Positions 1 through 64,000 of a stretch of DNA of 64,000 nucleotides are shown here, piece by piece. The notes under the pieces are model-generated. The model was given only the letters and a program-made list of their open reading frames with translations, made no database searches and was not told the origin of the DNA. The stretch comes from an uncultured Bacilli bacterium (GTDB lineage: Bacteria; Bacillota_I; Bacilli_A; RFN20; CAG-631). The stretch lies in contig CANQVX010000008.1 in the NCBI GenBank assembly GCA_947627355.1, forward strand, positions 17,312-81,311, read 5' to 3'. Position numbers and translations under genes: made by a program. Numbering within the stretch: position 1 is the first letter of the stretch; every line of letters begins with the position of its first letter.

Positions 1-3000
1 AGATTCACAAAGTGGTAATGTTTTAATGGTTGTTCCACCTACAAAAGATAATTACCATGAAACAAACAATAACTTCATACCTGATAAAGTAACTTATAAA
101 ATCACGAAAGATTGCATAATTCCACAAGGAGTATCATTAGTTATTCCAACTGATGCTAGCACATCGCAAAATGTAACTAATGCTTCAACTTTGAACACAT
201 ATATTGAAAGTATGCAAAAGGATGATCATAGTCGTGGCGATAGTGCTTATAGCACTTTTGCAACAGCAGCCGAAAATAAATTTTTAAGAGTTACAATCCA
301 AGTAGAAGATAATGTAACCATAACAAATTATGGAACGTTAGTTGTTAGTGGATATCTTAGTGGTGGAACTAGTAATGGTGGAAATATTGGTCAAACATCT
401 CATAGTTATTCAAGAATTCTACTAGGAACAAATTCAAAAATAATTCAAGATGGAACATCATCAGTTACACATTGTTATGGCTATATATCTGAAACGTCAT
501 TAAACAATAAAAGTGAAGTTGATTTTAAAAGTGGTAAATTATATGCCCCGTTTATATTAAATGACTATCGTGGATTTTCATTTTCTTGGGCTATGACAGA
601 TGGTGCCATTAAAAACCAAGGAAGTTCACCATTTAATAGATTTGAATTTATAAATATCGATTCTATCGTTAAAATTCATGCTGCTGCTAGCTTTTATGCA
701 GTGGCAAATGTATATTTAAATTATCCAAATCAAAACATAACAAGAAGTTTTACTGAAATATTAAACTTTATTGGTAATTCACAAACATTCTTTATTCAAT
801 TGACTGATGCAACATATTCATACATAGAATATAAAATGAATAAATCAACAACTATTGCAAGTGTAAAATTTTTCGGTGGAATGGCACTAAACACGCTAGA
901 ATTAAAATTAACTGCTAGTGCTTCGGTACTTCTGTCTGTAACCATTGATTTAAGTACAGGCACAGCATATTTTCCTTTATCTTATCAATTTGATGTTGAA
1001 TTGAATCCAGCAGAAAATCAAGCAAATACAATTTATGATTTCACAAAACAAAAAATAAAACTACTTCCGGGTAGTAAATTGAAAATAAATGAAAATTGTC
1101 AAGTTAATGCTAATGAAATAATTGCTTATAGTGCATTTTATGATGGTGCTGTTGGTAATGGTAAAAATAGTACTAACGGATACAATTCGTTTAAATACCC
1201 AATTAAAGAGGGAGCAGTGCTAGTTAATTTAGGAAAAATAAATGCAACTAATATTGCAGGCAATGTATATAGCGATGAAAATAACCTTACAATTTCAAGT
1301 TCTTCCAATTCGATTGTGTCAAAAGAGGCGTGGGCTTTTCAGTCTAGTGGCAGTTTAAATCCTGCTTGGACTATTTCGGAATATTTAGAAATTAGAGAAA
1401 AACTAAATGTTGTTCCAGTTGATTATTTAACTTCTAAGAAACATTTGTATATTGGTTCCAATGTTTTTTCAAATTATAATCAATTTCTTCCAGTCTTTGA
1501 TGTATTAACAAATGGCAATAAAGATACATATCATATAGATAAAACTCAATCTGTTTTGCATTTTGATACAATTACAAATTATAGATTGGAATTTTTAAAC
1601 GATGTTTATAAAGCTTATTATGGAACATCAGCATCAGCATATCCAAAAGATCGCACAATTAGTTATGCTAACAACACTAATATGTTGGGTGTAATTAATA
1701 GTACTTTACCAATTTCAAGTGATGCTAATGGAATTAATGAGTTCGATGTTCAAAGTGTAAGTGTCTATTGTAAAACTCCAGAAGTTAATGGGAAAGTTCC
1801 GCTTTATGTTGGTAAATCAATATCGTTAGATACCGAAATTGATGACATAGAAAAAGCATATGATAAAAAAGTCACATGGAGTAGCAAAAGCCCAGAAATA
1901 GCCACTGTTGATCAATTAGGAAATGTTACTGGCCATCAATTAGGCCAATCAATTATTACTGCAACATGTGATGGTAAATCAGGAACATATACAGCAACAG
2001 TTATTGAAGAACAAGAAATAGAAAAAATAACAGAAATATATATTACTGGTTCAGATGGCGGAACTTCTAAAACTGTAAAAGGAACAGATGATAATATGAA
2101 TACGCCAAACAAAGAATACCATGGTGAAGTTGCGGCTAATAATGCATCTTATACTTTAACAGTTCACATTGTTCCTGAAACTGCACCATTTATGAATATT
2201 ACATGGGTATTTAATGGATCAGGAACAGATAGAAACCACGCTGAAGACAGAACAACTGAAGCTAGTTCGACGTTTGATGACAATAGAAAAGAACTTACAA
2301 TCCATACAACTGGTAATACCGGTGTTTCACCAGATGGAATAAAAATAACTTGTACAGTTACCGATTTAGATGGTAATAAATTTAGTGCTATATTTGGCAT
2401 TAGACAAAAAGCTTCACTTTGTATTGTTGATGGCACAATGCTAACACTCGAAGATGGGACTCAAAAATCGGTTGAAGATATTACTTCAAATGATAGAGTA
2501 CTTGTATTTAATCACTATACAGGTCAATATGAAGGCCAACCATTACTTTATAATTCTCACGTTGATAGCAAAGAAAAGACAGAAAAAGTTGTCACTTTAA
2601 GATTTTCAGATAATACAGAATTAGGAATCGTTGGAGAACACGGATTATTTGATTTAGATTTAAATAAATATGTATTCATAAATAGTGAAAATTATAAACA
2701 ATTTATGTATCATCGATTTGTCAAAGCTAAATATGAAAATGATGAATTTGTAAACGACGAAGTGATTTTAGTAGATGGTGTTGTTGAACATAAAGTGGTT
2801 CATTTATATTCACCAGTTTCTTATTATCATCTAAATATTGTTTCAAACGGAATTCTATCAATGCCATCATTCCCATGCAATAGTGAAGGATTTGTAAACT
2901 ATTTCGAATATGATAGTAATTTGAAGTTTGATGAAAAACTAATGCAAAAAGATATTGAAAAATACGGATTGTATACATTTGAAGATTATCAAGAATATAT

Positions 3001-3133
3001 TCCATATGAATTGTACTATGCAGCACCTTGGAATTATTTCAAAGTTTCAGTTGGTAAAGGCAAGTTAACATGGGAAGACATCTTGTATACAATTGATTAC
3101 ATTTTCAATAGCGGAGAAATCACACCTTATTAA
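1..3133 (+). CDS. Large surface/secreted protein (5' truncated by window) with Ig-like (Big_2-type) repeat and C-terminal Hint (hedgehog/intein) domain
   Basis: Frame is open to the window edge (DSQSGNVLM...). Big_2-like segment VTWSSKSPEIATVDQLGNVTGHQLGQSIITATCDG; Hint-like segment CIVDGTMLTLEDGTQKSVEDITSNDRVLVFNHYTGQ...VGEHGLFDL. Confidence 0.75.
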   Translation, partial: DSQSGNVLMVVPPTKDNYHETNNNFIPDKVTYKITKDCIIPQGVSLVIPTDASTSQNVTNASTLNTYIESMQKDDHSRGDSAYSTFATAAENKFLRVTIQVEDNVTITNYGTLVVSGYLSGGTSNGGNIGQTSHSYSRILLGTNSKIIQDGTSSVTHCYGYISETSLNNKSEVDFKSGKLYAPFILNDYRGFSFSWAMTDGAIKNQGSSPFNRFEFINIDSIVKIHAAASFYAVANVYLNYPNQNITRSFTEILNFIGNSQTFFIQLTDATYSYIEYKMNKSTTIASVKFFGGMALNTLELKLTASASVLLSVTIDLSTGTAYFPLSYQFDVELNPAENQANTIYDFTKQKIKLLPGSKLKINENCQVNANEIIAYSAFYDGAVGNGKNSTNGYNSFKYPIKEGAVLVNLGKINATNIAGNVYSDENNLTISSSSNSIVSKEAWAFQSSGSLNPAWTISEYLEIREKLNVVPVDYLTSKKHLYIGSNVFSNYNQFLPVFDVLTNGNKDTYHIDKTQSVLHFDTITNYRLEFLNDVYKAYYGTSASAYPKDRTISYANNTNMLGVINSTLPISSDANGINEFDVQSVSVYCKTPEVNGKVPLYVGKSISLDTEIDDIEKAYDKKVTWSSKSPEIATVDQLGNVTGHQLGQSIITATCDGKSGTYTATVIEEQEIEKITEIYITGSDGGTSKTVKGTDDNMNTPNKEYHGEVAANNASYTLTVHIVPETAPFMNITWVFNGSGTDRNHAEDRTTEASSTFDDNRKELTIHTTGNTGVSPDGIKITCTVTDLDGNKFSAIFGIRQKASLCIVDGTMLTLEDGTQKSVEDITSNDRVLVFNHYTGQYEGQPLLYNSHVDSKEKTEKVVTLRFSDNTELGIVGEHGLFDLDLNKYVFINSENYKQFMYHRFVKAKYENDEFVNDEVILVDGVVEHKVVHLYSPVSYYHLNIVSNGILSMPSFPCNSEGFVNYFEYDSNLKFDEKLMQKDIEKYGLYTFEDYQEYIPYELYYAAPWNYFKVSVGKGKLTWEDILYTIDYIFNSGEITPY

Positions 3134-3149
3134 TTTAAAATTTCTCGAT

Positions 3150-3187
3150 AAAAAGGAGCATACTATAAAAAATAATGCTTCTTTTTT
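3150..3187 (+). terminator. Intrinsic terminator after the Hint-domain protein
   Basis: aaaaaggagcat / atgcttcttttt stem followed by T-run. Confidence 0.7.
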
Positions 3188-3248
3188 CGTATTTACTAGT
3201 AATAATTAAATAAAAAAATTATAATAAGATTAGATTGCAGGTGTTATT

Positions 3249-4016
3249 ATGATTAATCTTATTAACAAACTTATAAATTATAAAATGCAACCAGCTGGTA
3301 TTGTTATAGTAATACTTGCTGTTGTATTTTTTGTTGTTTGTATAATTTTAATGATAGTAAATGCTAAAAAGCCTGATTCTAGTGATAAAAAACCACATAT
3401 TAGAAAAGTAGAAAAGGAACATATACATAGAAAACCATTTCGTCATTTTGATGAACAAAAAGCCTTTGGTGAAATGGGTGAAAATGTAGTAGCTAATATG
3501 TTAAATAATATAAAAGAAAATTATCAACATGTGGAAGTTTTTAATGATTTTACGTTTGAAGATAAGAATGGATATTCGTCGAACATTGATCATATCTTAA
3601 TTTGTACTGGCGGTATGTTTATTATTGAAACTAAAGCAAATAAAGGTGTTATCTATGGAAACCCTAATGATGAAACATGGCTTGCTAAAAAACAAGATTA
3701 TCAAGATGTTAGACAATTTAAAAATCCAATTATTCAAAATCAAGGACACATTAATCATTTAAAAAGAATGATTGATACACCACCTAAAATGATATCAATG
3801 GTTATCTTTCCAGAAGCTGAAAATATAAATCAAGTTAGAAGTGAAATAGTTCATGACTTAGAATCAGCTAAAGAATACATTATTGCTAAGATTAATAATA
3901 AACAATATAGTAATGATTTTGTCGATAAAATGACGCAAAAATTATTACTTATAAAATCGGAATTTGGTATTTCACTTGAAAAACATAAACAAAACATAAA
4001 TGAAAAATTAAATTAA
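3249..4016 (+). CDS. NERD domain (nuclease-related) protein with N-terminal TM helix
   Basis: GEMGENVVANML...NIDHILICTGGMFIIETKANKGVIYGN matches the NERD signature. Confidence 0.8.
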   Translation: MINLINKLINYKMQPAGIVIVILAVVFFVVCIILMIVNAKKPDSSDKKPHIRKVEKEHIHRKPFRHFDEQKAFGEMGENVVANMLNNIKENYQHVEVFNDFTFEDKNGYSSNIDHILICTGGMFIIETKANKGVIYGNPNDETWLAKKQDYQDVRQFKNPIIQNQGHINHLKRMIDTPPKMISMVIFPEAENINQVRSEIVHDLESAKEYIIAKINNKQYSNDFVDKMTQKLLLIKSEFGISLEKHKQNINEKLN

Positions 4017-4109
4017 AGTTCTAACTCAAATATTTGATTCATAAATAGTTATGTAATAGATAAAATTATACAAAGATTTTATCTATTATTTTTGTGTCAA
4101 AAAAATTAT

Positions 4110-4178
4110 CTAACAATGTTAGCAAAATCTATTGACAATGTATATAGTGAGTATTACAATTACTAACAATGTTAGTAA
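4110..4178 (+). promoter_or_regulatory. Promoter TTGACA-17-TACAAT (4132-4160) bracketed by two ctaacaAtgttag operators
   Basis: Palindromes at 4110-4122 and 4160-4178; -35 at 4132-4137, -10 at 4155-4160. Confidence 0.8.
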
Positions 4179-4194
4179 ATAAGGGGGCAATGAT

Positions 4195-4629
4195 ATGGAT
4201 ACAGCTATCAAACAAGAAATAGATAGATTTTTAGAAAAGAAACCTTTTCATTTTGCTAAAAGAATCAAGCAAGATAAAGAAGGAAATAGTTTTATAATTG
4301 CTTTACTTTATAAAAGAAAAGATGAGATTGTTTATTCTGGCGATATTGCAAAAGAAACATGTGTTTCTACTGCTCGTATAGCAGCCTCAGTTAATAAACT
4401 TGAAGAACTTGGTTATATAACAAGAAAAACATCTAAATTAGATGCTAGAAAAACACAAATAAAGTTAACTAACAAAGGTCTTAATAGAGCAAAACAATTA
4501 GAAGATGAACTGTATAGTTTTCTAGAAAAACTTATTAATGAACTAGGAATTGATAAGTTTAGACAATTCATGAGTCTTTCAAGTGAGATTAATGAATGTG
4601 TAGTTAAGATCCTACAAGGTGGTGATTAA
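4195..4629 (+). CDS. MarR family transcriptional regulator
   Basis: winged-helix region STARIAASVNKLEELGYITRKTSKLDARKTQIKLTNKG. Confidence 0.88.
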   Translation: MDTAIKQEIDRFLEKKPFHFAKRIKQDKEGNSFIIALLYKRKDEIVYSGDIAKETCVSTARIAASVNKLEELGYITRKTSKLDARKTQIKLTNKGLNRAKQLEDELYSFLEKLINELGIDKFRQFMSLSSEINECVVKILQGGD

Positions 4630-6529
4630 GTTGTTTAAGTTATATAAGAATTTAAAAGCCAAGGATTGGTTTTGGTTAGTAGTTATTATTGGACTTACTG
4701 TTTTACAAGTTTGGTTTACCATGTCAATCATTGATTATATGAAAAACGTTATATCATCAATTGTTTATATAAATTATCATAATAATCCAAAATTATTAGG
4801 TGATAGTGTTAAACAACTTGTTGATACTCTTGGTTGGAAACAAGCAGTTGAAGCAATAAAATCTACCGGTCAATTCGATAAAAGTACATTATCTACGATA
4901 TTGTTAGTAGCAACTGCTACTACAGCTGATATATGGAAAAATGCTGGTATCATGCTAGGCTTTGCTGCTTTAGTTGTATTAGTTCAATTAGTTATTGCAA
5001 TCTTAGCTAGTTATATTTCAGCTGATTTATCAACCACAATCCGTAAGAAGGTTTATGATAAAGTTGATGACTTTTCTAACAATGAAATGAATAAGTTTTC
5101 AACAGCAAGTTTAATTACAAGAACTACTAATGATATTCAAAATGTTCAAATGACAAATGTTATGATGATGAGAATGGTATTTACTGCTCCAGTTACTGCT
5201 ATTTGGGCGATTGTTAAAATTAGAGCAACTAGCACAGAACTTACTATAGCTACTGCAGTTGCTGTTATAGCATTATTAATTTTTATCATAACTATGATGA
5301 TTGTTGTACTTCCAAAATTTAAAAAAGTTCAAAAATTAATCGATAGAATCAATGGTATTTCTAGAGAAAACCTAACAGGTATTAGAGTTATTAGAGCCTT
5401 CAATGCTGAAGATTATCAAAAAGAAAAGTTTGAACAAGCTAATGATAATTTAACAAAAACTCAAGTCTTTACAGGACGTGTTATGTCTTTATTAAATCCT
5501 GGTATGATGATTATTATGAATGGTGTTGCTCTTGCTATTTATTGGATTGGTTCATCCTTAATTAACAATGGTAGTATTGATTATCCAACAGTTACTGCCT
5601 TTTCTACTTTATCTAGTCAAATAATTATGGCCTTTATGGTTTTAATGATGATGTTTGTTTTATGGCCTAGAGCTTCTGTCTGTGCTAGAAGAATTAATGA
5701 AGTTTTAGAAACAGATTCATCAATAATTGATCCAACTAGTGAAAAAGAATTAGTTTCAAAAGGTACAATTGAATTTAGAAATGTTTCATTTCGTTATCCT
5801 GATGGCGATGAAAATGCTTTATCTAATTTAAACTTTAGTATTGAAAAAGGTAAGACTATTGCTATTATTGGTGCTACTGGTAGTGGTAAAACTACTATAG
5901 TTAACCTAATGATGAGATTTTATGATACAACTGAAGGTGAAATCTTATTAAATGGAGTTAACATCAAAGATTTAAAACAAGAAACAATTCATTCAATTAT
6001 TGGTTTAGTTCCTCAAAAAGGTTTCTTATTTAAAGGAACTGTTAAAGAAAATGTGGCTTTAGGTAATCCTAGTATGAGTCTTGATAATATCAAACAAGCT
6101 TGTGAAGTTGCTAAAGCCGATGAATTTATCTTAGAAAAACCTGAAGGTTATGACTTTATGATTTCACAAAGTGGTAAAAATGTATCAGGTGGTCAAAAAC
6201 AAAGACTATGTATTGCTAGAGCAGTTGCAATGCATCCTGAAATTTATATTTTTGATGATTCTTTTTCAGCCCTTGATTACAAAACTGATAAACAAGTAAG
6301 AGACAACTTAAAACACACTGATAGTGATGCTACAAAAATCATAGTTGCTCAAAGAATTGGTACAATTATGGATGCTGATATGATATTAGTTGTTGAAGGT
6401 GGAAAGATTGTTGGTCTTGGCAAACATCAAGAATTATTAAAGAATTGTCCATTATATTTAGATATTGCTTTATCTCAATTATCGAAAAAAGAATTAGGCC
6501 TTGATAAAGCAAATATAGGAGGTGAGTAG
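4619..6529 (+). CDS. ABC transporter permease/ATPase (exporter half)
   Basis: TM domain plus Walker A GATGSGKT and signature VSGGQKQR. Confidence 0.92.
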   Translation: MVIKLFKLYKNLKAKDWFWLVVIIGLTVLQVWFTMSIIDYMKNVISSIVYINYHNNPKLLGDSVKQLVDTLGWKQAVEAIKSTGQFDKSTLSTILLVATATTADIWKNAGIMLGFAALVVLVQLVIAILASYISADLSTTIRKKVYDKVDDFSNNEMNKFSTASLITRTTNDIQNVQMTNVMMMRMVFTAPVTAIWAIVKIRATSTELTIATAVAVIALLIFIITMMIVVLPKFKKVQKLIDRINGISRENLTGIRVIRAFNAEDYQKEKFEQANDNLTKTQVFTGRVMSLLNPGMMIIMNGVALAIYWIGSSLINNGSIDYPTVTAFSTLSSQIIMAFMVLMMMFVLWPRASVCARRINEVLETDSSIIDPTSEKELVSKGTIEFRNVSFRYPDGDENALSNLNFSIEKGKTIAIIGATGSGKTTIVNLMMRFYDTTEGEILLNGVNIKDLKQETIHSIIGLVPQKGFLFKGTVKENVALGNPSMSLDNIKQACEVAKADEFILEKPEGYDFMISQSGKNVSGGQKQRLCIARAVAMHPEIYIFDDSFSALDYKTDKQVRDNLKHTDSDATKIIVAQRIGTIMDADMILVVEGGKIVGLGKHQELLKNCPLYLDIALSQLSKKELGLDKANIGGE

Positions 6530-6531
6530 TT

Positions 6532-8337
6532 ATGCCACCAATGATGAGACATCACGGACATTTTGATCCTAATCATAAAGTTGATTTAAAGAAAAATATT
6601 GCTAAACTATTTAAGTCTTTTAAGAAGTTCTATTTACAAATATTTGTTTCATTTATTTGTATTGCTATTTCAGTTGTTATTTCTATTATCGCCCCTCAAT
6701 TTTTATCCGATTTGACCGACGAAATTACCCAAAATGCAGGTGCCAGAGCTATTCATATGGATAAGATATTGAACATCTCAATTATCTTAATTACATTCTA
6801 TGTAAGTAATGCTTTGTTAAGTTTTATTTCAGGCTTTATTATGAATACTATTACCCAACGTTATTGTAAAGATTTAAGAAATGATGTAACAGCAAAGATT
6901 AATAGAATGAAATTAAAATATTTTGATGCTCATGTTTATGGTGATACTTTATCAATTATCACCAATGATATTGATCAAATAGCTCAATCAATGCAACAAT
7001 CAATAACAATGTTATTCCAATCTATATTAATGATTGTTGGTGTTTTGATTGCAATGTTTGTTACTAGTTGGCAAATGGCACTAGCAGCACTTGCTGCTAT
7101 TCCAGTTGTCATGATTATCTTATTATTTATCATGAAAATCGCTATGCCTTTATTTGTAAAAAGACAAAAAGAAGTCGGTGAAATCAATGGTGTCATTGAA
7201 GAAAATTATACCGGTCATTTAGTTATTAAAGCCTTCAATGCTAAAGATAGTAAAACAAAAATATTTGACGAAACTAACGAAAGACTACATAAAACAATGT
7301 TCAAGGCTCAAATTGCTGGTGGTATGATGCAACCTTTCATGAGTTTTCTTTCTTATTTTTCATATGCTGCTGTATGTTTAGTAGGTGGCTTATTACTTGC
7401 TAAAGGTACACCAGGTTTAAGTTTTGGTACCATTAGTGCTTTTCTAATTTATGCTAATTTGTTTCAAAGTCCACTTACTCAAATAGCCCAAGCAGCTAAC
7501 TCATTACAAATGGCAGCCGCTAGTGCTGAACGAGTATTTGGCCTACTAAACGAAGAAGAACAAGTAGATGAAAGCAATAAGAAAAGATTATTAGACTTAT
7601 CTAAGATTCAAGGTCAAGTTGAATTTAGACATATCAAATTTGGTTATGATGAAAATAAGATTATTATTCCTGATTTTTCAGCAACTATTAAGCCTGGTAT
7701 GAAAGTTGCTATTGTTGGTCCAACTGGTGCCGGAAAAACAACAATTGTAAACCTATTAATGAGATTCTATGAAGTTAATGATGGTGATATTTTAATTGAT
7801 GGAATTTCTACTAAAGAAATGTCTAGAAATGAAGTTCGTGATATCTTTGGTATGGTTTTACAAGACACTTGGATGTTTGAAGGAACATTAAAAGAAAACA
7901 TATTATTTAATAAACCTAATATCGATGATAAAAGATTAAAAGAAATCATCAAAGAGGCTAATTTAAAATATTATGTTTCTACCTTATCTCATGGATTAGA
8001 TACGATTCTATCGGAAGAAAGTTCATTATCATCAGGTCAAAAACAATTAGTAACAATTGCTCGTGCTATGGCTGAAAATGCTCCATTATTAATTCTTGAT
8101 GAAGCTACTTCAAATGTTGATACTAGAACTGAAATCGAAATTCAAGAAGCTATTGATAGATTAACTCATGGAAGAACTAGTTTTGTTATTGCCCATCGTT
8201 TATCAACTATTAAAAATGCCGATTTAATTTTAGTTATGAAAGATGGTAATATTATTGAAACAGGAACCCATGATGAATTATTATCTTTGAATGGTTTCTA
8301 TGCTAAGTTATATAATTCTCAATTTGAATTATCTTAA
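6532..8337 (+). CDS. ABC transporter permease/ATPase (exporter half)
   Basis: Walker A GPTGAGKT; LSSGQKQLVTIARA; LILDEATSNVD. Confidence 0.92.
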   Translation: MPPMMRHHGHFDPNHKVDLKKNIAKLFKSFKKFYLQIFVSFICIAISVVISIIAPQFLSDLTDEITQNAGARAIHMDKILNISIILITFYVSNALLSFISGFIMNTITQRYCKDLRNDVTAKINRMKLKYFDAHVYGDTLSIITNDIDQIAQSMQQSITMLFQSILMIVGVLIAMFVTSWQMALAALAAIPVVMIILLFIMKIAMPLFVKRQKEVGEINGVIEENYTGHLVIKAFNAKDSKTKIFDETNERLHKTMFKAQIAGGMMQPFMSFLSYFSYAAVCLVGGLLLAKGTPGLSFGTISAFLIYANLFQSPLTQIAQAANSLQMAAASAERVFGLLNEEEQVDESNKKRLLDLSKIQGQVEFRHIKFGYDENKIIIPDFSATIKPGMKVAIVGPTGAGKTTIVNLLMRFYEVNDGDILIDGISTKEMSRNEVRDIFGMVLQDTWMFEGTLKENILFNKPNIDDKRLKEIIKEANLKYYVSTLSHGLDTILSEESSLSSGQKQLVTIARAMAENAPLLILDEATSNVDTRTEIEIQEAIDRLTHGRTSFVIAHRLSTIKNADLILVMKDGNIIETGTHDELLSLNGFYAKLYNSQFELS

Positions 8338-8350
8338 TGGAGGAATATTT

Positions 8351-8818
8351 ATGGAAAAAATTGCAAGTTTTAGTGTTAATCATCTAGATTTATTAAAAGG
8401 TTTATATGTTTCTAGAAAAGATATGGACAAACAATTAGTAGTTACCACTTTTGATTTAAGAATGGTAGCACCTTATAAGGAACCTGTTATTGATATGCCT
8501 GCCTTGCATACCATTGAACATTTAGGAGCTACTTATCTTAGAAATAGTAAATATAAAGATCAAATTGTTTATTTTGGTCCAATGGGTTGTCGAACAGGTT
8601 TTTATCTTATAATGTTTGGTGATCTTAAAAGCGAGGATGTTTATCCATTAGTTGTTTCGTTATGTGATTATATTATTGATTTTGAAGGTCATATTCCTGG
8701 TGCATATAAAGAACAATGTGGTAATTATCTAGAACAAAATCTAGACATGGCTAAATATTATATAAGAAAATATAAAGAAGATTTAGTAAATAATAAAAGA
8801 TTTACTTATCCTGAATAG
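8351..8818 (+). CDS. luxS: S-ribosylhomocysteine lyase LuxS
   Basis: HTIEHL...GPMGCRTGFYL; start at 8351 after ggagg rather than the ORF-track start at 8291. Confidence 0.93.
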   Translation: MEKIASFSVNHLDLLKGLYVSRKDMDKQLVVTTFDLRMVAPYKEPVIDMPALHTIEHLGATYLRNSKYKDQIVYFGPMGCRTGFYLIMFGDLKSEDVYPLVVSLCDYIIDFEGHIPGAYKEQCGNYLEQNLDMAKYYIRKYKEDLVNNKRFTYPE

Positions 8819-8820
8819 AA

Positions 8821-8866
8821 AAAAAGAATGTTATTAAACTCAAATGAGAATAGTAACATTCTTTTT
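8821..8866. terminator. Bidirectional intrinsic terminator
   Basis: aaaaagaatgtta / taacattcttttt perfect 13-bp arms between convergent genes. Confidence 0.8.
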
Positions 8867-8869
8867 CTT

Positions 8870-9196
8870 TTATTTTCTTATAAATTTTTTATCATTTTCA
8901 CTTATATTATCTTCTATGAAACTTTTGACATCCATATGGAGATCATATTTTTCACGTAGCATAGCAATTTCTTCCATTGTTGAAGAAGCATGATGTCTGT
9001 CAAGTGCTTCTTGATTTTCCCAACTATCGATAAGTAATACACTTTCTTTATCTTTTAATGGAAAGAAATATTCATATCTAAGATTACCTTTGGTATTTTT
9101 AATCTTATCAACAATACCTCTTTTTATCATTTCTTTGGCAAACTTTCTGGCGCTTTGATTTTTTCCAGTATATAAAATATTAATTGTTATGCTCAT
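8870..9196 (-). CDS. Antibiotic biosynthesis monooxygenase (ABM) domain protein
   Basis: INILYTGKNQSARKFAKEM...YEYFFPLKDKESVLLIDSWENQEALDRHHAS; start MSI at 9196 assumed. Confidence 0.75.
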   Translation of the reverse strand: MSITINILYTGKNQSARKFAKEMIKRGIVDKIKNTKGNLRYEYFFPLKDKESVLLIDSWENQEALDRHHASSTMEEIAMLREKYDLHMDVKSFIEDNISENDKKFIRK

Positions 9197-9427
9197 AATT
9201 AAAACCACTTTCTTTTAGTAATTCTTTAGCGTTTTCAAAATAAATCTTTATGAAGTTTTTTTTAGTGTCACCATTATAAAGATGAGGAGTTGTTGATGAA
9301 ATAATTGAAAAATCTATTCCAGCAGCTTCAATAAATGAAAGATGATTATCTAAACTCCAATCAGGAACTTTAAATCCATCTACAAGTAATGAATCAATAC
9401 TTGGTAATTATGAAAATCAATTACCAT
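9180..9427 (-). pseudogene. Remnant of an amidohydrolase-family gene (N-terminal fragment, frameshifted)
   Basis: Minus frame reads MVIDFHNY, then after a frameshift LPSIDSLLVDGFKVPDWSLDNHLSFIEAAGIDFSIISSTTPHLYNGDTKKNFIKIYFENAKELLKESGF, then stop. Confidence 0.65.
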
Positions 9428-9442
9428 ATTAACGTATCGAAA

Positions 9443-10054
9443 TTAAACAACTGTGAAATTTAATTCATCTCTAAGCCAAGTTTCAACTTCATTTTTGCTT
9501 GTTGAAGATGAAAACTTTTTGCCACTTTTCCATTCAGCATTTGGTGCAAGAGAATGAACATTAGTTGCACTATTTCCAATTCCACTTGATGCTGATGTGC
9601 AAAATGGTATGATAATAGTTTCATTTAAACTATCTCCATATGTTTCTAAAAAAGTGTAAATAATTTTAGGTGCTTTTCCAAACCAAATAGGGTAACCAAG
9701 AAAAATGATTTTATAATTTTCAATATTTTCTATTTGATTTGCTATTTCTGGTCTAGCATTGTTGTCTAGATCTTCAAGATAAGTTCTTGAAGAACTATTA
9801 TTATATTGTAAATCTTCGTTTGTATAAGGAATAGTAGGTGTTATTTCAAATAATGTTCCATTAGTATAATCTTCAATGTAATTTGCAATTCGTTTGGTGT
9901 TGTTAGTACATGAAAAATATGCAATTAAGGTTTCATTTGCTGAATAATCACTGCTTAGCGGGCTGTTGTTTGTTTTATCTTTGCTACATGAAATTAATGT
10001 AAAAGATATAAAAAACATCAAAATTAAACTAAAAAAGTTTTTAAAATGTTTCAT
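9443..10054 (-). CDS. Flavodoxin-like lipoprotein
   Basis: signal peptide with lipobox LISCSK; LIAYFSCTNNTKRIA, YPIWFGKAP, FCTSASSGIGNS. Confidence 0.85.
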   Translation of the reverse strand: MKHFKNFFSLILMFFISFTLISCSKDKTNNSPLSSDYSANETLIAYFSCTNNTKRIANYIEDYTNGTLFEITPTIPYTNEDLQYNNSSSRTYLEDLDNNARPEIANQIENIENYKIIFLGYPIWFGKAPKIIYTFLETYGDSLNETIIIPFCTSASSGIGNSATNVHSLAPNAEWKSGKKFSSSTSKNEVETWLRDELNFTVV

Positions 10055-10092
10055 AATAGTTCCCCACCTATTATTAATCTAGTTGATAATTT

Positions 10093-10845
10093 TTATTTTA
10101 ATTTGTTGTATTCTTCATCACTTACAGGTTCTAACCAAACATTTTTAGTATCAGTTCCTTTTACTTCGATGGCTAGATGTGAAAACCAACTATCTTTACA
10201 AGCACCATGCCAATGTTTAACATTTGCTGGAATATTAATACAATCACCTGGTTTCATGATGATAGCATCTTTACCTTCTTCTTGATAATAGCCCTTTCCA
10301 CCGACACAAATTAAGATTTGACCACCACCATCTTTGGCTTCATGGATATGCCAATTGTTTCTACATCCAGGTTCAAAGGTTACATTAAAAATACCTTGAC
10401 TTGCTAAAACTGGATAAAGATAGCTTTGACCTATAAAATAATCTTTAAAGGCATCATTAGTATTTCCAATTGGAAAGAAAATAGTATTTTGGTATAGATC
10501 TTTTTCATTTTTAACATCTTCTTTTTCGTTCCATACATCTTTAGCTAGTCTAAATACTGCCCAAGCCTTAGGCTAGCCTACATAAAAGGCACAATGAGTG
10601 ATAATTGCAGCTATTTCTTTTTTACTAACTCCATTGTTTTTAGCGTTTTGTAAATGATAAATAAGTGAACTATCGGTGATTCCTGAAGACATCAAAGCAA
10701 CAACTGTAATAATACATCTAGTTTTTAAATCAATGTCTTCGTTATTCCAGTTTTCATAAAATAAAACATCATCATTAAAATGAGCAAAGTCTGGAGCAAA
10801 GTCTCCTAATTGTTTTCTTCCTGCATCTTGAGTTATTTTTTTCAT
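10093..10845 (-). pseudogene. Carboxymuconolactone decarboxylase/cupin fusion, interrupted by an in-frame TAG
   Basis: HCAFYVG*PKAWAVFRLAKDVW... continues in the same frame into the cupin GCRNNWHIHEAKDGGGQILICVGGKGYYQEEGKDAIIMKPGDCINIPANVKHWHGA. Confidence 0.85.
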
Positions 10846-10951
10846 AATAGTCTCCCCCTTAATTCAATTTTATTGTAAAACTCGCTTAAACTTTGAGTCA
10901 ATAAAAATTTGTAAATCATGTTTTTTATAGTACAAGCATATAATTTTCTAG

Positions 10952-11959
10952 GTGATGGTTATGAAAAAATATCTATTAATTATTTTTACATCTTTAATAA
11001 TGTTTTTAATACCTGCACCTAAAAAAGATAATAAAATCGAAAAAGTTGTTTCAACAGTTTCAGTATATAGTAGTAGTTATGTTGTCATGGAAAGAAGCAG
11101 TTATAAAATATTAGCCGGTAATAACATTCATAAAAGCCAAAGTGTTGCAAGTATTTCAAAGATTATGACTGCAATTGTTGCTATCGAAAACAATAATTTA
11201 AATGATGTAGTAAACATACCAAAAGAAATAAACACAGTATATGGCAGTATGCTTTATTTAAAAGAAAATGATAAGGTTCATATCATGGATTTGTTATATG
11301 GTCTTATTTTAAGAAGTGGTAATGATGCAGCAATTAGTATAGCAATACATACCGGAACAACGGTTGCTAGATTTGTTGAATTAATGAATAATAAAGCAAG
11401 GGAGTTAAATTTAACTGATACTTTGTTTAGAAATCCACATGGCTTAGATGAAGAAGATGGAGGAAATATTTCAAGTGCAAGAGATATGGCAATCATTCAT
11501 AGTTATGCTCTAAATAATCCAATCTATCGACAAATTTCATCATCAAAACAATATAAAACATATAAGAATAAAAATAAAATTCTAGCTAATTATGAATATG
11601 CCACAGGTGGAAAAACAGGTTTTACTAAAAAAGCAAAAAGAACATTAGTAACAAGTGCTAAAAAGGATGACTTAGAATTAGTCATTGTTACTTTAAATTG
11701 CGGTAATGATTTTGAAGTCCATAAAAACCTCTATGAATATTACTTTTCGTTATATAAAGGCCTAATAGTTTTAAAAAAAGGTATTAACTATATTGATTCA
11801 CATGAAATAAATTTAAATAAAGAATATGTTTTTATCATTGAAAACAGTGATAAAGAATATTATTTAAAATACGAAATATTAAATAAAAGCAAAGAACTTA
11901 AAATATATTTACTTGATAAGAATCAATATGTAATAGATATCTTAACTATTGATATTTAA
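10952..11959 (+). CDS. dacB: D-alanyl-D-alanine carboxypeptidase (DacB/DacF-like)
   Basis: SxxK motif SISKIM, SGN motif, KTG motif GGKTGFT; upstream of spmA-spmB. Confidence 0.82.
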   Translation: MMVMKKYLLIIFTSLIMFLIPAPKKDNKIEKVVSTVSVYSSSYVVMERSSYKILAGNNIHKSQSVASISKIMTAIVAIENNNLNDVVNIPKEINTVYGSMLYLKENDKVHIMDLLYGLILRSGNDAAISIAIHTGTTVARFVELMNNKARELNLTDTLFRNPHGLDEEDGGNISSARDMAIIHSYALNNPIYRQISSSKQYKTYKNKNKILANYEYATGGKTGFTKKAKRTLVTSAKKDDLELVIVTLNCGNDFEVHKNLYEYYFSLYKGLIVLKKGINYIDSHEINLNKEYVFIIENSDKEYYLKYEILNKSKELKIYLLDKNQYVIDILTIDI

Positions 11960-11971
11960 GGAGGTGGATTT

Positions 11972-12556
11972 ATGGGAAAAATCTGGGGTGGAATTATATT
12001 AATTTCAGCAATTTATGCAATATTTACTGGTCGTGTAGAATTATTATTAGATGGGATTTTAAAGATTCCTGATGATAGTTTTGCATTCTTAACAATTATT
12101 ATTAGTTCAACAGTTTTTTGGACTGGATTCATGTATATTTTTAAAGAGGTTGGAATAGTTGATTTCATATCTCTTGCAATAAGACCTTTATTTAAAAAGA
12201 TTATGCCTAATTTAAAAGATGAAGAGGCTATTAATTATTTATCAATGAACATTGCTGCTAATATGTTTGGTCTTGGCTTTGCGGCTACTCCTAGTGGACT
12301 TAAAGGAATAAAAAGATTAAAAGAAATATCAACAATGCCGGAAGGGGTTGCAAGTGATGAAATGATAACGTTTCTTGTTTTAAACACTGCAGGGGTCACT
12401 TTACTTCCAACGACAGTTATAAGCATTAGAAAAAGTTTTGGTTCAAAAACACCAACTGATTTTGTTTTATTTGCTATCATTTCAACCTTATGTGCTTGTA
12501 TTTTTGGCCTTTTAGCCGACAAATTATTAAGGAGGCCATATAAAGATGACAATTAG
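11972..12556 (+). CDS. spmA: Spore maturation protein SpmA (nucleoside-recognition domain)
   Basis: Nucleoside-recognition fold; position between dacB-like and spmB-like genes; ATPSGLKGIKRL. Confidence 0.82.
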   Translation: MGKIWGGIILISAIYAIFTGRVELLLDGILKIPDDSFAFLTIIISSTVFWTGFMYIFKEVGIVDFISLAIRPLFKKIMPNLKDEEAINYLSMNIAANMFGLGFAATPSGLKGIKRLKEISTMPEGVASDEMITFLVLNTAGVTLLPTTVISIRKSFGSKTPTDFVLFAIISTLCACIFGLLADKLLRRPYKDDN

Positions 12557-13061
12557 TATATTGCTTATTCCATGTTTACTTGTAATAGCTATCATACTAG
12601 CCTTAATAAAGAAAAAAGATGCCTATCATGCTTTTGTTAATGGTGCTAAGGAAGGGCTCAGTATAAGTCTTGAAATAATACCATCAGTTATTGCTATGAT
12701 TGCTGCTGTTACAATCTTAAAAAGTTCCGGTATAATCGATGATATTGCTAGTTTTTTAAGAAAAGTTTTTCCTCGTGGTGATTACTTTGCAAAGATTACA
12801 CCTATGATTTTCTTTAGGCCTATTAGTGGTAATGCATCATTGGCTATTTTAAGTGATGTTTGTAAAGCAGATCCTGATGGTTTAATTTGTCGTAGTGCTA
12901 GTATTATTCAAGGTAGTACTGATACAACTTTTTATGTTATTGCTTTGTATTTTACATCTATTGGAATTACTAAATGGCGTCACACTTTAAAAGCAGCCTT
13001 ATTTGCCGATTTTGTAGGCATTTTACTTGCTGTTATCTTTGCCTTAATATTCTTTACTTGA
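12546..13061 (+). CDS. spmB: Spore maturation protein SpmB
   Basis: FRPISGNASLAILSDV..., IIQGSTDTTFYVIALYFTSIGI. Confidence 0.85.
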   Translation: MTISILLIPCLLVIAIILALIKKKDAYHAFVNGAKEGLSISLEIIPSVIAMIAAVTILKSSGIIDDIASFLRKVFPRGDYFAKITPMIFFRPISGNASLAILSDVCKADPDGLICRSASIIQGSTDTTFYVIALYFTSIGITKWRHTLKAALFADFVGILLAVIFALIFFT

Positions 13062-13140
13062 TAATTTTTTAAAGCCTTGTTTTATTTTTTAAAAAATTTG
13101 TTATAATATTTAAGATAAATCTTAAAAAGGTTGGGATAAA

Positions 13141-13986
13141 ATGTTTGAAGAAAATCAATCAAATTTTAATCAAGATTATCAATATAGCAATAATGATTAC
13201 CATTATGTCGATGTTGGTCCTCAAATGGCTGAAGATGGAATCTTAGTTGATGAACAAGGCTATGAAGACATTGGCTTTTCAATTGTTGCTTTTATTCTTG
13301 GTGGTCTTGGCCTATATTTTGGTCAAAGTTTTTTTGCAATATTAATTCAATCAGTTGTTGGAATGATTATAAGAAAAACAGGAAAGGCACCACATGCTGA
13401 AAACTTATCTAATTTTTCGGCTTTAGTTGGTACAATTATCTGTCTTGTTATCTTTTTTATCATTATTCATAAAAAACTAAAGCCACTTTTAAAAGAATTT
13501 GCTAATGGGAAGACTTGGGCTAAAGCCCTTGCCTATGTTGGTATTATGTATGGGGCAATTTTTCTTTATAGCTGGATTATTACTGTTCTTGGGGCTAATC
13601 AAGCTACTAGTGCTAACCAAGATTCAATCAATCTTATGATGGAATTTACACCAATACTTGCTGGTATATATGTTTGTATTGTTGCTCCTATTTTTGAAGA
13701 AATTACTTTTAGACTTTGTATCTTTAGAGGAATAGCTAAGAAAAATAAAATTGCTGCTTTAATTGTTGTTGCTTCTATCTTTGGTTTAATTCATATGTTA
13801 GCTAGTTTAACGACTGGAACATTTAAAACTGATTTAATTACCTTACCTATTTATCTTATTGGTGGGTTTGGACTTACAACTGCATATTTCCGTGAAAAAC
13901 GAATTGGTGTTTCAATTTGTGCTCACTTTATTTACAACACTATAAGTTTCATAATGAATTTAATTGCAGCAATGATTATCTTTTAA
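13141..13986 (+). CDS. CPBP family intramembrane metalloprotease
   Basis: APIFEEITFRLCIFRG and HFIYN motifs, multiple TM helices. Confidence 0.85.
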   Translation: MFEENQSNFNQDYQYSNNDYHYVDVGPQMAEDGILVDEQGYEDIGFSIVAFILGGLGLYFGQSFFAILIQSVVGMIIRKTGKAPHAENLSNFSALVGTIICLVIFFIIIHKKLKPLLKEFANGKTWAKALAYVGIMYGAIFLYSWIITVLGANQATSANQDSINLMMEFTPILAGIYVCIVAPIFEEITFRLCIFRGIAKKNKIAALIVVASIFGLIHMLASLTTGTFKTDLITLPIYLIGGFGLTTAYFREKRIGVSICAHFIYNTISFIMNLIAAMIIF

Positions 13987-14008
13987 AATAAAATTTAATT
14001 AATATTAT

Positions 14009-14045
14009 AAGACTAAGAATTTAATATCAATCTCTTAGTCTTTTT
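14009..14045 (+). terminator. Intrinsic terminator
   Basis: aagactaaga / tcttagtctt plus T-run. Confidence 0.8.
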
Positions 14046-14105
14046 TGTTCTAAAGTAGAAGCAGTAAACATACATTTAAATAGAAATGTATGGGAGGTTA
14101 CTTTA

Positions 14106-15572
14106 ATGAGCATAAAGGAACTATTAAAAAACATTGGTGGAAGAACAAATGGTGACATATATTTAGGCGTTGTAGGACCAGTTCGTACAGGAAAATCCAC
14201 CTTTATTAAACGTTTTATGGAACTTGTAGTAATCAATAATATTCAAGATGAATATCAAAAAGCAAGAGCCACAGATGAACTTCCTCAATCAGGTCAAGGG
14301 AAAACCATAATGACTACTGAACCTAAATTTGTACCAAACACTGCTGTAAGTGTTGATGTTGGTGAAAATTTAAGTGTTCAAGTGCGTTTAGTTGATTGTG
14401 TGGGTTATGTCTTTAAAGAAGCCAAGGGTTACATGGATGAAGATAAAATCAGAATGGTTAAAACACCTTGGTTTGAAGAAGCAATTCCTTTTGATGAAGC
14501 AGCTAAAATTGGCACTCAAAAGGTTATAAGTGATCATTGTAGCATTGGTATTGTTGTTACAAGTGATGGAAGTATCGTAGATATTTCAAGAAATTCTTAT
14601 TTAGAAGCCGAAGAAGCGGTTATCAAACAACTTCAAAGCATTGGAAAACCATTTATTGTTCTAGTTAACTCAAAAGATCCAACAGGAGCAACAGCAAAAC
14701 AAGTAAGTTTAGAAATCCAAGAAAAGTATCAAGTAATGGCTATTCCTATGTCAATTGAACAAATGACACAAGATGATGCTAATCAAATCTTAAAAGAAGC
14801 ATTATATGAATTCCCGGTTCTTGATGTTGACGTTGTCTTTCCATCATGGGTTGCAGCTTTAGATGAAAACTATTGGTTAAAACAATCATATAAAGCATCT
14901 ATTCAACAAGGCCTAAATGAAGTTAAAAAAGTCCGTGATGTCGACAAAATTGCTGAAGTGTTAAGACAAAACGAATATGCTAAAAGTGTTGAAATCACTA
15001 ATATTGATACTGCAACAGGCTTAATTACCTTATGTATTGAACCTAAGGATGGTTTATATGAAGCAATCATTAATGACATTGTTGGTACAACATTAGAAGA
15101 CAAAGCTGATTTGATTAAGATACTACAAGAATACAAAAATTATAAAGATCAATTAGCAGATGTTTTACCAGCCATTTTAATGGCTAAAGAAACAGGTTAT
15201 GGAGCAAGCACACCGGCTTTAAATGATATTCAAGTATCTGAACCAGAACTTGTTAAAAATGGTAGTCGTTATGGAATCAAAATCAATGCTAAAGCACCAA
15301 CATATCATATCTTTAAAATAGATGTGGAAAATAATTTTGAACCAATTTTAGGTAGTAAAGAACAAAGTGAAACAATGATTGAATATTTAACTAAAAATGA
15401 TACATCCTTAGAAGATGTAACCATGTTTGGTAGAAATATCAAAGAATTACTAAAAGATGGGATCAATGCTAAATTACTAACTATTCCAGATAACAATAGA
15501 CAAAAGTTACTTAACATTCTAAAATCAATGACAAACAAAGGTAAAAATAATTTAATTGCCATTGTATTTTAA
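14106..15572 (+). CDS. spoIVA: Stage IV sporulation protein A
   Basis: DIYLGVVGPVRTGKSTFIKRFMELVV...DELPQSGQGKTIMTTEPKFVP; directly upstream of hup as in B. subtilis. Confidence 0.95.
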   Translation: MSIKELLKNIGGRTNGDIYLGVVGPVRTGKSTFIKRFMELVVINNIQDEYQKARATDELPQSGQGKTIMTTEPKFVPNTAVSVDVGENLSVQVRLVDCVGYVFKEAKGYMDEDKIRMVKTPWFEEAIPFDEAAKIGTQKVISDHCSIGIVVTSDGSIVDISRNSYLEAEEAVIKQLQSIGKPFIVLVNSKDPTGATAKQVSLEIQEKYQVMAIPMSIEQMTQDDANQILKEALYEFPVLDVDVVFPSWVAALDENYWLKQSYKASIQQGLNEVKKVRDVDKIAEVLRQNEYAKSVEITNIDTATGLITLCIEPKDGLYEAIINDIVGTTLEDKADLIKILQEYKNYKDQLADVLPAILMAKETGYGASTPALNDIQVSEPELVKNGSRYGIKINAKAPTYHIFKIDVENNFEPILGSKEQSETMIEYLTKNDTSLEDVTMFGRNIKELLKDGINAKLLTIPDNNRQKLLNILKSMTNKGKNNLIAIVF

Positions 15573-15696
15573 ACTCTTAAATTTCAAAAAAAGCCCTAGA
15601 TTTAGGACTTTTTTTAATTTTTTTATTTGCATTTGAAAATTTTCTATGTATAATATTGTTGTAGGTAAAAATTTTATGTAAAGGAGAAAATAAATT

Positions 15697-15999
15697 ATGA
15701 ATAAACAAGAATTAGTTGCAAAAATTAGTGAAGAAAAAGGAATTAGCAAAACTGAAGCTACAAGAGTTGTTGAAACAGTATTTGAAATCATCATTGATGA
15801 ATTAAAAGCTGGCGAAATGGTTAAAATCCCTGGATTTGGAAATTTCGTTGTTAAAACAAGAAAAGCTCGTACAGCTGTAATTCCTTTATCAAACAAAAAA
15901 GTTATCGTTCCTTCTTATAAGACAGTTGGTTTCAAACCTGCTAAATCATTCAAGGAACAAGTTAAAGACGTTAACGAAGAAGAAACTCCAGCTGAATAA
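15697..15999 (+). CDS. hup: HU-family DNA-binding protein
   Basis: MNKQELVAKISEEKGISKTEA...IPGFGNFVVKTRKAR. Confidence 0.93.
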   Translation: MNKQELVAKISEEKGISKTEATRVVETVFEIIIDELKAGEMVKIPGFGNFVVKTRKARTAVIPLSNKKVIVPSYKTVGFKPAKSFKEQVKDVNEEETPAE

Positions 16000-16014
16000 T
16001 TTAAAACAAATAAG

Positions 16015-16040
16015 TCACATGGGAACATGTGATTTTTTTA
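16015..16040 (+). terminator. Intrinsic terminator after hup
   Basis: tcacatg-ggaa-catgtga plus T7. Confidence 0.85.
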
Positions 16041-16073
16041 TGCCTTTTTTCATATATTTTATTAGGTGATTTG

Positions 16074-16724
16074 ATGGAAAAACTAATAATTTGTGGAAGT
16101 GAAGGTAAGTGTGGTAAAGAAGTCTATAAATTATTAAAAGAAAAAGGTTATGAAATATTAGCAACAGTAAATAAAGATTCGACTCCTTTAAAAGAAATAT
16201 TAGATAAATTTAATGATGTCGATTATGTTATAGATTTCACTAATAAAGAAGTTGCCTTAAATCATATAAATCTATGTATTGACCGGAAGATTTCGTTTAT
16301 TTGTGGCACAACAGGATTTAATCAAGATGAATTAGACATAATCAAAGAAAAATGTAAAAACTATCGAGTAAAAGGGATAATTTGTCCTAACTTTGCTATT
16401 CCTATGAATATTATCATTAATAATTTTAAAGTCTTATCTAATTCATTTGATAGTTGTTTAATTAAAGAAATACATCATTTATCAAAACTTGATAAACCAT
16501 CTGGAACAGCAAAAACATTAATAAAAAAGGCAAGTTGTAAAACTGATGTAATCAGTCTTACAAGTAATGATAATATTGTTCAATATTTAATTCAATTTGA
16601 CTCAAAATATGCTAAAATGGAAATAGCATATGAAGTTTATAATAAAACTATCTATGCTTATGGAGTCTATTATTATTTAAGGCATCTTGATGATAATATT
16701 TTTAACAATTTAATAGCTTATTAG
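16074..16724 (+). CDS. dapB: 4-hydroxy-tetrahydrodipicolinate reductase
   Basis: N-terminal nucleotide-binding motif CGSEGKCGKEV, CGTTGF, EIHHLSKLDKPSGTA. Confidence 0.85.
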   Translation: MEKLIICGSEGKCGKEVYKLLKEKGYEILATVNKDSTPLKEILDKFNDVDYVIDFTNKEVALNHINLCIDRKISFICGTTGFNQDELDIIKEKCKNYRVKGIICPNFAIPMNIIINNFKVLSNSFDSCLIKEIHHLSKLDKPSGTAKTLIKKASCKTDVISLTSNDNIVQYLIQFDSKYAKMEIAYEVYNKTIYAYGVYYYLRHLDDNIFNNLIAY

Positions 16725-16732
16725 GAGATAAA

Positions 16733-17506
16733 ATGGAAACTAGAATCAAAGAAATCTTACAAATAATTGAAAAAGCTGGCTATGAAGGATATTTAGTTGG
16801 TGGTAGTAGTCGTGATGAATTATTAAATAGACATTATGATGATGTCGATATCACTACTAATGCGCCAATTAATGAAATGCTTGATTTATTTAATATTTAT
16901 TCTGATAAAGGCCTTGCTTTTTATAATGTTAAGATTGATTATGATGGAATGATTGCTGAAATCACTAGTTTTCGTAAAGAAAGTTATGATGATACTTCAA
17001 GTGGTTATCCTACTATTACTGGTTATGCTAAAGATATCAAAGAAGATGCTATTCGCAGAGATTTTACTATCAATGCTATTTATTTAGATAAAGATAATAA
17101 AATTCATGATCCTTTTAATGGACTTAGTGATTTAAATAATAAACTTATTAGATTCATAGGTGAACCTATTACTAGAATAAAAGAAGATCCTACTAGAATT
17201 TTAAGAGCCTTAAGGTTTAAAGAAAGCCTTGGTTTTAAATTAGAAGAAAACACTTATAAGGCTATTAAAGATAATTTAAATTATTTATTAAAACTACCAA
17301 TTACAAAACTAGCACGAGAAATAAAAAAGACTTATGATGAACTTAAAAAAAGTAAAGCTAATAAAATTTTTAAAGAAATGAAAATAAATGATTTACTTTT
17401 TAAAAATAACGATTATGATATGTTTAATGTTTCTAAAGTTAGTTATGAAACAATACTAGAAGAATTAAAAAGGGGTGCAATAAAAAATGGAAAAAAACAA
17501 ATTTGA
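16733..17506 (+). CDS. cca: CCA tRNA nucleotidyltransferase (short form)
   Basis: YLVGGSSRDELLNRHYDDVDITTNA, RRDFTINAIYLD, RILRALRF. Confidence 0.85.
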   Translation: METRIKEILQIIEKAGYEGYLVGGSSRDELLNRHYDDVDITTNAPINEMLDLFNIYSDKGLAFYNVKIDYDGMIAEITSFRKESYDDTSSGYPTITGYAKDIKEDAIRRDFTINAIYLDKDNKIHDPFNGLSDLNNKLIRFIGEPITRIKEDPTRILRALRFKESLGFKLEENTYKAIKDNLNYLLKLPITKLAREIKKTYDELKKSKANKIFKEMKINDLLFKNNDYDMFNVSKVSYETILEELKRGAIKNGKKQI

Positions 17507-18125
17507 AATCGAATCAATGATTCAAGTAGAAAAACTATTAATGTTGAATTATAAAGAAATGGGTATCAGTGATGATGAAGTTGTCATTTTATTACTTACT
17601 TATACTTTAATTAAAACTGGTAATAGTTTTATTAATCCTGCCGATTTAGCACTTCTTTGTAATTTTACTGAAACTAAAATTGATGTACTTTATACTAAAT
17701 TAATTTCCAAAGGCTTAATTAAAACTGAAATTCATGATAATGGTAGTGTTAGTACTAGTATCCAACCATTAATTGAAAAACTAAATGAAATCTATGTTAA
17801 TAATTTTAATAAGAAAGCTAGTGCAAATGAAGATAATAAAGAAAGCAATGAAAAGAATGTTTATAACCTATTTGAACAATTCTTTGGCCGTCCATTATCA
17901 CCACTTGAATATGATATTATCAATGGTTGGCTTGAAAAGAAATATACTTATGATGAAATAAGTAGAGCCGTTGATTTATGTAAACAATCACCTAATCATT
18001 CAATTCGTTATATTGATACAATCCTATTTGAAGAACATAAAAAGAAAGAAATGGGCGATGCTGCTTATCAAGATGATTTGCAAGAAACCATCGAACTTAG
18101 CAAAATCGACTGGTTAAATAAATAA
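17487..18125 (+). CDS. dnaD: DnaD-domain replication initiation protein
   Basis: FFGRPLSPLEYDIINGWLEKKYTYDEISRAVDLC...IDTILFE. Confidence 0.85.
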   Translation: MEKNKFEIESMIQVEKLLMLNYKEMGISDDEVVILLLTYTLIKTGNSFINPADLALLCNFTETKIDVLYTKLISKGLIKTEIHDNGSVSTSIQPLIEKLNEIYVNNFNKKASANEDNKESNEKNVYNLFEQFFGRPLSPLEYDIINGWLEKKYTYDEISRAVDLCKQSPNHSIRYIDTILFEEHKKKEMGDAAYQDDLQETIELSKIDWLNK

Positions 18126-18739
18126 TGGATAGTAAGCTTTTATATATTCATAATTTATTTAGCGATGCTAAATGTGAACTTGATTATAAAACAACCTTTC
18201 AATTATTAATTGCAGTTGTGCTTTCTGCCCAAACGACCGATAAAAGTGTTAATAAGGTAACAGCAGTTTTGTTTAATAAATATCCTGATGCAAACACTTT
18301 AAAGGATGCTAATTTAAAAGATGTTGAAGATATCTTAAAATCAATTGGTATGTATAAAGTAAAAGCAAAAAACATAATTGAAATAGCTCGTATTATAAGT
18401 GATAAATATCATAATGAAGTGCCTAATAGTTATGATGATTTAATAACCCTTCCAGGAGTTGGAAATAAAACAATAAATGTCGTTTTAGCCGAAGGTTTTA
18501 AGATTCCAGCATTACCTGTTGATACTCATATCAATCGAATAGCAAAAAGACTTAAATATGCAAATATTGATGATGATGTATTAGTGGTTGAAGAAAAACT
18601 TAAAAAAGTAATTGAAAAAGAAAAATGGATTCAAATGCATCACAGTTTAATCTTTTTTGGTAGATATATCTGTAAAGCAAAGAATCCATTGTGTGATAAA
18701 TGTAAATTAAATGGTTCTTGTAATAAAGAATATAAATAA
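18125..18739 (+). CDS. nth: Endonuclease III
   Basis: VLSAQTTDKSVN, LPGVGNKTINVVLAEGF, PVDTHI, Fe-S Cys cluster CKAKNPLCDKCKLNGSC. Confidence 0.95.
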   Translation: MDSKLLYIHNLFSDAKCELDYKTTFQLLIAVVLSAQTTDKSVNKVTAVLFNKYPDANTLKDANLKDVEDILKSIGMYKVKAKNIIEIARIISDKYHNEVPNSYDDLITLPGVGNKTINVVLAEGFKIPALPVDTHINRIAKRLKYANIDDDVLVVEEKLKKVIEKEKWIQMHHSLIFFGRYICKAKNPLCDKCKLNGSCNKEYK

Positions 18740-21163
18740 CTAGAACCAGAATGAATTATTATTAATTTGAATGTTTTCTGTTTTAATTGGCCCTCTATTG
18801 TGGCCATTTTTATATTTATAATATAGTTTCATAGTATAGTTACCATTTGAAATCATATAAATATCATTAATTTCATCTTTTAATTCTACTTCCATTGTTT
18901 CATTTTTTTCATTTATTAGTTCACATATCAAAGTTAACTTGCCATAAATTTTTTCATAATCAAATATTTTTTTGTATTCAACATTATTGATTGTATTATT
19001 TTTGGGTAATAAAATCGTTAATTTGTCGGTCGAAACATAATAATCATAGTTTGGTTCTTTATCAATTATAGGTTCACAAATATAATTTATAGGAATAGCA
19101 TTTCTTTTAAAATTAGCTTCTACAATATAATCTTTATTAATTGAATTAGTTGCTAGTAAATATGGATTTGATCCTTTTACTATCGATACTGTTACAATGT
19201 TATCAGGTCTAGGATATGTTTGATTTTTAATAGCTGCTATGTCCATTATTCTTCGAAAGAAATTTTTAACAATATTTGCATCATTACTACTTGGAACAAA
19301 ATAAGTTGGTTCATCCTTTTTAGTATTATCAAAGCCTGTCCAAACAGCAATACTAATATTTTTACAATAACCGGCCAGCCATCTATCCTTATAAGAATTA
19401 CTAGGATAGTTGTATTCTTTTATTATATTGCTATCAAAACTAGAAGTTCCCGTTTTTGCCGACACATTTACATCATCTGGTTTGATTACATTAATGTTCC
19501 AGAAATTCTTTTTCATCACACTTTCTAGAACATTATTTAATAAATAACATGAATCAGCACCCAATATTCGTTTTCTATAATTATCAAAAATAATTTCTTG
19601 ATTATTTTCTAGCAGTACTATCTTTTTAACCGCTAAAGGTGTTTGATAAATTCCTTGATTTGCTATCATTGCATAACTAGCGGCTAGATTAGTTGGTGAA
19701 ACACCATAACTAAATGCTCCTAATGCATATGAATATGATAGATTTTCTTTTTTAACATCAAGTAGATTGATATCTTCTAAGTATTTAGCAATACCATTCA
19801 TACCTATTTTATTTGCAACTTCTTGCATTGTTTTTACAGCAACGGTGTTTCTAGAATAGCCAATTGCTTCATCAATTAATAATTCACCCATATGAAGATA
19901 ATCAACATTATGGACTTCTTTTGTTGTATTAGGATAATAAGTTTTATCGTCAACTAGACAATGCTTATCACTCCAATTTAAATATTGATAGGCTAGAGCA
20001 TAGGATAGTATTGGTTTTATAGTTGATGCTGGTTGTTTTACCATATCATAAGCTCGGTTAAACAAACGTTTACCATTGTAATTTCTTCCGCCAAAAACGG
20101 CAATAATTGAACCATTGTCGTTATTTATAATGCTTGCTGCCATTTGCTGTAAATCATTATCAAAATGAATATAACTAGACTTATTTTGTTGCATTAAATC
20201 TATTTCGGATTGTAAGGTTGTATCAAGATAAGTATAGATTTCCATGGGAGTAGTATATGGATCATAGCCGCTATATTCTTTCACTTGTTCATAAACGACA
20301 TCAAGATAGGCTTGAAATGGATATGATTTTTCATCATCACTTGTTTTATGATAAAGCATTTTATCAATTGGCAAATTTTTAGCCATAGTTGCTTGATAAT
20401 TAGAAATATAATGATGTTTAACCATTAAATCTAAGACTTCATTTCGTCTATTAGTGGCTTCAATTGGATTTTTAAAAGGATTATAAAACGATGGAAGATT
20501 AATAATTCCGGCAAGTAATGCTGCTTCAGGTAGTGTTACACTTGAAATTTTTTTATTAAAATATTTAAGACACGCCACATTAATTCCGGGATTTATTCCA
20601 TCAAAACAAATATAATTAACATAAAATTCGATGATATCTTTTTTAGAATATAATTTTTCAATTTTAGTTGCTAAATAAGCTTCTTCAATTTTTCTTTTAA
20701 TGGTTTTATTTGAATTAAGCATTGTATTTTTAACTAATTGTTGAGTTAAAGTAGAAGCCCCTTGTTTAAATGATGATGCAGTGATGTTAGTATAAATTGC
20801 ATCTAGTAATCTTGGTATATCAATACCATTATGCATGAAAAATCTAACATCTTCTGTACTTACTAAAGCATTGATAAAAATGTCGGGTAAATCGCTATAA
20901 TTTACCCAATCAGTGCTTTCTTTATCAAGTGTTTCGACTACTTCATTTTGACTATCATAAACTTTTGATACAAGCTTTGTATCAAGTGGTTTAAAACTAG
21001 GCTTTTTAACATTTTTTAATAAATTAAAGGTATAAAAAACTCCTATGGTTGTTAAGCATAGGAAGATAATTGCAAATAAATCGGTGAAACTAAGTAAGAT
21101 TGATTTGAATTTACTTTTACTTGTTTTCAAAGTATGCAGTTTTAACGGCTTTGATATAGTCAA
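18740..21163 (-). CDS. ponA: Class A penicillin-binding protein (PBP1A type)
   Basis: Transglycosylase STEDVRFFMHNGID...QGASTLTQQLVKN; transpeptidase QPASTIKP and KTGTS. Confidence 0.92.
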   Translation of the reverse strand: MTISKPLKLHTLKTSKSKFKSILLSFTDLFAIIFLCLTTIGVFYTFNLLKNVKKPSFKPLDTKLVSKVYDSQNEVVETLDKESTDWVNYSDLPDIFINALVSTEDVRFFMHNGIDIPRLLDAIYTNITASSFKQGASTLTQQLVKNTMLNSNKTIKRKIEEAYLATKIEKLYSKKDIIEFYVNYICFDGINPGINVACLKYFNKKISSVTLPEAALLAGIINLPSFYNPFKNPIEATNRRNEVLDLMVKHHYISNYQATMAKNLPIDKMLYHKTSDDEKSYPFQAYLDVVYEQVKEYSGYDPYTTPMEIYTYLDTTLQSEIDLMQQNKSSYIHFDNDLQQMAASIINNDNGSIIAVFGGRNYNGKRLFNRAYDMVKQPASTIKPILSYALAYQYLNWSDKHCLVDDKTYYPNTTKEVHNVDYLHMGELLIDEAIGYSRNTVAVKTMQEVANKIGMNGIAKYLEDINLLDVKKENLSYSYALGAFSYGVSPTNLAASYAMIANQGIYQTPLAVKKIVLLENNQEIIFDNYRKRILGADSCYLLNNVLESVMKKNFWNINVIKPDDVNVSAKTGTSSFDSNIIKEYNYPSNSYKDRWLAGYCKNISIAVWTGFDNTKKDEPTYFVPSSNDANIVKNFFRRIMDIAAIKNQTYPRPDNIVTVSIVKGSNPYLLATNSINKDYIVEANFKRNAIPINYICEPIIDKEPNYDYYVSTDKLTILLPKNNTINNVEYKKIFDYEKIYGKLTLICELINEKNETMEVELKDEINDIYMISNGNYTMKLYYKYKNGHNRGPIKTENIQINNNSFWF

Positions 21164-21686
21164 GCAAGATATTAAATCCAGGTTTTACTAAAACACCATT
21201 TTCTTTTAAATCTTTAAGTGGAATATGCTTTTGATTTAAACTAACAGCCTTGAGTATATAATTGCCATCTAATAAATAGATTTCTTCAAATGCTTTAAGG
21301 TAGATTAAAACAAAGGAATAACCTTCATGTTTAATTACAAGTTCAATTGATTTCAATTGGTGACTAGCAATATTACTTAAAGGGAATCCGGTTTTTGAAG
21401 AAGTTTCTTTTGCTTCAAAATCGAGATAATGTCCTTGAAATACGCCCACATAATCTAAGGTTGAAGGGCTTAAAAAGACAGCATCTGTAATTTTATAATG
21501 CTCTTCAGTTTTAATAACTTTAATAGGGGTAGGTCTTTTATTTATAAATGCAATGTCATGCACACGATAGTAATCGTTAGCTTGATTTATCATTTCTTCT
21601 AAGGCCATTCCTTTGTTAGCTAAGTTATTAACTTTTCTATTTAGATTTGCTTTTTTTTTGGTTGGGTAGTTAATCAAGGTTCTCAC
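21117..21686 (-). CDS. recU: Holliday junction resolvase RecU
   Basis: INKRPTPIKVIK...VDFxG-like YVGVFQGHYLDFEAKET...FPLSNIASHQ; ponA neighbour. Confidence 0.9.
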   Translation of the reverse strand: MRTLINYPTKKKANLNRKVNNLANKGMALEEMINQANDYYRVHDIAFINKRPTPIKVIKTEEHYKITDAVFLSPSTLDYVGVFQGHYLDFEAKETSSKTGFPLSNIASHQLKSIELVIKHEGYSFVLIYLKAFEEIYLLDGNYILKAVSLNQKHIPLKDLKENGVLVKPGFNILLDYIKAVKTAYFENK

Positions 21687-21812
21687 CTACTTATTTCACC
21701 ACTAGTATTTTGTAACCAAATAAAACAAAATATTCGTGGTTAACTTAATTATATACTTTTTTTTACCGGTAAAAAATGGTAAAATAAATTTGTTTCAAGG
21801 GGGGATTTTAAA

Positions 21813-22169
21813 ATGAAAGAAAAATTATCAGTTCAAATCCTTAAAAAAGACTTCAAAATTAGTCCTCAAGGCTGGGATGTAAGAGAAGTTGATAGTTACT
21901 TAGATGAAATAGTATCTCAAGTAAAAGAATTAGAAAATCAAATCGGTATCCTTGAAACTGAAAAAAGAAGACTTGAAAACGTTAATAAAGGTTTAGAATT
22001 AAAAAACGAAGAATTAAAAGCTGAAAATAGCAAAATAAAATCCAAAACTTCAGTTAGTTATGATCCCGACAAATATAGCAACTTTGAAATTGTTCGCCGG
22101 ATTGCTAAACTTGAAACGGCAGTTAATGATGTAAAACAAGTTGTTGATGAAATTAAAAACAAATCTTAG
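21813..22169 (+). CDS. gpsB: Cell division protein GpsB
   Basis: LKKDFKISPQGWDVREVDSYLDEI coiled coil; KYSNFEIVRRIAKLE; upstream of rnpB. Confidence 0.88.
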   Translation: MKEKLSVQILKKDFKISPQGWDVREVDSYLDEIVSQVKELENQIGILETEKRRLENVNKGLELKNEELKAENSKIKSKTSVSYDPDKYSNFEIVRRIAKLETAVNDVKQVVDEIKNKS

Positions 22170-22503
22170 ATAGTCGCTATAGATTCTATAGAGGAAAGTC
22201 CATGCTTGCATAAGCTGTGATGCTTATAGTGATTGTGCCAAAGGAAAAAATAACTTTGGGCTGGTAATCCCAGACGGCTAGCGATGCCTAAGTGAAAATA
22301 TGGCTATGCTTCTAACGTGCCACAGAAACGAGTTTATTGGAAACGATAAAATGAAACGCGGTAAACCCCTCAAGCAAGAAACTCAAATTTGGTAGAGGAA
22401 CCTTAAGGCAAGAATAAGAATTGCTAAAAGGATGCAAGAAATTGCATAGATAAATGACTATCACTACGAAAGTAGAACAGAACATGGCTTATAAAGATTT
22501 GTT
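22158..22503 (+). ncRNA. rnpB: RNase P RNA (B-type)
   Basis: gaggaaagtccatgc, gtgccacagaaacga, gaaacgcggtaaacccctc, gaacatggctta; P1 pairing aacaaatctt (22158-22167) with aagatttgtt (22494-22503). Confidence 0.9.
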
Positions 22504-22507
22504 GTTT

Positions 22508-22535
22508 AAAAGTTATCATATGATAACTTTTTTTG
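22508..22535 (+). terminator. Intrinsic terminator of rnpB
   Basis: aaaagttatcatatgataactttt palindrome plus T-run. Confidence 0.85.
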
Positions 22536-22590
22536 TACAAAAAATATTAGATATGTTATAATTACTTGCGGATAAAGGATGAGGTGTTTT

Positions 22591-23283
22591 ATGAAATTTA
22601 AAGATATGAATACGCCAAATAAATTAACAACCATTCGAATGATTTGTGTTCCTGTAGTGATTGTTTTATTTATTTTATATGCTTTGCATTTAAGCCTAGA
22701 TATTCCATGTGATTATGCTTTTATTTCTTATAAAGCTGGAAGTCTTACAATTACCCAATTATTGATTTTTATTTTATTTGTAGGTGCTTCAATTACCGAT
22801 TTTATCGACGGAAATCTAGCAAGAAAAAATAATATTGTAACTGATTATGGAAAAATCATGGATCCACTTGCTGATAAACTATTAGTTAATTCATCACTAG
22901 TATGTCTTGCAGTTTTTGGTTTTTGTTTTCCATATGTAATTCCTAACGCTGATAAAGTTTGGATGTTAAAAACAATGTCTGTTTTAAGAGTTGTTTTGCT
23001 ATTTATCATCGTTTTAGTTATTTTTAGAGATTTCTTTGTTGATTCTTTAAGAATGCAATCAGTTAAAAATGGTGTTGTAGTACCAGCCTCTAAATGGGGA
23101 AAATTTAAAACTGCTACTTTAATGCCTGGCATTGCCTTTTTAATTCTTGGCTCACTTCATTTTGTTTTATTTATTCTAGGTGCTGTGTTATTAATTCTTG
23201 GAGGCATTTTTGCTTGTATTAGTGGTGTTCAATACTACCTTTCAATCATGCCAACACTAGATAATCATGGGGATAACAAATAA
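22591..23283 (+). CDS. pgsA: CDP-diacylglycerol-glycerol-3-phosphate 3-phosphatidyltransferase
   Basis: TPNKLTTIRM; CDP-alcohol phosphotransferase motif TDFIDGNLARKNNIVTDYGKIMDPLADK. Confidence 0.92.
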   Translation: MKFKDMNTPNKLTTIRMICVPVVIVLFILYALHLSLDIPCDYAFISYKAGSLTITQLLIFILFVGASITDFIDGNLARKNNIVTDYGKIMDPLADKLLVNSSLVCLAVFGFCFPYVIPNADKVWMLKTMSVLRVVLLFIIVLVIFRDFFVDSLRMQSVKNGVVVPASKWGKFKTATLMPGIAFLILGSLHFVLFILGAVLLILGGIFACISGVQYYLSIMPTLDNHGDNK

Positions 23284-23284
23284 A

Positions 23285-23737
23285 ATGGAAGAATTAGTTA
23301 AAAAACTAAAAGAAGCAAATCTTACAATTTCGTGTTGTGAAAGTTTAACTGGTGGTTTATTTGCTTCAAGTATTGTAAATGTTCCTGGTGCTAGTAATGT
23401 TTTTGTCGGTGGTTATGTCACATATCAAAATAAAGCTAAAGAAAACATTTTACAAGGGAAAGAAGTATTAGATAAGTTTGGTGCAATTTCTGATGAAATG
23501 GCTTGTCTAATGGCTTTAAAAGCAAAAAATGATTTTCAAAGTGATATAGTTGTATCTTTTACTGGTAATGCTGGCCCAAATGCTGATGAAGGTAAAGAAG
23601 TAGGACTTGTTTATTCGTGTATTATCATTAAAGATAAGATTTATCATTTTAAAAATATTTATAAAGGAAATCGCACTGAAATCCGCTTAAATTGTATAGA
23701 AGATGCAAAAAATAGAATTTTAAAAAATTTAAAATAG
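23285..23737 (+). CDS. cinA: CinA C-terminal family / nicotinamide-nucleotide amidohydrolase
   Basis: TISCCESLTGGLFASSIVNVPGASNVFVGGYVTY; between pgsA and recA. Confidence 0.88.
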   Translation: MEELVKKLKEANLTISCCESLTGGLFASSIVNVPGASNVFVGGYVTYQNKAKENILQGKEVLDKFGAISDEMACLMALKAKNDFQSDIVVSFTGNAGPNADEGKEVGLVYSCIIIKDKIYHFKNIYKGNRTEIRLNCIEDAKNRILKNLK

Positions 23738-23788
23738 GTCATTTTTAAAAAATACATCTATAATAATAATTGAGGGAGAAAAAACGAT

Positions 23789-24802
23789 ATGGCAGAAAAA
23801 AAAGAAATTAAAATGAATTTAGAAGAGACGTTAAAACAAATTATTAAAACTTATGGTGAAGGTGCCGTAATGAAACTAGGTGATCGTTCTAATGTTAATG
23901 TAGATGTTATTCCATCTGGTTCAATTTCTTTGGATTATATTCTAGGAGTAGGCGGCTATCCAAAGGGCAGAGTTATTGAAATTTATGGTCCTGAATCAAG
24001 TGGTAAAACAACTTTTGCTTTACATGCAATTGCTGAGGTGCAAAAGCAAGGTGGGAAAGCGGCATTTATCGATGCTGAACACGCAATAGATCCACTATAT
24101 GCTCAAAATTTAGGTGTAGATATTGATGAATTAATTCTATCTCAACCTGATTCTGGTGAACAAGCACTTGAAATCACTGAATTACTTACAAAAAGTGATG
24201 CAATTGATTTAATTGTTGTTGACTCAGTTGCGGCACTAGTTCCTCAAGCTGAATTAAATGGCGAAATGGGCGATGCTCAAGTTGGTTTACAAGCAAGATT
24301 AATGTCAAAAGCATTAAGAAAACTAACAGCAGTATTAAACAAGAGAAATTGTACTATTATTTTCATCAACCAACTTCGTGAAAAAGTAGGTATCATGTTT
24401 GGAAATCCTGAAACAACTCCAGGTGGCAGAGCATTAAAATTCTATGCTTCAGTTCGTCTAGAAGTTCGTAAAGGTACAGTTATTAAAAATGGTGATGACA
24501 TTCAAGGAAATGAAGTTAATTTGAAAGTCGTTAAGAACAAAGTTGCACCTCCATTTAAGACAACAACAGTTGAAATTTTATATGGAAAAGGTATCAACAA
24601 AGATGCTGAATTACTCGATTTAGCCGTCAAATTTGAAATCATTGGCAAATCTGGTGCTTGGTTTGAATATCAAGGTGAAAAGATTGGCCAAGGAAAAGAT
24701 AAAACAATCAAATTCTTAACTGAAAATGAAGCGGTTAAAAACGAAATTTATGAAAAAGTAGTAAATGCAATTAAAACCGGTCAAACCGGTAAAAAAGACT
24801 AA
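23789..24802 (+). CDS. recA: Recombinase RecA
   Basis: [55 protein letters not shown]. Confidence 0.99.
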
Positions 24803-24816
24803 GTTTAGAAAATTTA

Positions 24817-24843
24817 AGCCAACCCTGTGTTGGCTATTTTTTT
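24817..24843 (+). terminator. Intrinsic terminator of recA
   Basis: agccaac-cctgt-gttggct plus T-run. Confidence 0.85.
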
Positions 24844-24997
24844 CGGTCAAATCGAGAAAAATTAGAAGAAATCACTAAAAGTAACCTAAAATTATAAGTT
24901 AAAAAAATAGTTTGCTATTTTTGCTATATTAATATAAAATATTAATGGTATTGATAAATATACCAAATCTAATTAATAATAAACAGGAGGAATAAGT

Positions 24998-26569
24998 ATG
25001 CTTAGTTTAAAACCAAGTGGTATCGTACTTATTTGTCTTGCTGTTGGTGTTTTAGCTTTAATTTTAGGCGGTTTAGTTGTTCGTTTAGTGCCATTTTTTG
25101 GATATAAGAATGCTAAAAAGAAAATTGATTTATCTTTAAAAGATGCTGAAATAAAAGCAAATCAAGTTATTAAATCTGCTCAACTAGAAGGTAGAGCGGC
25201 AGCTTTAGAATTACAAAAACAAGCTGATAAGGAAATAAAAGAAAGAAAAGATCAAGTACTAGAATTAGAAAAAGCAATAATCTCTCGTGAACAAGCCATT
25301 GATGTTCGTGATTTAATGGTTAAAAAAAGAGAAGAACAATTAGAAAATGAAAACCAACAACTTGATAAAAAAGCACAAGATTTAGTAAAACAAAAAGATG
25401 AACTTGATGCTAAAATTAATTCTATTATTACAGAGCTTGAAAAAGTAGCTGGAATGACTTCTGCTGAAGCCAAAAAAGAATTATTTGACCGAGTTCAAGA
25501 AAAATCAGCCCATGAAGTGGCTGCTTATTTAAAAGAAAGAGAAGAACAAGCTAAAGAAGAAGCAGATGATGCTGCTCGTGATATTTTAGCTTTAACGATT
25601 GAAAGATTCAGTCAAGAAGTTGCTTCTGAAAGAACAATTTCAGTTGTTGCTTTACCAAACGACGAAATGAAAGGTCGTATCATTGGTCGTGAAGGTAGAA
25701 ACATTAGAACTATTGAACAATTAACTGGTGTTGATTTAATTATTGATGATACTCCAGAAGTTATTACTGTTTCTTGCTTCAATCCAATTAGAAGAGAAAT
25801 CGCAAAACGATCATTAGAAGCTTTAATCAAAGATGGTAGAATTCAACCTGGAAGAATTGAAGAATTAGTTGAAAAAGCAACTCAAGAAGTTAAAGAATCA
25901 ATCCGTAAAGCCGGGGAAGAAGCTTTATTTAAATTAAACTTACCAAGAATGAACAAAGATTTGGTTGAAATGATTGGTAGACTTAAATACCGTACAAGTT
26001 ATGGTCAAAATGCTTTGGCTCATTCAATTGAAGTTGCTCATTTAGCTGGTATTATGGCAGCTGAAATTGGTGCTGACCAACAACTTGCTAAAAGAGCTGG
26101 TTTACTTCATGATTTAGGAAAAGCAATTGATTATGAAGTAGAAGGCAGCCACGTTGAATTAGGTGCTCGTTATGCTAAAAAATATGGTGAAAACGAAGTT
26201 GTTATTAATGCTATCGAAGCTCACCATGGTGAAAAACCAGCAACTACAATTATTGCTAATTTAGTAATTGCTGCTGATACTTTAAGCGCAGCACGTCCTG
26301 GAGCTAGAAGTGAAACCTTAGACACATACGTTAAACGTATCGAACAACTTGAAAATATTTCTAAAGAATTCGAAGGCGTAAATCAAGCTTATGCAATTCA
26401 ATCTGGTCGTGAAATTAGAGTAATGGTTGTACCTGAAAAAGTTGATGATGTGCAAGCATATAACATTGCTCGTCAAATCAAAGATAAGATTGAAAATGAA
26501 TTAGTTTATCCTGGTCAAATTAAAGTCACAGTTATTAGAGAAACTAGGGTGAGTGAAATTGCTAAATAA
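24998..26569 (+). CDS. rny: Ribonuclease Y
   Basis: N-terminal TM, coiled coil, KH domain [31 protein letters not shown] domain [10 protein letters not shown]. Confidence 0.97.
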
Positions 26570-27359
26570 TCCTAATCTTACAGTTTTAGTATTAGGTGAT
26601 ATTGTGGGCAGAATCGGCAGGAATGCGGTTATCCGCAACTGCCGTTTTTTAAAAGAAAAATATCACGCTGATTTATTAATTGTTAATGGGGAAAATGCCA
26701 CCCATGGCAATGGCTTGATTTATAAACAATACTTAGATTTAGTTAATGCTGGTGTTGATTGTATTACTATGGGTAATCATATCTATGGTAAAAAAGAAAT
26801 TCTTGAATATGCAAAAGATGCTAATAGACTAGTAGTTCCTGCTAATCTTGAAAATCTAGAAGATGAATTAAAAAACAATGTTTCTTTCGAACAAATTGTT
26901 AATAATGTTAGAGTAAAAGTTATCAATTTACTTGGCATTGCTAACATAAATTTAGCGGTCAAATCACCATTTATTGCATTTAAAGAAATTTATGAAGCAG
27001 ATCCAGAGCCAATTTATATTGTTGATTATCACGCTGAATTAACAGCTGAAAAGAATTCGTTTGGCTATGAACTTGATGGCCGTGCTTCTTTAATGTTTGG
27101 CACTCATACTCATGTTCAAACTGCTGATGAAAGAATTATGCCTGAAGGTATGGCTTACATTAGTGATGTTGGTATGTGTGGAGTTAGAGAAAGCGTTATT
27201 GGTTTTGATTATCAAGAAGTTAAAAAAGTTATGTGGGAAGGTGGGAGTTATTCAGTTGCCATGAAAGGCAAGGGTATGTTAAATGGTTTAGTAGTAACTA
27301 TTGATACTACAACTAAAAAAGCAACTTCCATTGAAAGAATTAATATTGATGTAGAATAA
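26553..27359 (+). CDS. ymdB: YmdB-family metallophosphoesterase
   Basis: [14 protein letters not shown]...[11 protein letters not shown]; downstream of rny. Confidence 0.92.
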
Positions 27360-27408
27360 TTCTAGTTTTCCTTTCATATGATTTAGTAGAAAATATGGAG
27401 GAAAAAAC

Positions 27409-27687
27409 ATGATAGAGTTATTAAAAGTATCGACAAAATCAAATCCTAATGCTGTTGCAGGTGCTATTGCAAACATCTTAAAAGTTCAAAAGAAAGTTGA
27501 GGCTCAAGCAATTGGTGCTGGTTCAATTAATCAAATTGTAAAAGCAATTGCAATTGCTAGAGGATTTCTAGTTTTAAGTGGGGATGATTTGGTATGTGTT
27601 CCCGTGTTTGCTGAAGTAGAAATTGAAAACCAATTAAAGACAGCAATTAAGTTTATTATCACGCTTACTAAGAAGGATGTTTTCTAA
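27409..27687 (+). CDS. spoVS: Stage V sporulation protein S
   Basis: LLKVSTKSNPNAVAGAIANI...QAIGAGSINQIVKAIAIARGF. Confidence 0.95.
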   Translation: MIELLKVSTKSNPNAVAGAIANILKVQKKVEAQAIGAGSINQIVKAIAIARGFLVLSGDDLVCVPVFAEVEIENQLKTAIKFIITLTKKDVF

Positions 27688-27778
27688 AAAAAGACATTCT
27701 TTTTTTCTTTTTTCAGGTCATTTTTTAAAATGGCAACTATAATAATACTGAGGGCACTTTTTGGCCACAAAAAAGGTG

Positions 27779-27807
27779 TTTACATTAAAATGTAAATTTG
27801 CTATAAT
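27779..27807 (+). promoter_or_regulatory. rpsF-ssb-rpsR promoter TTTACA-17-TATAAT with overlapping inverted repeat
   Basis: tttaca 27779-27784, tataat 27802-27807; IR TTTACAT-taaa-ATGTAAA 27779-27796. Confidence 0.75.
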
Positions 27808-27869
27808 TGCTAACGTCAATTCTCTGCTACATTTGCAGTGTAGCCAAATGACCAAAGGGAGGTGTAAGG

Positions 27870-28163
27870 ATGAGAAAGTATGAAATTATGTACATCCTAA
27901 ACGCTAATTTAGATGAAGAAGCACGTAATCAATTAATGGATAAATTACATGGCTTCCTTACTGCTAACGGTGATAAAATCGTTGAAGTTAACGAAAAAGA
28001 CTGGGGCTTAAGAGATTTAGCGTATGAAATCAATTTCCAATCAAAAGGTTATTATGTAGTATTAACCATTGAAGCAGAAAATGATAAGGGTGTTAAAGAA
28101 TTTGAACGTAATTGTAGAATCGATACTGAAAACGTTCTTCGTCAATTAACCGTTGCTTTATAG
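27870..28163 (+). CDS. rpsF: 30S ribosomal protein S6
   Basis: MRKYEIMYILNANLDEEAR...WGLRDLAYEINFQSKGYYVV. Confidence 0.97.
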   Translation: MRKYEIMYILNANLDEEARNQLMDKLHGFLTANGDKIVEVNEKDWGLRDLAYEINFQSKGYYVVLTIEAENDKGVKEFERNCRIDTENVLRQLTVAL

Positions 28164-28187
28164 CATAGAAAGCTAGGAGGAAAAGTA

Positions 28188-28622
28188 ATGATTAACAGAG
28201 TAGTATTAGTCGGAAGACTAACAAAAGATGTAGATTTAAGAGTTACAACAAGTAACATTCCCGTTTGTTCTTTTACAATTGCAGTCGACAATCGAGTTGC
28301 AAAAAATAGCCAAGATAAAACAGCAAGTTTTATTAACTGTGTTGCTTGGCAAAATACGGCAAAATTGATTTCAGATTATTGCAAGAAAGGTTCACTTATC
28401 GGAGTTGAAGGACGTTTACAAACTAGAAGTTATGATTCTCGTGATGGAAGACAAGTTACCGTTACTGAAGTTGTTTGTGATTCTGTAACTTTCTTAAGTC
28501 CTAAAGATTCAAATTCAGGATCTAATGCTGGATTTTCAATGAATGATGATAGTGTATCTAGCATGGATAAAGAAGACGATGATGATGAATTATCTTATTC
28601 TGAAGAAGATTTGCCTTTTTAA
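28188..28622 (+). CDS. ssb: Single-stranded DNA-binding protein
   Basis: MINRVVLVGRLTKDVDLR...acidic tail DDELSYSEEDLPF. Confidence 0.97.
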   Translation: MINRVVLVGRLTKDVDLRVTTSNIPVCSFTIAVDNRVAKNSQDKTASFINCVAWQNTAKLISDYCKKGSLIGVEGRLQTRSYDSRDGRQVTVTEVVCDSVTFLSPKDSNSGSNAGFSMNDDSVSSMDKEDDDDELSYSEEDLPF

Positions 28623-28644
28623 AAATTAGAAAGGAAAATTAATT

Positions 28645-28869
28645 ATGTATAAAAAACAACAAAAAAGACGTAAAGTTTGTTATTTTACAAAAAACAAAAT
28701 TACTTATATTGACTATAAAGATGTAGAATTATTAAAGAAATTCATCGCTCAAGATGGTAAAATTCTACCTCGTCGTCAAACAGGTACATCTGCACGTTAT
28801 CAAAGACCTTTGGCAGTAGCTATTAAAAGAGCTCGTCAAATGGCTTTATTACCATTCAAAGCAGACTAA
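28645..28869 (+). CDS. rpsR: 30S ribosomal protein S18
   Basis: [19 protein letters not shown]...[32 protein letters not shown]. Confidence 0.97.
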
Positions 28870-28898
28870 TTTTTATTAAGTTAAGTAATTATTATTTA

Positions 28899-28926
28899 AG
28901 TGGGTATGAATTTATCCACTTTTTTG
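28899..28926 (+). terminator. Intrinsic terminator after rpsR
   Basis: aagtgggta / tatccactt (one G-U) plus T-run. Confidence 0.75.
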
Positions 28927-29197
28927 TTGCTTAAAATCATTAAAACTAACGATAGAAACGATAGTTTTAATAGATTTAACAATGTAAAACATAATGATAT
29001 ACTTAATGAATCTTAATGAATCTAACGACAAATTTTAAGGCAATATTTTTGACTAAATAAATGTTTTCAAAAACTTTTTAAAAAATTGCTATAAATCGCC
29101 TAAGATTTTAGAAATTTTCTTATTATTTTATAATAAGAAAGATTTGAAAATCGATTTCAATAATGGTATAATTATTTCGTGTTAAAGGGGAAGCAAA

Positions 29198-29406
29198 ATG
29201 GAAAAAGTGATGATTACTGGCGATTATATAACCTTAGGTCAATTTTTAAAATTAAAATCCATTATTTCTTATGGTGGCGAAGCAAAGTTTTTCTTAAGTC
29301 AAAACAAGGTTTACGTTAACGATGCTTTAGAAAACCGAAGAGGTAGAAAATTGTATGAAAACGATACAATTAAAGTTTTAAATAAGACCTATCAAATTAC
29401 TAAATA

Positions 29407-29407
<1 letters not shown>
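29198..29407 (+). CDS. yaaA: S4-domain protein YaaA
   Basis: YITLGQFLKLKSIISYGGEAKFFL...VNDALENRRGRKLYENDTI; upstream of recF. Confidence 0.9.
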
Positions 29408-32466
<3,059 letters not shown>

Positions 32467-32467
<1 letters not shown>

Positions 32468-35010
32468 TGAGGGGAGTGTTAGAAGTGAAAGAAGATTTAA
32501 AAGAATTTGCTGAACACGAAAAACAAGAAGATCAAGGTATACAAGATGTAAATCTTGCAAAAGAAGTTAAAACATCATTTCTAGAATATGCCATGTCAGT
32601 TATTGTAAGCCGTGCACTTCCTGATGTAAGAGATGGCTTAAAACCTGTTCATCGTCGTATTTTATTTGGTATGAGTGAAGCTAAAATGAGTGCTGGTAGC
32701 CCTTATAAAAAGTCAGCTCGTATCGTTGGTGATGTTATGGGTAAATATCACCCTCATGGTGATGCCGCAATTTATGAAGCAATGGTTCGTCTCGCTCAAA
32801 ACTTTTCAACTAGATATCCTTTAGTTGATGGTCATGGTAACTTTGGTTCTATCGATGGTGATGGCGCTGCTGCTATGCGTTATACTGAAGCTAGAATGTC
32901 AAAAATTGCTATGGAAATGGTTCGTGATATCGATGAAGAAACTGTTGATTTCATGCCAAACTATGATGGTGAAGAACAAGAACCGGTTGTTTTACCTTCT
33001 AAATTTCCTAACATTTTAGTTAATGGCTCAACAGGTATTGCAGTCGGTATGGCAACTAACATTCCACCACACAACCTAGCTGAAACTATTGATGCTATTT
33101 TAGCAATTGCTGATAATCCTGATATTGAAGTTATTGATTTGATGCAAATCTTAAAGGGCCCTGATTTTCCAACCGGTGCTTATATTTTAGGAAAATCTGG
33201 CATTAAAAAAGCTTATGAAACTGGAACTGGCACAATATTATTAAGATCAAAAACTAATATTGAAACATTACCTAATGGCAAAACTAGAATCATTGTCAGT
33301 GAAATTCCTTATCAAGTAAATAAAACAACAATGATTGAAAGAATTGCTGAATTAGCTCGAGATAAAAGAATTGAAGGCATCACTGATTTAAGAGATGAAT
33401 CAAGTGGTGAAGATATTAGAGTAGTAATTGAACTTAGAAAAGATGTTGTACCTGAAGTTTTATTAAATCAATTATATAAATTAACTCAACTTCAAGTAAG
33501 TTATGGTATTAACATGCTTGCTTTAGTTGATGGTGAACCTAAGATTTTACCAGTAAAAGACATGCTTAAATATTATCTAAAGCATCAAGAAGATGTTGTT
33601 CGTAGAAGAACGGTCTTCGAACTTAAAAAAGCTGAAGATGAATTACATGTATTACTAGGTATTATCGTAGCAATTGAAAATATTGATGAAGTAGTTCATA
33701 TTATTCGTGCTTCTAAAAACATTGAAGAATCACAAACTGCTTTAATGGATCGTTTTGAATTATCTGAAAGACAAGCCAAAGCGATTGTTGCTATGCCTTT
33801 AGGTCGTTTATCTGCTCTTGAAAGTGAAAAGGCTGAAACTAAACGTGCTTCACTTGAAGGACAAATTGTTGAATTCAAATCAATTCTTGCTAGTGATGAA
33901 AAAGTATTTGAAATTGTTAAAAAAGAATTAACTGATATTAAGAATCGTTATAGTGATAATAGAAGAACTGAAATTATTTCTGGTGACTTCAATATTGATG
34001 ACGAAGACTTAATTGAAAAAGAAAACATTATTGTTACTTTAACTGTTAATGGTTATATCAAACGTGTACCTGAAGATACTTATCGCACTCAACATCGTGG
34101 TGGTAAAGGTATCAAAGGTATGTCAATTAATGAAGAAGATATTGTCGATAAAATCGTCGTAACTAATACTCATACCGATGTTTTATTCTTTACAAACTTT
34201 GGTAAAGTTTATCGTATTCGTGGTCATCAAATTCCTGAATATGGTAGAACTGCTAAGGGCATTCCAGCTATCAATTTACTTAGCATGGAAAGCACTGAAA
34301 AAGTTAGATCTATCATTTCTATCGATAAATACGATGAAAATACAACTCTAGTATTTGTAACTAAACATGGTATCGTTAAAAGAGTTGCTATTAAAGAATT
34401 TGAAAGTATTCGTCAAAAAGGGAAAATTGCTATTGGCTTAAAAGAAGATGATGAATTAGTTGATGTTAAATTAACTGATGGAAATGCTGAAATCTTAATT
34501 GCTTCAAGCAATGGTAAACTTGTAAGATTCAATGAACAAGATGTTCGCTCTATGGGAAGAAGTGCTTCGGGTGTTAAAGGTATCAATGTTAACAAAGGTT
34601 TTGTTGTTGGTGTTGCTACTTCACTTGAAGGTAATTTGATCTTTGTTATTTCTAAAAAAGGTTATGGCAAGATGTCACCAATTGTTGACTATCGTTTAAC
34701 TAAACGTGGAAGCCAAGGTGTACTTACTATGAAAACTACCGATAAGAATGGTGAAATTGCAACTATCAAGGCTGTAAATGGTACAGAAGATGTTCTAGTT
34801 GTAACTAACCAAGGGGTAGTAATTAGAACATCACTTGAACAAGTAAAACAAGCCGGAAGAAATACTTTAGGTGTTCGTATCATTCGTTTAAATGAAGGTC
34901 AAGAAGTTGCTTCTCTTGCAATCACTGAAAAACTAGAAGTCGATGAAAATGAAGTTGAAGAAGATTTGTTTGAAGAAGCAAATGGCCAAGAAAATAAACA
35001 AGTTGAATAG
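32467..35010 (+). CDS. gyrA: DNA gyrase subunit A
   Basis: [40 protein letters not shown]. Confidence 0.99.
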
Positions 35011-35013
35011 AAT

Positions 35014-35029
35014 TGTTCCACGTGGAACA
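35014..35029. promoter_or_regulatory. Putative parS (ParB/Spo0J) centromere site
   Basis: tgttccacgtggaaca, perfect 16-bp palindrome, 1-nt-class variant of TGTTTCACGTGAAACA per arm, next to gyrA. Confidence 0.82.
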
Positions 35030-35043
35030 CAGGAGGAATAAAT

Positions 35044-36330
35044 ATGATTGATATTGCATTAATCAGAACCAACAAGGAACTAGTAAAAGAAAACATTAAA
35101 AAGAAATTTCAAGATTACAAATTACCACTTGTTGATAAAGTTTATGAATTAGATATCGAAGCTCGTAAATACATCACTAAAGCAAGTGATTTGAGAGGTA
35201 AGAAAAATTCACTTAGTAAACAAATTGGTGCTTTATATGCTGCTAAAAAAATTGATGAAGCCAATGCTATAAAAAATGAAATTGCTTTAATCGATAAAGA
35301 ATTATTAGATTTAGAAGTAGAAGAAGAAAACACCAAAAAAGCCTTAAAAGAAATCATGATGAAAATTCCTAACATCATTGATGAAACAGTACCTATTGGT
35401 AAAGATGATTCACAAAATGTTGAAATCAAAAAATATGGTGAACCAGCTTTAAAACCATTTGAAGTTCCATATCATGTTGAAATAATGGAAAAACTTAATG
35501 GTATTGATTTAGACAGTGCAAGAAAAGTTGCTGGTAATGGCTTTTATTATCTAATGGGTGATATTGCTCGTTTACATTCAGCAGTTATATCTTATGCTAG
35601 AGATTTCATGATTGATCGTGGCTTTACTTATGTTGTACCACCTTTCATGATTAGAAGTGATGTTGTTACTGGCGTTATGAGTTTTGAAGAAATGGATGCC
35701 ATGATGTATAAAATCGAAAACGAAGATTTATATTTAATTGGTACTAGTGAACACTCTATGATTGGTAAATTTATCGATACAATCTTAGATGAAAAAGATT
35801 TACCTTATGTTTATACTTCTTATTCACCTTGCTTTAGAAAAGAAAAAGGTGCTCATGGAATTGAAGAAAGAGGAGTATATCGTATCCATCAATTCGAAAA
35901 ACAAGAAATGATTGTTGTATGTAAACCTGAAGATAGCAAGATGTGGTTTGAAAAATTATATCAAAACACAGTTGATCTCTTTAGAAGTTTAGATATTCCA
36001 GTTCGTACTCTTGAATGTTGTTCAGGTGACTTAGCTGATTTAAAGAGTAAAAGTATTGATGTTGAAGCTTGGAGTCCTAGACAACAAAAATATTTCGAAG
36101 TTGGAAGTTGTTCAAATCTAACAGATGCTCAAGCTAGACGTTTAGGTATTAGAGTTAATGGTGAAAAAGGTAAATATTTTGCTCACACCTTAAATAATAC
36201 AGTCGTAGCACCTCCAAGAATGTTAATTGCTTTTCTTGAAAATAATTTAAATGAAGATGGCAGTGTTAACATTCCAACAGTATTACAACCTTATATGGGT
36301 GGTAAAACTAAAATCGAAGTTACAAAATAA
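35044..36330 (+). CDS. serS: Serine-tRNA ligase
   Basis: N-terminal coiled coil; YSPCFRKEKGAHGIEERGVYRIHQFEKQEM. Confidence 0.98.
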   Translation: MIDIALIRTNKELVKENIKKKFQDYKLPLVDKVYELDIEARKYITKASDLRGKKNSLSKQIGALYAAKKIDEANAIKNEIALIDKELLDLEVEEENTKKALKEIMMKIPNIIDETVPIGKDDSQNVEIKKYGEPALKPFEVPYHVEIMEKLNGIDLDSARKVAGNGFYYLMGDIARLHSAVISYARDFMIDRGFTYVVPPFMIRSDVVTGVMSFEEMDAMMYKIENEDLYLIGTSEHSMIGKFIDTILDEKDLPYVYTSYSPCFRKEKGAHGIEERGVYRIHQFEKQEMIVVCKPEDSKMWFEKLYQNTVDLFRSLDIPVRTLECCSGDLADLKSKSIDVEAWSPRQQKYFEVGSCSNLTDAQARRLGIRVNGEKGKYFAHTLNNTVVAPPRMLIAFLENNLNEDGSVNIPTVLQPYMGGKTKIEVTK

Positions 36331-36340
36331 TTTAAAATAT

Positions 36341-36379
36341 AAAAAGAAGTATTGTTTTAAAAGATGATACTTCTTTTTT
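36341..36379 (+). terminator. Intrinsic terminator of serS
   Basis: aaaaagaagtat / atacttcttttt plus T-run. Confidence 0.85.
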
Positions 36380-36472
36380 ATAAATAAAAATCTTTAATGA
36401 GATATTGCACTTAAAAATAAAAAGATTATATAATGTCTTTGAAATAAAAAAAGCTATAAAACAGAAAGATGG

Positions 36473-37447
36473 TTGAAGCAAATGGGATTTTATATAAGAG
36501 ATGTTTTTGTCGATAAAAAGGTAGTTTTAGCCCCTATGGCAGGGGTAACACAAGTGGCTTATCGAAGTCTTTGTAAAAGATATGGGGCAGGACTAGTTTA
36601 TAGTGAAATGGTAAGTGATAAAGGTATTCATTATCATGATAAAAAGACCTTATCATTACTACAAGTTTCTAAAGATGAACATCCTATGGCTATTCAAATC
36701 TTTGGTGGAAATTTAGATACCTTGCTTGAAGCTGCAATTTATGTTGATAAAAATACCGATGCCGATATCATTGATATAAATATGGGCTGTCCTGTTCCAA
36801 AAGTTTTAAAAGCCCATGCTGGAAGCGATTATTTACTAGATCCTGAACGCATATTTTTGACGGTCAAAACGATAGTTTCTAATGTATCAAAACCAGTTAC
36901 TGTTAAAATTAGAATAGGATATGATCATAATCATATTAATGCTTTAGAAGTGGCAAAAAAAATAAAAGAAGCTGGTGCTAGTGCAATATGTGTTCATGGT
37001 AGAACAAAATCAGACTTATATACTGGCACTGTAAACTATGAAATTATTAAAGAAATTAAAGATTCTCTCGGCAATTTTCCAGTTATTGCTAATGGTGATA
37101 TTAAAACACCAATACAAGCAAAAGAAGTACTTGATTATACTAAATGTGATGCCGTTATGATTGGTAGAGCAAGTTATGGTAATCCATATTTATTTACACA
37201 AATAAATCACTATCTTGAAACTGGTGAATTACTTGAAAATTTATCGTTAGAATCGAGAAAAAATATACTCATTGATTATGCTAATGACCTACTTAAATTG
37301 AAAGGTGAATATATTGCTTGTCAAGAACTTAGAAAACAAGCTGGTTGGTTTTTAAAAGGTTTTTATGATTCAACAACTATTCGAAATGAACTTTCGCATC
37401 TTACTTCTTTCAAACAATTTTTAGATATCATTGCAACTATAAAGTGA
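36473..37447 (+). CDS. dus: tRNA-dihydrouridine synthase
   Basis: VVLAPMAGVTQVAYRSL...DINMGCPVPKV...VHGRTKSDLYTG. Confidence 0.95.
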   Translation: MKQMGFYIRDVFVDKKVVLAPMAGVTQVAYRSLCKRYGAGLVYSEMVSDKGIHYHDKKTLSLLQVSKDEHPMAIQIFGGNLDTLLEAAIYVDKNTDADIIDINMGCPVPKVLKAHAGSDYLLDPERIFLTVKTIVSNVSKPVTVKIRIGYDHNHINALEVAKKIKEAGASAICVHGRTKSDLYTGTVNYEIIKEIKDSLGNFPVIANGDIKTPIQAKEVLDYTKCDAVMIGRASYGNPYLFTQINHYLETGELLENLSLESRKNILIDYANDLLKLKGEYIACQELRKQAGWFLKGFYDSTTIRNELSHLTSFKQFLDIIATIK

Positions 37448-37481
37448 CTCCTTATAAAAAAAATAATTTTTTTTATGGTTT

Positions 37482-37504
37482 ATGCGCGCGCATTATGCTA
37501 TAAT
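37482..37504 (+). promoter_or_regulatory. Extended -10 promoter (TGCTATAAT) with upstream palindrome ATGCGCGCGCAT
   Basis: Perfect 12-bp palindrome 37482-37493, -10 tataat 37499-37504, ahead of the carbohydrate operon. Confidence 0.65.
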
Positions 37505-37572
37505 GGTTTTAGTTAATCGAATAATATTTATATTATTGTTCAAAATGCTTGTTTTTAAAAAGGAGGACTTTT

Positions 37573-38970
37573 ATGAAAAAGAAATTAGGCATCCTACTTT
37601 CTGCTTTTGTAATGATATTTGCAGTTGGATGCGATAAAAAAACAGCAGGCAGTAGTTCATCAAGCTCATCAAGCTCAATTGATACTACGCCACAAGAATG
37701 TGAATTTTGTAATAGTAAAGCAGAACCTATTACCTATCCAGAAGCTACTGCTTACACACCAACAACATTTAGTGAATCTTCTTATTCAGTAACTTTAGAT
37801 TCAACATTTGAAAATGTTGATGGTATTGATTTATATCGTGCTGAATATGAATTAACCAATGCTGCTTATGGTGAAGGACATATCACTGCTTATGTAACTG
37901 AAGTTGATCTATCTAAAATTACAATCGTTGCTGGTTCACCAAATAATTCAACAACTCAAACAACTACTGCAAAAATTGTTGACCAAGTTACTGCTTGGCA
38001 AAATGCAAATCGTAGAAAAGTTGTTTATGCAGCAACTAATGCAGATTTCTTTGGTAATAGTAAACCAGTCAACGCCTTTGTTAAAGATGGTGTTATTGTT
38101 AAATCAACTCATAATTATGATAGAAACGATTTACCTGTAAGTTCACCAATGCTATTTGGTGTCAGTGGAAATCAAGCTCAAATTGCTCCAATGACTAAAT
38201 CAACAGATAGATATACAAATGTTGACGCAAGTTTAACATATGGGGTTGAAATTTATAACTACGATTGCTCATCTTCAACAACTTATGATATTAATAAAGG
38301 TGGTTCTTTAGATGCTTCTAAATTTACTTGGATCTATAGTGCAGCTATGAAAGTTAAAAATCGTAATGTTGTTGAACTTACAGCTGATTCAAATGTTAAA
38401 AATGTTGTAAATGCAAGAGTTACAAATAAATTTTATGTTAGCGAAGAACAAACATTAACACCATCAGGAAATGTTTCTTATTTAGTTGTTCCTAACGATT
38501 TTGCTGATATTTCTTTAAATACTCAAATGACCGTTGGATTTGTTAAATCTCCTGATGGCCAATGGGATTATTATGATACAATTTTAGGTGGAAGACATTC
38601 TTTAGTTGAACAAGGTGTACTTGCTCCAACTGTTTCACAAGAATCATCAAATGGTGCTAAAAATAGAGTTCCTAGAACTGCAATTGGTATCAAAAATGAT
38701 GGAAAAGTTATGGTTGTTTCAATTGAAGATTTAGAATATGGTTCAAAAGCACCAAATAATACTGGCGTTAATTTAACTGAACTTGCTGATTTTATGCGTT
38801 ATTATGGTGCTTATAACGCAATGAATTTTGATGGAGGGGGCTCTACTCAATTACTTGTAAATGTTAATGGCGTTATGTCTGTTAAAGTTCGTTCTTCAGA
38901 TTATGGAACAGCTTATGTAAACACTAATAGCAGAAAAGTCATTAACACACTTCTAGTTGTTAGCAAATAA
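37573..38970 (+). CDS. Phosphodiester glycosidase (NAGPA-like) family lipoprotein
   Basis: lipobox AVGCDKK; NADFFGNSKPVNAFVKDGVIV, RTAIGIKNDGKVMVVSIE, AMNFDGGGSTQLLVN. Confidence 0.83.
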   Translation: MKKKLGILLSAFVMIFAVGCDKKTAGSSSSSSSSSIDTTPQECEFCNSKAEPITYPEATAYTPTTFSESSYSVTLDSTFENVDGIDLYRAEYELTNAAYGEGHITAYVTEVDLSKITIVAGSPNNSTTQTTTAKIVDQVTAWQNANRRKVVYAATNADFFGNSKPVNAFVKDGVIVKSTHNYDRNDLPVSSPMLFGVSGNQAQIAPMTKSTDRYTNVDASLTYGVEIYNYDCSSSTTYDINKGGSLDASKFTWIYSAAMKVKNRNVVELTADSNVKNVVNARVTNKFYVSEEQTLTPSGNVSYLVVPNDFADISLNTQMTVGFVKSPDGQWDYYDTILGGRHSLVEQGVLAPTVSQESSNGAKNRVPRTAIGIKNDGKVMVVSIEDLEYGSKAPNNTGVNLTELADFMRYYGAYNAMNFDGGGSTQLLVNVNGVMSVKVRSSDYGTAYVNTNSRKVINTLLVVSK

Positions 38971-38991
38971 CACTGAATGGAGAGCTCGAAA

Positions 38992-40770
38992 ATGAAAAAC
39001 AACAAAATTATTTTAGCATTGCCAATAATGTTAGCGATTACATCACTAACTGGTTGTGGAAGTAACAACACAAAAAAAGGCCCATCTTTAGCTGTTAATG
39101 GATGGGATCCAGTACTTGAATACAAAGGCGATATTGACTGTATGATGTATATCTATGGTCAAGCAGGAACCTATTTAGATATCGGAAACGATAAATGGAC
39201 TGCAACTGATATTATCGATGGTAGTGCAGCGTTATTCTTTGCTGCTGCTCGTGAATTTAAAAAGATTTATCCAGATATTAAAATTAATTTATATGCTAAT
39301 GATGGTCCAAATGGTAATCCATCTTACTTTGATAGTTACAATTCATATGTAAGTACTCATGGAAACCGTCCACCACACATTATGCACCACGTATCTTCAA
39401 TTCCAGCAGTTCTTGAATCTGGAATTATTGCTGATTATTCACAATACAAAGACGAATTCCCATTATATAAATATTTGAACAAAGAATTGCTTAAATATTC
39501 AAATTATGGTGGCTTCCAAGCAAGTGTTCCATTTGGCGTTTACCCTAAAGGAATCACTATAAATAGAAATTTATATGAAGGCGCTCCTTCATATGGTGAA
39601 ATGCCTGCTCCTGAAAAAGGTGAATGGACATTAGATGCTTTAGACGAAATAATTTCATCAAGACAAACATCTATTAATGGTGTAGCTGGTTTAGTTAACC
39701 TAGATATAGATATGCCTAACTTCATTATTCCTACAATTTATAAAAATTATATTGATGGAAGACCTGTTGAATTAAACACTCCAGAAGTTAGAAAAATGCT
39801 TGAACTTGAATATAAATGGAATACCAATAGTGTTTGGTTTAATCCAAATGATAGTGAAAAACTAGAAGGTCAAGAATGGCATAATTGGCAAAAAACAAAT
39901 TTAATGGTTCAAGATAGAGCCGTTGTTCAATTAGACCGTTCATTTAGTATGGGGGGGTTATCTCAACTTGCTGTAGCAGCTAGTACTGATGAACATTTTG
40001 ATATGTATCCATACCCAGGACTTACTGAAGATGATGATTTAACTCTTGGCGTTATGTTTGGTGCTTTACATTTAGGTAACCAATGTCCAGTTGATTCTAA
40101 TAAAAAAGAACAATGCACAGTTAAACAAAGACAAGCTCAAGAAGCAGCTGCTTATTTTGCAACATTTATGGTTGCCGATCCACGTTCTATTAAAGCAGCT
40201 AGTGAAATTAATTGGGCTAGAGCAGCTGATGCTGAAAACACTGAAACCGAAGGTACAACGGGTGCTTTAGTTGGTGCTACAAAGGGCTTTCCAGTTTTAA
40301 GTCGTTTAGATGAAAATGGCCAACCTTATACATTACCAGTAAGTAGTGAAGGTGTTACTGATGAATATCAAACACAACTTTCATATTTCTTTAAATGTTT
40401 CCCAACTTGGGATCCAGATGAATATGAAGACACAAATCCAAAACCTGGAATCAAGAAGATTCTAGAAATGTATGCTGATGATGATTATGTTGTATGTTCA
40501 AATAACTTCTATCCATGGCTTATTCCAAATCCAGGAACTGGTGGAACTACCGACATTTTTGGTGTATGGAATAATAGATTCTACACTGAAGCATTAGGTG
40601 ATATCAATATTGGTAGTACAACATGGGTAACTACTGTTGCAGGTTTATTAAATAACTGGCAACAAGATATCAATTCTAATACAAATATGGCATGGGAATA
40701 CATTGAAGAATGTATGAGATCATATTATAAATTACCTGCTAATTTTGATATTACTCAAAAAATCTTTTAA
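38992..40770 (+). CDS. ABC transporter extracellular solute-binding lipoprotein
   Basis: lipobox SLTGCGS; solute-binding organisation, linked to permeases. Confidence 0.75.
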   Translation: MKNNKIILALPIMLAITSLTGCGSNNTKKGPSLAVNGWDPVLEYKGDIDCMMYIYGQAGTYLDIGNDKWTATDIIDGSAALFFAAAREFKKIYPDIKINLYANDGPNGNPSYFDSYNSYVSTHGNRPPHIMHHVSSIPAVLESGIIADYSQYKDEFPLYKYLNKELLKYSNYGGFQASVPFGVYPKGITINRNLYEGAPSYGEMPAPEKGEWTLDALDEIISSRQTSINGVAGLVNLDIDMPNFIIPTIYKNYIDGRPVELNTPEVRKMLELEYKWNTNSVWFNPNDSEKLEGQEWHNWQKTNLMVQDRAVVQLDRSFSMGGLSQLAVAASTDEHFDMYPYPGLTEDDDLTLGVMFGALHLGNQCPVDSNKKEQCTVKQRQAQEAAAYFATFMVADPRSIKAASEINWARAADAENTETEGTTGALVGATKGFPVLSRLDENGQPYTLPVSSEGVTDEYQTQLSYFFKCFPTWDPDEYEDTNPKPGIKKILEMYADDDYVVCSNNFYPWLIPNPGTGGTTDIFGVWNNRFYTEALGDINIGSTTWVTTVAGLLNNWQQDINSNTNMAWEYIEECMRSYYKLPANFDITQKIF

Positions 40771-40783
40771 TTAATACAACATT

Positions 40784-40816
40784 ACGAGAATGGAGATAAT
40801 TTTTTTCCATTCTCGT
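40784..40816 (+). other. Intercistronic hairpin
   Basis: acgagaatgga / tccattctcgt, 11-bp perfect arms, 11-nt loop. Confidence 0.75.
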
Positions 40817-40840
40817 GTTTGTCGTTTTAGGAGGAATAAG

Positions 40841-43800
40841 ATGAAACATAAAAAAGCTAAACTGACGCTCTTTGGTTTAGGGGTGATGCTTGCCTTAACA
40901 TCATGTAGCAACACAGTTAAACCATTTGATGTAAGCGTCGAAGATTTTGACCAAAGTGCAAATTATTTATTAGATCGTACTGGTGGCGATGATGATTATA
41001 TTTACCGTTATAATTCCTTAATGGAAAAATATCGTGGTAGATATGTAAGTTCAAAAAATGAAAGAGTACTATATGCAACTAATGCTAGCCATCCTCAAGA
41101 AGATATTCAAGGTGAAGCTAAAGAAAACGTTGATATTTTGCTGTCTAGAAATTTAGGTGGAGAAATTCGTTATTCCATTATTACCGATAAAGATGGTAAT
41201 CAAATTTCTAGTTTGGATACTGGGCTTTATACAATTGAAGTAGAATATTATCTACCAATTGATTTCCTTTCAGCTGGCTTAATTAGCGTTTATATCGGCA
41301 ATTCTTTACAATTTTCATCTGCTTTATCTATGCAACTTCCATTATTATATGAAGATGATGTGGAATATAAAGAAAATGGAAGTAAAGATTTTGATGGCTA
41401 TGTTAATAAATATGGTGATCAATTAGCTCCTAAAACAAAACGATATGGTACTTGGGCATCAGTCATGCTGAATACTAATATCAACGACACATCCGAAGCA
41501 GCACTTTTTGAAATTAATTCTAGTACTAGTTTCATTACTATTAGAAGTAACTCAGAAAGTACAATTTATTTACGTAAAATTAAACTAGTTCCTTATCAAC
41601 CATTAATTTCTTATGATGAATATTATAATGATGTTAATAAAACATTAGGAACTGGTACTTATAAATTAAATGCAATTGATTATGCTTATAAAAATGATAA
41701 AGCTATTCGTTTATCAACTGAAATGACAGCAACAGTTGCGCCATTTAACAACTATAAAAAGTTAATTAATGTTTTAGATGGTTGGGATGTAGCTGGTCAA
41801 ACAGCAACATGGAAACTAACAGTTGATAAAGCAGGTCTTTATCCTATTACATTACATTATTATAATGGTACAAATGAAGGACCAGTTTTTAGAACCATTG
41901 AAATAAATGGTAAAGTTCCTTTTGAAGAATTTAAAAACTATCGGTTTGAAAATACCGGTGCTGGTTATGCTAATGAAACATTATCAAAAAATGGCAAACC
42001 ATTATATTATTTCTTTGATGCTAATAAAGAATATGAATTATCAATCACTTCTGAAAAAGAACCATTTAGTGATAGTTATTATAGTCTAATGTCTATTTAT
42101 GATGATATTAATGACTTTGCAATTGAAATTAGAAAAATCACTGGTGCTACAGTTGATACTAATCGTCAATGGCGACTAACTACTATCTTTCCAGAAACTG
42201 AAGATCTTTTGAAGCATTATAAGAATGTAATTTATTATGAATATAATAGATTATCTAATCTAGTTGATGATAGTTCAATGATTCTATCATATTTTCCTAG
42301 AATGACTCAATTATTAGATGATTTCATTAAATCACCTAATAGCATTCCTAATAAGTTGGATCGTTTCTCATCTGGGGATTCATGTCTTGCTAAATTGATT
42401 GCTGATACAGCAAATCTACTTACAGCAACTAACATGACACTAGATATGATTTATTTAACAAATGATGATTCAAAGATTGCTAGAGCAAATGCTTCTGGTT
42501 GGGAAAACTTTAAAAATAGTATTAGTTCTTTATTTGATACTTTCACTTCAGATCGTTATAAAACTGAAAATGATCCAGATCAATTAAACGTTTGGGTAAA
42601 TAGATCTTTAAACTATATCGAAATCATGCAAGCTATGGCTGATAATGATTTCACTCCTAAAACTGGAATTAAAGTAAACCTACGTCAAATGCCTGGTGAA
42701 CAAAACTTAATTCTTGCTAATGCTGCTAATCAAACTCCTGACTTAGCACTTGGCGTTACCGCCGGTCTTGCTTTTGAATTTGCATTACGTGGTGATGCTT
42801 CTTATCCATTAAGTGATTTTGATGACTTCTGGGAAGTAGCAAAAAATATTCCAGCCGGTCAATTCTTATCATCATTATATCAAGATAAAATATATGGTCT
42901 TCCTGAAACATCAACCGCTCAAGTCTTATATGCTCGTTCAGATATCCTTGAAGTTATTGGTGATAACAACACTGAATTACCAATGCCTGAAGTTTGGGAT
43001 GATTTAATTAATATTCTTCCACGTTTACAAAGCTCTGGTATGAACTTCTACTATCCAGCTAGTGTTAGTACTTCTTTAAAACCATTATCTGCTACAGTTC
43101 AACTTATTTTACAAAATGGTGGAAAATTATATGCTGACGATGGTTTTTCAGTAGATTTAAGAGCTGATGAAAGTATTCGTGGTTTACAAACCTTAACTGA
43201 CTTATATACAATTTATGCTTTGCCTGCTGAAGTTGCTAACTTCTTTAACTCCTTCAGATATGGTTCTATTCCATTAGGTGTTAGTGATATTAGCATGTAT
43301 ATTTCTTTAAAATATGTTGCTCCAGAATTAGCTGGTAAATGGAAGATTGCTTTACCACCTGGAGTTAGACAAAACTGTTCAATAGCTGATGGCACATGTA
43401 AAGACTTAAATGGTGATGGTACACCAGATGATATTTCTCGTTGGTATATTTCCAATGGTTCAACCTCAATGATCTTTAATAAATCAAAGAAGATTAATGA
43501 AGCTTGGGAATTTAACAAATGGTGGATGAGTACTGATGTTCAAATTGAATATGCTGATACTTTACAATCAATTTATGGTCCATCATTCGTTTGGTTTAGT
43601 GCTAATAAAGAAGCAGCTAAAGAACTATTAGTTGATCCTGAAGTTCGTGATATCATGCTAGAAGCTCAAAAATGGATTACCGACTTACAACAATTACCTG
43701 GTCAATATATGATTCAAAGAGGTTTATCTGATATTTGGAACACTGTAGTACTTGGTAAATCTAGTAGTGGTACAGCCGCTGTTAAAATGACAGTTGCTAA

Positions 43801-43963
43801 TGCCGTGGATTTAAATAAAGTTATTATTGACCGTGAAATTAAACGTAAGATGGAAGAATTTGGCTTCTATGATACAAAAACTAATAAACCTATTAAAGAA
43901 TATAAGGTTAGAGATTATGATTGGATACTATCATGTATTCAAAACAAAAAATGTCCAGTATAG
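40841..43963 (+). CDS. Large (1040 aa) lipoprotein: N-terminal carbohydrate-binding-like region fused to extracellular solute-binding domain
   Basis: lipobox ALTSCSN; beta-rich CBM-like segments (AGLYPITLHYYNGTNEGPVFRTIEINGK), then SBP-like GIKVNLRQMPGEQNLILANAANQTPDLALGV... Confidence 0.75.
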   Translation: MKHKKAKLTLFGLGVMLALTSCSNTVKPFDVSVEDFDQSANYLLDRTGGDDDYIYRYNSLMEKYRGRYVSSKNERVLYATNASHPQEDIQGEAKENVDILLSRNLGGEIRYSIITDKDGNQISSLDTGLYTIEVEYYLPIDFLSAGLISVYIGNSLQFSSALSMQLPLLYEDDVEYKENGSKDFDGYVNKYGDQLAPKTKRYGTWASVMLNTNINDTSEAALFEINSSTSFITIRSNSESTIYLRKIKLVPYQPLISYDEYYNDVNKTLGTGTYKLNAIDYAYKNDKAIRLSTEMTATVAPFNNYKKLINVLDGWDVAGQTATWKLTVDKAGLYPITLHYYNGTNEGPVFRTIEINGKVPFEEFKNYRFENTGAGYANETLSKNGKPLYYFFDANKEYELSITSEKEPFSDSYYSLMSIYDDINDFAIEIRKITGATVDTNRQWRLTTIFPETEDLLKHYKNVIYYEYNRLSNLVDDSSMILSYFPRMTQLLDDFIKSPNSIPNKLDRFSSGDSCLAKLIADTANLLTATNMTLDMIYLTNDDSKIARANASGWENFKNSISSLFDTFTSDRYKTENDPDQLNVWVNRSLNYIEIMQAMADNDFTPKTGIKVNLRQMPGEQNLILANAANQTPDLALGVTAGLAFEFALRGDASYPLSDFDDFWEVAKNIPAGQFLSSLYQDKIYGLPETSTAQVLYARSDILEVIGDNNTELPMPEVWDDLINILPRLQSSGMNFYYPASVSTSLKPLSATVQLILQNGGKLYADDGFSVDLRADESIRGLQTLTDLYTIYALPAEVANFFNSFRYGSIPLGVSDISMYISLKYVAPELAGKWKIALPPGVRQNCSIADGTCKDLNGDGTPDDISRWYISNGSTSMIFNKSKKINEAWEFNKWWMSTDVQIEYADTLQSIYGPSFVWFSANKEAAKELLVDPEVRDIMLEAQKWITDLQQLPGQYMIQRGLSDIWNTVVLGKSSSGTAAVKMTVANAVDLNKVIIDREIKRKMEEFGFYDTKTNKPIKEYKVRDYDWILSCIQNKKCPV

Positions 43964-43979
43964 GAGGTGAATCATTGAT

Positions 43980-44981
43980 ATGAGTAATTCAAATGTAGAT
44001 GCGGCTTATAATTCAAGAGTTAGACGTAATATTCATGGCTATACTCTTAAAAAAGCCGAAAAAACTAAAAGAAAAAGTAGACATAAAAATACTGGTATTA
44101 ATGGTTCAGCTTGGGGTATCTTTTGTTTGGTATTTCCATTTGCCCTATTATTCTTTGTCTTTATCGTTGTTCCAGTATTTATGTCAGCATTATTAAGTCT
44201 TACTTACTATAATGCTATTGATACTCCTAGATTTGTAGGAATTCAAAACTACATTGATATGTTTACAAGAGACCGTGAATTTATGATGTATGTTATTCCA
44301 CAAACCTTAAAATTTGCAATTATTGTAGGTCCAGGTGGTTATATTCTATCGTTTATTATTGCTTGGATGTTAGCTCAACTTCCTCGTGGTATTAGAACCG
44401 TACTTGCTTTAATTGTTTATACACCATCTCTTGCTGGTGGTGTCTTCATCGGTGTCATTTGGAAATCATTTTTCTCCGGTGACCAATTCGGTTATTTGAA
44501 TGCTATTTTGATGAATCTAGGTATCATTAAAGCACCAATTGCTTGGCTTACCAATCCACAATATTTGTTAAGCATTACAATATTTGTTGCATTGTGGTCT
44601 TCATTTGGTATCGGATTTTTATCAATCCTTGCATCACTTTGTAATTTGGACCAAGAATTATTTGAAGCCGCACATATTGATGGCATTAAGAATCGTTTCC
44701 AAGAAACAATTTATGTAACGATTCCTCAAATGAAAGGATCAATGTTCTTTAGTGCGATTATGTCAATTACTGGAGCTATGAGTGCTGGTACATTAGCCGT
44801 TGACTTATCAGGATCTAACCCAACTCCACAAAACTCAGCTCAAACAATTCTAGCCCACATGAACGACTATGCATTTATTAGAAATGAACTTGGTTATGCA
44901 TCCGCAATGTCAGTTGTCTTATTGTTATTTGTACTTGTCTTTTCAAAGATTGCATCCAAGTTATTTGCTGAAAAGGATTAA
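43980..44981 (+). CDS. Carbohydrate ABC transporter permease (MalF/UgpA type)
   Basis: multiple TM; EAA motif LFEAAHIDGIKNRFQETIYVTIP. Confidence 0.9.
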   Translation: MSNSNVDAAYNSRVRRNIHGYTLKKAEKTKRKSRHKNTGINGSAWGIFCLVFPFALLFFVFIVVPVFMSALLSLTYYNAIDTPRFVGIQNYIDMFTRDREFMMYVIPQTLKFAIIVGPGGYILSFIIAWMLAQLPRGIRTVLALIVYTPSLAGGVFIGVIWKSFFSGDQFGYLNAILMNLGIIKAPIAWLTNPQYLLSITIFVALWSSFGIGFLSILASLCNLDQELFEAAHIDGIKNRFQETIYVTIPQMKGSMFFSAIMSITGAMSAGTLAVDLSGSNPTPQNSAQTILAHMNDYAFIRNELGYASAMSVVLLLFVLVFSKIASKLFAEKD

Positions 44982-44998
44982 AGGAGGGATAGAAAGAT

Positions 44999-45871
44999 AT
45001 GGCAAAATTTCAAGTCACTCAGCTAAATCCTAAAAGATTTCAAGCGAGTCAAATCAAATTCTTAGTTATTCTCCTTTTAATTTGTACAGTTATGATTCTT
45101 CCAATTATTTATATTGTTAACCAAGCATTTAAACCATTGGATGAATTATTCTACTTCCCACCTCAACTATTTGTTAAAAATCCAACGATTTCTAACTTTA
45201 CTGAGTTAGGAAGACTTGCAAGAACTACTGGACTTCCTTGGATTAGATATTTATTAAACTCACTAATCATCTCAGTAGTTTATGTTATTGGCGTTATATT
45301 TATTACTGTTTTAGCAGCTTATGCAATTTCTAAAAAAGAATTCCGTTTCAAAAAGGTATTGTTTAAAGTTAACCAATTAGCCTTAATGTTTGTTGCTGTA
45401 GCTGTTGCAGTTCCTAATTATTTAATTATTTCTTATTTAGGTTTAATGGATACTTTCTGGGTACACATTATTCCTTCACTAGCAGTTCCTGTTTATCTAT
45501 TCTTATTAAAACAAAACATGGACGATGGAATTCCTAAAGAAATTCTAGAATCTGCTAAATTAGATGGCGCTAATGATTTACAAGTCATCTTAAAATTCGT
45601 TGTTCCTCTAGTTAAGCCAGCAATCGCCACTATTGCTATCTTAGCTTTCCAAAGCATTTGGAATTCAGGAGGCGCAAGTTTAATTTATCTAACAAGTGAA
45701 AGCTTAAAGACATTACCTTATTATTTAGGTTTGCTTCAAGCTTCAGCCGGAATTAAGGCTACTGGAGTTGCTGCAGCATCATCTCTAATAATCTTCGTTC
45801 CTAATCTAATTATCTTTATTGCAATGCAATCAAGAGTTATGAATACTATGGCAAGGTCAGGTATCAAATAA
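44999..45871 (+). CDS. Carbohydrate ABC transporter permease (MalG/UgpE type)
   Basis: EAA motif ILESAKLDGANDLQVILKFVVPLVKPAI. Confidence 0.9.
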   Translation: MAKFQVTQLNPKRFQASQIKFLVILLLICTVMILPIIYIVNQAFKPLDELFYFPPQLFVKNPTISNFTELGRLARTTGLPWIRYLLNSLIISVVYVIGVIFITVLAAYAISKKEFRFKKVLFKVNQLALMFVAVAVAVPNYLIISYLGLMDTFWVHIIPSLAVPVYLFLLKQNMDDGIPKEILESAKLDGANDLQVILKFVVPLVKPAIATIAILAFQSIWNSGGASLIYLTSESLKTLPYYLGLLQASAGIKATGVAAASSLIIFVPNLIIFIAMQSRVMNTMARSGIK

Positions 45872-48171
45872 TGAAATACATTAAAAAATTCTTTGCTTTA
45901 GTTAGCATTGCCTTAATTATTGCTGCAAGTGGCTTATTTGGTAGTTATTATGAAAATAATAGTAACAACATTAATCCTGGTCATGTAACTCAAGTTAAAG
46001 CTGCAACCGCTACAACTTATACGCAAACATACAATGCGGATAACATTCTAGTTAATGCCCCTGATGCTTATGAACCAGGTTCAACCTATGACACAATAGG
46101 TTTAGAAACTCCTCAAGAAATGTTTATTCATGAAGAAGAAGCTGGAGATATTGTTTATATTCTAAACACTCCTTCAGGAGGAGCAAGTCCATTCTTAATT
46201 AAGATGAATTTATCAGCAGAAAATCCTGCATCCACTGTTGAAAAAATCACTTTACCATTTGCTTATATGAATACACCAACAGGTCTATGGATTGTAAACA
46301 TTAATGGTACTGATTGGATTTATATTAGTGATGCTAAAGCATCATTTACTATCTATAGTGGTGATACAACTCGTCAATTTACATTCACTGGTTTAATTTA
46401 CATGGCTGAGTTAAATAATCTAAGTCATTATAAGATTATTACTGAACCAGCTATTGAAAAAGCCGGTGGTATTACTGAAAGATCTCCATCATTTGGTAGT
46501 AAAGACTTAACAAACTTTGAACCTTCTAAGATTTCAGTTGATAATGAAGGTAAAATCTATGTTGCAAGTCCTTCTACTGGTGCTGGTTTAATCCTATTAT
46601 CAAATGCTTATTTAGATGTTGATAAATGGGGACCTAACAGTTATATTTCTAGTGAATTTATTAGTTTCTTTGCTGTTAATGCTGTTCAATATAACTTACT
46701 ATACTACCTAGTTAAAACCTTTGGTACTGAAAAACAATTAAAACAAATTGATATTCCTGAACCAGTAGGCTTTACCAATGTCTTCATTGATAATAAGAAC
46801 TTAACTTATTCAATGACCACTAAACCTAACAATGCTGATACTAGTAGTTATCCTAGCTTTACAAAGCATAAAACCGATGGTTCATCGATGTTTGCTTATA
46901 ATGTTATTGGTAGTAACAGTATATCTGCTGAATTTTCAGATATTACAGTATCAAAAGATGGCATCTTATTTGTAGCCGATCAAAATGGTTTGATTTATGT
47001 TTATGGTCCTGATGGTGATTTCATTTATCTGTTTGGTAGTTCAGAAAAAACTAAACCTGATATTGTTGGTTTCTTTGAAATGTTAAGAGCTATTGGTGTT
47101 GATTCTCAAGATCGTATTTGGGCAATTGACCAATCTAAGAACTTAATTCAATCATTCAATCCAACTGATTATACTAAAAACATTTTCGAAGCTATTATTT
47201 CTTTTGAAAATCATGAATATGAAAAATCAAGAAAAGCTTGGGAAAATGTCTTGGTAGCTGATGAATTATCAGTCTTTGCAAATGATGGTATCGGAAAAGC
47301 TTATTATTACGATTTACAATTTGATGAAGCTGCTAAATATTTCTCAATTTCTAAAAATAGAAGTTTATATTCTGAAGCTTTCTGGGAAATTAGAAATAAC
47401 TGGCTTCAATCAAATCTTGCCATTGCTGTTGTTATCTTAGTTGCAATTGTTGCAGTTCTTGTTGGTCTACATTATCTATTCAAATGTGTTCCAGTTCTTG
47501 CTAACTTCAAAGGTAAGGCAAAGACTACTGTGACACGAAGCAGAATCTTTAAAGATTTAACAGTAGGATTTAGATTGATAAGAAAACCTGTTGATACCTT
47601 CTATGAATTAAAGACAGGTCAAAGAGGTTCAGTATTAGGTGCTACATTATACTATATTTTAGGTTTAATTATCTTTACCTGGTACATGTATGGTAAAGCT
47701 TTACCATTCCAATACTTCAATGAAAACACGATGTATGCATCGATTGTAATCTTTGGATTTATTGGTGTAATTGCTATCTTTATTATTTGTAACTATTTAG
47801 TTTCAGCAATTAAAAATGGGGAAGGAACCTTTAAAAACATTTACAAGTTTACAGGCTATAGTTTATTACCTTTGATTGTTTTACTTCCAATTGCTGTTGG
47901 TTTATCTTATATCTTAACTTTAACAGAACAAGTTATTATGGATTTATTATTCCAAGTAGCTTTGTGGGGAACAATCTTCTTTGTAATAGTAGGTATTTTA
48001 GAAACTCACAACTATACCTTTAAACAAACATTCTGGAACGTTATTTTAACCATTATCTTTATGGTATTATTCGTTATTATCTGTTTAACAATCTTATTAA
48101 TGTTTGACCAAGTATCAACATTAATTGAAAGTATTACTCGGGAGGTGAAACTTCGTGCTGGCTGGTATTAA
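45871..48171 (+). CDS. Yip1-family membrane protein with extracellular NHL/beta-propeller-like and TPR-like N-terminal region
   Basis: signal peptide; ISVDNEGKIYVASP, ITVSKDGILFVADQNGLIYVYGPDGD; five C-terminal TM helices. Confidence 0.7.
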   Translation: MKYIKKFFALVSIALIIAASGLFGSYYENNSNNINPGHVTQVKAATATTYTQTYNADNILVNAPDAYEPGSTYDTIGLETPQEMFIHEEEAGDIVYILNTPSGGASPFLIKMNLSAENPASTVEKITLPFAYMNTPTGLWIVNINGTDWIYISDAKASFTIYSGDTTRQFTFTGLIYMAELNNLSHYKIITEPAIEKAGGITERSPSFGSKDLTNFEPSKISVDNEGKIYVASPSTGAGLILLSNAYLDVDKWGPNSYISSEFISFFAVNAVQYNLLYYLVKTFGTEKQLKQIDIPEPVGFTNVFIDNKNLTYSMTTKPNNADTSSYPSFTKHKTDGSSMFAYNVIGSNSISAEFSDITVSKDGILFVADQNGLIYVYGPDGDFIYLFGSSEKTKPDIVGFFEMLRAIGVDSQDRIWAIDQSKNLIQSFNPTDYTKNIFEAIISFENHEYEKSRKAWENVLVADELSVFANDGIGKAYYYDLQFDEAAKYFSISKNRSLYSEAFWEIRNNWLQSNLAIAVVILVAIVAVLVGLHYLFKCVPVLANFKGKAKTTVTRSRIFKDLTVGFRLIRKPVDTFYELKTGQRGSVLGATLYYILGLIIFTWYMYGKALPFQYFNENTMYASIVIFGFIGVIAIFIICNYLVSAIKNGEGTFKNIYKFTGYSLLPLIVLLPIAVGLSYILTLTEQVIMDLLFQVALWGTIFFVIVGILETHNYTFKQTFWNVILTIIFMVLFVIICLTILLMFDQVSTLIESITREVKLRAGWY

Positions 48172-50722
48172 AAAATATGGCAAATTGCTATTAATGAGTT
48201 TTCTAGTTTTCGCTGGTTTTAGTATCGCAACTAATCAACAACACGTTTATGCTGTTGATGATACTAATCGTAATGAACAATTTGCAGCAGCTGAATACAA
48301 TGTGCCAATTAGTGGAGTTTCAACTGCTGATGGTTATGTAAAGATTTATGAAAATAAGAATTTTGAATATTTCTTTAGTGCTGGTAGTAATAATGGGAAC
48401 AAAAATAAGAATATTTTGAAAATTAGAAACAAACAAACCGGTTTTGTTTGGTCTACTGGCGCAGGAAATTCAAGAAAAGATGAAATGCTTAGTCGTTGTA
48501 CTCATATTAGAGCAAATACTCCTGAATACTTTGCTTGTACAATTGATGCTGGACCTAATAAAAATGGTGGCGATAATGAGGCCGCTTATGCTGAAATCAA
48601 TCAATTATTAGGATTTTCTTACATCAATAAAGGTCAACCTACACCAAATGTTGGCTTAAAAGCCTTAACTGCTGAATTTGTCCGTCATGAAAAATATGCT
48701 AACAGATGGATGTTTAAGACCTCATTCCAAGTAAGTATTGATAAGAAAACAAGAAGTTTCAACTTTAATATGCGTTTCACATTTGATGAAAAAGGATTTA
48801 ATGTTGATATCTTAGAAGAAGACATTTATGGTTCTGGTAGTTATTTAGTTGATGCTGTTTATCCTCTTCCATGTTTTGGTCAATCTGGTGGCAATATGTT
48901 AACTTGTAGCCTTGAAAATGTGGATGAAGATGGTTATGGTGATTGTGCCTTTTATCCTGAAAGTATCACTAAAAACCCAGCTACTGATTTACCAGGTTAT
49001 GTCTTTATTCCAGATGGCTCTGGAGCCTTAATTCGTTATGATACGAATCGTGAAATGAACAACAATGAGTTATATTTTGATGTTTATGGTGATCCATATC
49101 GTGAAAAATATACTGATGTTGAATATTCAACTGGTGATCAAATCATGGAACATTCTTATGTTGATAGTAAGAAAATCATGATGCCAGTTTGGGGTGTATC
49201 GTATGGTAATAATCAAGATGCCTTTGTTGCTTATGCAACACATGGTAGTGAATATTTTGGCTTAGTCTTTAGAGGACGTAGCGATAATTCATCTAAATTT
49301 GCTTATTCTCAAACTAAACCTCGTTTTGAAAGAAACCGTACTTATAAATATAATTTCGGTGCTGCTGCTAGAACTATTCTATATCTAGAAGAAGATGAAA
49401 TTTATAAATATGATATCGGTTTAAGATATGATATTTTAAGTGGTGATGGTTCTTTAGATAGCCTTCCTGCAAATTATATCGGTATGGCTTTATCTTATCG
49501 TAATTATTTAGTTAACAATGGTTTAATTAAAAAACTAACTGAAGATGAATTACATTCTGGTGTTAAAGTTGACTTTATCATGAGCGATGTTAAAAGAGCT
49601 ATTGTTGGTTATGAAGATGTAATCGCTACTCATACTAATCGTTTACAAGAAATATTAAATGAATTTAAAGATATGGGTATTGATTATGTAACATCCTCAT
49701 TACTAGGATGGCAAAATGATGGTATTGCCATGGCACATCCTGGAAAAAATAATTATAGTACTGGTGCTGGTTCTAAAAGCGGATTTAGAGACGTTGTAAA
49801 TACTGCTAAGAAACTAGACTATGATATTAATTTCCAACAAAACTATGGCTTAATCAATAGTGACCAAATGCCAAACATTGGTGCTTATGCTGTTAAAGGT
49901 TTAAATAGAAACTATGGAACAATGATTCTATGGGATAATAACAAACCTGTTAAATGGTGGCACTATGCTAACCCTAACATGCAAATGACTTGGTTAAATA
50001 ATCAAACTAATACATTATTAGATGATTTTGGTAAGACTATTGGTGTTACTATTGAAGGAACTTCAAACATCTTAGCTCCTGATTATGGAAAGAACTTAAG
50101 TTATGAAGATTCCATGAAAATCATTGCTAATGGTACTTATAAGGCTAGTAGTAAAGCAAGACTTGGTGCTGTTTCACCTAACATGTATTTATGGCCTAGT
50201 TTAACTGATTATTATGATATTCCTGTTTATAATTCTCAATATATTGCCGAAACTGATTCAGTTCCATTCCTTGAAATCGTTTTAGGCGGTCTTGTTAATT
50301 TATATGCAAGTTATTCTAACTTCTCATTCTATAATGATGAATCATGCTTAAAGATGATTGAATACAATCTAAATCCATCATTTATCATTACAGAACAATC
50401 AAATGAAGATTTAATGTATACTAATTCAAGAGATTATTATTCTACTGGTTATGGAAAATATAAAGAAATCATCAAAGAAGTTTATGAAAAAGTTAATCCT
50501 ATCTTAACTGCTTTGAAAGGTAAAACTTTAGTAGGTCGTGAAGTTATTCCTACCGGTGATGATAATGACAATTTAGGTTTCTATGTTAATACTTATGCTC
50601 CATTTGTTGATGGTGCTATCCAAAATGATAGTAAAGTAGTTGTAGCAATCAATTATCAAAATTATGAAGTCACTTATGAGGGACATGTTGTTAAACCTAT
50701 GAGTGCTATGATAATTAGTTAG
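48155..50722 (+). CDS. DUF5696-like secreted protein (possible glycan-active enzyme)
   Basis: GTG start; signal peptide; PGYVFIPDGSGALIRYD...; linkage with Yip1 and sugar permeases. Confidence 0.7.
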   Translation: MLAGIKKYGKLLLMSFLVFAGFSIATNQQHVYAVDDTNRNEQFAAAEYNVPISGVSTADGYVKIYENKNFEYFFSAGSNNGNKNKNILKIRNKQTGFVWSTGAGNSRKDEMLSRCTHIRANTPEYFACTIDAGPNKNGGDNEAAYAEINQLLGFSYINKGQPTPNVGLKALTAEFVRHEKYANRWMFKTSFQVSIDKKTRSFNFNMRFTFDEKGFNVDILEEDIYGSGSYLVDAVYPLPCFGQSGGNMLTCSLENVDEDGYGDCAFYPESITKNPATDLPGYVFIPDGSGALIRYDTNREMNNNELYFDVYGDPYREKYTDVEYSTGDQIMEHSYVDSKKIMMPVWGVSYGNNQDAFVAYATHGSEYFGLVFRGRSDNSSKFAYSQTKPRFERNRTYKYNFGAAARTILYLEEDEIYKYDIGLRYDILSGDGSLDSLPANYIGMALSYRNYLVNNGLIKKLTEDELHSGVKVDFIMSDVKRAIVGYEDVIATHTNRLQEILNEFKDMGIDYVTSSLLGWQNDGIAMAHPGKNNYSTGAGSKSGFRDVVNTAKKLDYDINFQQNYGLINSDQMPNIGAYAVKGLNRNYGTMILWDNNKPVKWWHYANPNMQMTWLNNQTNTLLDDFGKTIGVTIEGTSNILAPDYGKNLSYEDSMKIIANGTYKASSKARLGAVSPNMYLWPSLTDYYDIPVYNSQYIAETDSVPFLEIVLGGLVNLYASYSNFSFYNDESCLKMIEYNLNPSFIITEQSNEDLMYTNSRDYYSTGYGKYKEIIKEVYEKVNPILTALKGKTLVGREVIPTGDDNDNLGFYVNTYAPFVDGAIQNDSKVVVAINYQNYEVTYEGHVVKPMSAMIIS

Positions 50723-50736
50723 GAGTGTGAGTAAGT

Positions 50737-53490
50737 ATGGAATTTAAAGATTTAAGTATCGCTGCTGAAAGCACACTAAAATTTGCAAAAGAAGATGCTG
50801 ATAGAGAATTTGAAAAGATTCGTCAAAAATATGTTAAACATAGAAATGCTAATGCTGTTCATTTAACAACTTCAATTGAAGAATATGAAACAGCTTTAAT
50901 CGAATTAAGATTACAAATTCTAAAAGACAATTTAAATGCTTATTATGATGTTAATCCAAAATTATATGATTATGTTCGTTTGTTAAATGCTAAAAAAGAA
51001 TTAGAATTTAGACATGAACATAATAAGATTCATCGTCACGATGTTAGTCGTGAAGCAGTTATGAAAGAAATTGCTACACGTCGTTATGATTTTGAAAAAA
51101 TCGAAGTTGGTCTAGAAAAAACTTTATATGAAAAAGAAAAATATGACCGTTATGAAAAACTAGATTATGAACATCGTGTTGAACTTGATAAAGTAGTAGA
51201 AGAAATTGTTACTGCTAATAATGCCACTAATCCAATTAAGGTAACTTATGAAGAATTCTATAAACAAATGATTCAAGAATTTGAAGAAATTTGTAACAAG
51301 AATAAAGAATTAATGGCTGATTTATTCAATCAAGTAAATGTCATTGTTAAAGAAAACTATCAAAAACTAGCAATGACTGATAAGAAAACTAAAATCAATC
51401 AAATCTCATTAGAAAGAGATCAAAAAGCTAGGGATTTACTTGCTTTGCATCGTAAACTTCTTGATACTAAGGTTGATTTAAAAGTTTTAAAAACTCAACT
51501 TCGTGAAAAGTTACCAGTTGAAGAAACTTATAAAGAAGTTGAAGCAAACATCAAAGCCCTTGAAGATGAAATTAAGGTAGCTGAAGAAGCCATTGAAGCA
51601 AAGAATCAAGAAATCAAACAAGTTGAAGAAGAAATCGCAAAACTTCTAGAAACTTATAAAAAAGAATTCCTTGAACAAGCAAAAGTTAGTGAAAATAATG
51701 AATCTGTCGATAAAAACGACATTATTAGAATGATTAATGCTTGCTTTGCTAAAGAAAGTGATGAAGTATTTGATTCATTAATTCAAGTAATTAATGACTA
51801 TGGTAAAAAAGAATTCAAGCCATTTGATGAATATAAAAAAGAAAAATTGGCTGAATATGCATCCATAGTTGATAAAGAATCGATAAATAATTATTTAAAA
51901 TCTTTACAAGATCCTTCAGTAGACTTAAATGCTAAAAAAGAAGAAATCAAAAAAGAATATGCTGAAAAGTTGCAAGCCGAAAAAGAAAATTATTTATCGG
52001 TCAAAAGGGCAATTAAAGAAGCTCGTAACGAACGTAAACAAGTATATAAAGATAAGAAAAAAGAAGCTAAAATTAAATCTAAAAATGTTTCTAGTTCCTT
52101 TGAAAAGATGGAAATTAGAGATACCTTACTTGTTTATAAAAAAGAAATTAAAGAAGGCGACCGTGCTAAGTATAAAAAAGCAAGACACAATTATAGTTTA
52201 AAAGTTAAAGAAATAAACGAAGAATTAAGACTTGCTTTACTTGCAGTTGATCAACCTCAAACAGTTGTTGTTGAAGAAGTTTATCAAAGCAAACTTCAAA
52301 GATTACAAAAAGAAGATGCTAAATTTGAAAAACATCAAGAAAAACAACTTAAAAAGCAATTAAACTTATCTAAATATCGTAAGAATATGAATAAAACTCA
52401 AAGAGAAAATATTTTGGGTTATATATTCTTATCGGTATGGGCTGTAGGATTTGTTATTTTAACATTATATCCATTAATTTATACTTTCTTTTTAAGTTTT
52501 AGTGATGTTGGTTATCACTTAGGATATGATCCAGTTTTCTTTGGAAATGGTAAATTATTCCCTAACTGGGTGGGTTTTGAAAACTATTCAAATCTATTCT
52601 TTAACAACACTAGTTTCTTATATCAAAAATTACCAACATTTTTGATGAGTATGGCGTTTTTCCTACCAATTGTTGTATTCATTGCTTTCGTACTAGCAAT
52701 GCTACTTAATACAAAAATTGTCGGTAAAACCGTATTCAGAATCATTTATTTCTTACCAGTTATCATTATTTCTGGTGAATTACTTAACATGTTACAAAAC
52801 GATGGAGGCGGAAACGATTCCATTAGGTTAACAATTGATGGTACATTTATTTATTCAGTATTGAATTCAATATCTACCAAAGCTGTTGAATATGCAAACT
52901 TCGTATTCCAAAACTTCATTATTATTTTGTGGATGACTGGGGTACCAATTGTCTTATTCATTAGTGGTTTACAAAAAATTGATCGTTCATTATATGAGGC
53001 CGCTGAAATCGATGGTGCAAATAAATGGCAAGCCTTATGGACGGTAACGTTCCCATTGATTAAATCAGTTATCTTAATTGCTTGTCTATTTACAATCGTT
53101 CAAATTGCTTCAATCGATATGACTGGAATTAACCCTATCAAGAGTAGTGGTGATGCGGCTAATCCAGGAATTACCGAACTGATGTCAGGAACAACCGCAA
53201 AATATGGTATGGCTGCTGCTATGGCATGGGTTCAAACATTAATAGTTCTAGTATTTGTTGTTGTAGTATTCCTTCTTTTCAGAGAAAAAGAATTTGTTGA
53301 AAAACAAAAGAGTTACGAAGAAGTTGAAAGAATTAAGGCTAAGAAAGCTAGACGTAAAGCTAAAGCTTCAGCTTTCTTCCGTGTAGATGCTATTAAACGT
53401 GGTTGGGCAAAAGTTACAAGTCCAATTGTTAAATGGCGTCATACACGTCGTATGAAACTTCAAAAGAAGAAAGAAGAAGGGGGAGAATAG
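50737..53490 (+). CDS. Carbohydrate ABC permease (MalF type) with approximately 550-aa charged coiled-coil N-terminal extension
   Basis: First approximately 555 residues are K/E-rich helical; then NILGYIFLSVWAVGFVILTLYPLIYTFFLSFSDVGY and EAA motif LYEAAEIDGANKWQALWTVTFPLI. Confidence 0.88.
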   Translation: MEFKDLSIAAESTLKFAKEDADREFEKIRQKYVKHRNANAVHLTTSIEEYETALIELRLQILKDNLNAYYDVNPKLYDYVRLLNAKKELEFRHEHNKIHRHDVSREAVMKEIATRRYDFEKIEVGLEKTLYEKEKYDRYEKLDYEHRVELDKVVEEIVTANNATNPIKVTYEEFYKQMIQEFEEICNKNKELMADLFNQVNVIVKENYQKLAMTDKKTKINQISLERDQKARDLLALHRKLLDTKVDLKVLKTQLREKLPVEETYKEVEANIKALEDEIKVAEEAIEAKNQEIKQVEEEIAKLLETYKKEFLEQAKVSENNESVDKNDIIRMINACFAKESDEVFDSLIQVINDYGKKEFKPFDEYKKEKLAEYASIVDKESINNYLKSLQDPSVDLNAKKEEIKKEYAEKLQAEKENYLSVKRAIKEARNERKQVYKDKKKEAKIKSKNVSSSFEKMEIRDTLLVYKKEIKEGDRAKYKKARHNYSLKVKEINEELRLALLAVDQPQTVVVEEVYQSKLQRLQKEDAKFEKHQEKQLKKQLNLSKYRKNMNKTQRENILGYIFLSVWAVGFVILTLYPLIYTFFLSFSDVGYHLGYDPVFFGNGKLFPNWVGFENYSNLFFNNTSFLYQKLPTFLMSMAFFLPIVVFIAFVLAMLLNTKIVGKTVFRIIYFLPVIIISGELLNMLQNDGGGNDSIRLTIDGTFIYSVLNSISTKAVEYANFVFQNFIIILWMTGVPIVLFISGLQKIDRSLYEAAEIDGANKWQALWTVTFPLIKSVILIACLFTIVQIASIDMTGINPIKSSGDAANPGITELMSGTTAKYGMAAAMAWVQTLIVLVFVVVVFLLFREKEFVEKQKSYEEVERIKAKKARRKAKASAFFRVDAIKRGWAKVTSPIVKWRHTRRMKLQKKKEEGGE

Positions 53491-53496
53491 AATTTT

Positions 53497-54612
53497 ATGG
53501 AAAAACTTAGTCAATCTATAAAAAATATATTTTATAAAATAAAAGCCTTCTTCACATCTACTGCCTTTTTGAAAAAGTACGATAAAGCTCGTAAAATCTT
53601 AAAGAAGGTTATTCCAGCAATTATAGTTTATGCTTTATTAATTTGTTTCAGTTATGTCTTTATGTATCCTATTTTAAAGATTATTGTTGACTCATTAAAG
53701 AGTGAAACAGACTTGATGAACCCAGATGTTGTATGGTTACCTAAACATCTAACTTTATCAAATTATACTAATGCTGCAAAGGTTTTAAGAATCTTTAAAC
53801 CAATTTATCAATTCCCAGGAGCAAAAGAAGGTTTATATGCTATTCAATCAACTTTATGGAATAGTGCTTTATATTCCTTTATCGTAGCTGTTTGTCAAAC
53901 AGTTGTTGCAGGTCTTGCCGGTTATGCTTTTGCTCGTTTCAATTTCCGTTTTAAGAAATTCTGGTTTGCTGGTTTAATTATTTCATTCGTTGTACCAGTT
54001 CAAGTATTAGTATTACCAAGAAAGATTATGATGAATCCAATCATTAATTTCTTTGGAACTCCTGCTAAAATGTTAGGTCTTACTGGTTCTAGTATCGAAT
54101 CAGCAATCAATGCTAACCTTAACATTTTACAAACAACACCTATGATTTTGGTATCAATTCTAGGTCAAGGCTTAAATTCAGCAATTTTAGTCTTTATCTT
54201 CTTTAGTTTCTTTAAGATGATACCTCAAGCTCTAGATGAAGCTGCTCAAATCGATGGTGCTAACTATCGTCAAATCTTCTATCATGTCATTATTAAAATG
54301 AGTATTCCAACAATCTTAGTAGTATTCCTATTCTCGTTTGTTTGGAACTGGAATGATACATTTGTAATTGGTCAAATGACCTTGTTAAATGGTAATATTA
54401 GTGAAGCTTATAGATCACTTCCAAGAGCTCTAAATCAATTTAACTATAACATTTCTCAAGGGGCTAGCACATCTGGTGTTGATGAAAATAACAACAGAGG
54501 TTGGCGTGCAGCTGCCATTGTTATTTCAATTCTACCTTTGATTATCTTATATGGATTTACTCAACGTAAGTTTGTTGAAGGTATTGAAAACACAGGTGTT
54601 ACTGGTATTTAA
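53497..54612 (+). CDS. Carbohydrate ABC transporter permease (MalG type)
   Basis: EAA motif LDEAAQIDGANYRQIFYHVIIKMSIP. Confidence 0.9.
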   Translation: MEKLSQSIKNIFYKIKAFFTSTAFLKKYDKARKILKKVIPAIIVYALLICFSYVFMYPILKIIVDSLKSETDLMNPDVVWLPKHLTLSNYTNAAKVLRIFKPIYQFPGAKEGLYAIQSTLWNSALYSFIVAVCQTVVAGLAGYAFARFNFRFKKFWFAGLIISFVVPVQVLVLPRKIMMNPIINFFGTPAKMLGLTGSSIESAINANLNILQTTPMILVSILGQGLNSAILVFIFFSFFKMIPQALDEAAQIDGANYRQIFYHVIIKMSIPTILVVFLFSFVWNWNDTFVIGQMTLLNGNISEAYRSLPRALNQFNYNISQGASTSGVDENNNRGWRAAAIVISILPLIILYGFTQRKFVEGIENTGVTGI

Positions 54613-54625
54613 ACAAAGCCATTTT

Positions 54626-54655
54626 AAAAGGAAATGTCGTGAGGCATTTCCTTTT
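54626..54655. terminator. Bidirectional terminator at the end of the carbohydrate operon
   Basis: aaaaggaaatg / catttcctttt perfect 11-bp arms. Confidence 0.85.
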
Positions 54656-54661
54656 GTTATA

Positions 54662-55660
54662 CTATTTTTTATATTTTTCAATGAGATTATTACTTGTTTC
54701 AACCACTCTATCAATTAAACTTTGTGGTGATATTATTTTAATATGTTCATTGTATTGCATCACCCAATAATACAAGGCATTTTCATTACAATTAACAATG
54801 GCATAGATCTTTTCGTTTTCTTCAAAGATAATGGCATTTTTACCAAACCAATCTTTAACATATTGGATAGTGTTATTGTTATTTAATTCAATTTTAGCAC
54901 TGATTGTTTCACCAGAATAAATATAGATGTGTTCATTTAGATATTTAGTGATTGAAAAGTTCTTTTCAACAGTTTCAAGTTCACTTAATTCCTTTCTAGG
55001 TTCATCATCAAGTACTTGTAAATCCTTAATAAAATCAATTCTGAATGTTTGTAAATCTTGATATTTACTACGATAGTTGCAAAGCAAATAATATTTACCA
55101 AAATTATTGATCAAATAATAAGGGCTTACATGATAGACATAATCATTCATTCTAGTAACTTTGTTACCTTTGCTATCATAAGTCATATATTTAAAAGCAA
55201 TTTTCTTTTTGTTTTCGATAGCTTCAGTGATTTTACTAATTGAATAGAAGATTTGTTCATTATCAGTTTTGCTACTAAGTTCAGAACATTTGTATAAGTA
55301 ATCAAAAGATTTTCTTTGATATTTTGATAGACAAGAACTGATTTTCTCGGAAATTTCTTTGGTTTTTCTTGCTGATATCGATTTAGATGAAAACAAAGCA
55401 TCAATTAGATAAGTGACTTCAGTGCTATCAAATAAACGTTCACCTAGAAATACCCCTTCATTTGGAACTTTTACAATATCATAATCCATTTCGATTAAAA
55501 AATTAATGCCCGAACTAATTGTTCGACGATCAAATAAAAGACCATAGTCTTTATAAACCAATTGAATGATATCTTGTTGAGTTAAACAATGTTTTTCATC
55601 TGAATATTTTTCGAGCACTTTCAAAATAAAAATTAATAAACCTTTTTTACTATGTTCCAT
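54662..55660 (-). CDS. WYL-domain transcriptional regulator (HTH_11 plus WYL)
   Basis: N-terminal HTH; ITEAIENKKKIAFKYMTYD...VSPYYLINNFGKYYLLCNYRSKYQDLQTFRIDFI; start at MEHSKK. Confidence 0.85.
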   Translation of the reverse strand: MEHSKKGLLIFILKVLEKYSDEKHCLTQQDIIQLVYKDYGLLFDRRTISSGINFLIEMDYDIVKVPNEGVFLGERLFDSTEVTYLIDALFSSKSISARKTKEISEKISSCLSKYQRKSFDYLYKCSELSSKTDNEQIFYSISKITEAIENKKKIAFKYMTYDSKGNKVTRMNDYVYHVSPYYLINNFGKYYLLCNYRSKYQDLQTFRIDFIKDLQVLDDEPRKELSELETVEKNFSITKYLNEHIYIYSGETISAKIELNNNNTIQYVKDWFGKNAIIFEENEKIYAIVNCNENALYYWVMQYNEHIKIISPQSLIDRVVETSNNLIEKYKK

Positions 55661-55739
55661 AAAGTCACCGTTCCTTATAGATATTGTAACATTTTCAATG
55701 TACAAAAAAAAGAACATTGTAAAAAATGTCGAATAAAAA

Positions 55740-55760
55740 AATCTAGGTCATCCCTAGATT
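55740..55760 (-). terminator. Intrinsic terminator for the small membrane protein gene
   Basis: aatctagg-tcatc-cctagatt with A-run on the + strand (T-run on -). Confidence 0.8.
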
Positions 55761-55783
55761 CTTTCTTTTCTTTTTTTAAATTA

Positions 55784-56014
55784 TTAGTCAGCAAAAAGTA
55801 AGTGATTAACAACCAAGCAGCAAACAAGGTCAACCCAACCTAAGATTGTACCTGTTACAGGAATGATAGCTAAGATTAAACCAAGAATGTTTGTGCCTTT
55901 TGGCTTTTCAATGACTGCAGTAACTCTAACAACAATTTCAGTAATCCAGTTTACAACAGGGATTAAAAGAAGTAGAATTTGAACAAGTCTTGATTGTTTA
56001 TTAAACCATTTCAT
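55784..56014 (-). CDS. Small integral membrane protein (76 aa)
   Basis: MKWFNKQSRLVQILLLLIPVVNWITEIVVRV... two TM segments; good SD upstream. Confidence 0.65.
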   Translation of the reverse strand: MKWFNKQSRLVQILLLLIPVVNWITEIVVRVTAVIEKPKGTNILGLILAIIPVTGTILGWVDLVCCLVVNHLLFAD

Positions 56015-56186
56015 AATTTTCGCCCTCCCCTTACTTAAAGTATATGCCAATAGCCCTAATTTTTCAATGAAAAAATACATTTTTTTGTCGGTAAGGTCAA
56101 GAAAAGTTAGTAGAAAACAAATAAAAATTTTTAATTTGTAAAAAATGTTAAATTTATTACTTAAATTTTATATAATTCGACTGATT

Positions 56187-56897
56187 TTACACTTTAGGTA
56201 ATGACTTAACAAATTCAAGTAAACCTTTTATATCAGACATATATTTTGCATCTAATGGAAGATTCTTACGATTGATTAATGAATCAGTTACTAGATAACA
56301 ATCAATGTTTAATTTTTGAATGATTCCATCTTCTAAGACATCATTTCCAATCATTAATATTTCATTGTTATTAAGTTTAAATTTGTCGATAACTTCTTGA
56401 TAATATTTAAGATTAGGCTTTGAATAATGACAATTTTCATAAGTAGTTACTATTCTAAAATCATTTTTATTTAAACCTGCCCATTTAATTCTTTGAAAGG
56501 TTGCAATTTTTGGAAAGATAGGGTTAGTTGTTAAATATAAGTTATAGCCTTTAGAAATCAAAGTATCAATTATTTCTTTGGCTTCTTTTTTTAAATAACA
56601 GCTTTCTTTAACAAATTCAAAATCATTTAAATAGAATTTATCAAATAAAGGTGCATGATTTTCTTTGTTATATCCTACTTTATTGTTCAATATTTCCCAA
56701 AACATTTCTTCGTTTGTCTTACTACCATCATTTAAAACCATAGCAGCAGTGCCTTCTTCAATTAAATCAACACTTAAATTCACTAAGTTATTTTTATAAG
56801 CAAAACCTAATAAATATTTAAAGTAGAGATGAAGAAATTTTTCTTCATCCATACCAAGTAAAGTTCCATCTAAATCAAAAAATATATCTTTATACAT
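56187..56897 (-). CDS. HAD-family hydrolase
   Basis: FFDLDGTLLGMDE, LYLTTNP, KPNLKYYQEV, MIGNDVLEDG. Confidence 0.9.
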   Translation of the reverse strand: MYKDIFFDLDGTLLGMDEEKFLHLYFKYLLGFAYKNNLVNLSVDLIEEGTAAMVLNDGSKTNEEMFWEILNNKVGYNKENHAPLFDKFYLNDFEFVKESCYLKKEAKEIIDTLISKGYNLYLTTNPIFPKIATFQRIKWAGLNKNDFRIVTTYENCHYSKPNLKYYQEVIDKFKLNNNEILMIGNDVLEDGIIQKLNIDCYLVTDSLINRKNLPLDAKYMSDIKGLLEFVKSLPKV

Positions 56898-56899
56898 AA

Positions 56900-57742
56900 T
56901 TACTTTTCCTTTGCTACATAAACTATAATGCTGGCATTAGTTCCAACATGAACACCAATTACTGGGCTGATTTCTTCAATTGTATAGTTATCAATTGTAA
57001 GTTTTTCTGTTGCTTTTTGAATCAATTGTTTCATACCTTCATCAGTCATACAATAACCAAACATAACTGGGTAATTATTATCGATTCCATCGGCAATTGT
57101 TTCATCTACAATGAAGTTTAAAGCTTTGTTTAACCCATGCTTTTTACCATATGATAATAAGGTTCCATCATTATCAAATGAAATAAGTGGTTTGATATTT
57201 AAAAGAGTTCCAATTACAGCCGTTGAACGTTTAATTCTACCACCTCTTAAAAAGGCATCAAGAGTATCAACAGCGGCTCTTAATTTAATGCGGTCTCTTA
57301 AATCATTGATATGTTTTACTAATTCATTTGCTTCTAGTTTATCTTTATATTTAATTGCTTCTAAGACTAGAAACTTTTCAACTTGAATGGTACCTCTTGA
57401 ATCAATAACATGAATGTTTTCATAACCAACTTGAGATTTAGCAAGACAAGCTGTTTCATATGATCCTGATATTTTTGAAGAAAGCAAAATTAAGATGATG
57501 GTATCATTGTTTTCTTTTGCTTGTTCAAACATTTCAAGCCATAAGTTAAATGGTGGTTGACTTGTTGTTGGAAAAACATTTGAAGTCTTAAGTTTTTCAT
57601 AAAATTGTTTGGCATTGATATCAATGCAATCGCGATAACTTTCTTTACCAAAATTAATAATTAAAGGAATAATTTCAACACCTAATTTCTTTCCTTCTTC
57701 AACACTTATATCACATGATGAATCAGCAATAATTCTAACCAT
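56900..57742 (-). CDS. DegV-family protein (FakB-like fatty-acid binding)
   Basis: IIADSSCDISVEE, TSQPP, SSKISGSYETA, HVGTNASIIVYV. Confidence 0.9.
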   Translation of the reverse strand: MVRIIADSSCDISVEEGKKLGVEIIPLIINFGKESYRDCIDINAKQFYEKLKTSNVFPTTSQPPFNLWLEMFEQAKENNDTIILILLSSKISGSYETACLAKSQVGYENIHVIDSRGTIQVEKFLVLEAIKYKDKLEANELVKHINDLRDRIKLRAAVDTLDAFLRGGRIKRSTAVIGTLLNIKPLISFDNDGTLLSYGKKHGLNKALNFIVDETIADGIDNNYPVMFGYCMTDEGMKQLIQKATEKLTIDNYTIEEISPVIGVHVGTNASIIVYVAKEK

Positions 57743-58178
57743 TTTGTTTGTCCCCCTTTAATGCTACATCAACTACTTCTTTTAAAATGTTTTGTAATTG
57801 TTGTTTTTTATTTTCATCTAAATATTCAACTATCTTATCAATGATAAACATCCCTCGATAATCATTACGGTTATAGAAATCAAGAAATTTATCACTAACT
57901 TGAAGATATGAAACTCTTTTATCACTATCAGATACTTTTTTGATAATAAAGCCTTTTTTAACTAACTTTTTAATCTTATAAGCGGCATTAGGATAAGATA
58001 TGTTAATAAAACTACTAAACTTTGAAATCGTTGGATTTTTAAGTAAATAAATCGTTTCTAAACAATAAAAATCAAAGGCTGATAGAAATTCTTCGCTTTC
58101 GTTAATTTCGTTAAATAGCCTTTGATAGAATTGTAATTTGTAGTTCTCATATAATTGTTGAAAATATGTTTGAATCAT
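57735..58178 (-). CDS. MarR-family transcriptional regulator
   Basis: ISKFSSFINISYPNAAYKIKKLVKKGFIIKKVSDSDKRVSYLQVSDK. Confidence 0.82.
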   Translation of the reverse strand: MIQTYFQQLYENYKLQFYQRLFNEINESEEFLSAFDFYCLETIYLLKNPTISKFSSFINISYPNAAYKIKKLVKKGFIIKKVSDSDKRVSYLQVSDKFLDFYNRNDYRGMFIIDKIVEYLDENKKQQLQNILKEVVDVALKGDKQNG

Positions 58179-58197
58179 TTAAATCAATCCCTTCAAT

Positions 58198-58250
58198 TAG
58201 TTAAAAAATTTTAACTATTTCATTTTAACTTATGAAAGGGCGTTTGTCAA
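58198..58250 (-). promoter_or_regulatory. Promoter TTGACA-17-TAAAAT with downstream palindromic operator
   Basis: - strand -35 at 58245-58250, -10 at 58222-58227; operator tagttaaaa-aa-ttttaacta 58198-58217. Confidence 0.75.
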
Positions 58251-58255
58251 TAGAT

Positions 58256-58286
58256 AAAAAAAGACTTATTGCTAAGCCTTCTTTTA
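58256..58286 (-). terminator. Intrinsic terminator of mntP
   Basis: aagactta / taagcctt with A-run on the + strand. Confidence 0.7.
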
Positions 58287-58841
58287 AAATACATTCAAAT
58301 GTTCAAGTAAAATTTTAACTCCAATTAAAATTAATATGATTCCACCGATAATTTGTGCTGGTTTTTGAAATTTAGAACCAAATAAATTACCAAGTTTAAC
58401 ACCTATAAAGCTTAAAATAAAAGTTATCACACCAATAATTAAAATAGCAAGATAGATAGAAGTGTTTAGAACTGAAAAAGTAATACCTACAGCTAAGGCA
58501 TCAATACTAGTAGCTAAGGCTAAAACAATCATAACCTTGAAACTAAATGAATCATCAAGGTTTTCTTCTTTTTTAAAGGCTTCTATTATCATTTTAATGC
58601 CAAGAATTAATAAAAGACCAAAGGCAATCCAATGATCAACATTTTTAATTAAATGTTCAAATTGACTGCCAAGTAAATAACCTATTAATGGCATAATCGC
58701 TTGAAATAAACCAAAGTATAAGCCGGCAATTAATGCCTTTTTACCGACAGATTTATTACATGCAAGACCTTTACAGATAGATACTGCAAAAGCATCCATT
58801 GCAAGTCCAATAGCAAGTATAATTATTTCTATAATGCTCAA
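58284..58841 (-). CDS. mntP: Manganese efflux pump MntP
   Basis: IIILAIGLAMDAFAVSICKG, ATSIDALAVGITF. Confidence 0.93.
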   Translation of the reverse strand: MSIIEIIILAIGLAMDAFAVSICKGLACNKSVGKKALIAGLYFGLFQAIMPLIGYLLGSQFEHLIKNVDHWIAFGLLLILGIKMIIEAFKKEENLDDSFSFKVMIVLALATSIDALAVGITFSVLNTSIYLAILIIGVITFILSFIGVKLGNLFGSKFQKPAQIIGGIILILIGVKILLEHLNVF

Positions 58842-58872
58842 GCAGTATCATCCTTTCTATAAAACATATGTT

Positions 58873-61521
58873 TTATTTTTTATTAATATTTCTTTGAATT
58901 AACTTAATGATTTCAACAATTGGAATAATTGAAATAGCAAAAGCAAGAGCTACTAAATATTCAACAAATGAAATAGCTTCAAAATGGAAGATTGGTAAAT
59001 AGATAACAGCTGTAGTTAAAGCAAGGGCGCCAAGTGCTGCTAACCATAAAATCTTATTTTGATTTTTAATAGTAAAAATTGATTTTCTTCTAGAACGTAA
59101 ATTGAATGAATGGAATATTTCAACTAATGATAAAGTTAAAAAGGCCATTGTCATACCATCATTACTTTGAATAAAGGCAAATCTATGAGTAGGACCTAAA
59201 TAACAACCCATTAAATAAGCAAGTAAAGTTATAGAAGAAATAATAATTCCTTGTAAAGCAATATCTAACCACATGTGGTTTGAAAAGATGCCATCTTTTG
59301 AATTTCTAGGTTGTCTATTCATGATGCCATCTTCTTTCCTTTCCATTCCAAGAGCAATGGCAGGAACACAATCAGTGATTAAATTAATCCATAATAAATG
59401 AACAGGTTTTAAAATATTAAAGCCAATTAAAGTTGCAACAAATATTGCAATAACTTCAGCCATATTAGAAGATAATAAGAATTGAATAGTCTTACGAATA
59501 TTATCGTATACTCTTCTACCTTCTTCAACAGCTGATACAATAGTAGCAAAGTTATCATCGGCTAAAACCATATCAGCCACATTTTTAGTGACATCAGTAC
59601 CAGTAATACCCATACCAACACCAATATCAGCATTTTTAATGGATGGAGCATCATTTACTCCATCACCAGTCATAGCTGTAATCTTGCCTTTCTTTTTCCA
59701 AGCATTTACGATTCTTACTTTATGTTCTGGTTGTACACGAGCATAAACACTATATTTTTCAATGTTTTCAAATAATTCATCATCGCTCATTTCATTGAGT
59801 TCATTACCAGTTATAACTTGATTTTCATTATCAATGATTAATAAGTTTTTAGCTATTGCCATAGCGGTATCTTTATGGTCACCAGTAATCATAATAGGTC
59901 TAATTCCAGCAGCTCTACATTGTAAAATAGCATCTTTTACTTCTTCACGTACTGGATCAATCATGCCAGTTAAACCAACATAACATAAATCAGATTCAAT
60001 ACTAGCTATATCATTATTAGGCAAACCATTTTTATATTCTTTAATGGCTGCACATAAAACTCTTAAGGCTTGATTTGCCATGCGATGGTTTTCAGCAAGT
60101 ATTTGTTTTTTAGTTTCTTCATCTAATGGAAGCGTTTTTCCATCTTTATATATATAACTGCATTTCTTAAGTACTTCATCAGGAGCACCTTTAGTTAATT
60201 GAATAAGATTTTTATCATTATCTTCAAAGATAATAGACATCATCTTTCTTAATGAATCAAATGGAGCTTCCATAACTCGATGATATTTATTTTTTAATTC
60301 AGTTTTATTTAAACCTAATTTATAACCATAATTTACTAAAGCACATTCAGTAGGTTCACCTACAGCCACATGATTTTCATCAAGTTCAGCATCTGTACAC
60401 ATTGTCATTGCAAAACCTAGAAGTCTTTCATCATCACCAACATGTTCCACAACAGTCATCTTATTTTGAGTTAAAGTTCCCGTTTTGTCCGAACAAATTA
60501 TTTGTGTGCAACCTAAAGTTTCAACAGCTGTAAGCTTACGAATAATAGCATTTCGTTTAGACATATTAGTAACACCAATACTTAAAACGATAGTTACAAC
60601 AGCAACTAATCCTTCAGGAATTGCAGCAACTGCTAAACTTACAGCAATCATGAAGGTGTTAAGTACAGACTTACCAGTTATTGTATGAATTGAAGCATAT
60701 TCACGAAGTAATGAAACACCAAATATGATGACACAAATGGCTAGTACTACAATACTTAAAATCTTACTTAATTGATTTAATTTCTTTTGAAGTGGTGTTG
60801 CTTCTTCTTTTGCTTCACTTAAAGCATTAGCAATCTTTCCCATTTCGGTATTCATACCAGTAGCAACGATTACTGCCTTTGCTCTACCATAGACTACATT
60901 ACTACCCATATATAACATATTTTTACGATCGCCTAAAAGGACATCTTTATTATCATTTACTTCGATTCTATCGACAATTTTGTTAACCGGAACAGATTCG
61001 CCAGTAAGGGCAGCTTCTTCGACTTTTAAGCTAGCACATTCAATTATTCTAGCATCAGCTGGTATAGCATCACCGGCTTCAAGTAAAATGATATCACCAA
61101 CCACTAAATTTTCACTTTCTAGAATTGTCATTTGATTATCACGTAATACTTTGGTTGTTGCTTTTGACATTTCTTGCAAGGCTTCAATTGCTTTTTCGGC
61201 TTTGTTTTCTTGAACAACTCCAAGAACGGCATTAATGATAACAACAACTAGAATAATAATGACATCAATAAATGATTCATCAGCAACAATTGCAGTAACA
61301 AGTGAAATAATAGCTGCTACAATTAAAATGATTACCATTGGATCTAATAGTTCTTTAAAAAAGCGAATAATCCATGGTGTCTTTTTTGCTTCAACCAGCT
61401 TATTTTTGCCGTTTTGCTCGAGTCTTTTTAAAGCTTCTTCGTTAGTTAATCCTACTTCAGTCGTATCATTTTCTTTTAATACTTCTTTATAAGATTTCAA
61501 GTACTCTTTCATTTTATCCAT
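58873..61521 (-). CDS. Cation-transporting P-type ATPase (P2A Ca2+/Mn2+ type)
   Basis: CSDKTGTLTQNKMTVV, TGES, MTGDGVNDAPSIKNADIG, PEGLVAVVTIVLS. Confidence 0.95.
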   Translation of the reverse strand: MDKMKEYLKSYKEVLKENDTTEVGLTNEEALKRLEQNGKNKLVEAKKTPWIIRFFKELLDPMVIILIVAAIISLVTAIVADESFIDVIIILVVVIINAVLGVVQENKAEKAIEALQEMSKATTKVLRDNQMTILESENLVVGDIILLEAGDAIPADARIIECASLKVEEAALTGESVPVNKIVDRIEVNDNKDVLLGDRKNMLYMGSNVVYGRAKAVIVATGMNTEMGKIANALSEAKEEATPLQKKLNQLSKILSIVVLAICVIIFGVSLLREYASIHTITGKSVLNTFMIAVSLAVAAIPEGLVAVVTIVLSIGVTNMSKRNAIIRKLTAVETLGCTQIICSDKTGTLTQNKMTVVEHVGDDERLLGFAMTMCTDAELDENHVAVGEPTECALVNYGYKLGLNKTELKNKYHRVMEAPFDSLRKMMSIIFEDNDKNLIQLTKGAPDEVLKKCSYIYKDGKTLPLDEETKKQILAENHRMANQALRVLCAAIKEYKNGLPNNDIASIESDLCYVGLTGMIDPVREEVKDAILQCRAAGIRPIMITGDHKDTAMAIAKNLLIIDNENQVITGNELNEMSDDELFENIEKYSVYARVQPEHKVRIVNAWKKKGKITAMTGDGVNDAPSIKNADIGVGMGITGTDVTKNVADMVLADDNFATIVSAVEEGRRVYDNIRKTIQFLLSSNMAEVIAIFVATLIGFNILKPVHLLWINLITDCVPAIALGMERKEDGIMNRQPRNSKDGIFSNHMWLDIALQGIIISSITLLAYLMGCYLGPTHRFAFIQSNDGMTMAFLTLSLVEIFHSFNLRSRRKSIFTIKNQNKILWLAALGALALTTAVIYLPIFHFEAISFVEYLVALAFAISIIPIVEIIKLIQRNINKK

Positions 61522-61534
61522 CCTCTCATAAATT

Positions 61535-61569
61535 AAAAAACTCAGATATCTTTGTTATACCTGAGTTTT
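61535..61569 (-). terminator. Terminator/expression-platform hairpin of the riboswitch
   Basis: - strand aaaaactcaggta...tatctgagttttttaa immediately before the ATPase SD/start. Confidence 0.75.
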
Positions 61570-61589
61570 GAATGTTTTATTCAAGATTC

Positions 61590-61712
61590 ATGTATAGCAA
61601 AGAAATGCAATACATGAGTCTCATTATCTAAGACAAGCCAGAGTGATCTAAAATCAAACAGGATGTTGACTTTGTCCCGTACTTAGTACGTTAATTACTC
61701 CCTCACACGAAA
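61590..61712 (-). ncRNA. yybP-ykoY-like (manganese) riboswitch
   Basis: - strand gagggagtaa...gtcaacatcctg...ctggcttgtctta...gagact; promoter ttgaca-17-taaaat at 61715-61743; upstream of a cation ATPase. Confidence 0.75.
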
Positions 61713-61762
61713 TAATTTTAATCTTATATAAATGAATTGTCAAAAGTTTTATGATTAACTTT

Positions 61763-62293
61763 TTATTTTTTTAACATATAAAATTGTAGTGCACAAATTG
61801 TTTTGGCATCTTTTATTGTGTTAGAAGCAATTAATTGTTTGATTTCATCAAGAGATGCTTCTAATACTTCGACAAATTCATTTTCATCTAGGTTTTGCTT
61901 AGTTTTAACTAAATCTCTTGCTTCATATAAATAGATGATTTCATCAGTATAAGCACAACTAGGATAAATATAGCCAAGATATTTTAAGGTGTTAGCATGA
62001 TATCCTGTTTCTTCTTCAAGTTCTCTAATAGCTGCTTTATCTTCATCTTCATTTTTATCGATTTTACCGGCAGGAAATTCATAAAGCACTTCATCACAAG
62101 GATATCGATATTGTCTTTCTAGTAGCACTTTATTATTGCTTAAAAAGGCTATAATGCAAACGGCTTTTGAATGTTTTATATATTCTCTAGTGGTTTCTTT
62201 TCCATCAGGGCATATAACTGTATCTTCAAAAACATTTAACAGTTTACCTTGATAGACATTTTTACTACTCTTTTTTGTTTCTTTTAAGTTCAT
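61763..62293 (-). CDS. NUDIX hydrolase (ADP-ribose pyrophosphatase-like)
   Basis: FPAGKIDKNEDEDKAAIRELEEETGYHA Nudix box. Confidence 0.93.
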   Translation of the reverse strand: MNLKETKKSSKNVYQGKLLNVFEDTVICPDGKETTREYIKHSKAVCIIAFLSNNKVLLERQYRYPCDEVLYEFPAGKIDKNEDEDKAAIRELEEETGYHANTLKYLGYIYPSCAYTDEIIYLYEARDLVKTKQNLDENEFVEVLEASLDEIKQLIASNTIKDAKTICALQFYMLKK

Positions 62294-62308
62294 GATATCA
62301 AATCCTTT

Positions 62309-63145
62309 TTATAAAATTAAAACTAAACTACCAATTAATATTCCAAGTAAAAGGAATAAAGAGATATATTTTGATTTGGTTAGATAATATGCTTGAGGTA
62401 ATAGTTCGGTGAATATGATATATAAAATAGCACCAACAGCAAAAGCTAACATAATCATTAAAACTATTGCGTTTATTGTACCAAATAGATAGCCACAAAC
62501 AGCACCAATTAATAATGGTAAAGAACTTAAAATGCCGATAAAAACGATATTTTTCTTTTTCATATTAGCTTGAATAAATGGCATTGCCATTGATATTCCA
62601 ACAATGATATTGTGAAGGCCAATCAAGATAGCAAAGATATATTTGGTTGCTTCTTTTTTTTCTAAAGCAAATGTTACACCTAAAGATATACCTTCTGGGA
62701 AGTTATGAATACACATAGCAATAAATAGAATTAAACCAGCATGGAATAAATGTTTTTTATCATGATGTTCTTCAGTGTTTTCAATAAACAAGTAAGCATG
62801 AGCCCTATCATGACATACATGATGAGCTTCATCAACGTGACATTCATGGTCATGTCTATGATGTGAGCAATGATCAAATAAAGTATGTAAAAAGAAAATC
62901 ACAAAAAAGAAAGCAAAGATGATAAGTAAAATCCATGCAAAATTGAAATTCTTTTGTTTACTAATTTCAATCAATTCTGGAAATAAATCGATAAAGCAGA
63001 TGCTTATCATGCTACCTGACGCAAATGCTAAAAAGAAACTAGTTACTTTTGAATTTTCTTTTTTAATAAATAATGCAATTAAAGTACCAATTAAGGTAAA
63101 TAATGTTGATACTATAAACGCAATAATAATTAACTTTAACATTAA
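62309..63145 (-). CDS. ZIP-family metal transporter with His-rich cytoplasmic loop
   Basis: HCSHHRHDHECHVDEAHHVCHDRAH; HNFPEGISLGV; start choice approximate. Confidence 0.88.
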   Translation of the reverse strand, partial: LMLKLIIIAFIVSTLFTLIGTLIALFIKKENSKVTSFFLAFASGSMISICFIDLFPELIEISKQKNFNFAWILLIIFAFFFVIFFLHTLFDHCSHHRHDHECHVDEAHHVCHDRAHAYLFIENTEEHHDKKHLFHAGLILFIAMCIHNFPEGISLGVTFALEKKEATKYIFAILIGLHNIIVGISMAMPFIQANMKKKNIVFIGILSSLPLLIGAVCGYLFGTINAIVLMIMLAFAVGAILYIIFTELLPQAYYLTKSKYISLFLLLGILIGSLVLIL

Positions 63146-63330
63146 AAGCATCTCCTTAGTTTTCCACTAATAAGTATACATGAAATTAAAATAATTTCAT
63201 CTATTTATTTTTTGTTTTAAAAATTTTCTTGCTACTTTTGCTAGCGAAATCAACAATTTTTTGAATTTGTACTTGAAAGGCGATTTTTTTTATGTTAATA
63301 TATACGAGCACGTAAGTTTACGTGTTATTT

Positions 63331-63406
63331 GCCTTGTTAGCTCAATCGGTAGAGCAACCGGCTGTTAACCGGTAGGTCGTGGGTTCAAGTCCCTCACAAG
63401 GCGCCA
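63331..63406 (+). tRNA. tRNA-Asn(GTT)
   Basis: gccttgt...acaaggc-g-cca cloverleaf, anticodon loop ctgttaa. Confidence 0.96.
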
Positions 63407-63408
63407 GT

Positions 63409-63487
63409 GGCCTGTTGGAGAAGTGGCTTAACTCACATGCCTTTCACGCATGCATTTTCACGAGTTCGAATCTCGTACAGGTCACCA
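63409..63487 (+). tRNA. tRNA-Glu(TTC)
   Basis: ggcctgt...acaggtc-a-cca, anticodon loop ctttcac with catgc/gcatg stem. Confidence 0.92.
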
Positions 63488-63494
63488 TTTTTAT

Positions 63495-63570
63495 GCCGAC
63501 TTAGCTCAATTGGTAGAGCAACTGATTTGTAATCAGTAGGTTGTGGGTTCAATTCCTATAGTCGGCACCA
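63495..63570 (+). tRNA. tRNA-Thr(TGT)
   Basis: gccgact...agtcggc-a-cca, anticodon loop tttgtaa. Confidence 0.96.
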
Positions 63571-63587
63571 TTTTTTTAATTTATTTC

Positions 63588-63671
63588 GCACCTGTGGCGG
63601 AATTGGCAGACGCACCAGACTTAGGATCTGGCGCCTTGTGCGTGGGGGTTCAAGTCCCTTCAGGTGCACCA
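63588..63671 (+). tRNA. tRNA-Leu(TAG)
   Basis: gcacctg...caggtgc-a-cca, anticodon loop acttagg, long variable arm. Confidence 0.95.
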
Positions 63672-63680
63672 GTTGTATTC

Positions 63681-63708
63681 AAAAAGTCCTAAATTTAGGA
63701 CTTTTTTA
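63681..63708 (+). terminator. Terminator of the tRNA cluster
   Basis: aaaaagtcctaaatttaggactttttt. Confidence 0.9.
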
Positions 63709-63739
63709 TTTTGCTTTATAGCCAAATTATAGTTGGTTT

Positions 63740-63816
63740 GTATACGTCAAAATTTTACACCCACTTACAAAAAAAGTCAGCCCTAGATAACCCAAGGCTG
63801 ATTTTTAATTTCCAAT
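63740..63816. repeat. 77-bp direct repeat, copy 1
   Basis: gtatacgtcaaaattttacacccacttac...ttaatttccaat, identical to 63924-64000. Confidence 0.95.
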
Positions 63817-63923
63817 ATTTTTTCTGATTTCTTCTGAGTATGGTAAAAGTTCATCAACTGGTTTGTTCTTGATGTTCGTGAAAACATAATTTAAATATTT
63901 TTCAATATTGAGATTGTTGATAA
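63805..63923 (-). mobile_element. IS66-family transposase C-terminal remnant
   Basis: - strand reads LINNLNIEKYLNYVFTNIKNKPVDELLPYSEEIRKNIGN*, resembling the IS66 C-terminal domain. Confidence 0.65.
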
Positions 63924-64000
63924 GTATACGTCAAAATTTTACACCCACTTACAAAAAAAGTCAGCCCTAGATAACCCAAGGCTGATTTTTAATTTCCAAT
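63924..64000. repeat. 77-bp direct repeat, copy 2 (continues past window edge)
   Basis: identical to 63740-63816. Confidence 0.95.

Follow-up and report, generated by a model that had tools for sequence, protein, structure and literature searches.

A conserved seven-gene cassette in an uncultured Bacilli bacterium and its relatives encodes a candidate dual ABC importer for β-linked oligosaccharides

Nine co-directional genes and their products

Nine genes, all on the plus strand, occupy positions 37573-54612 of the window, the whole 64,000-nucleotide stretch of DNA analysed here (genome G000), in the order NAGPA, SBP1, SBP2, F1, G1, Yip1, DUF5696, F2, G2 (Table 1). The nine co-directional genes proposed in the first-pass annotation were all found as open reading frames, and its product guesses were confirmed by Pfam for NAGPA, for SBP_bac_1 in the 1057-aa protein, for BPD_transp_1 in three permeases, and for Yip1 and DUF5696; the remaining permease, F1, was identified by NCBIfam UgpA/GlcT matches. 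For NAGPA and SBP2, the listed starts most likely lie too far upstream, judging from the sequence, and the ATG codons at 37573 and 40841, each preceded by an AGGAGG-type site, were preferred.

Table 1. Genes and regulatory features of the operon and its borders
Feature	Position	Strand	Evidence and remarks
Putative extended -10 promoter element, TGCTATAAT	37495..37510 (approximate span)	+	Read from the sequence of the dus-NAGPA gap
NAGPA (phosphodiester glycosidase, DUF2233), secreted lipoprotein	37573..38970	+	PF09992, 4.6e-26; lipobox AVGC; lineage-specific accessory
SBP1, solute-binding lipoprotein	38977..40770	+	Profile match to solved SBPs; relatives in this slot are SBP_bac_1/SBP_bac_8
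Strong hairpin, then T-rich tract, in the SBP1-SBP2 gap	40784..40817	+	14 pairs
SBP2, giant solute-binding lipoprotein, core gene 1	40841..43963	+	SBP_bac_1; Lin1841 match; CBM35 local match
Permease F1 (MalF/UgpA type), core gene 2	43980..44981	+	NF007852/NF040931; EAA loop; monophyletic group
Permease G1 (MalG/UgpE type), core gene 3	44999..45871	+	PF00528; NF008210; EAA loop
NHL β-propeller + TPR + Yip1 membrane protein, core gene 4	45871..48171	+	PF04893; NHL and TPR profile matches
DUF5696 protein, core gene 5	48155..50722	+	PF18952, 3.8e-105; Foldseek to GH129
Permease F2 with N-terminal extension of ~540 aa, core gene 6	50737..53490	+	PF00528 at 629-848
Permease G2 (MalG type), core gene 7	53497..54612	+	PF00528, 8.5e-16; EAA loop
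Intrinsic terminator common to the operon and the convergent WYL gene	54626..54660	+	14-bp hairpin AAAAGGAAATGTC/GGCATTTCCTTTT, T tract
WYL-domain regulator, convergent	54662..55717	-	PF13280

The proposal that the genes run from one promoter to one terminator holds at both ends, where a promoter element and a terminal hairpin were found, but the strong hairpin in the SBP1-SBP2 gap makes it too simple. No good -35 was found for the TGCTATAAT element, which is not among the consensus-scan matches listed. The position of the internal hairpin is kept in most of the relatives folded, with a different sequence, and as read from the sequence it is likely an attenuator or a partial terminator. Such a conserved position would be expected of partial attenuation giving SBP1 a higher dosage. 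The convergent WYL-domain protein is a possible regulator of the operon; its gene is missing from the corresponding place in G001, the nearest relative.

The NAGPA protein scores 92 bits against PF09992 (cut-off 25), and its PDB matches include 3ohg and human NAGPA. SBP1 (597 aa) has no Pfam match, and a profile of its relatives matches the solved SBPs 22hh and Lmo0181; it is absent from G002 and G003, two genomes of the window's family. SBP2 contains SBP_bac_1 (2e-15 in Pfam), and the best PDB profile match of this domain is Lin1841, a β-1,2-gluco-oligosaccharide SBP. In its N-terminal region a CBM35-like module is suggested by a local match (rmsd 1.9) on a weak model with a mean pLDDT of 54. 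Both SBPs carry a lipobox and match SBPs in the PDB. In core gene 4, NHL and TPR regions recognized by profile matches precede the Yip1 domain (5e-13, Pfam); no bacterial Yip1 protein tied to sugar import was found in the literature searched, of which coverage was partial.

The DUF5696 protein matches PF18952 with 353 bits, above the family cut-off, over positions 10-611 of the 612-position model, and no PDB entry was matched by sequence. Its predicted fold, a β-sandwich plus TIM barrel like that of GH129/GH101 glycosidases, gave a Foldseek match to GH129 at 1.8e-20 with a mean pLDDT of only 56. In contrast to those glycosidases, to which it is ~10% identical, it is a membrane-anchored transporter partner, and no acid pair is invariant across 49 DUF5696 members; position E736 is D or E in all 49, and position D478 in 41. 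Because the modelled fold is glycosidase-like and an invariant acid pair is lacking, DUF5696 may bind glycan instead of cutting it. No GH129 Pfam match occurs in 245 genomes of the phylum. DUF5696 was not mentioned in the literature searched, which was covered in part, so that an earlier description elsewhere is possible.

Two permease pairs within a conserved seven-gene core

The presence of two MalF/MalG-type pairs together with two SBPs, as first proposed, was borne out by domain matches, by the EAA loop kept in all four window permeases, and by phylogeny. In a tree of 198 permeases, F1, G1, F2, and G2 were each monophyletic (support 0.97-1.0), and four outside permeases that had been included fell elsewhere than these clades. 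The doubling is therefore old and fixed. At two loci (L099 and L105) F2 and G2 form a single fused ORF, which supports them as a pair.

Permease F2 carries an extension (50737-52350) of ~540 residues that is K/E-rich, nearly free of proline and glycine, and coiled-coil-like, with a weak 3.5-residue periodicity. It is limited to the window's family, where its identity to relatives is 69% and 21-22%, and absent from all other cassettes. A frameshift or misassembly as the source of the 917-aa F2 was ruled out, since three related genomes share the extension with the window.

Loci with DUF5696 were gathered from relatives, from named genome contigs, and from 392 genomes of the phylum. In the co-conservation check, which had been set in advance as a refutation test, the order SBP2-F1-G1-NHL/TPR/Yip1-DUF5696-F2-G2 was unchanged in 49/49 loci surveyed, some of which are near duplicates (L034 and L042 are apparently one locus), so that the effective number is slightly lower. 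Because the loci had been picked by DUF5696, the reverse test was run as a search for the Yip1 protein in the same 392 genomes. Of these genomes, 49 (about one in eight) carry DUF5696 and 48 carry the Yip1 protein, every one of the 48 being among the 49 and Yip1 never occurring alone; the lone discordant genome, G097, has only a truncated DUF5696. The cassette is widespread and not a local oddity.

Several variations on the cassette were observed. On the window's side of the tree a single ORF encodes the Yip1 protein, which on the opposite side is often split between two. A stop interrupts one of the DUF5696 copies in genome G009 (L033:9761-12001), which has a second, intact cassette. A deep branch (L091, L092, L104, L106, L107, L109) has far larger DUF5696 proteins of 1015-1317 aa and NAGPA-like or GH3 neighbours. 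No DUF5696 relatives were found among viral contigs.

The doubled pairs could also represent two independent importers for different sugars that have only the promoter in common, with the Yip1 and DUF5696 proteins as bystanders. Both pairs are complete, each SBP could serve one of them, and the hairpin that follows SBP1 points to separate control of dosage. We regard this as improbable, given that the pairs always stand together with Yip1 and DUF5696 between them at the 49 loci, and that these two proteins co-occur almost perfectly across the 392 genomes. The original suggestion of a candidate new glycan-uptake system is supported, as an uncharacterised one, and the co-conservation check left it unrefuted.

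Linked enzymes and the likely substrate

Neighbour gene clusters were named through Pfam, NCBIfam, and PDB searches. In one cassette clade the neighbours point to peptidoglycan sugars: NamZ, a NagZ-type GH3, a kinase of BadF/NagK type, and MurQ (383 bits; equivalog cut-off 302). At L075-L083 and L085 the cassette is followed by DUF624, NamZ, NagZ, the kinase, and MurQ without signal peptides, and there it is a candidate importer of peptidoglycan saccharides. A β-1,2-glucan clade is accompanied by GH144, which matches endo-β-1,2-glucanase structures, and SOGP, and β-1,3-glucan clades by GH16, GH161, and GH3, with LacI also present; a 1059-aa neighbour without a Pfam match proved to be a GH161 phosphorylase (E 1e-241). 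Enzyme labels on the DUF5696 tree require 8 changes, compared with at least 17 in 1000 shuffles, a comparison that ignores relatedness and shows clustering, not independent events. By a crude hydropathy test, signal peptides are present on most GH144 and GH16 proteins and on none of GH161, SOGP, NamZ, MurQ, and the kinase. Endo-enzymes being secreted and the latter proteins lacking a signal, oligosaccharides must cross the membrane inward.

The GH161/GH16/GH3 clade is the sister group of the window's family in the DUF5696 tree (support 1.0), and the peptidoglycan clade is distant. The nine-gene operon itself contains neither GH161 nor GH16; both are encoded elsewhere in G000, where GH3 was not found, and no GH16 was found in the cassette-bearing G002 and G003. 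The G000 GH161 is 37% identical to those beside sister cassettes and matches 9qqk with E 2e-208. A locus at G000:C1:136000-152000 (L159, L160) holds three GH16 genes encoding laminarinase-like lipoproteins, GH161, a UgpC-type ATPase, and a separate SBP and permease pair.

An external MsmX-like ATPase had been predicted, and indeed no ATPase gene lies inside the operon, while UgpC/MsmX-type ATPases are encoded at two other loci of G000, at C2:93861 (497 bits against a cut-off of 432) and C1:149368. One of these presumably serves the cassette. A further candidate for the shared ATPase, L001, was rejected as PotA-like on sequence reading and a lower UgpC score.

On these grounds we favour, with moderate confidence, the reading that the operon encodes a dual ABC importer for β-linked oligosaccharides and relies on a shared external ATPase. 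In the window bacterium β-1,3-gluco-oligosaccharides are the likeliest substrate, because the GH161 clade is the sister of its family and the genome has GH161 and GH16. The system has the features of the CUT1 type, namely four EAA-loop MalF/MalG permeases, lipoprotein SBPs, and a UgpC/MsmX-type ATPase in the genome; family membership points to import as the direction, and the linked enzymes point to an oligosaccharide substrate. Secreted endo-enzymes would free β-linked oligosaccharides, which surface proteins would capture and pass to one or both permease pairs, powered by the ATPase encoded elsewhere, and cytoplasmic exo-enzymes or phosphorylases would complete the degradation. In the window bacterium, GH16 lipoproteins would cut β-1,3-glucan, and GH161 would phosphorolyse the imported oligosaccharides. 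The two permease pairs, the two SBPs, the propeller/TPR/Yip1 protein, and the DUF5696 protein would cooperate at the cell surface, possibly as a physical complex, with putative roles for Yip1 and DUF5696. As a counterpoint, β-1,3-glucan products may instead enter through the ordinary SBP and permease pair of the G000:C1 locus. The lack of GH3 in G000 and of GH16 and SBP1 in G002 and G003 also speaks against this reading, as does the fact that NAGPA is all the operon itself carries. More tentatively, all seven proteins could belong to a single, obligate heteromeric importer that would be the Gram-positive counterpart to SUS-type glycan uptake, in which a propeller/TPR/Yip1 scaffold and a glycan feeder of glycoside hydrolase fold join two coupled ABC channels and which evolution has retuned for β-1,3-glucan, β-1,2-glucan, or peptidoglycan strands.

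Wall or phosphodiester glycans are the main rival substrate. According to this alternative, the operon imports a glycan that is phosphodiester-linked or of wall type, for example fragments of teichoic acid or peptidoglycan, and NAGPA opens sugar-1-phosphate linkages at the surface. All four genomes of the window's family (G000 and G001-G003) have NAGPA as the first gene of the operon, NAGPA-like neighbours occur at several loci on the peptidoglycan side of the DUF5696 tree, one whole cassette clade is linked to NamZ/NagZ/MurQ, and the operon holds no β-glucanase. We nevertheless judge it unlikely, because the DUF5696 tree places the window's family beside the GH161/GH16 clade, as its sister, and at a distance from the peptidoglycan clade, and because NAGPA, which heads the operon in this family only and is found near some other cassettes in a few lineages, lies outside the seven-gene core. 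NAGPA is an addition specific to certain lineages, and as evidence for a phosphodiester substrate it is weak. Of the two substrates first suggested for the operon, the phosphodiester-linked one is disfavoured, since NAGPA is not core and the nearest clade of cassettes goes with β-1,3-glucan enzymes, whereas the cell-wall-type glycan finds support for another clade, that with NamZ/NagZ/MurQ and the kinase, from which the window's family is distant.

If importer parts had been put to use in surface sensing or envelope maintenance, and not in nutrient import, this would accommodate the combination of NHL, TPR, and Yip1, which is unusual in an importer, as well as the DUF5696 protein without an invariant acid pair and the long coiled-coil-like F2 extension in the window's family. 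That reading is very improbable: the cassettes are steadily linked to catabolic enzymes and LacI regulators, the EAA loops are conserved, and each of the 15 carrier genomes checked has UgpC-type ATPases.

Significance and relation to known systems

The cassette looks like a so far undescribed general machine for the uptake of tough β-linked glycans. Under the importer reading, DUF5696 and the bacterial NHL/TPR/Yip1 protein, both of unknown role, become linked to glycan import, and a single gene tree would allow substrates to be predicted for entire clades of uncultured bacteria of the gut. Two ABC channels long kept together raise the question of how long or rigid β-glycans are imported.

Clusters of GH161 β-1,3-glucan phosphorylases have been described whose ABC transporters mostly lack ATPase subunits (Kuhaudomlarp et al. 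2019, PMC6484121). Like the cassette loci, they combine GH161 with GH16/GH3; in the available parts of that report the transporter genes are ordinary ones, and neither a seven-gene Yip1/DUF5696 cassette nor its use for other substrates is described. The mixed-linkage β-glucan locus of Blautia producta (PMC10318527) likewise encodes a surface GH16, an SBP, an ABC importer, and a cytoplasmic phosphorylase, but differs in that its one importer is of the conventional kind and comes with an ATP-binding gene, and in having no Yip1/DUF5696 as listed.

The β-1,2-glucan importer of Listeria innocua (CUT1, with the SBP Lin1841) resembles the cassette in having an SBP and MalF/MalG-type permeases without a local ATPase, and CUT1/MsmX importers and the cassette have a β-gluco-oligosaccharide context in common. 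Unlike these importers, the cassette has two obligate permease pairs, an SBP of ~1000 aa that bears extra modules, and, in its core, Yip1 and DUF5696.

In the NamZ/NagZ/MurQ muropeptide rescue of Bacillus subtilis, a PTS takes up MurNAc, and the glycosidases are secreted enzymes. The peptidoglycan clade of the cassette shares NamZ, NagZ, and MurQ with this operon, but its NamZ and NagZ lack signal peptides, which implies that longer saccharides enter via the cassette. For Bacillota, this clade would offer a candidate ABC importer for oligosaccharides that contain MurNAc; NamZ, NagZ, and MurQ would then act in the cytoplasm.
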